Source of the DNA: Alphaproteobacteria bacterium | GTDB taxonomy: Bacteria > Pseudomonadota > Alphaproteobacteria > JAPULJ01 | Assembly: GCA_027295145.1 (NCBI GenBank) | Contig: JAPULJ010000194.1 | Location: 1 to 32,760, forward strand | DNA: 32,760 bases | Reading direction: 5' to 3' | Shown: piece after piece, positions 1-32,760 of the stretch | Numbering within the stretch: the stretch's first letter is position 1 | How the letters are laid out: each line of letters begins with the position of its first letter | Program-made: the position numbers and the translations under genes | The notes under the pieces: generated by a model | Database searches by the model: none | Seen by the model: the letters and a program-made list of their open reading frames with translations, nothing else | Told to the model about the DNA's origin: nothing

Positions 1-762
1 GAGGCCGACGAAATCAATCCTCTTGCCGCATTGGCGCGCGACCTTGTTGACGATGAGTTTCGGCGCGCGACCACGCGAATATATGGAGCTGCGCCGGGAG
101 CATACGGCGCCGGCGTGTCTGACCTCATCGCGACCGGTCGGTGGGACAAACGCGCGCAGCTTGGAGAGAGCTATATCGCGGCGTCCGCCAACGCCTACGG
201 GGCGGGGCTTGATGGTCGCTCGGACGTCGAGGGATTCTCCGACCGGATCAAGACGGCTGACGCGTTGGTCCACCAACAGGACCATCGCGAGATCGATCTG
301 CTCGACAGCACCGACTACGCCGCGCACGAAGGCGGATTTGCCGCCGCCGCAGAGAACCTTGGCGCGCGGCCCACGCTCTACCACACCGACACATCGATGC
401 CAGACGCACCAAAGGCACGGACGCTGTCCGAAGAAATCAACATCGTGGTTCGCGGCCGTGCGGCCAATCCGGTCTGGATCGACGGCATGATGGTGCACGG
501 CTATCGGGGCGGCGCGGAGATTTCACGCGCGCTGGATGGGCTGTTCGGGTTTGCCGCCACGCTGCCCCAGCGACTTGACCGGCAATTCGAGCTCGTCTTC
601 GATGCGACGCTCGGAAACGAAGCTGTCGATCGTTTCCTGCTCGATAACAACCCCGCGGCGCGCGGCGCCATGGTCGCGAAGTTCAACGAGGCTATCGATC
701 GCGAGCTTTGGCGCCCCAGGCGAAACTCAGTCGCAAAGATCCTCGCGGGGGATGCGTCATGA
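1..762 (+). CDS. cobN: Cobaltochelatase subunit CobN, C-terminal part (5' truncated by window)
   Basis: Frame is open from base 1 (EADEINPLAALARDLVDDEFRRATTRIYGAAPGAYGAGVSDLI...); the GAYG..V..LI / YGAG and ..EEI..VVRGRAANPVWI motifs are typical of the CobN C-terminus; directly upstream of cobG with an ATGA overlap. Confidence 0.9.
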   Translation, partial: EADEINPLAALARDLVDDEFRRATTRIYGAAPGAYGAGVSDLIATGRWDKRAQLGESYIAASANAYGAGLDGRSDVEGFSDRIKTADALVHQQDHREIDLLDSTDYAAHEGGFAAAAENLGARPTLYHTDTSMPDAPKARTLSEEINIVVRGRAANPVWIDGMMVHGYRGGAEISRALDGLFGFAATLPQRLDRQFELVFDATLGNEAVDRFLLDNNPAARGAMVAKFNEAIDRELWRPRRNSVAKILAGDAS

Positions 763-2015
763 ACGCGGCTTTGCGTAAAGGCTGGTGCCCCTCGCTCATG
801 ATGCCGATGGCTTCTGGTGATGGATTGCTGGTCCGGGTCAAGCCGCCAGCGGGACGGCTGACAGCGAGCAATGCCGAAGCCGTGGCCGAGGCTGCGCGCT
901 TGCATGGCAACGGGTTCATTGATTTGACCAATCGGGGCAACCTGCAGATCAGAGGCCTGTCCGACGCCTCTGCCGAGGACTTTGCCGGAGCGATGCTTGA
1001 GTTGGGGCTGGCCGTACCGGATCCCGCGGCCGAGGCGGCGCGCACGGTTCTCGTCGATCCCCTGGGAGTGGATGATCCCATGACGCGCGGCGATTCGCGC
1101 GCGCTCGGTCTCGCCATTGAAGCATTGATCGTAGAGACCCCCGAGCTGCATGAATTGCCAGGGAAATTTGGCTTCCTTGTCGATGCGGGCAAGCTGCTCC
1201 CCACCTTCGGCTTTGGCATCGACATCGCCATCCGCGCGGATGCAGAAGCATGGCGCATTTCACTCGACGGGTGCGCAAGTTCTGCGAGGGTGGAGACGGG
1301 CGCGGTCATCGATGCAGTATACCGCCTGGCCTCGATATTCCTGGCCCGCGCAGGCGAGCGAGCCGTACCGGCGCGGCGCATGCGGGAGATAACCGCCGAT
1401 GGCGGCGGCCAGCGGTTGCTTGAGTCCGCCGGGCTTGTCACCGACGATGCCTCAATGGCGCCACTGCCGAATGAGACGCCGCCGGTCGGCTTCCTTGCTC
1501 ACGATCACGCCGAGACCGGCGCGTTCGTCGTCGCCGCGCCGTTTGGCCAGCTCCAATCGCAGGAGCTGGTGGCCTTGGCCCGAATGGCGGAGGCATTCGG
1601 CGACGGGACGCTCCGCTTGACGTGCTGGAGAGCCATTGTGCTGCCGTCGGTTGACCGCGATCGGGCAGGCGCGCTCGCCGCGAAGGCGGCCGAATTGGGT
1701 ATGCTGGTCTATGCCGGCGATCCGCGCCGCCTGGTTTCCGCCTGCCCCGGCAGGCCGGCTTGCCCGGCGGCGAGCGTCGATACCCGCGCTGATGCGGCGA
1801 GGCTCTCGGCCCTGGACATTGCCGGTGTCGGTGCGATTCACGTTTCGGGATGCGCCAAGGGTTGCGCACATCCGCAAGCTGCGCCGCTCACGCTCGTGGG
1901 CAACGACGGCCGCTACGACCTGGTTCGAAACGGACCCGCCGACGCGCGGCCCGATTTTCACGGTCTTGGCATCGCCGAAATTGTCGACCGGCTGCGGCGC
2001 GAGGGCGCGCGATGA
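759..2015 (+). CDS. cobG: Precorrin-3B synthase (nitrite/sulfite-reductase-like)
   Basis: ATG at 759 overlaps the cobN stop (ATGA). Siroheme/4Fe-4S reductase motifs (DLTNRGNLQIRG; SACPGRPACP...HVSGCAKGCAHP). Position within the cob cluster. Confidence 0.88.
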   Translation: MNAALRKGWCPSLMMPMASGDGLLVRVKPPAGRLTASNAEAVAEAARLHGNGFIDLTNRGNLQIRGLSDASAEDFAGAMLELGLAVPDPAAEAARTVLVDPLGVDDPMTRGDSRALGLAIEALIVETPELHELPGKFGFLVDAGKLLPTFGFGIDIAIRADAEAWRISLDGCASSARVETGAVIDAVYRLASIFLARAGERAVPARRMREITADGGGQRLLESAGLVTDDASMAPLPNETPPVGFLAHDHAETGAFVVAAPFGQLQSQELVALARMAEAFGDGTLRLTCWRAIVLPSVDRDRAGALAAKAAELGMLVYAGDPRRLVSACPGRPACPAASVDTRADAARLSALDIAGVGAIHVSGCAKGCAHPQAAPLTLVGNDGRYDLVRNGPADARPDFHGLGIAEIVDRLRREGAR

Positions 2016-2644
2016 GGGGCGCACAGGACCATATCCGCGACGCATCGGCAATCTACGCGCAGTCGTTTGCGACCATCCGGGCGGAGGCCGATCTCGCCCA
2101 TCTCAGTGCGGACGAAGCGCGGGTCGCGGTGCGCATGATACACGCCTGCGGAATGGTCGAAATCGTACGAGAGCTGGTGTTTTCGCCGGATTTCACCGAT
2201 CGGGCCCAAGCCGCGCTGCAAGAGGGCGCGCCCATCTTGTGCGATTCGCGAATGGTGGCGAGCGGGGTAACGCGGGCGCGCTTACCGGCCGAAAACAACG
2301 TGAGCTGCCTGTTAGGCGATCCGCGCGTACCGGAACGCGCTTCGCAGATCGGCAATACACGCTCGGCCGCTGCGGTCGATCTGTGGGGCGAGGCGACGGC
2401 TGGCGCGTTGTGCGTGATCGGCAATGCGCCGACCGCCCTTTATCGGCTGATCGAGTTGATCGAGGCAGGCGGTCCGTCACCAGCGGCGATCATTGGCGTG
2501 CCCGTCGGGTTCGTCGGGGCGGCGGAATCAAAGGAAGCGCTTGAGAAATTCGACCGCGTTGCGTCCTTGATCATTCGCGGAAGAAAGGGCGGCAGCGCGA
2601 TGGCCGCGGCGGCCGTCAACGCTCTTGCGAGCACGGCGGAGTGA
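2012..2644 (+). CDS. cobH: Precorrin-8X methylmutase
   Basis: ATG at 2012 overlaps the cobG stop. Motifs VRMIHACGMVEI, GAPILCDSRMVASGVTRARLPAENNV, IGNAPTALYRL, IGVPVGFVGAAESKEAL. Confidence 0.95.
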   Translation: MRGAQDHIRDASAIYAQSFATIRAEADLAHLSADEARVAVRMIHACGMVEIVRELVFSPDFTDRAQAALQEGAPILCDSRMVASGVTRARLPAENNVSCLLGDPRVPERASQIGNTRSAAAVDLWGEATAGALCVIGNAPTALYRLIELIEAGGPSPAAIIGVPVGFVGAAESKEALEKFDRVASLIIRGRKGGSAMAAAAVNALASTAE

Positions 2645-3378
2645 TGGGCGAGATGATCGGAACTCTGTACGGCGTGGGTGTCGGACCGGGAGATCCGGAA
2701 TTGATGACGCTGAAAGCCGTGCGCATTATCGGCGCAGGGGACGTCGTCGCCTATTTCTCCAAGCGCGGCAAAGCCGGCAATTCACGGACCATCGCCGACA
2801 AACATATCCGGCCGACCGCGGAGCAAATACGGCTGGAATATCCCTACACCACGGAGATCCCGGTTTCCGATCCACGGTACACCGCAGCGCTGGATAAGTT
2901 TTACGACGATTCCGCCAACCGCATCGATGAGCGCCTGCGCCGCGGACAGAATGTCGTTGTGCTGTGCGAGGGCGACCCGTTTTTCTATGGCTCGTTCATG
3001 CATCTCTACGATCGATTGAACGGCGAGCACGAAACGGAAGTGGTTCCGGGGATCACCAGCATGAGCGGATGCTGGACACGGGCGGGCACGCCGATGACCC
3101 GCGGCAATGAGTGTCTTTCGGTACTCGCCGGCACGATCGACGAAAACCAACTCGTTCAACGGCTCGAAAACTGCGAAGCCGCGGTCATCATGAAGGTCGG
3201 CCGAAATCTGCCGAAAGTGCGTTCCGCACTGTCGCGCGCCGGTTTGGCCGAGCGTGCGATCTTCGTGGAGCGGGGTACGATGTCGGAGGAACGTATCATT
3301 CGATTGTGCGAAAAACCGGATGACCGGGCACCGTACTTCTCGTTAGTCCTGGTGCCCGGGCGGCAAGCCGGCCAATGA
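2641..3378 (+). CDS. cobI: Precorrin-2 C20-methyltransferase
   Basis: GTG 2641 or ATG 2644 start; LYGVGVGPGDPELMTLKAVRII, VVLCEGDPFFYGSFMHLYDRL, VVPGITSMSGCW, the standard CobI/CbiL motifs. Confidence 0.95.
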   Translation: MMGEMIGTLYGVGVGPGDPELMTLKAVRIIGAGDVVAYFSKRGKAGNSRTIADKHIRPTAEQIRLEYPYTTEIPVSDPRYTAALDKFYDDSANRIDERLRRGQNVVVLCEGDPFFYGSFMHLYDRLNGEHETEVVPGITSMSGCWTRAGTPMTRGNECLSVLAGTIDENQLVQRLENCEAAVIMKVGRNLPKVRSALSRAGLAERAIFVERGTMSEERIIRLCEKPDDRAPYFSLVLVPGRQAGQ

Positions 3379-4136
3379 CCGGCCATGTATCGATTGTTGG
3401 TCTTGGTCCGGGCGGCCCCGAACACACCACCCCGGCCGCAAGCAATGCTCTGGCGGCGGCGACAGATCTCGTGGGGTACGGGCCTTATCTGGAACGCGTG
3501 CCGGCCAGGCCCCAGCAAACCAAACATCCGTCGGACAACAGGGTAGAGATCGAGCGCGCCCGTACTGCGCTTGAGTTTGCACGCGCCGGCCGGCAGGTTG
3601 CGATCGTCTCGTCGGGCGATGCCGGCGTCTTTGCGATGGCGGCGACCGTGTTCGAAGCGATCGAGCAGGACCCGCAGGCATTCTCCGCGATCGATGTGAC
3701 CGTGGTTCCGGGGGTGACCGCGATGGTGGCCGCCGCAGCCCGGCTCGGTGCCCCGCTAGGTCACGATTTCTGCGCCATTTCTCTGTCGGATAATCTGAAA
3801 CCTTGGGACGTTATCGTGGAGCGCCTGAAGGCAGCGGCCGGGGCGGGGTTCGTTATTGCGCTCTACAATCCAACATCGAAAGCCCGTCCGCGGCAACTGA
3901 ACGAGGCGCTCGAAATTCTTCGCGGCATCCTGCCGGGTGAAACGCAAGTCGCGTTCGCAACGGCGGTATCGCGACCGGAAGAAAAAATCGTATTGAGCAC
4001 GTTGGCGGACGCGGACCCCGGATGCGCCGATATGCGGACGTTGGTGATGATCGGCACGGAAGCGACCAGGCAATTGACGATGTCCGATGGAACATCCTGG
4101 ATCTACACGCCGCGGCGCGCCGAGACGAGTTTGTGA
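3375..4136 (+). CDS. cobJ: Precorrin-3B C17-methyltransferase
   Basis: ATGA overlap with cobI; VSIVGLGPGGPEHTTPAASNAL, VGYGPYLERV, SSGDAGVFAMAATVFE, VVPGVTAMVAAAARLGAPLGHDFCAISLSD. Confidence 0.95.
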   Translation: MTGHVSIVGLGPGGPEHTTPAASNALAAATDLVGYGPYLERVPARPQQTKHPSDNRVEIERARTALEFARAGRQVAIVSSGDAGVFAMAATVFEAIEQDPQAFSAIDVTVVPGVTAMVAAAARLGAPLGHDFCAISLSDNLKPWDVIVERLKAAAGAGFVIALYNPTSKARPRQLNEALEILRGILPGETQVAFATAVSRPEEKIVLSTLADADPGCADMRTLVMIGTEATRQLTMSDGTSWIYTPRRAETSL

Positions 4137-4885
4137 TGTCGGTCCACCAACCAATCGAATGCGGCCGCTGCGGTGCCGAGCTGTTGTCCGCTCGGCGGTG
4201 GCGGGCGCTCGATCATCACCACCGGGATTTGGCGGGCGCGGGCCGCGGTAAGCTTGGCGCTGGCCGCCGAGCCGCCGGAGTTTTTTGTCACCAGGACGTC
4301 AATCCGGTGCGCGTCGAGCAAGGCAAATTCGTCCGCTTCGTTGAACGGTCCGCGCGCAGTGATAACCAGGACGTCAGGTGGCAGCGTCTCAGGCGGCGGA
4401 GCATCGACGCTGCGAATGACGTAATGATGCTGCGGCGCCGATACGAAGGGCGCCAAGTCCTTCCGTCCGACCGTGAGGAACACCCGGCGGCGCGTCCGCC
4501 CCAGAGCATCCGCGGCCGCCCTCATCGTTGGCACGGCGATCCATTTGTCTCCCGCAACCTTGGTCCAGGGCGGCCTGTGCACCACAAGATGGGGAACGCC
4601 GAGCTTCGCGGCTGCGGCGAACGCATTGGCGCTGATGGTCGCGGCGAACGGGTGGGTGGCGTCGATCAATGCCTGTATCGCATTGACACGCAGGTATTCC
4701 GCCAAGCCGTCGGCGCCGCCGAACCCCCCGATGCGCACCGGCAGGGCCTGCCGTTTGGGCGTTTTGGTGACCCCTGCCAACGATATGGTGGCCTCGAAAC
4801 GCGCATCTCCCGCCACGCGTTCGGCAAGATCGCTTGCTTCGGCCGTGCCGCCGAGTATCAAAGTCTTCAAAGGTGACATATCCAA
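4103..4885 (-). CDS. cobK: Precorrin-6A reductase (start could be ATG at 4879)
   Basis: [68 protein letters not shown] are CobK/CbiJ motifs. 3' end overlaps cobJ by 34 bp on the opposite strand. Confidence 0.93.
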   Translation of the reverse strand: MDMSPLKTLILGGTAEASDLAERVAGDARFEATISLAGVTKTPKRQALPVRIGGFGGADGLAEYLRVNAIQALIDATHPFAATISANAFAAAAKLGVPHLVVHRPPWTKVAGDKWIAVPTMRAAADALGRTRRRVFLTVGRKDLAPFVSAPQHHYVIRSVDAPPPETLPPDVLVITARGPFNEADEFALLDAHRIDVLVTKNSGGSAASAKLTAARARQIPVVMIERPPPPSGQQLGTAAAAFDWLVDRHHKLVSARRGV

Positions 4886-6126
4886 CCCGAAATCGCCCGC
4901 GCGATGATCCGCCGGCCTTGGACCGGTGGCTCGCCATAGTCGGCATCGGAGCTGACGGTGTCGAGAGCCTTTCGGCGTCCGGGCGCCAATGCATCGCCAA
5001 TGCGGACCATGTCTTCGGCGGGGCGCGACATCTTAAACTGGCGCGCACGCTGACGACCGGCGAGGAGCATATCTGGCCGTCTCCTATCGCCGACGCGGTG
5101 GCGATGATCCTGTCCTTGCGGGGGCGCAACGTCGCCGTTCTGGCGTCGGGTGATCCCAATCACTTCGGAATCGGATCGATGCTCGCCAATACCGTCGGGC
5201 CAGATGAACGGATCTGCTATCCCGCCCCGTCTTCGTTCTCGCTCGCAGCGGCGCGGCTCGCCTGGCCGCTTCAGGATATCGATACATTGTCCGCATGCGG
5301 ACGCCCGCTTGCAGCCATCGTTCCATACTTGCAGCCTGGGCGACGGTTGCTCGTGCTCTCTGGCGACGGCGAAACGCCTGCGGAGATTGCTGCGTTGCTG
5401 GTCGATCGCGGCTTCGGCGCTTCGAGGGTCCACATTCTTGAAATGCTCGGCGCCGAAGGCGAGCGCGTTCGCCAATGCGCGGCGGAGGCCTGCGAGCTGG
5501 TTGATATCGATTCGTTGAATGTCGTGGGCATTGAAGTGGCGGCGGGGCCTGAATCGAGCCCGCTGCCGATCGCGACCGGCTTGCCAGATGAGTATTTCGA
5601 GACGGACGGACAATTGACGAAACGTGAGGTGCGCGCGGTCACACTGTCGAGCCTGGAGCCCCACCCGGGGGAATTGTTGTGGGATATCGGCACGGCTTCG
5701 GGATCCATCGCAATCGAGTGGATGCTGCGGCACAAGGCCAATCGCGCTATCGGCATCGAGCCTCGCCAGGAGCGTCTTGAACGGGCAATGCGAAACGCGA
5801 TTTCGCTCGGTGTTCCCGGATTTCAAGGAGTATCGGGCGAGGCGCCGGGCGCTCTTGAGGGACTTGCGGCGCCCGACGCGGTTTTTATCGGCGGCGGCCT
5901 CAAGACCGCCGGTTTGATCGAGCGCGCCTGGGACGCGTTGCCGTTGGGCGGTCGTATCGTCGCAAATTCGGTCACCATCGAGGGCCTCTCGGTTCTGCTC
6001 GGCGCTATCGACCGCTTTGGTGGATCGCTGGTTCGCTTGAGCGTTGAGCGTCTTGATACGCTGGGGACGATGCGCGGCCTTCGCCCGGCATTGCCGGTCA
6101 CCCAGTGGAAGGCGGTAAAGCCATGA
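4834..6126 (+). CDS. cobL: Bifunctional precorrin-6Y C5,15-methyltransferase (decarboxylating); true start probably near 4918, since the first residues of the ORF overlap cobK and look non-coding
   Basis: [23 protein letters not shown] (CbiE half) and [38 protein letters not shown] (CbiT half). Confidence 0.93.
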
Positions 6127-6506
6127 TCGTCGCCGGGATAGGCTTTCGACGCGGATGTTCGTCCGACAAGATCTTGGGGATCTTGCGAGCTGCCCTGTCG
6201 CTGGCGCGCCTCCCGCAGGATGCGCTGACGCTGATCGCGATACCGGAATTCAAGGCGGGGGAAATCGGCCCAGGAACGGCGGCTCGAACGCTGAAGGTGG
6301 AACTCCGGGAAATCGACAGCGATGCGATCGGCGCCGCACAAGCAGCGTGCGTGACCCGTTCCGAGACGGTCAATCGAAGGACCGGATTTCATTCCGTAGC
6401 CGAAGGCGCCGCGCTGGCGGCGGCCGGCCCGGGCAGCCGATTGATCCTGGCGCGGATCGACAACGGCTCGGCGACCTGCGCGTTGGCCGAAGGCGGGGCG
6501 GGATGA
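6123..6506 (+). CDS. cobE: CobE / CbiG C-terminal-like cobalamin biosynthesis protein
   Basis: [25 protein letters not shown] matches the CobE/CbiG_C fold signature (GIGCRRG); ATGA overlap with cobL; directly upstream of cobM. Confidence 0.85.
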
Positions 6507-7264
6507 GCGTTCATTTCATCGGCGCGGGGCCGGGAGCACCCGATCTGATCACGCTGCGCGGCCGCGATATTCTGGCCAGGTGTGAAGTGTGCCTTTACGC
6601 CGGCTCGCTGGTTCATCGCGATATCCTGGGACACTGTCCTCCTTCGGCGCGGAAAGTCGACACTGCACCGATGAGCCTTGATGAGATTGTTGATGAATTC
6701 CGGGCCGCCCACACGGCCGGACACGATGTGGCGCGATTGCATTCGGGCGATCTGGCGATCTGGAGTGCGGTCGGCGAGCAAATGCGCCGATTGGACGAAA
6801 TCGGGATTCCCTACACGCTTACGCCCGGCGTACCGGCGTTCGCCGCCGCCGCCGCGGCGCTGCGGCGCGAATTGACGCTGCCCGAAGTCGCCCAGTCGCT
6901 TGTGCTGACGCGGACCTCGGGCCGGGCCTCCGCGATGCCGCCGGGCGAAACGCTGGCGGCATTTGCGAAAACCGGCGCCACCCTAGCCCTGCATCTCTCC
7001 GTTCATGTTCTGGAAAACGTGGTCGAGGAATTGAAGCCGCGATACGGATCCGATTGCCCGGTGGCCGTGATCTATCGCGCATCCTGGCCGGATGAAAGGG
7101 TCGTGGCCGGGACACTGGCGGACATCAAGGATCGGGTGGATGCCCAGCCTATGGAGCGAACCGCGCTTATTCTCGTTGGCAAGGTATTGGGCGCGACCGA
7201 CTTCAGGGACAGCGCGCTGTACGACCCGGACTACCGCCGGCGCTACCGGGACGGGGGTGGCTGA
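6504..7264 (+). CDS. cobM: Precorrin-4 C11-methyltransferase
   Basis: [90 protein letters not shown]. Confidence 0.95.
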
Positions 7265-8406
7265 TGATCTCCAATGGCAGCGGCTTCGCCAACCAGGCGG
7301 CCTTCGCGATTGAACAACAGCGTGTCGATCGCGATGTCGGCGCCGGCAATGACTTCAGCCGCGACATCTCGTGCCGCGCGGGCGATTTCGTCGCCGAGCC
7401 GGATGCCTTCCGCCGTGGCCAATTCGAACGCTTGGGCAGTTGTGTTGGCCTCGGCTATCGATATTTGAAGCGCGGCAGGCGCTCCCGCGCGCAACGCAAC
7501 TCGCACCAGCGCTTGGCGATCGACAGAGCCTTTCTTGGAATGCAGGTCGAGCCGGCCCTGCGCAAGTTTTGTCATCTTCGCAACGCCGCCGGCGATCGTA
7601 ACCCTTGGCACCGGGTGCTTCCGCAGATACTTCAACATGCCCCCGGCAAAGTCGCCCATCTCGACGAGCGCGCTTTCCTCCAGGCCAAGATGACGCTGGG
7701 CCGCGGCTTCCGATGTACTGCCGGTCGATCCGACGACGTGGGAAAGACCGAGCGCACGCGCCACGTCAATCGATTGATAGATCGAGTGAATCCAGGCGGA
7801 ACAGGAAAACGGAATGACGATACCGGTGGTGCCGAGAATCGAAAGGCCGCCGAGGATACCCAATCGGGCATTGAAGGTCTTGGTAGAGATTGCTTCGCCG
7901 CCGGGGATCGATATTTCTATCTCCACGTCCCCGCGCACGCCGTGAGCTTCGGCGACTTCCTCGATCGCGGCGCGCATCATCTTGCGCGGCGTCGGGTTGA
8001 TCGCAGGCTCGCCCGGCGGAACTGGAAGCCCGGGCTTGGTCATGGTACCGACACCCGGCCCGGCGAAGAATCGAACTCCGCTTCCCTCGGCACCCAGACG
8101 CACCGTTGCAACGATCAATGCGCCGTCCGTAGCGTCGGGGTCGTCTCCTGCATCCTTGACGATACCGGCGCGTGCGCCGCTCTTGTCGATGTTAGTTTCC
8201 GCCAGTACGAAAGCAGGCGTTTGGCCGCGCGGCAATGTGATCGTCACCGGATCCGGAAACTCGCCAGTCAAAATCGCCGTGAAGGCGGCCTTTGCCGCGG
8301 CGGTAGCGCAGGCGCCCGTCGTCCAGCCTCGGCGCAATGGAGGGTCTTTTTTCATACCGTTCGACATAACCCAGCCTGGGCCAACTGTCATCCTATGAGA
8401 GTGCAT
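7243..8406 (-). CDS. cbiD: Cobalt-precorrin-5B C1-methyltransferase (CbiD); the start is probably one of the downstream ATGs ([18 protein letters not shown])
   Basis: [79 protein letters not shown] are CbiD motifs. Confidence 0.94.
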
Positions 8407-8408
8407 TC

Positions 8409-9218
8409 GTGATCGAGTCCATCTTGCATAAAATGTTGACTACGAGGCCGGTGATCGCGCCGGGCCATGTCTGGCTCGTCGGCGCCGGACCCGGCGATCC
8501 CGGCCAATTGACGATCGACGCCTTGTCCGCGCTGCGCCAGGCAGACGTGGTAATTCACGACGCGCTGGTCGACGACCGGGTCCTGGCGCTCGCCAGACCG
8601 GAAGCGCGGCTAGTGCCATCGGGCAAGCGCGGCGGCCAGCCATCGGTCCCTCAGACACGAACGATCGAGCAAATGAAACAGTTTGCCCTCGCCGGCATGC
8701 GCGTCATCCGACTAAAGGGGGGTGATCCGTTCGTGTTCGGGCGTGGCGGCGAAGAGGTGCTGGCACTGGCCATGGAAGGCATCCCGTTTCGGGTGCTACC
8801 TGGGTTGACGGCGGGGATCGCGGCTCTTGCCGCCGCGACGATACCGATCACGTTGCGTTCGGTAAATCAGGCGGTCGTGATCGCCACGGGTCATGCCGCC
8901 GAAGGTAACGGGTCACCGGATTGGCGCGCCATCGCCAAACTCGGGCAGCCGATCGTTCTCTACATGGCGATGGCTCGCCTCGGCTCGATTGCCGAAGAAC
9001 TCATCGCAGGCGGCCTTTTACCGACAACCCCGGCTGCCGTGATCGCATCGGCGACCACGCCCGACGAACGGATCCTCGTCACCGAGCTTGGAAAGCTCGC
9101 CGCCACATGTGAAGAACGCAGCTTCAAGGCGCCCGCTATCGTCGCGATCGGCGACATCGTTTCAATTCGGCAACAGATTGCCGACATGTTGCCCGTGCCA
9201 GCCCAGAGACTTGGATGA
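8409..9218 (+). CDS. cobA: Uroporphyrinogen-III C-methyltransferase (SUMT); GTG 8409 or ATG 8433 start
   Basis: VWLVGAGPGDPGQLTIDALSALRQADVVIHDALV, RLVPSGKRGG, RVIRLKGGDPFVFGRGGEE, VLPGLTAGIAALAAATIPITLR. Confidence 0.95.
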   Translation: MIESILHKMLTTRPVIAPGHVWLVGAGPGDPGQLTIDALSALRQADVVIHDALVDDRVLALARPEARLVPSGKRGGQPSVPQTRTIEQMKQFALAGMRVIRLKGGDPFVFGRGGEEVLALAMEGIPFRVLPGLTAGIAALAAATIPITLRSVNQAVVIATGHAAEGNGSPDWRAIAKLGQPIVLYMAMARLGSIAEELIAGGLLPTTPAAVIASATTPDERILVTELGKLAATCEERSFKAPAIVAIGDIVSIRQQIADMLPVPAQRLG

Positions 9219-9343
9219 GCTTCGCGAATCCGACGCTGCATCTGGGGTACAGGCGCGCAAGACGGGCAGCCGACGCGGCAAAGTTACTGGCTCTTTTTTT
9301 TCATGCGATCGCAGATGATCCGCAATCGAATACGAACAACTGA
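9215..9343 (+). CDS. Candidate 42-aa small ORF coupled to the cobA stop (ATGA)
   Basis: ATG 9215 overlaps the cobA TGA; translates to MSFANPTLHLGYRRARRAADAAKLLALFFHAIADDPQSNTNN*. It fills most of the cobA-cobT gap. No homology recognised. Confidence 0.3.
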   Translation: MSFANPTLHLGYRRARRAADAAKLLALFFHAIADDPQSNTNN

Positions 9344-9360
9344 ATTCAAGAAGGTGAGAT

Positions 9361-10389
9361 TTGGGAAAGCCAGCGACAAAGTTTGAATCGATCGACGCGA
9401 TAAGGAATATGGCGCAAAACCCACCCGGGCCGGATCGTGTGGCCGCGGGCGAGGTGCGCGATCGTCAGGCCCAGTTGACTAAACCGCAAGGCAGCCTTGG
9501 CAGGCTTGAAACCCTGGCGGAATGGCTATCGGCCTGGCAGGGGCGAGCGGTCCCGCGACTCGATAGAGTCGAGGTGATCGTTTTCGCCGGCAATCATGGC
9601 GTTGTCGGCCAAGGCGTTTCCGCGTTCCCTGCCAGCGTGACCGAGCAGATGGTCGCGAACTTCTCGGCTGGCGGATCCGCGATCAATCAATTGGCCGAGT
9701 TCGCCAATGCCAACCTTCAGGTTCACGCATTCGATCTGGAAACCCCAACCGCCGATTTCACCCAAGCGCCCGCGATGACGGATGCGGAGTTTGCCGGTGC
9801 GGTCACACAAGGTTATGGCGCGGTGCCGCCGGATGCCGATTTGCTCTGTCTGGGCGAAATGGGGATTGGCAATACGACGGCCGCCGCGGCCCTCGCCGCC
9901 GCGCTCTTCGGCGGCAAGGGTGCAAAATGGGCCGGTCGGGGCACGGGACTTGATGACGACGGCGTTGCTCGAAAAGCATCGGTGATCGATACGGCTCTGG
10001 CACGCCATGAAGAGGCGATCGGCGATCCGCTGAAAGCGGCGGCCTGTTTTGGCGGATGGGAGTTGGCCGGTATCCTCGGCGCCACCCTGGCCGCGCGTCA
10101 GCATCAAATACCGGTGGTTCTCGACGGTTATGTATGCACCGCTGCCGCGGCGCCTCTTGCCAAGCTTCACGACAACGCATTGGACCACACGGTTATCGCT
10201 CATCGATCGGCCGAAGCGGGGCACAGCGCATTGCTTTCCGAGCTTGACAAAGCGCCGTTGCTCGATCTGGGAATGCGGCTCGGGGAAGCTAGCGGCGCTG
10301 CGCTTGCCGTACAGGTTCTGCGCGCGGCAATCGCCTGTCACAACGGCATGGCGACCTTCGCAGACGCCGGCGTGGACGAAGCACTGTAG
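9361..10389 (+). CDS. cobT: Nicotinate-nucleotide--dimethylbenzimidazole phosphoribosyltransferase (TTG start; CobT, or CobU in Pseudomonas nomenclature)
   Basis: LTKPQGSLGRLETLAEWL, VIVFAGNHGVVGQGVSAFPASVTEQMVANF, GGSAINQLA, LGEMGIGNTTAAAALAAAL, GRGTGLDDDG. Purine-rich SD-like GAAGGTGAG upstream of TTG. Confidence 0.94.
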   Translation: MGKPATKFESIDAIRNMAQNPPGPDRVAAGEVRDRQAQLTKPQGSLGRLETLAEWLSAWQGRAVPRLDRVEVIVFAGNHGVVGQGVSAFPASVTEQMVANFSAGGSAINQLAEFANANLQVHAFDLETPTADFTQAPAMTDAEFAGAVTQGYGAVPPDADLLCLGEMGIGNTTAAAALAAALFGGKGAKWAGRGTGLDDDGVARKASVIDTALARHEEAIGDPLKAAACFGGWELAGILGATLAARQHQIPVVLDGYVCTAAAAPLAKLHDNALDHTVIAHRSAEAGHSALLSELDKAPLLDLGMRLGEASGAALAVQVLRAAIACHNGMATFADAGVDEAL

Positions 10390-10398
10390 GCGCTGCAA

Positions 10399-11172
10399 TT
10401 GGAACTCGTTCGCGAATTCCTGGCCGCATTCGGGTTCCTGACCCGGGTCCCTGTTTGGCGGTTGATCGGCGGTGAGGAACCGCCATCGCTGGCTCGATCG
10501 CTCTGGGCATACCCGATTGTTGGCGCCAGCGTTGGCGCTTGCGGTGGGGGGATCGCCTGGATCGGGCTGTTGGCTGGAATGTCGCCACTGCTCGCGGCCG
10601 CGTTGGCGGTCGGGGCGATGGTGCTGATTACCGGGGCCTTACATGAGGATGGGCTGGCCGACACCGCGGACGGGTTCGGCGGCGGCGCGAGCCGGGACCG
10701 TAAGCTCGAAATCATGCGCGATTCACGCATAGGGACGTACGGTACAGTTGCGTTGGTTCTCTCTATTCTCGTTCGGTGCGCGGCAATTGCCGCATTGGCC
10801 GATCCCCAGTTGATCGTGGTTTCGCTCGTGGTGGCAGGGGCTCTTGCCAGGGGTTTCCTGGCCCCGATGCTTCAATGGATGCCGAGCGCCCGCTCCGACG
10901 GATTGGGAGCGCAGGCCGCCAAGCCGGGATTGGCACGCTGTATCGTATCGATGTTGCTCGCCATTGGCGCCACGCTCGCGCTGGGCTCGGTCATAGCCGG
11001 CGTCGGCGTCATCCTGGCGGCAAGCCTGGCCGGCTTGATCGCCGCACTTCTGGCCCTTCGACAGATTGGCGGGCAGACCGGCGACGTAATGGCAGCCGCC
11101 GAACAGGCAATCGAATGCGCGGTCCTGGTGACCCTGGTCGCGTTCAAGTCCGCTTTGATAGTCGCACTCTAA
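10399..11172 (+). CDS. cobS: Adenosylcobinamide-GDP ribazoletransferase (cobalamin synthase; CobS, or CobV in Pseudomonas nomenclature)
   Basis: FLTRVPV, ALHEDGLADTADGFGGGASRDRKLEIMRDSRIGTYGTVALVL, the CobS/CobV signature; multiple hydrophobic segments; TTG start. Confidence 0.94.
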   Translation: MELVREFLAAFGFLTRVPVWRLIGGEEPPSLARSLWAYPIVGASVGACGGGIAWIGLLAGMSPLLAAALAVGAMVLITGALHEDGLADTADGFGGGASRDRKLEIMRDSRIGTYGTVALVLSILVRCAAIAALADPQLIVVSLVVAGALARGFLAPMLQWMPSARSDGLGAQAAKPGLARCIVSMLLAIGATLALGSVIAGVGVILAASLAGLIAALLALRQIGGQTGDVMAAAEQAIECAVLVTLVAFKSALIVAL

Positions 11173-11245
11173 TCCATGATCCGATCTGGCCGAGCGCCGG
11201 TAGGAGTTGATTCCAGTTGTACGCCACTCAGCACGCGTGATAGTT

Positions 11246-11414
11246 TCGCAGCGTCGATAGGGAGGAAGCCGGTGACGCTCTTCGGAGAAAAATCCGGCGC
11301 TGCCCCCGCAACTGTAAGGGAAGAGGCCGCGGCAACTGCCACTGGCGATTTTTCGCTGGGAAGGCGCCCGCGACCGACTACGCCCAGCCAGGACACTCCG
11401 CTATCGGCATGGAC
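11246..11414 (+). promoter_or_regulatory. Cobalamin (AdoCbl-type) riboswitch upstream of cbtB-cbtA
   Basis: Conserved core in order: GGAGGAAGCCGGTG ... AAAATCCGGCGCTGCCCCCGCAACTGTAAG ... GCCACTGG ... GCTGGGAAGGC ... AGCCAGGA. Flanking GTCGATAG / CTATCGGC pair to close the structure. Boundaries approximate. Confidence 0.93.
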
Positions 11415-11456
11415 AACTCGGATACGTCGGGTGAGACGTAGAAAAGGAGATCTAGG

Positions 11457-11639
11457 ATGGTAAATCAGGGCGCTGCAGCAGCCGAACGGACCGACAGTAG
11501 AACATCTGCCCTCACCGCCGCCGGCTTGGCTATTTTCGTGGGTTTGTTTCTCGTTTTCGCGGTGGGCTTTGCACAGTCTCAGGTCGTCCACAATGCCGCG
11601 CATGACAGCCGGCATTCCCTTTCGTTTCCCTGTCACTGA
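11457..11639 (+). CDS. cbtB: CbtB-family predicted cobalt transporter subunit (60 aa)
   Basis: One TM helix followed by a His-rich C-terminus (VVHNAAHDSRHSLSFPCH); preceded by a B12 riboswitch and an AAGGAG SD; followed by cbtA. Confidence 0.85.
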   Translation: MVNQGAAAAERTDSRTSALTAAGLAIFVGLFLVFAVGFAQSQVVHNAAHDSRHSLSFPCH

Positions 11640-11648
11640 GTAGCACCG

Positions 11649-12401
11649 ATGATCAAGCGAGTTTTTCTCGCCGCACTCGCGGCGGGAGCGCTGGCGGCGG
11701 TGTTCATCACCGCTGTCCAAGCCTTCACGACCACCCCGATCATACTTCACGCAGAGGAGTATGAAAAAGGCCAAGCAAGCTCGGGACGCAGCGCAGTGCC
11801 CGTTATATTGACCGTTTTCGCGATGCCTCCTGCCGCGTCGCAATCAAGCCGCAACGGCGAAGTTCTGACCGTCCAAGGCGGCGCAACGAGCAAGAAAGTC
11901 TGGTCGCCCGGCGACGGGATTGAACGCACCCTATACACCGGACTGGCCAATCTGCTGGCCGCGGTCGGGTTTGCCCTGCTGATTGTTGCGTGCTTTGTGA
12001 TTCACGATAAACCGATAGACGCCCGCCGGGGCGTGATGTGGGGCATTGCGGGATTCGCAATATTCATACTTGCCCCCTCGCTTGGTTTGCCGCCCGAGGC
12101 GCCGGGCGCTAAAGCAGCCGGGCTAATAGATCGGCAGGTTTGGTGGGCCTTTGCGACGGCGATGGCGGCGCTGGGATTGTGGTTGATGGTTTTCACACGG
12201 CATGGGGCGCTGAAAGTCCTGGGCGTCATCGCGATCGCCGTTCCCCATCTTGTCGGGGCGCCGCAACCGGCCGAGCTAGGCGGCAGCGTGCCGCCCGAAA
12301 TTGCCGGGCATTTCGCGGCGGCTTCGATTGTCGTCAACGCGATTTTCTGGACATCGCTTGGATGGCTTGCCGGCACATTCTACGAGCGATTGAGCCGATA
12401 A
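11649..12401 (+). CDS. cbtA: CbtA-family predicted cobalt transporter subunit
   Basis: MIKRVFLAALAAGALAAVFITAVQAFTTTPIILHAEEYE, several TM segments, LGLPPEAPGAKAA..RQVWW motif; adjacent to cbtB under the riboswitch. Confidence 0.87.
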   Translation: MIKRVFLAALAAGALAAVFITAVQAFTTTPIILHAEEYEKGQASSGRSAVPVILTVFAMPPAASQSSRNGEVLTVQGGATSKKVWSPGDGIERTLYTGLANLLAAVGFALLIVACFVIHDKPIDARRGVMWGIAGFAIFILAPSLGLPPEAPGAKAAGLIDRQVWWAFATAMAALGLWLMVFTRHGALKVLGVIAIAVPHLVGAPQPAELGGSVPPEIAGHFAAASIVVNAIFWTSLGWLAGTFYERLSR

Positions 12402-12497
12402 CGGGTGATTCCTAACAATTGGTGACCGATCTGCGATCTCTCGCCGCGGGCCATTATTTGTGCGGCGAACGACCGGCGGACCTCGAATGGAAGAGAT

Positions 12498-13619
12498 TTG
12501 AAAATAGGATTCAAACGCGTATCCGTCTTGCTCGCTGCGACCTTCTTTCTTGCCGCTGGCGCCGCGGCTTCGGCGGAGAAGGAGGTCGCGCCATACCTTA
12601 AAATCACAATCCCGATTGAAGTCCAGAACAACGGCAACTTCGCTTCCGACGTCCCAGGCAACCGACTAAACGATTTGTTCACGACGATCGAGCCGGAAAT
12701 CACCGTCGGCATTCTGAAGGGCCTTACATTTATTACACATGTGGTGCTCGATCCGGTCCGTGATGCGTCGCCCGGCGATAGTCGTTTTTTCAGCAACCAC
12801 GGCCTCTACATCGAGGAAAGCTACCTCCAATACAAAGCCTACCTGCGCAAATCCGAAGGTAGCGCCTTCGCCATCAGGATCTACGGCGGCAAGATCACGC
12901 CGAACTTTGGAAGCGCGTGGGATGTGGCGCCCGGCATCTTCGGAACCGACTTCGCCGAAGACTACGAATTGACCGAACGAATCGGCTTTGGCGGCGCCGT
13001 CACGTGGGAGAGCGGCGCCTTTGGCAATCACACCTTGTCAGCCAGCACATTCGTCCTCGACCGCACCATCCTCAGCGAGGCGCTGATCACACGCCGGCCT
13101 CGCACCCTGCTCGCCGACGGTGGTCCCAGCAATACAAAGGGCTTGCGCTCGTTCGCGGTCGCGCTCGACGGCGAGAACATCCCCGGGCTTAAGGGGCTCG
13201 CCTATCACATCGCGTTCGTCAAGCAGGGCATGCGCGGGGCCCCCGCCGAACGGGGATTCGCAGTTGGGCTGACCCATAGCTTCGAGGCCGGCAACGTCAC
13301 GATCAAGCCGATTTTCGAGATCGTTAATTTTTGGAACACCGGCGGGGCGACGGACACCGACACGCTCTACCTGACGAGCGGCGTTTCGGTCGAGCGCGGC
13401 GGTTGGCATACCTCGCTTTCCGGCACGCTGCGTAGTACCAGCATGGCTGGCGCCGGCAAGGTCCGTGACACGCTGATCCAGGTATCGGGCGGCTATAAAT
13501 TTCACAACGGCTTTGGCATCGAATTGGGCTACAGCCACCGCAACGAGACGAGCATTGCCACGCATACGATAGGCGTTCTCCTGACCTACGAGCTCTCGTT
13601 CGACTCAAGCAAGAGATAG
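12498..13619 (+). CDS. Predicted signal-peptide-bearing outer-membrane beta-barrel/porin-like protein (TTG start)
   Basis: MKIGFKRVSVLLAATFFLAAGAAASA signal peptide; alternating-residue strands and aromatic-rich segments through to GIELGYSHRNETSIATHTIGVLLTYELSFDSSKR. Confidence 0.65.
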   Translation: MKIGFKRVSVLLAATFFLAAGAAASAEKEVAPYLKITIPIEVQNNGNFASDVPGNRLNDLFTTIEPEITVGILKGLTFITHVVLDPVRDASPGDSRFFSNHGLYIEESYLQYKAYLRKSEGSAFAIRIYGGKITPNFGSAWDVAPGIFGTDFAEDYELTERIGFGGAVTWESGAFGNHTLSASTFVLDRTILSEALITRRPRTLLADGGPSNTKGLRSFAVALDGENIPGLKGLAYHIAFVKQGMRGAPAERGFAVGLTHSFEAGNVTIKPIFEIVNFWNTGGATDTDTLYLTSGVSVERGGWHTSLSGTLRSTSMAGAGKVRDTLIQVSGGYKFHNGFGIELGYSHRNETSIATHTIGVLLTYELSFDSSKR

Positions 13620-13674
13620 CTCAATCGGCACATGCCGCATTCATGCAAGGAAAATTATCTTTGGGTCCATCGCG

Positions 13675-14814
13675 CTACGCTTCGCCGCCGGCAGGGGATT
13701 TTAGCTCAGTCAGAATTTCTTCGTTATGTTCGCCGAGAGCCGGTGCCGGAAGAGCCCAATCCACATCCGCGCCGGGAACGCGGGCCAGCGGAACACGCGC
13801 GAAGCCCGGCTGTTCGAACCAGTGGATGAGTTCGCTCGATTTCACGTGTTTGTCGTCCAGCAGCTCGCTGTAATCGCGGACCGGCGCGTTCATGACCCCC
13901 TTTTCGGTCAACCGTCGCGACCAGTCCTGCGTGGTGCGGCTAGCGAATTTAAGCGCCAACAATGCATTCAGCTCATCCACATGTTTCATCCTCTCGCCAA
14001 TTTCGAAGAAACGCGGGTCGGTCTCCAATTCCACACACCCGAGAACATCGCATAGATCGCGGAACTGACGTTGGCGAATGGTGCTGACGGCAAGCGATCC
14101 ATCGCGCGTCGGATAAATGCCGATGGGACTGTATTGCTCCTCGGGCGCATTGCCCCCTGTCACATGATGATCCAGTATTTTCGCTCCCTGAAAAGCGATC
14201 GTGGACTGCAACAATGAGATGTCGAGATACTGGCCCTGGCCCTGGCCCTGGTCCTGGCGCTCACGGGTAATCAGCGCCATGGCGGCCGCCTGGAAGGCGT
14301 AAAGCCCGGTGACATGGTCGATGGCCGGAAAGCGGACCTTGTGCGGCAACCCATCGATCCCGCGATTGAGCGACACCAGCCCGGCATGGGCTTGCAATAT
14401 GCTGTCGGTTGCCGGCCGGACGCGGTCCGGGCCGGACTGCCCATAACCGCTGATGGCCACATGTATCAGCTTGGGCTGGATTTCCTTCAGTGTCGTCCTG
14501 CCGAGGCCCAGTCGATCGATCACGCCGTAGCGGAAGTTTTCAATGACGACGTCCGAGCGCCGCACCAGATCGTGTGCGGTCGACACCCCGTCTTCCGACA
14601 GAAGATCGACCGTCAGGCCACGTTTGCCTTGATTGTATGCAACAAAAAGCGCCGACATCCCATCGATCGCTGTACCGAGCGGCCGCGACCAATCGCCTTC
14701 GGGTGGTTCGACCTTGATCACATCGGCGCCGTAAAGGGCAAACAGCATCCCGCAATGCGGTCCGGCGACACCTTGACTGAAATCCAGCACCTTGATCCCT
14801 TCGTAGGGAAGCAT
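13675..14814 (-). CDS. CaiB/BaiF family CoA-transferase (ORF extends to 14868; likely ATG at 14814)
   Basis: MLPYEGIKVLDFSQGVAGPHCGMLFALYGADVIKVEPPEGDWSR, NQGKRGLTVDLLSEDG, SDVVIENFRYGVIDRLGLG, GYGQSGPDRVRPATDSILQAHAGL are class III CoA-transferase motifs. Confidence 0.92.
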   Translation of the reverse strand: MLPYEGIKVLDFSQGVAGPHCGMLFALYGADVIKVEPPEGDWSRPLGTAIDGMSALFVAYNQGKRGLTVDLLSEDGVSTAHDLVRRSDVVIENFRYGVIDRLGLGRTTLKEIQPKLIHVAISGYGQSGPDRVRPATDSILQAHAGLVSLNRGIDGLPHKVRFPAIDHVTGLYAFQAAAMALITRERQDQGQGQGQYLDISLLQSTIAFQGAKILDHHVTGGNAPEEQYSPIGIYPTRDGSLAVSTIRQRQFRDLCDVLGCVELETDPRFFEIGERMKHVDELNALLALKFASRTTQDWSRRLTEKGVMNAPVRDYSELLDDKHVKSSELIHWFEQPGFARVPLARVPGADVDWALPAPALGEHNEEILTELKSPAGGEA

Positions 14815-14966
14815 CACCCTTGTTCTCCTTGTCGCGGCGAGCCATTGGCTCGATTTTTGGCATTGCAAGCAGCATTATGCGATGGGTTGACGAGGAGATC
14901 GAGGACGCTAGGTCGATATTCCTAATCTAACTAACAACTGTTTGAATAACGAAAGGTTCGATCGAA

Positions 14967-15887
14967 ATGGCGAACAAGAGATCGCTTGACGGAAAGGTCG
15001 CCGTCGTAACCGGCGCCGGCCGGGGGATAGGCAGGGCAACAGCACTCAACCTGGCCCGGGAAGGGGCATCGGTGGTCGTCAACGATCTCGGCGCGGGCAT
15101 CGATGGGGAGGGATCGGATACGTCGCCCGCTCGGGAAGTCGTGGACGAAATCGAGAAATCCGGCGGCAAGGCGGTCGTCAACGGCGACAGCGTAGCGGAG
15201 TGGGCCGGGGCCACAAAAATAATCGCCTGCGCTCTCGATACGTTCGGGCGCATCGATTGCGTGGTCAACAATGCCGGGATATTGCGCGACCAAATCTTTC
15301 ATAAAATGGCGCCCGAAGAATGGGAAGCCGTCATAAACGTGCATCTCAACGGCTCGTTCTATGTCAGCCGGGCGGCGGCGCCTCATTTCCGCAAACAGGG
15401 TTCCGGTGCGTTCGTCCACATGACATCGACATCGGGATTGATCGGCAATTTCGGCCAGGCCAACTATGCCGCCGCCAAACTCGGTATCGTGGCGCTATCC
15501 AAATCCATCGCGCTCGACATGTCCCGTTTCAATGTGCGCTCAAACTGTATTTCTCCGTTTGCCTGGAGTCGTATGGTCGGCTCTATTCCGACTGATACGC
15601 CGGAACAAATAGCGCGGGTTGAAAAGCTCAAATTGATGACACCGGACAAGGTCGCCGTGTTGGCCACGTTTCTGTTGTCGGATGCAGCATCGGATGTGAC
15701 CGGTCAGATTCTGGCTTCCCGCAGCAATGAAATATTCCTGATGAGCCAATCGCGCGCTCTACGTTCCATTCACCGCGAAGACGGCTGGACACCGCAGAGC
15801 CTCGCCGATCGACTGGTGCCGGCGTTCAAAAACGACTTTTATCCGCTCGAGCGTTCCGGCGAAGTCTTCAGCTGGGACCCGATATAG
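14967..15887 (+). CDS. SDR-family oxidoreductase, MFE-2/hydroxyacyl-CoA-dehydrogenase-like
   Basis: VAVVTGAGRGIGRATALNLAREGASVVVNDLGAG, NNAGILRDQIFHKM, STSGLIGNFGQANYAAAKLG (YxxxK). Confidence 0.92.
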   Translation: MANKRSLDGKVAVVTGAGRGIGRATALNLAREGASVVVNDLGAGIDGEGSDTSPAREVVDEIEKSGGKAVVNGDSVAEWAGATKIIACALDTFGRIDCVVNNAGILRDQIFHKMAPEEWEAVINVHLNGSFYVSRAAAPHFRKQGSGAFVHMTSTSGLIGNFGQANYAAAKLGIVALSKSIALDMSRFNVRSNCISPFAWSRMVGSIPTDTPEQIARVEKLKLMTPDKVAVLATFLLSDAASDVTGQILASRSNEIFLMSQSRALRSIHREDGWTPQSLADRLVPAFKNDFYPLERSGEVFSWDPI

Positions 15888-15947
15888 ACGGGAGCACCCG
15901 CGCGAGTACCTGCCCTCCTAGTGGCGAGTCGCGCGCACTGGAATTCT

Positions 15948-16193
15948 CTAACTCACGGCAATCGGGACGTTGTATTCGAGCCCAGCGTCTTCCAACCAAC
16001 GCCAAGCGTAATCGGCGAAGCTGCGATGGACATAAATCTCGAATGACGGTTTGTCGGACGTCCGGTGGCGTATCACGCCTGTCTTGGCCAGAGGAGTGCA
16101 CACGACGGTGCCCGCACCGGACACGCCGGGATGCAAATCGTTCGTGCGGCCCATAGCGCCGAAGCTGAGCGTCATCACTCGTGGTGAATTCAA
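15948..16193 (-). CDS. Small hypothetical protein (about 74-81 aa)
   Basis: Open frame with protein-like C-terminus (PSFEIYVHRSFADYAWRWLEDAGLEYNVPIAVS*); the annotated start is a TTG abutting a terminator T-tract, so an internal ATG (MTLSFGAMGR...) is more likely. Confidence 0.4.
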   Translation of the reverse strand: MNSPRVMTLSFGAMGRTNDLHPGVSGAGTVVCTPLAKTGVIRHRTSDKPSFEIYVHRSFADYAWRWLEDAGLEYNVPIAVS

Positions 16194-16227
16194 AAAAAAA
16201 CCGGCGATGGGGTTGGCCCATCGCCGG
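16192..16227 (-). terminator. Rho-independent terminator (minus strand)
   Basis: Perfect 11-bp inverted repeat CCGGCGATGGG/CCCATCGCCGG with a 5-nt loop, followed on the minus strand by nine T. Confidence 0.85.
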
Positions 16228-16280
16228 CGAAGTTCGGCAAGTCAAAGGGAGGTGTTCGCGAGTCAACTGGAGTCGCGTAC
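16192..16280 (-). ncRNA. Candidate intergenic small RNA ending in a strong intrinsic terminator
   Basis: Minus-strand sequence ~tgtaCGCGActccagttgacTCGCGaacaCCTCCCtttgacttgccgaacttcg-CCGGCGATGGG-ccaac-CCCATCGCCGG-TTTTTTTTT: 5' hairpin (5 bp), single-stranded CCUCCC anti-SD-like motif, 11-bp GC terminator stem, nine U's. TAGATT -10-like element at 16287-16292 and TTAA-N7-TTAA upstream. Confidence 0.5.
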
Positions 16281-16303
16281 AGGCTTAATCTAGGAGAATA
16301 TAG

Positions 16304-16318
16304 TTAACACAGCGTTAA
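16304..16318. promoter_or_regulatory. CtrA-like box TTAA-N7-TTAA, with adjacent palindrome GTTAACGTTAAC (16314-16325)
   Basis: TTAACACAGCGTTAA read directly; exact match to the alphaproteobacterial CtrA full-site pattern. Lies between mmcB (+) and the candidate sRNA (-). Confidence 0.55.
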
Positions 16319-16337
16319 CGTTAACGAGTAATCAACC

Positions 16338-16796
16338 ATGATCGATCCGGGCGTTCCGAACGACCCACTGGCGGACGCCGACGAGGCCCAGCGCCTGGCG
16401 CGTGGGGTTGCCCGCTGGTTGCGGGATCTCGGATACAACAGCCTCGCCGAGTTCCGCCTCGGCAACGGGCGGCGGGCCGACATCGCCGGGCTCAACCGCA
16501 AGGGCCGCTTCGTCATCGTCGAGATCAAAACCTCCGAGGCCGACTTCCGGGCCGACGAGAAATGGCCCGAATACCTCGATTTCTGTGACCTGTTTTATTT
16601 CGCGGTACCGGAAGGCTTTTCCCACGAGCTGCTGCCCGACGGGCACGGAATTATCGTCGCCGATGCCTTTGGAGGCGCCGTCATCCGCGAGCCTGAAGAG
16701 CTAACCATGAACGCCGCCCGGCGCGCCGCCCAAACCCGCCGCTTCGCCCTCACCGCCAGCGCCCGCCTACGAGCCTTGCTCGATCCACGCCTGTAA
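16338..16796 (+). CDS. mmcB: MmcB family DNA repair protein
   Basis: LARGVARWLRDLGYNSLAEFRLGNGRRADIAGLNRKGRFVIVEIKTSEADFRADEKWPEYLDFCDLFYFAVPEGF, a nuclease-fold E-x-K-type motif and the alphaproteobacterial MmcB signature. Confidence 0.88.
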   Translation: MIDPGVPNDPLADADEAQRLARGVARWLRDLGYNSLAEFRLGNGRRADIAGLNRKGRFVIVEIKTSEADFRADEKWPEYLDFCDLFYFAVPEGFSHELLPDGHGIIVADAFGGAVIREPEELTMNAARRAAQTRRFALTASARLRALLDPRL

Positions 16797-16800
16797 AATC

Positions 16801-18378
16801 CTAAATCTGCCGATCGCGCCCTTTCCAGTAGGGTTCGCGCAGGATATTTTTGCGCACCTTGCCGATCGAGGTCTTGGGCAGAGCGTCGACGAAAGCGACG
16901 AGGCGCGGGCGCTTGTGGCGGGCGATCTTCGAAGCGACGAAGTCCTCGATCTCCGAGGCTTCGGCTTCGGCGCCGGGCTTGAGCACGATATGGGCCGCCG
17001 GGATTTCGCCCCAATGATCGTCGGGGATGCCGAAGACGGCGGCTTCGGCAATCGCCTCGTGGGCAAAGAGCACGTTCTCGATCTCGGCTGGATAGATGTT
17101 CTCGCCGCCGGAGATGATCATGTCCTTGGCGCGGTCGACGAGATAGAGAAATCCTTCCTCGTCACGGTAGCCGAGATCGCCGGTCTTGAGCCAGCCGTCC
17201 CTAGTGAAGGCTGCCGCCGTCTGCCCGGGATCGCGGTAGTACTCCTTGAAGAGATACCCCGCCTTCACGGTCACCTCCCCGACCTCGCCCTGGAGGACGT
17301 TGGCGCCGTCCCGATCGACGATCTTGAGCTGTAGCTCGGCGAAGGGCACGCCGACGCTGCCGGCCTTGTCGTGCAACCTCTCGGGCGCGCGGTAGCAGGC
17401 GGGCCCGATCTCGGACTGACCGTAATGCTCGAACATGACGATGTCGGGGAAGTGATCGAGTACCCGGTCGAGCAGCGCGTCGGGCATCGGCGAGCCGCCG
17501 TAGTTTATATAGCGCAGGCTTTTCAGTTTCTTTTCGCTGAAGTCCTGATCGGAGAGAAATCCATTGATCTGGGTCGGCACCATGCAGGCGGCGGTGATTT
17601 TCTCGCGCGCCACCATCTCGATAAAGGCACCCGCGTCCCACTGCCTTAAAAAGGCGAAGGTGGCGCCGCCGTGGATGCCGGTAGTAAACCACGAGAACAG
17701 CCCGGCGACGTGGAACAGCGGGCTGGCCAGGAAGATGATATCGTCCTCGAGCAAGCGAAACACCGGCCAGGCCATTTCCGAGGACATCACCCGTGCGGCA
17801 TGGGTGACGAGGACGCCCTTTGGGTGGCCCGTCGTGCCGCCGGTATAGGTAATACAGAAGGCTTCGCCTGGGTCGATCCGGACCGGGCAGGCGGTTCCCT
17901 TGGCGTCGGCGAGGAAGTCGTCAAGGGAGATCACATCGTTCTTCGGCGTGGAGGCCGCTAGCGCGGATTTCTCCTGGCCGACGCAGACCACGGTCTGCAA
18001 ACCCGGCAGGCTGGCCCGCACTTCGCTCAGCACCGACAACAAACCGGGATCGGCGAATACCGCTTCGATGCCAGTGCGGGCGATAACCCTGGCCAGATCA
18101 TCGCCAGTGTAGCGGATCGGAAGGTGAGCCTGCAGGCACCCGGCGCGCGCGGCGCCGAAATAGAAAACCGGGTAGTCGGCCTGGTTGGGGGCAAGGATCG
18201 CTACCGCGTGCCCCTTGCCGAGATCGCGAGCGAGTAGCGCGTTGGCAAATCGGTCCGCCGCGCGATCGAGTTCTCCATAACTCATGCGCACTGCGCCGTC
18301 GATGATCGCCGTCCGCTCGGGCGCACGCGATGCCGTCTCGCGCAATATATCACCGATAACCTTGCCGCTCATTGTCAC
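16801..18378 (-). CDS. AMP-dependent acyl/aryl-CoA synthetase
   Basis: ITYTGGTTGHPKGVLVTH (P-loop-like AMP-binding), YGQSEIG, GWLKTGDLGYRDEEGFLYLVDRAKDMIISGGENIYPAEIE, LPKTSIGKVRKNILR. Confidence 0.94.
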   Translation of the reverse strand: MTMSGKVIGDILRETASRAPERTAIIDGAVRMSYGELDRAADRFANALLARDLGKGHAVAILAPNQADYPVFYFGAARAGCLQAHLPIRYTGDDLARVIARTGIEAVFADPGLLSVLSEVRASLPGLQTVVCVGQEKSALAASTPKNDVISLDDFLADAKGTACPVRIDPGEAFCITYTGGTTGHPKGVLVTHAARVMSSEMAWPVFRLLEDDIIFLASPLFHVAGLFSWFTTGIHGGATFAFLRQWDAGAFIEMVAREKITAACMVPTQINGFLSDQDFSEKKLKSLRYINYGGSPMPDALLDRVLDHFPDIVMFEHYGQSEIGPACYRAPERLHDKAGSVGVPFAELQLKIVDRDGANVLQGEVGEVTVKAGYLFKEYYRDPGQTAAAFTRDGWLKTGDLGYRDEEGFLYLVDRAKDMIISGGENIYPAEIENVLFAHEAIAEAAVFGIPDDHWGEIPAAHIVLKPGAEAEASEIEDFVASKIARHKRPRLVAFVDALPKTSIGKVRKNILREPYWKGRDRQI

Positions 18379-18481
18379 TCCCTAGTGTTGAGGCGATATC
18401 GTAATTCGGCGCCCGGAATACTGTCCATCGACCAACTCGTGCGCAACGGGCGCATTGATAAAACTGAGCGCAGGACAGCTA

Positions 18482-18952
18482 TTAAGCTACGCCGACCCTG
18501 GCAAGCAACGATATGAGGTTACGGCGCTCGTCGTTTGACAGGCCAGCGGCGATCTGGCGCTCGTGCTCTCGCAAGCGTGGCAGCATGGTTTCGAGATAGG
18601 TTTCGCCCGCCGGCGTCAGCATCAGCGCGTGCGAGCGGCGATCTTTCGGCGAGGGCGTGCGCGCGATCAATCTGCGCTCTTCGAGCCGATCGATCACGGC
18701 AACGAGGGTCGAACGGTCGATGCCGAGGGCGTTGCCGACGCGGGTCTGGTTGACCCCGGGATTGTCCCGTACCAACAGCAGCACCCCGACCTGGCCCGGG
18801 CTGATATCCTGGCTTTCCAGTACCTCGGCGAAATTCTGGTAAGCCGCGACCTGGGCCTTGCGAAGCTGGTAGCCGAGCAAGTCGGCGAGGCCACCCTGGG
18901 CCAGTTTGCTATCGATTTCGCCGGAGTTTAAATCCTGGAACTTGGGTTTCAC
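18482..18952 (-). CDS. MarR-family transcriptional regulator (GTG start)
   Basis: wHTH segment VNQTRVGNALGIDRSTLVAVIDRLEERRLIARTPSPKDRRSHALMLTPAG. Confidence 0.92.
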   Translation of the reverse strand: MKPKFQDLNSGEIDSKLAQGGLADLLGYQLRKAQVAAYQNFAEVLESQDISPGQVGVLLLVRDNPGVNQTRVGNALGIDRSTLVAVIDRLEERRLIARTPSPKDRRSHALMLTPAGETYLETMLPRLREHERQIAAGLSNDERRNLISLLARVGVA

Positions 18953-18983
18953 GCGGATTGGATCCTGGGATTACTTCGGAGCC

Positions 18984-19001
18984 GATTGGGAGCGTCCAAT
19001 C
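18984..19001. promoter_or_regulatory. Inverted repeat GATTGG-N6-CCAATC, candidate MarR operator in the divergent promoter
   Basis: Perfect 6-bp arms in the MarR/oxidoreductase intergenic region; a further GGATTGG half-like element is at ~18955. Confidence 0.35.
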
Positions 19002-19104
19002 TAGGGCATAAATACGTTAGAATCAAATAGTTAGTGTAGCGAATTATTTGACTATAGAGTTTTATCGACGCAGTATACACGCCTACCCGAGGAGTCACCC
19101 TAGC

Positions 19105-20133
19105 ATGAGTTTCACCGTCCGTATTGCCAATCACGAGGGCGAACTTGCCGTCGCGATGGGCGAGACGATTCTTGAGGCGGCGCTCAGGGCCGGGCTGCCA
19201 TACCCCCATGGCTGCCGCTCGGGTAATTGCGGCGCCTGCAAGTCCGAGTTGGTCGAGGGCGAAGTCGACCTCGCGCCGTACTCCGAGTATGCCCTAACTA
19301 AAGCTGAACGCGACCAGGGCTTGGTGCTCGCCTGCCGGGCGGTGCCCTGGTCGGACTGCGCGTTGCGCTGGCTCGATCCCAACGAGAGCGTCGCCCATCC
19401 GATCCGCCATCTCGACTGCCGGGTCGCCGGGCTTGAGGACGCGACCCACGATATCCGCATCGTGCGGCTGGCCATCGAAAGTGGCGGGCCCTTCGATTTC
19501 TCCCCCGGCCAATATGCGCAAACCAGCTTCGCGGGGCTGCCGGCACGCGACTATTCGATGGCCAGCCGACCCGGCGAGGAATTGCTTGAATTCCATATCC
19601 GCGCGACCGCCGGCGGCGCGATCAGCCAATACGTCGCCAATCAGTTGGCCGAGGGCGATGCAGTCAAGCTGGTCGGCCCCTATGGCGCAGCACATTTGCG
19701 CGATGCCCACCGCGGGCCGATTGTAGCTCTGGCCGGTGGCTCCGGACTGGCGCCGATCAAGGCGATCGTTGAGGAAGCGTTGGCCAAGGGCATGGAACAG
19801 GACATCACGCTTTACTTCGGCGTCCGCGCCGAACGCGATATATATCTCGAAGAGCATTTCGAGCAACTAGCCGGGGCGCATGCGAACCTTCGATTCATTC
19901 CCGTGCTGTCGGAGCCCGACGAACCGAGCCGGCGCCGTACCGGCTTTCTCGCTAACGCCCTTGCTGGCGACGCCACTGCCCTGGACGGGGCCAAGGCCTA
20001 CCTCGCCGGCCCGCCAATTATGGTAGAAACCTGCACCGAAGCCCTGGCCAAGCTTGGCCTGCGCCGCCAGGATGTGCACGCCGACGCCTTCTATACCGAG
20101 GCTGACAAGGTCCAACTGGAGGGTTGCGCATGA
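19105..20133 (+). CDS. 2Fe-2S ferredoxin / FAD-NAD(P)H oxidoreductase (oxygenase reductase component)
   Basis: PHGCRSGNCGACKSELVEGEV (plant-type 2Fe-2S CxxxxCxxC), RDYSMASRPGEE (FAD), ALAGGSGLAPIKAIVEEAL (NAD), LAGPPIMVETC. Confidence 0.93.
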   Translation: MSFTVRIANHEGELAVAMGETILEAALRAGLPYPHGCRSGNCGACKSELVEGEVDLAPYSEYALTKAERDQGLVLACRAVPWSDCALRWLDPNESVAHPIRHLDCRVAGLEDATHDIRIVRLAIESGGPFDFSPGQYAQTSFAGLPARDYSMASRPGEELLEFHIRATAGGAISQYVANQLAEGDAVKLVGPYGAAHLRDAHRGPIVALAGGSGLAPIKAIVEEALAKGMEQDITLYFGVRAERDIYLEEHFEQLAGAHANLRFIPVLSEPDEPSRRRTGFLANALAGDATALDGAKAYLAGPPIMVETCTEALAKLGLRRQDVHADAFYTEADKVQLEGCA

Positions 20134-21074
20134 GCTCGTCGAGCTTGGACGGAAGAGTAGCGCTGGTCACCGGCGGCGGCCGCGGTATCGGTGCGGCGAT
20201 TTCGCGCGCGTTGGCCGAAGCAGGCGCATGCGTCGTCATCGCCGACAACGGCACCGGCATCGACGGGATTGGAGCCGATCCCGAACCAGCAAAAAGCCTG
20301 GCCAAGTCGATCGGCAAGAACGCCGACGCCTTCACCGACAGCGTCGCCAGCCCTTCGGCGGCAAGCGCCGCGGTCGATCTCGCGGTGAGCCGCTTCGGCG
20401 GCCTCGACATCCTCGTCAACAACGCCGCGATCCTGCGCGACGCCCTGGTCTTCAAGGGCGATCCCGGCGACTGGGAAGCCGTGATCCGAAACAATCTCTC
20501 GGCCGCCTACTACCTGACCCAATCGGCCACGCAGGTGATGCGCGGGCAATTCAAGGCAGGGCGCGGGCTCGGCGATAAATACGATTGGGGCCGCATCGTC
20601 AACATCATCTCGACCGCCGGGATCTATGGCAATTACGGGCAGGCGAGCTATGGGGCCGCGAAGGGCGGGCTAGTCGCGCTGATGCGAGTGACGGCGCTCG
20701 AAATGGCGCGCTCAGCGGTAACCTGCAACGCCGTCGCGCCCTTCGCCCACACCCGTGTCACCGACATCATCCAACCGGCCAACGACGAGCAAGCAGCCTA
20801 CAAAGAGCGCGCGATGAAAGTCTCGCCCGACCACGTCGCTCGCTTCGTAAATTATCTTTGCCTGCCGGCAGCGCAGGAGGTGAGCGGACAGATTTTCGGC
20901 GTCCGTGGACGGGAAATATTTCTGTTCTCGCAACCGCGGCCCATCGCCTCTCTCGTCGACGAGAGTGAGGACTGGCAACCCGAATCGATCGCCCACGCCA
21001 TGGGCCCAATGGCCGAGCGGTTCACTGAGCTCGCCACCGACCTCGAAGCCTTCAACAGCGAACCGATCGTCTAA
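20130..21074 (+). CDS. SDR-family oxidoreductase, related to the SDR at 14967-15887
   Basis: ATGA overlap with the reductase gene; ALVTGGGRGIGAAISRALAEAGACVVIADNGTGIDG, NNAAILRDALVF, YGNYGQASYGAAKGG. Confidence 0.92.
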   Translation: MSSSSLDGRVALVTGGGRGIGAAISRALAEAGACVVIADNGTGIDGIGADPEPAKSLAKSIGKNADAFTDSVASPSAASAAVDLAVSRFGGLDILVNNAAILRDALVFKGDPGDWEAVIRNNLSAAYYLTQSATQVMRGQFKAGRGLGDKYDWGRIVNIISTAGIYGNYGQASYGAAKGGLVALMRVTALEMARSAVTCNAVAPFAHTRVTDIIQPANDEQAAYKERAMKVSPDHVARFVNYLCLPAAQEVSGQIFGVRGREIFLFSQPRPIASLVDESEDWQPESIAHAMGPMAERFTELATDLEAFNSEPIV

Positions 21075-21090
21075 TAAGGAGTCCGCAGCC

Positions 21091-21813
21091 ATGACCGACG
21101 CCGCGAACCTGCAGGTCATCACCGTCGAAGAGCTCAGGAGCCAGCCTGAGGAATACCAGGAGGCGTGCAAGAAGATCGTCATCAGCCACGCCATAAACGA
21201 GCTCTACGGCAGCCGCGTCTACGACGAGCCGGCGATCGCCCTGGCGCCGACGCCCTACGCCAAATGGCTGACCTGCCGCGTTGTGATGGAAGAGTACGGC
21301 CACCACTACCGCTTTTTCGAGCTGGGCCGCGAGATGGGTATCCCGGAGAATCTGATGTTGCCGGAGGAAACCAAGAAGAAGCCGCTGTCGATCTTTGCCT
21401 TCGAGCTCAAGACCTGGGAAGAGTTCTGCGTTATCAAAATGCTGGGCGATCTTGGCGAGATCTTGCAGGTCGAGGATCTGGTTCAGTGCTCCTTCCACCC
21501 GCTTCGCAATCTCGCCCGCATGACCATGCCCGAAGAGCGCTTCCACGCCCAGTTCGGCGAAGATTTCTGCCGCGATTTCTGCGAAACCGAGGCCGGCCGC
21601 GCGACCGTGCAGGACAATATCGACCGCATCTTTCCAGCCTTGCCGCATTTCTTCGGCCGCGCCAATTCAAAAAACAACGAGATCTTCCGCAAATGGGGCA
21701 TCAAGCGGCGCACCAACGAGGATATGCGCGCGGACTATCTTGTGCGCGCCAAGACCTTGGTCGAAGATGGGCTGGGGCTTAGACTGCCCGAACCCGAAGC
21801 CATGGCGGCGTGA
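21091..21813 (+). CDS. PaaA/PaaC/BoxB-like (phenylacetic-acid catabolism family) ferritin-like di-iron protein, putative aryl-CoA epoxidase/oxygenase
   Basis: Two ExxH motifs (VVMEEYGHHYRFFELGREMG and MPEERFHAQFGEDFC) in a helical protein; AAGGAG SD; gene context with a ferredoxin reductase. Confidence 0.75.
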   Translation: MTDAANLQVITVEELRSQPEEYQEACKKIVISHAINELYGSRVYDEPAIALAPTPYAKWLTCRVVMEEYGHHYRFFELGREMGIPENLMLPEETKKKPLSIFAFELKTWEEFCVIKMLGDLGEILQVEDLVQCSFHPLRNLARMTMPEERFHAQFGEDFCRDFCETEAGRATVQDNIDRIFPALPHFFGRANSKNNEIFRKWGIKRRTNEDMRADYLVRAKTLVEDGLGLRLPEPEAMAA

Positions 21814-21839
21814 GGGAAGCACGCAAGGAGGCACAAGCC

Positions 21840-22934
21840 ATGACCAAGCAGGAGGCAGGCAGCGCCCTTGAGTCAGCGCCCGAACGCACACCCGAGCGCA
21901 CGGCGTATTACAAGCGCATGGAGGGCAGCAACCTCGCGCCTCTGTGGGAAGTATTGCACGGCCTCGTCACCAAAGAGCCGGTTAGCCGCGCCCAGCCAAA
22001 TCTTTGGAAATACGACGAGGTCCGGCCCTTCGTCATGGAAGCCGGCGAAATGATCACCGCCGCGGAGGCCGAGCGCCGGGTCATCATCCTCGAAAACCCA
22101 GGCCTGAAGGGCGAATCGAAGATCACCCAGAGCCTCTATGCCGGGCTCCAATTGATTCTGCCCGGCGAAGTCGCCCCGGCCCACCGCCACGCCGCTTCCG
22201 CTTTACGATTTATTATCGAGGGCGACGGTGCTTTCACCGCCGTGGACGGCGAAAAGACGATCATGAAGGAGGGCGATTTCGTCATCACACCGTCCTGGAC
22301 CTGGCACGATCACGGCAACGACAGTAACCAGCCGATGGTGTGGATGGACGGGCTCGATGTGCCCATCGTCAATCTGCTGGAGACCAGTTTCGCCGAGAAT
22401 TACGAAGACGAGATCTTTCCCCTGGACCGCCCCGACGGCGACTCCCTGGCGCGTTACGGCGCGGGCGTTGTGCCGCTGGGCTACGTAAACAAATCCGAGA
22501 CCTCGCCGATCTTCAATTACCCGTACGAGCGCACCCGCGGGGCACTGGAAAAGATGCGCGAGCTCGAGGAGTGGGACACCTGCCACGGGCTCAAGGTTCA
22601 GTACGTCAACCCGGCCAGTGGCGATTTCGCAATGCCGACGATCGCCACCTTCATGCAGCTCCTGCCTAAGGGCTTCAGGGGCACGCCCTACTGTTCGACC
22701 GACGGCACGGTCTATTCCGTGGTTGAGGGTAGGGGGCGGACGGTGGTCGGCGTTCAGAGCTTGGAATGGGGCAAGCGCGACATCTTTGTCATCCCATCCT
22801 GGTCGCACCATTATCACGAGGCCGACGAGGACGCCGTCCTCTTCAGTTTCTCCGACCGACCGGTTCAGCAGAAGCTCGGCCTGTGGCGCGAGCAGCGCGG
22901 CAACGATCCGATCGTGGGGTTTCCGGGGGCTTAA
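21840..22934 (+). CDS. Gentisate 1,2-dioxygenase-like bicupin protein
   Basis: PAHRHAASALRFIIEGDGAFTAVDGEKTIMKEGDFVITPSWTWHDHGND (cupin metal motif), second cupin DIFVIPSWSHHYHEADEDAVLFSFSDRPVQQKLGLWREQ. Confidence 0.9.
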   Translation: MTKQEAGSALESAPERTPERTAYYKRMEGSNLAPLWEVLHGLVTKEPVSRAQPNLWKYDEVRPFVMEAGEMITAAEAERRVIILENPGLKGESKITQSLYAGLQLILPGEVAPAHRHAASALRFIIEGDGAFTAVDGEKTIMKEGDFVITPSWTWHDHGNDSNQPMVWMDGLDVPIVNLLETSFAENYEDEIFPLDRPDGDSLARYGAGVVPLGYVNKSETSPIFNYPYERTRGALEKMRELEEWDTCHGLKVQYVNPASGDFAMPTIATFMQLLPKGFRGTPYCSTDGTVYSVVEGRGRTVVGVQSLEWGKRDIFVIPSWSHHYHEADEDAVLFSFSDRPVQQKLGLWREQRGNDPIVGFPGA

Positions 22935-23026
22935 GTTCGTCTGTCGTCTGCGCGTTGCCGCGACGGCCTCGACTTGCCGCGAGCCTTCCGGCATCCTGCT
23001 TACCTCGGGGATTCGGGTATCCGCCA

Positions 23027-25843
23027 ATGAACGACGACGCCGATACGGGCACGAAAGCTGCGTCCAAGCACCTCTATCTGATTGACGGGTCGGGTTATAT
23101 CTTCCGCGCCTTTCACGCCATTCCGATGAGTGCCTTCGTGCGCTCGGACGGGGTTCACACGAACGCCGTCAACGGCTTCTGCAATATGATCATCAAGCTG
23201 CTCGAGGATGTCGCCGATGCGAGCGACGCCGCCGGGGGGGAGGCCGATCACCTGGCGGTGATCTTCGATGCCTCCTCGGACACCTTTCGAAAAGAAATTT
23301 ATCCCGAGTACAAGGCCAACCGCGACGAGCCGCCCGAGGAGTTGCGACCGCAATTCGCCCTCATTCGCGAGGCAACCCGCGCTTTCGGGCTGCCCAGCAT
23401 CGAGATGGAAGGCTACGAAGCCGACGATCTGATCGCCACCTACGCCCGCGAGGCGGTCGAGAAAGGCTTCGAGGTGACGGTGCTTTCCTCGGACAAGGAT
23501 TTGATGCAGTTGGTTGGCGAGCACGTCACCATGCACGATCCGATGAAGGACCGCCGCATCGGCCGCGAGCAAGTGATCGAAAAGTTCGGTGTCGGCCCGG
23601 AGAAAGTGATCGAGGTTCAGGCGCTGGCCGGCGATAGCTCCGACAATGTCCCCGGCGTGCCGGGCATCGGCATCAAGACCGCCGCCCTGTTGATCAAGGA
23701 ATATGGCGACCTCGAATCTCTGCTCGCGCGGGCCGGGGAGATCAAGCAGCCCAAGCGGCGGGAGAGCTTGATCGAGTACGCCGATCTGGCGCGTATTTCG
23801 AAGGAACTGGTGACCCTGAAGAACGATGTGCCGATCGACATCCGCATCGAGGAATTCACCTTAACCGATCCCGACCCCGAAACCCTGCTTGGCTTCCTGA
23901 GGGCCCAGGAGTTCCGCACCATCACCGCGCGGGTTCAGGCCAAGTTCGCTGCCATCGGGGGCATCGAGCCGAGCGCGGAAGCGGCGCCGGAGAAAGGTGA
24001 ATACGAGCTGGTGCAGAACATCCCGGCATTGCAGGACTGGATCGCCCGGGCCGAACATATCGGGTTCGTCGCCTTCGACACCGAGACCACCTCGCTCGAC
24101 ACCATGCGCGCCGAGTTGGTCGGATTCTCATTGTCGCTCGAACCGGGAAAAGGCTGCTACGTGCCGGTCGGCCATAACGCCGCGGCGGGAGGAGAATTGA
24201 ACCTCGACGGGGCCGAGCGGCCCGAGCAAATCGCGCTGGACGAGGCGCTGGGGCTTCTTCGCCCACTGTTGGTGCATCCCGGCGTTCTCAAGATCGGCCA
24301 CAATATCAAATACGATATGGCGGTGCTGGCCCGCTACGATGCCCCAATCACGCCGGTCGACGATACGATGGTGCTGTCCTTCGTCCTCGAAGCCGGCAGG
24401 CACGGCCACGGTCTCGACGAGCTCGCCGAGCACCATCTGGGCCATACCAACATCAAGTTCTCCGAAGTCGCAGGCAGCGGCAAGAAGCGGATCAGCTTCG
24501 ATCAGGTGCCCCTGGACAAAGCTTGCGACTATGCCGCCGAGGACGCCGATATCTGCCTGCGCTTGCACCGGCTCTTTAAGCCGCGCCTGGCGGCCCAACG
24601 CATGACGGTGGTCTACGAGACCATCGAGCGCCCCTTGATCGAAGTCCTGGTGGCCATGGAGTGCGCCGGCATCAAGGCAGACCGGGACCAGCTGGTGCGG
24701 CTATCGGGTGATTTCGCCCAGCGCATAGCCAAACTCGAAAAGGAAATCCACGCACTGGCCGGCCACGACTTCACCATCGGCTCGCCCAAGCAATTGGGCG
24801 AGGTGCTGTTCGGCGAAATGGGGCTGCAGGGAGGCAAGAAATCCTCCAAGACGGGCGCCTACTCGACCGGCGCCGATGTGCTCGAAAAATTGGCTGGCGA
24901 GGGCCATGAGCTTCCGGGCAAAGTCATCGACTGGCGCCAGTTGTCCAAGCTCAAGAGCACCTATACCGACGCTCTGATCGGGCAGATCGACCCCGGCACG
25001 GGCCGGGTTCATACCTCGTATGGCATGGCCGGGGCGGCGACCGGGCGGCTGTCATCGTCCGATCCTAACCTGCAGAACATCCCGGTGCGCACCAAAGAAG
25101 GGCGCAAGATCCGCCGCGCCTTCGTCGCCGAGCCCGGCAACAAGCTGGTCTCCCTCGATTATTCCCAGATCGAATTGCGGCTGCTTGCCCACGTCGCCGA
25201 GGTGCCGGCACTTGCCCAGGCCTTCAAGGATGGCATCGACATTCACGCCATGACCGCCTCGGAGGTCTTCGGGGTGCCCATCGAGGGCATGGATCCGATG
25301 GTCCGCCGCCAGGCCAAAGCGATCAATTTCGGTATTATCTACGGCATCTCGGCCTTCGGGCTGGCCAACCAGCTCGGCATCGAGCGGGGCGAGGCGGCGG
25401 CCTATATCGAAGCCTATTTCAAGCGCTATCCCGGCATCCGCGATTACATGGAAGCCATGAAAGAAACCGCTCGCGAGCTTGGCTATGTCAGCACGCTCTT
25501 CGGGCGCCGCATCCACTTAAACGAGATCAAATCCAAGAATCCGGCGATGCGCGGCTTTCAGGAACGCGCGGCGATCAACGCGCCGTTGCAGGGCGGCGCC
25601 GCCGACATCATCAAGCGCGCCATGGCGCGGGTGCCGCCGGCGCTGGACGCCGGCAAGCTCAAGGCGAGGATGCTGCTGCAAGTCCACGACGAATTGCTCT
25701 TCGAAGTGCCCGAAGCGCAGGTTGAGGAGACGGTTTCGGTCGTCAGCCGCGTGATGGAAGGCGCGCCACTGCCGGCGCTCGAGCTCAAAGTCCCCCTCGT
25801 CGTCGATGCTGGTATCGCAGACAACTGGGCCGAGGCGCATTAG
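23027..25843 (+). CDS. polA: DNA polymerase I (the ORF track start at 22766 is over-extended)
   Basis: LYLIDGSGYIFRAFHAIP (5'-3' exo), GDSSDNVPGVPGIGIKTAALL (H3TH), VAFDTETTSLD (3'-5' exo), SLDYSQIELRLLAHVAEV, RRQAKAINFGIIYGIS, LQVHDELLFEVP (Pol). Confidence 0.97.
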   Translation: MNDDADTGTKAASKHLYLIDGSGYIFRAFHAIPMSAFVRSDGVHTNAVNGFCNMIIKLLEDVADASDAAGGEADHLAVIFDASSDTFRKEIYPEYKANRDEPPEELRPQFALIREATRAFGLPSIEMEGYEADDLIATYAREAVEKGFEVTVLSSDKDLMQLVGEHVTMHDPMKDRRIGREQVIEKFGVGPEKVIEVQALAGDSSDNVPGVPGIGIKTAALLIKEYGDLESLLARAGEIKQPKRRESLIEYADLARISKELVTLKNDVPIDIRIEEFTLTDPDPETLLGFLRAQEFRTITARVQAKFAAIGGIEPSAEAAPEKGEYELVQNIPALQDWIARAEHIGFVAFDTETTSLDTMRAELVGFSLSLEPGKGCYVPVGHNAAAGGELNLDGAERPEQIALDEALGLLRPLLVHPGVLKIGHNIKYDMAVLARYDAPITPVDDTMVLSFVLEAGRHGHGLDELAEHHLGHTNIKFSEVAGSGKKRISFDQVPLDKACDYAAEDADICLRLHRLFKPRLAAQRMTVVYETIERPLIEVLVAMECAGIKADRDQLVRLSGDFAQRIAKLEKEIHALAGHDFTIGSPKQLGEVLFGEMGLQGGKKSSKTGAYSTGADVLEKLAGEGHELPGKVIDWRQLSKLKSTYTDALIGQIDPGTGRVHTSYGMAGAATGRLSSSDPNLQNIPVRTKEGRKIRRAFVAEPGNKLVSLDYSQIELRLLAHVAEVPALAQAFKDGIDIHAMTASEVFGVPIEGMDPMVRRQAKAINFGIIYGISAFGLANQLGIERGEAAAYIEAYFKRYPGIRDYMEAMKETARELGYVSTLFGRRIHLNEIKSKNPAMRGFQERAAINAPLQGGAADIIKRAMARVPPALDAGKLKARMLLQVHDELLFEVPEAQVEETVSVVSRVMEGAPLPALELKVPLVVDAGIADNWAEAH

Positions 25844-25851
25844 CGATTGCT

Positions 25852-28338
25852 ATGGGCAAGTTATTTTCAATCGGCTCATTCATACTTCTCTTGGCAATGG
25901 TTCTACTCGCCGGGCCCGCCGCGACGCAAATCGACGGGCGCGAATCGTTCGCTCGGACGATCGACGAGTGGACCCGCCAGATCGAATCGATTCGACGCGA
26001 GGTCACGACGGGCCGACCGGTGCGCGTACGCCTCAAGGTTCTCGACCGGCAGATCGATAGAATCCTCGGCAAGGCCAAAAAATCACGCGCCGCCGGTAAC
26101 GTCCATGCGAAAGGAGTCCGCGAACTCGTCAGATCCCTAGGTCCTGCGCCGAAGAAAGACGAACAGGAAGACGAGACGCTTGCCGCCAAAAGAGCGGCGC
26201 TGGGCAAGCAGTTGGCTGCCGCGGTCGCCCGGGTCAAGCAGGCCGAGCTGATCATCATCAATGGCGAGAAGCTCCTGGCGCAGATCGCCGTGCGCCGGCA
26301 GGATTGGTTGGCTCGCGAACTCGGCAGCCGGGGACCATCGTTGCTCGTCGGGGCGACCTGGAAGGGGGGGCTGAGGAACCTCCGCGAGGTCTACGGACAG
26401 GTCTTTGCAGCCCCAGCCGACTGGTGGCGCTCCCACCGCACGCTGGTGGCTCGATCGAGCGGCGCGCTATTCGTTGGGATCCTGATGGTGTTGGCCGCCG
26501 CAACCGCGGGCTGGCTCCTGCGGATCTGGCTGCTGCGCCGGTTTGGTCGCGATTTCAGCATTAGCAACCCGACCTATGCCCGCCGCGTGCTCGCGGCTGT
26601 CACCGAAGGTGTCGCACGCGGCATTGTTCCGGCGCTGACCGCGACTGCGATTTGGATGGCTTTAGATTTCCAAAACGTTCTCGACGGACTGTTCGCGGTG
26701 CTGTTGGGTACCTTGCTTGTAGCATTCGTGATATTCGTGCTCGTCCGAGCATTTTCGCGCGCAGCGCTCGCGCCCTTCCACCCCAATTGGCGCCTGACTA
26801 GTTTTGCCACCGGCGCCAGCCGCAGGCTTCACCGGCGGTTGGTGCTACTCGCCGGATTGCTCGTGGTCGATCTCGTACTTCGATGGCCGTCCCGCACGCT
26901 GCAGCCCAACGAGGCTGCCGATGCGCTCCATTTCTTCGCCTTCGACCTGCTCTATGCCGCAGCTTTCCTGTCGCTTCTCCAACGCAATCTTTGGCGAAGC
27001 AAAGCAGCGCCTGAGAGTGAAGACCCTGAGCAGAAGGATATCAAGCGGCAACAAAGCTGGTCATACGCTCTGTTAAGCATCGTCATCGGTGTCGCGGCCG
27101 TGTCGATCCCGATTTCTGCGCTTTTGGATTATCACCATTTATCCCGCTTTATTGCCGTACGCGTGTTGATAACGGGCACGTTCGTCGCGCTGGCGCTGCT
27201 GCTACACGGGCTCGCTCGCGAACTGACAGTGCTCGCATTCGAATCCAAGGGCACTGCCGGACAGCGGGTCCGCCAAAAGCTGGGGATATCCGAGCAGACG
27301 GGCGGCATCGTGCGGTTCTGGGTTCTGTTCCTGCTCGATATTCCGCTGATTGTATTCCTTGGCTTCGCGCTGCTACCGCTCTGGGGACTGTCGTGGGACG
27401 ACGCCTTCATCTTGCTGGGACGGGCGTTCTCCGGTTTCTCGATTGGCAGATACACGTTCTCCCTCGCGGATTTCTTCCTCGCTGTATTAATTTTCATCGT
27501 CCTGCTGGTCGGTGTTCGGCTGTTGCAGCGCGTGCTCGAACAACGGGTATTGCCGCAGACACGGCTCGACATCGGGGTTCGGCACGCTCTACGCGCAGGC
27601 GTCGGTTACATCGGCATCCTGCTCGCCGCACTGATCGCGATTTCGACCGCTGGGATCGACCTTTCGAGCCTCGCTCTGATCGCCGGCGCGCTATCGGTCG
27701 GCATCGGCTTTGGTCTTCAGAACATCGTCGGCAACTTTGTCAGCGGCCTGATCCTCTTGATCGAGCGGCCGATCAAAGTCGGCGATTGGGTCGTGATCGA
27801 CGGTCACGAGGGATTCGTGAAGCGTATTAGCGTTCGCGCGACCGAAATTACCACCTTTCAGCGGGCTTCGGTGATCATCCCGAACTCCAAACTACTCGAA
27901 AATCCGCTGCGAAACTTGACCCACAAAGACGCCTCGGGTCGCATCGACATTCCGGTCGGTGTTGCCTACGGCTCCAATACGCAGATGGTCCGCGATATTC
28001 TGCTGGCGGTCGCAAAAGACCATCTGCGGATTAAGGACGCGCCACCGCCGGAAGCGCTGTTCATGGATTTCGGCGAAAGCTCGCTCGACTTCCAACTGCG
28101 CGCGCACACCAGCACGGTGACCGATGCCTTTCGGATTGCCAGCGAGCTCCGGTTCGCAATCGATCAGACGTTTCGCGAGAATGGCATCGAGATTCCGTTC
28201 CCCCAGCGCGACCTGCATTTCCGCGATCTCGATACGCCCACGCGCATCGAACGGGCGGCCAGCGCCGTAAAAAGCGGCGCAGTGAGCCGCGCCCGCAATC
28301 CGAAACGTGCGGTCGCGAAGAAACCAAGGCCGAAATAG
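25852..28338 (+). CDS. Large MscS-type mechanosensitive channel with long N-terminal extension
   Basis: Multi-TM N-terminus; ALSVGIGFGLQNIVGNFVSGLILLIERPIKVGDWVVIDGHEGFVKRISVRATEITTFQRASVIIPNSKLLENPLRN is the MscS core. Confidence 0.94.
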   Translation: MGKLFSIGSFILLLAMVLLAGPAATQIDGRESFARTIDEWTRQIESIRREVTTGRPVRVRLKVLDRQIDRILGKAKKSRAAGNVHAKGVRELVRSLGPAPKKDEQEDETLAAKRAALGKQLAAAVARVKQAELIIINGEKLLAQIAVRRQDWLARELGSRGPSLLVGATWKGGLRNLREVYGQVFAAPADWWRSHRTLVARSSGALFVGILMVLAAATAGWLLRIWLLRRFGRDFSISNPTYARRVLAAVTEGVARGIVPALTATAIWMALDFQNVLDGLFAVLLGTLLVAFVIFVLVRAFSRAALAPFHPNWRLTSFATGASRRLHRRLVLLAGLLVVDLVLRWPSRTLQPNEAADALHFFAFDLLYAAAFLSLLQRNLWRSKAAPESEDPEQKDIKRQQSWSYALLSIVIGVAAVSIPISALLDYHHLSRFIAVRVLITGTFVALALLLHGLARELTVLAFESKGTAGQRVRQKLGISEQTGGIVRFWVLFLLDIPLIVFLGFALLPLWGLSWDDAFILLGRAFSGFSIGRYTFSLADFFLAVLIFIVLLVGVRLLQRVLEQRVLPQTRLDIGVRHALRAGVGYIGILLAALIAISTAGIDLSSLALIAGALSVGIGFGLQNIVGNFVSGLILLIERPIKVGDWVVIDGHEGFVKRISVRATEITTFQRASVIIPNSKLLENPLRNLTHKDASGRIDIPVGVAYGSNTQMVRDILLAVAKDHLRIKDAPPPEALFMDFGESSLDFQLRAHTSTVTDAFRIASELRFAIDQTFRENGIEIPFPQRDLHFRDLDTPTRIERAASAVKSGAVSRARNPKRAVAKKPRPK

Positions 28339-28598
28339 GGCTACCGATTTCGCATTCATATCCTAGTGATTTTCAATCACGATATCTAAATTCATCCACA
28401 GAAACATGAGTTTAGACAGAATATGATTGTTAGTTTTAGTATCCGTGACGACCGTGATGACACAAGATCGAATCAAGATTGGGGAGCAGTGCAACAGAAA
28501 CTCTCGACACTGGGTCCAGTATCGGGGGCAAACTCTATTAATTTAGGCTATCCACCTTGTAGAAGGGGGTAGGGGTGCGGTTTTGAATCAATCTTTAT

Positions 28599-28708
28599 TC
28601 GGTGGTCACCCGGTTGATAGAACGGGCCGCGCAACCGGCGCTTGAATCCAAAGTCCCATTAGTCGCGGATGCCGGCATCGCCGACAACTGGGCCGAGGCG
28701 CATTAGCG
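28599..28708 (+). pseudogene. Remnant of a diverged polA 3' end (about 36 codons, in frame, with stop)
   Basis: Ungapped 110-bp alignment to 25736-25845 (24 mismatches by hand count). Encodes SVVTRLIERAAQPALESKVPLVADAGIADNWAEAH* against polA SVVSRVMEGAPLPALELKVPLVVDAGIADNWAEAH*. Confidence 0.85.
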
Positions 28709-28731
28709 CCTGGTGGGTTTGAATTCCGCCC

Positions 28732-30405
28732 CTACGCCGTTGCCCTGATTGCTACCTTCTTGACCCCGTCATCGACGTAAGCTTCGAACTGGGTGAAGTT
28801 CTTCTCGAAGCGGCCGGCGACTTCGCGGGCCGTGATGTCGTAAGCGTTCTTGTCGCCCCAGGTGTTCTTCGGGTTGAGCACGTCACCGGGCACTTGCGGA
28901 CAACTGGCCGGGATACGAAGGCCAAAATTGGGCTCTGGCTCCGCCGCCACCTTGGCCAGCGAGCCGTCGAGGGCGGCGGCGACCATGGCCCGGGTGTGAG
29001 CGATTTTCATGCGCGCGCCGACACCGTAGGCGCCGCCCGACCAGCCGGTATTGACGAGCCAGCATTTGGCCCCGTGGCGGGCGATTTTCTCGCCCAGCAG
29101 CTTGGCGTAGACCGATGGATGGCGGGGCATGAAGGGCGCACCGAAGCAGGTCGAGAAGGCGGCCAGCGGCTCCTTGCCCAGACCCTTCTCGGTGCCGGCG
29201 ATGCGGGCGGTGTAGCCCGACAGAAAATGGTACATCGCCTGCTCGGGGCTGAGCAGCGAGATCGGCGGCAGCACACCGAAGGCATCGGCGGTCAGCATGA
29301 TGATGGTCTTGGGGTGGCCGCCGCCGCCGGTGGGGCTGGTGTTGGGGATGAAGTCGATGGGGTAGGAGGCCCGCGTATTTTCGGTGTGGCGCGCGTCATC
29401 AAGATCGAGGATTCGTGTGCCGGCATCCATCACCACGTTCTCGAGGATGGTGCCGAAGCGCTTAGTCGTGGCGTAGATTTCCGGCTCGGCCTCGGGCGAA
29501 AGACGGATCACCTTGGCGTAACAGCCGCCCTCGAAATTGAACACCCCGTTGTCCGACCAGCCGTGTTCGTCGTCGCCGATCAGGGTGCGCGAAGCATCGG
29601 CCGAGAGCGTCGTCTTGCCGGTCCCCGAAAGACCGAAGAATATGGCGGCATCACCTTCTGGTCCAATATTGGCCGAGCAGTGCATCGGCAATACGCCGCG
29701 CTCGGGCAGCAGGTAGTTGAGGATCGAGAATACCGATTTCTTGATCTCGCCGGCGTAGGAGGTGCCGCCGATCAGGACCAGGCGTTGGGCGAAATCGACC
29801 AGCACGAATGTGCCCGAATTGGTGCCGTCGCTCGCCGGATCGGCCGCCAGGCCGGGCGCGTGCAGGATAGTGAATTCGGGCTCGAATTCGTCGAGCTCGC
29901 CCGGGTCGGGCTGCAGAAACATATTGCGGGCGAAAAGCGCCTGCCAAGCGTTTTCACAGACCACCCGTACGCGCAGCCGGAAATTGGCATCGGCGCCGGC
30001 ATGGCAATCTTGCACGAACAACTCGCGATCCTTGAAATAACTGATGATGCGGCCGTGCAGGATATCGAATTTGGTCCTCTTGAAAGGCCGGTTGACATCG
30101 CCCCACCAGATAGTGTCGGCGGTCATGGTGTCTTTGACGATGAATTTATCGTTGGGCGAGCGCCCGGTATGCTCGCCCGTCAGAGTGACCAGCGCGCCAT
30201 CGGCGGAAAACAGCGCTTCGCCGCGCCGCACCGCCTGCTCGCAGAGCGACGGTGCGCTCGAATTCCAGTATGCCGCTCTGGCGCCCTCGAGCCCGTGCAT
30301 GTAGAGCCCATTGCGGCTGATATGTGCTCCATACTGCTCCAACCCAACCCTCCCACGAATCACCTGATTGAAAGCTTGGCCCAAACGGGGCAGGACCATT
30401 CCCAA
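28732..30405 (-). CDS. pckA: Phosphoenolpyruvate carboxykinase (ATP); start may be at a downstream ATG
   Basis: [83 protein letters not shown]. Confidence 0.97.
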
Positions 30406-30527
30406 TCAGTTAACGAAAATTCCACCGCCCGGGCGGTTTCTCATTGACCCGCGAGGCGGCCTGCTTGGATCAACATAACTTCCCCCACCGCCCTCGGCAA
30501 CCGCAGGCTATCGCTGTCGTGGGCGGT

Positions 30528-31319
30528 CTACCGACGAAGCGTGGCGCGGGCCTTTTTGGCGAGCCCGGCGAGGACGGCACGGGCCTCGCCGGCGCCGGCC
30601 AGCGGCTGCTCGAAATTGAGCCGGGCGAGCATCCCGTGACGCCTCAGATCGAGTCCTTCGGGGTCGATCCCGGTCATCCGCCAACCCGACCCGCCGCGCC
30701 CGAGGAGGCGGTTTGCGTAGAGCGCAATGGCATCGGCATGGTCTTCGTTCATGTGGACGAGGATGCCGGGCTCCGCTTCCGCAAGTTCAGTGGCAAGCTT
30801 GGCGCTCGCCTGGCCAGCGAACAGCAGCGCTGTCGGCTCGAACCAGCGTACGCGCGCGAAACCCTCAACCAGATAGGCCCGCTCGACATCGAAACGGTAA
30901 ATGCAAAAATCGCCGAAATCGGCAAAGCGTTCGGCGGCGGGATGCCGGGCCAGATAGCGGGCGCGCAGGTGCGGCGCGTCAGATTTACGGGCGCGGCCGA
31001 GGACGCTGACGCGCGGCCCATCTAGGGGGTCGGCGCCGCGTGGCGAGGTACCGTCGAAGAGCAGCGAGGCGCGGGCATCGCTGGCAAGATTTTTGGCGTG
31101 CTCGGCAAGGTCGGAAATCAAGAGAACCGGGCTTGCATCGTAGTCGTTGGCGACCAACACCAGCGAGCCGTAGGGCCAGCTTTCGAAGCTAGTCAACGTG
31201 GTCGATAACGCTCCCTTTTGAACGGTGCGGATCAGATTCCGCGCTTTTTGCGCCGCTGCCGGATCGGCCATACTGTCATCCTTCCGCCCATGCCATTGCC
31301 CCGAGCCGAACTCTATCAC
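30528..31319 (-). CDS. HugZ/pyridoxamine-5'-phosphate-oxidase-like FMN-binding protein with C-terminal DUF2470-like domain (likely start near 31271)
   Basis: MADPAAAQKARNLIRTVQKGALSTTLTSFESWPYGSLVLVANDYDASPVLLISDLAEHAKNLASDARASLLF; C-terminal VHMNEDHADAIALYA. Confidence 0.87.
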   Translation of the reverse strand: MIEFGSGQWHGRKDDSMADPAAAQKARNLIRTVQKGALSTTLTSFESWPYGSLVLVANDYDASPVLLISDLAEHAKNLASDARASLLFDGTSPRGADPLDGPRVSVLGRARKSDAPHLRARYLARHPAAERFADFGDFCIYRFDVERAYLVEGFARVRWFEPTALLFAGQASAKLATELAEAEPGILVHMNEDHADAIALYANRLLGRGGSGWRMTGIDPEGLDLRRHGMLARLNFEQPLAGAGEARAVLAGLAKKARATLRR

Positions 31320-31577
31320 AGCGGACGATATTGCGTTTGCGCTGACGGCCGACGAAGTGGAAACGGATGGGGACGATGGTGCCGTTGGCTGGCCCTCGCG
31401 GTTTCCCGATGGCCATCATTCGGCTCGGCATTCGCTGCATCCAGTTGCCGGGCAGTCGCGCTATCGCTCACTGCCGAGATAGTCTCGAACGATCCGCTCT
31501 CGCAGGTCCGGCGACTTGCCCGGTGCACCCATTTCATCCCCTTGGAGGGAGAACAACCACCGACAAAGGTAGGCGGG

Positions 31578-31589
31578 GTTAACGTTAAC
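31578..31589. promoter_or_regulatory. 12-bp palindrome GTTAACGTTAAC upstream of the response regulator
   Basis: Identical to 16314-16325; both copies lie upstream of a plus-strand gene. Confidence 0.3.
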
Positions 31590-31704
31590 GCCATTGCCGC
31601 GCCCCGAGATTGCTCGAAATTCGCCTGCAAAACGCCTAAATCAATAGCCAGAGTTGGGAGTCCCCGAAGATGGGGTGCTCCTGAAACCAAAAGCGAGGCT
31701 CGAT

Positions 31705-32406
31705 ATGGCCCGAACGATCGCCCTGGTCGACGACGACCGCAATATCCTTACCTCCGTCTCGATGGCACTCGAGGCCGAGGGATTCGAGGTCCGCTCCTAC
31801 GCCGACGGGGCCGAGGCCTTGCAGGGTTTGTCTGGCCGACCCGCCGATCTCGTCGTGCTCGACATCAAGATGCCGCGCATGGACGGCATGGAATTGCTTT
31901 CGCGCCTGCGCCAGACATCCGACGTGCCGGTTATCTTCCTGACTTCCAAGGACGACGAGATCGACGAAGTCCTCGGCCTGCGTATGGGCGCCGACGATTA
32001 CATTACCAAGCCGTTCTCCCAGCGCCTCCTCATCGAGCGGGTACGCGCGATTCTTCGGCGTTCCGAGGCGCCGAGCAACGGCACGGGTAGCGACGAGGCC
32101 GGCAAAGTCATTACCCGAGGCGGGTTGGTGATGGATCCGGCGCGCCATATGTGCACCTGGCGCAGCAAAGAGGTCACTTTGACAGTGACTGAGTTCCTGA
32201 TCCTTCAGGCGCTGGCAGCCCGCCCCGGTCACGTGAAATCGCGCGACCAGCTGATGGATGCGGCCTACGGCGAGAATATCTATGTCGACGACCGCACCAT
32301 CGACAGCCACATCAAACGCCTGCGCAGAAAGTTCAAGGCAGTCGATACCGAGTTCGATAAAATCGAAACCCTGTATGGCATAGGATACCGCTACCGGGAA
32401 AATTGA
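31705..32406 (+). CDS. chvI: OmpR-family response regulator, ChvI type
   Basis: [88 protein letters not shown]; located near pckA, as chvI commonly is in alphaproteobacteria. Confidence 0.93.
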
Positions 32407-32428
32407 CCGGCCGAGGGGGTCCGGTTGC

Positions 32429-32760
32429 ATGGCGCATGACGGGGAGCTGAAAAAAACCGCGTTACCCGGGACAGCGCCGGTTGCGCGCAAAGAAGAAGCG
32501 CCGGTTGCGCGCAATGAAGAAGTGCCGGTCACGCGCAAAGAGGAAGCGCCGGTCGCGCGCAATAAGAAACCCTCCGGCAAGAAAAAAACGGCGAAGCGTT
32601 CTTCTCGCAGATCGAAACGCACCTCCGAGCGAATTTCCGAACGATTGTCCGAGCGCACCGGCGGCGCGACGCGCCACATCGGCCGCCCCCGACGGTTCTC
32701 GCGCCTAACGGGGCGCATCATGGCGCTTAACGCGCTGGCCCTGGCCACGCTGGTCGCGGT
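32429..32760 (+). CDS. chvG: N-terminal fragment of a sensor histidine kinase (probably ChvG), truncated by the window end
   Basis: Open frame from ATG 32429 to the window end; basic N-terminus, then ..RFSRLTGRIMALNALALATLVAV, the start of a TM helix typical of ChvG (LT..I..LN..AL..L). Inferred mainly from position after chvI. Confidence 0.75.
   Translation, partial: MAHDGELKKTALPGTAPVARKEEAPVARNEEVPVTRKEEAPVARNKKPSGKKKTAKRSSRRSKRTSERISERLSERTGGATRHIGRPRRFSRLTGRIMALNALALATLVA
32474..32569 (+). repeat. Four tandem 24-bp repeats encoding APVARKEE/APVARNEE/VPVTRKEE/APVARNKK
   Basis: gcgccggttgcgcgcaaagaagaa | gcgccggttgcgcgcaatgaagaa | gtgccggtcacgcgcaaagaggaa | gcgccggtcgcgcgcaataagaaa. Confidence 0.93.

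Follow-up and report, generated by a model that had tools for sequence, protein, structure and literature searches.

The minus strand upstream of mmcB, in the 32,760-nucleotide (32.8-kb) stretch of alphaproteobacterial DNA analysed here (the window), carries a compact set of elements that is best read as the gene of a stand-alone, lineage-specific small RNA (sRNA). This RNA would be an alpha-r8-like anti-Shine-Dalgarno regulator, possibly activated by CtrA, and we put the probability of this reading at about one half. Inspection of the sequence confirmed that each element named in an initial annotation of the locus is present at the coordinates given for it. These elements and the neighbouring genes are as follows.

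15948-16193, minus strand: C-terminal remnant of soxG, directly after the terminator (PF04268, E 2.9e-8)
16192-16228, minus strand: intrinsic terminator with a 12-pair stem, a loop of 5 and a U9 tail (sequence and fold)
16192-16280, minus strand: predicted sRNA of about 89 nt (fold -33.5 kcal/mol)
16239-16252, minus strand: unpaired core CCUCCCUUUGACUU, the presumed anti-Shine-Dalgarno seed (sequence and fold)
16252-16247, minus strand: CCTCCC (sequence)
16257-16277, minus strand: 5' hairpin CGCGA..TCGCG (fold -7.3 kcal/mol)
16287-16292, minus strand: -10-like TAGATT (sequence)
16324-16297, minus strand: alternative promoter pair TTAACG-N16-TATATT (consensus scan)
16304-16318: CtrA-type TTAA-N7-TTAA box, TTAACGCTGTGTTAA on the minus and TTAACACAGCGTTAA on the plus strand (sequence)
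16321-16324: additional TTAA adjoining the CtrA-type box (sequence)
16338-16796, plus strand: mmcB, divergent neighbour encoding a DNA repair protein MmcB-like product (PF06319, E 1.6e-42)
16801-18378, minus strand: acyl-CoA ligase gene (PF00501, E 6.4e-77)
18952-18482, minus strand: MarR-type gene, before the ligase gene (domain search)

Chance does not explain the terminator, which is the only one in the window to combine a perfect stem of at least 9 bp with at least 7 T in 9 positions. Its stem (16228-16200) contains 11 perfect base pairs, or 12 if one G-U pair is counted, and nine T residues follow at 16200-16192. A 94-nt segment of the minus strand folds with -34.1 kcal/mol (z = -4.3), a stability matched by 0 of 200 shuffled sequences and owed mostly to the terminator. 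Within the predicted 89-nt transcript, the computed ensemble leaves CCUCCC 98-100% unpaired.

The initial annotation had stated that no protein gene explains this terminator. That statement was wrong, because the acyl-CoA ligase gene ends at 16801 on the candidate's strand and the terminator at 16228 is the first good one past its stop; no other was found on the minus strand from 16801 to 16228. The ligase gene is convergent with mmcB, and the two gene ends lie 4 bp apart. The terminator might therefore end a MarR/acyl-CoA ligase mRNA (18952-16801) that runs antisense through mmcB, in which case the hairpin and CCUCCC would belong to a long 3' UTR that may be processed to an sRNA. We regard this arrangement as unlikely, since the mRNA would have to carry a tail of roughly 570 untranslated nucleotides antisense to mmcB, since the hairpin is immediately preceded by a promoter-like stretch containing a CtrA box, and since the candidate shares its core with alpha-r8 RNAs. 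The stand-alone sRNA keeps its place as the best reading, with its parts intact and its core shared with an alpha-r8 RNA of another genome (L027, see below), the ligase mRNA being a serious alternative owner of the terminator.

On the downstream side, the soxG (sarcosine oxidase gamma) piece covers positions 97-151 of the 152 in the PF04268 profile, the C-terminal third, and no N-terminal part is recognisable upstream of it; a rearrangement at the terminator probably left it behind as a remnant. Attenuation of the downstream reading frame is accordingly unlikely, that frame being a remnant that lacks its N-terminal part.

The core is rare in this genome. The pattern CCTCCCT-N1-3-GACTT occurs four times in 5.4 Mb, compared with once for a control, and these four sites are two canonical alpha-r8 genes, the candidate and one other. 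A rough Markov estimate, which presupposes 1500 terminators in the genome, gives about 0.02 cores expected beside any terminator. Across 387 genomes of the class, the exact sequence CCTCCCTTTGACTT has three further occurrences. One lies in L027, a true alpha-r8 RNA (RF00519, 54.9 bits), between its hairpin and its terminator; the remaining two were discarded as lacking the hairpin-core-terminator layout. A loosened core pattern returned one other site only in the class genomes, and it falls within coding sequence.

Conservation of the hairpin/CCUCCC block in relatives had been proposed as a test of the initial annotation, and the block is conserved in 0 of the 386 other genomes of the class, a set with no further member of the source genome's order. 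A covariance model built from the candidate alone found no orthologue among these genomes. Its 23 weak matches were mostly ordinary terminators, none (0/23) contained CCUCCC followed by GACUU, and the highest-scoring of them other than the candidate (34.4 bits) was a terminator-like hairpin devoid of CCUCCC. Likewise, a DNA search of 40 relatives yielded no match, and no conservation of the candidate beside mmcB was seen in loci L004-L021 or L131-L199. This record, together with the soxG remnant directly after the terminator in a rearranged locus, would fit a site with no functional gene, in which a leftover terminator has acquired CCTCCC...GACTT by chance. Such a coincidence strikes us as very improbable in light of the Markov expectation given above, and the hairpin, core and terminator are all intact and in the alpha-r8 order.

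CtrA control of the candidate sRNA is plausible, because CtrA, CcrM and GcrA are all encoded in the genome, the box matches one upstream of gcrA, and its predicted position is an activating one. Two CtrA homologues, which match the Caulobacter CtrA used as probe at 69% and 67% identity over the full query length, are encoded in the source assembly (G000, contigs C40:18565-19236 and C702:8517-9188); their presence in one assembly reflects duplication or contamination, the latter being estimated at 6.8% for this assembly. CcrM is encoded with 67% identity, and GcrA is also encoded. The box before gcrA in this genome, TTAACAAAGCGTTAA, is nearly identical to TTAACACAGCGTTAA at the candidate, and boxes of the narrower type TTAAC-N5-GTTAA precede gcrA as well as GGDEF- and PAS-domain genes. 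If TAGATT is taken as the -10 element, we infer that the sRNA starts near 16280, which would place the perfect TTAA-N7-TTAA at about -38 to -24. In Caulobacter, CtrA boxes that start around the -35 region are the activating kind; in the P2 promoter of ctrA, at which CtrA activates, the box begins at -39 (PMC4287350).

Other observations weaken the case for CtrA made in the initial annotation. TTAA-N7-TTAA is not enriched genome-wide, with 47 sites compared with 59 for a control, and the box is not conserved: no exact CtrA box was found upstream of 40 distant mmcB homologues, where near-matches occur in three, two of them in a single family, f102 (two genera). The pair of GANTC sites offered as a sign of cell-cycle control (starts at 16260 and 16270) was rejected as evidence, since both lie inside the predicted transcript and 1.5% of window stretches hold two such sites in 89 nt. 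Furthermore, a promoter consensus scan prefers TTAACG-N16-TATATT to the TAGATT reading. With that promoter the start would shift to near 16290, and CtrA bound to the box, which would then lie across the promoter core, would act as a repressor.

These results bear on the possibility that the sRNA is real and is not activated by CtrA, the box instead serving mmcB, acting as a repressor site between TTAACG and TATATT, or occurring by chance. The two f102 genera lend it support, having CtrA-like boxes before mmcB and no sRNA, as do the missing genome-wide enrichment and the scan that sets the box over the promoter core. We nonetheless judge it a doubtful account, given that the box has the spacing to TAGATT expected for activation, that its sequence matches that of the gcrA box, and that it would fall near the mmcB transcription start rather than at the mmcB -35 region. 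In the f102 loci L161 and L169 the CtrA-like boxes are TTAACAACGCGTTAC and TTAACAATACGTTAC, each ending 4 nt ahead of the ATG of mmcB, which suggests that mmcB may be under CtrA control in that family. A LexA box was looked for in the intergenic gap at the candidate and none was found.

In the reading that we prefer, a trans-acting sRNA of about 89 nt (16280-16192, minus strand) would consist of a weak 5' hairpin, an unpaired CCUCCC with GACUU, and a strong terminator with a long run of U. Phosphorylated CtrA (CtrA~P) at the predicted box, about -38 to -24, would activate its synthesis, and CtrA bound there would overlie the mmcB core promoter, so that mmcB could be repressed; the box, lying over the likely mmcB start region, would offer a place for such repression. 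The sRNA would likely act in the way of SisA, which represses mRNAs via this kind of anti-Shine-Dalgarno motif (PMC12559287), and of further anti-Shine-Dalgarno sRNAs. Probably aided by Hfq, its CCUCCC core would pair with purine-rich ribosome-binding sites and repress several mRNAs. The analysis shows the elements themselves, their computed fold and accessible core, the 14-mer shared with a true alpha-r8 RNA and the genes for CtrA, CcrM and GcrA; from these we infer that the sRNA is transcribed from the start given, that CtrA binds its promoter, and that the RNA depends on Hfq and represses targets in the manner described.

A bolder version of this proposal, which we hold only tentatively and think improbable, is that CtrA has captured the candidate as a diverged sibling of the alpha-r8 RNAs, such that high CtrA~P would at once turn mmcB off and produce an anti-Shine-Dalgarno sRNA whose seed has changed. 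In Caulobacter, the promoters of the alpha-r8 siblings SisA-D are unrelated, as are their expression patterns (PMC12559287). A CtrA box is absent from alpha-r8 promoters save for one near-match in 75. If true, capture of this kind would tie translational repression of the alpha-r8 type to the cell cycle, and a look-alike with an altered seed under CtrA would illustrate how new regulators recruit anti-Shine-Dalgarno RNAs, here an RNA that scores too low for the public family model to detect.

By the standard test the candidate is not an alpha-r8 RNA. The Infernal/Rfam search for suhB (RF00519) that had been suggested as a check was run and gave 14.5 bits, compared with a gathering cut-off of 41; the alignment does not place the model's CCUCCC on that of the candidate, and the sub-threshold match was set aside as mainly a match to the terminator. 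Rfam searches of the window and the locus gave sub-threshold matches only for the candidate. Elsewhere in the window, a cobalamin riboswitch (RF00174, 94.6 bits, 11224-11419, plus strand) precedes a CbtA-like cobalt transporter gene (11649-12401). A model of our own, built from 41 alpha-r8 RNAs, scored the candidate at 12.9 bits and some other terminators at 18.8, and gave 68 and 64 bits to the genome's two true alpha-r8 copies, which were themselves among the 41 model sequences. These two canonical genes lie elsewhere in the genome and score 48.3 and 45.8 bits with RF00519. One adjoins a reading frame resembling N-formylglutamate amidohydrolase (sequence judged by eye), whose gene is the usual neighbour of the alpha-r8 family and does not adjoin the candidate. 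In genomes G050 and G271, alpha-r8 sRNA genes (L053 and L056) stand in tandem, a few hundred bases apart.

The alpha-r14 or cuckoo RNAs (NfeR1, SmelA075; Rhodobacter CcsR) are built of about three hairpins, each of which carries CCUCCUCCC (PMC10746234, PMC3927594); the candidate shares with them a C/U-rich anti-Shine-Dalgarno motif in an unpaired region and a terminator hairpin, but has a single CCUCCC between two hairpins. The CtrA-motif promoters of Caulobacter include those of six non-coding RNAs (PMC4287350), with which the predicted sRNA would have in common a full TTAA-N7-TTAA near -35. From alpha-r8 RNAs it differs in several respects. The core reads GCGUUUCCUCCCUAGACUU in the canonical copies and GCGAACACCUCCCUUUGACUU in the candidate; the UU that directly precedes CCUCCCU in 41/41 alpha-r8 sequences is missing, ACA taking the place of UUU; and ACACCUCCCU agrees at 7 of 10 positions with the conserved alpha-r8 10-mer, UUUCCUCCCU (PMC12559287). 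In addition, the candidate has 8 nt more before the terminator, whose stem does not start with GGGCC. What stands of the proposed resemblance to the MmgR/alpha-r8 (suhB) type is its plan rather than its family score. As in MmgR of S. meliloti, SisA-D of C. crescentus and the other RNAs of RF00519, a weak hairpin is followed in order by a single-stranded CCUCCCU, GACUU and a U-rich intrinsic terminator. The overall length is similar, and the spacing from hairpin to core is alike, with GCG and then 3 nt (alpha-r8) or 4 nt (candidate) before CCUCCCU. In L027, CCUCCCUUUGACUU is identical and occupies the same place. Descent of the candidate from an alpha-r8 RNA is possible.
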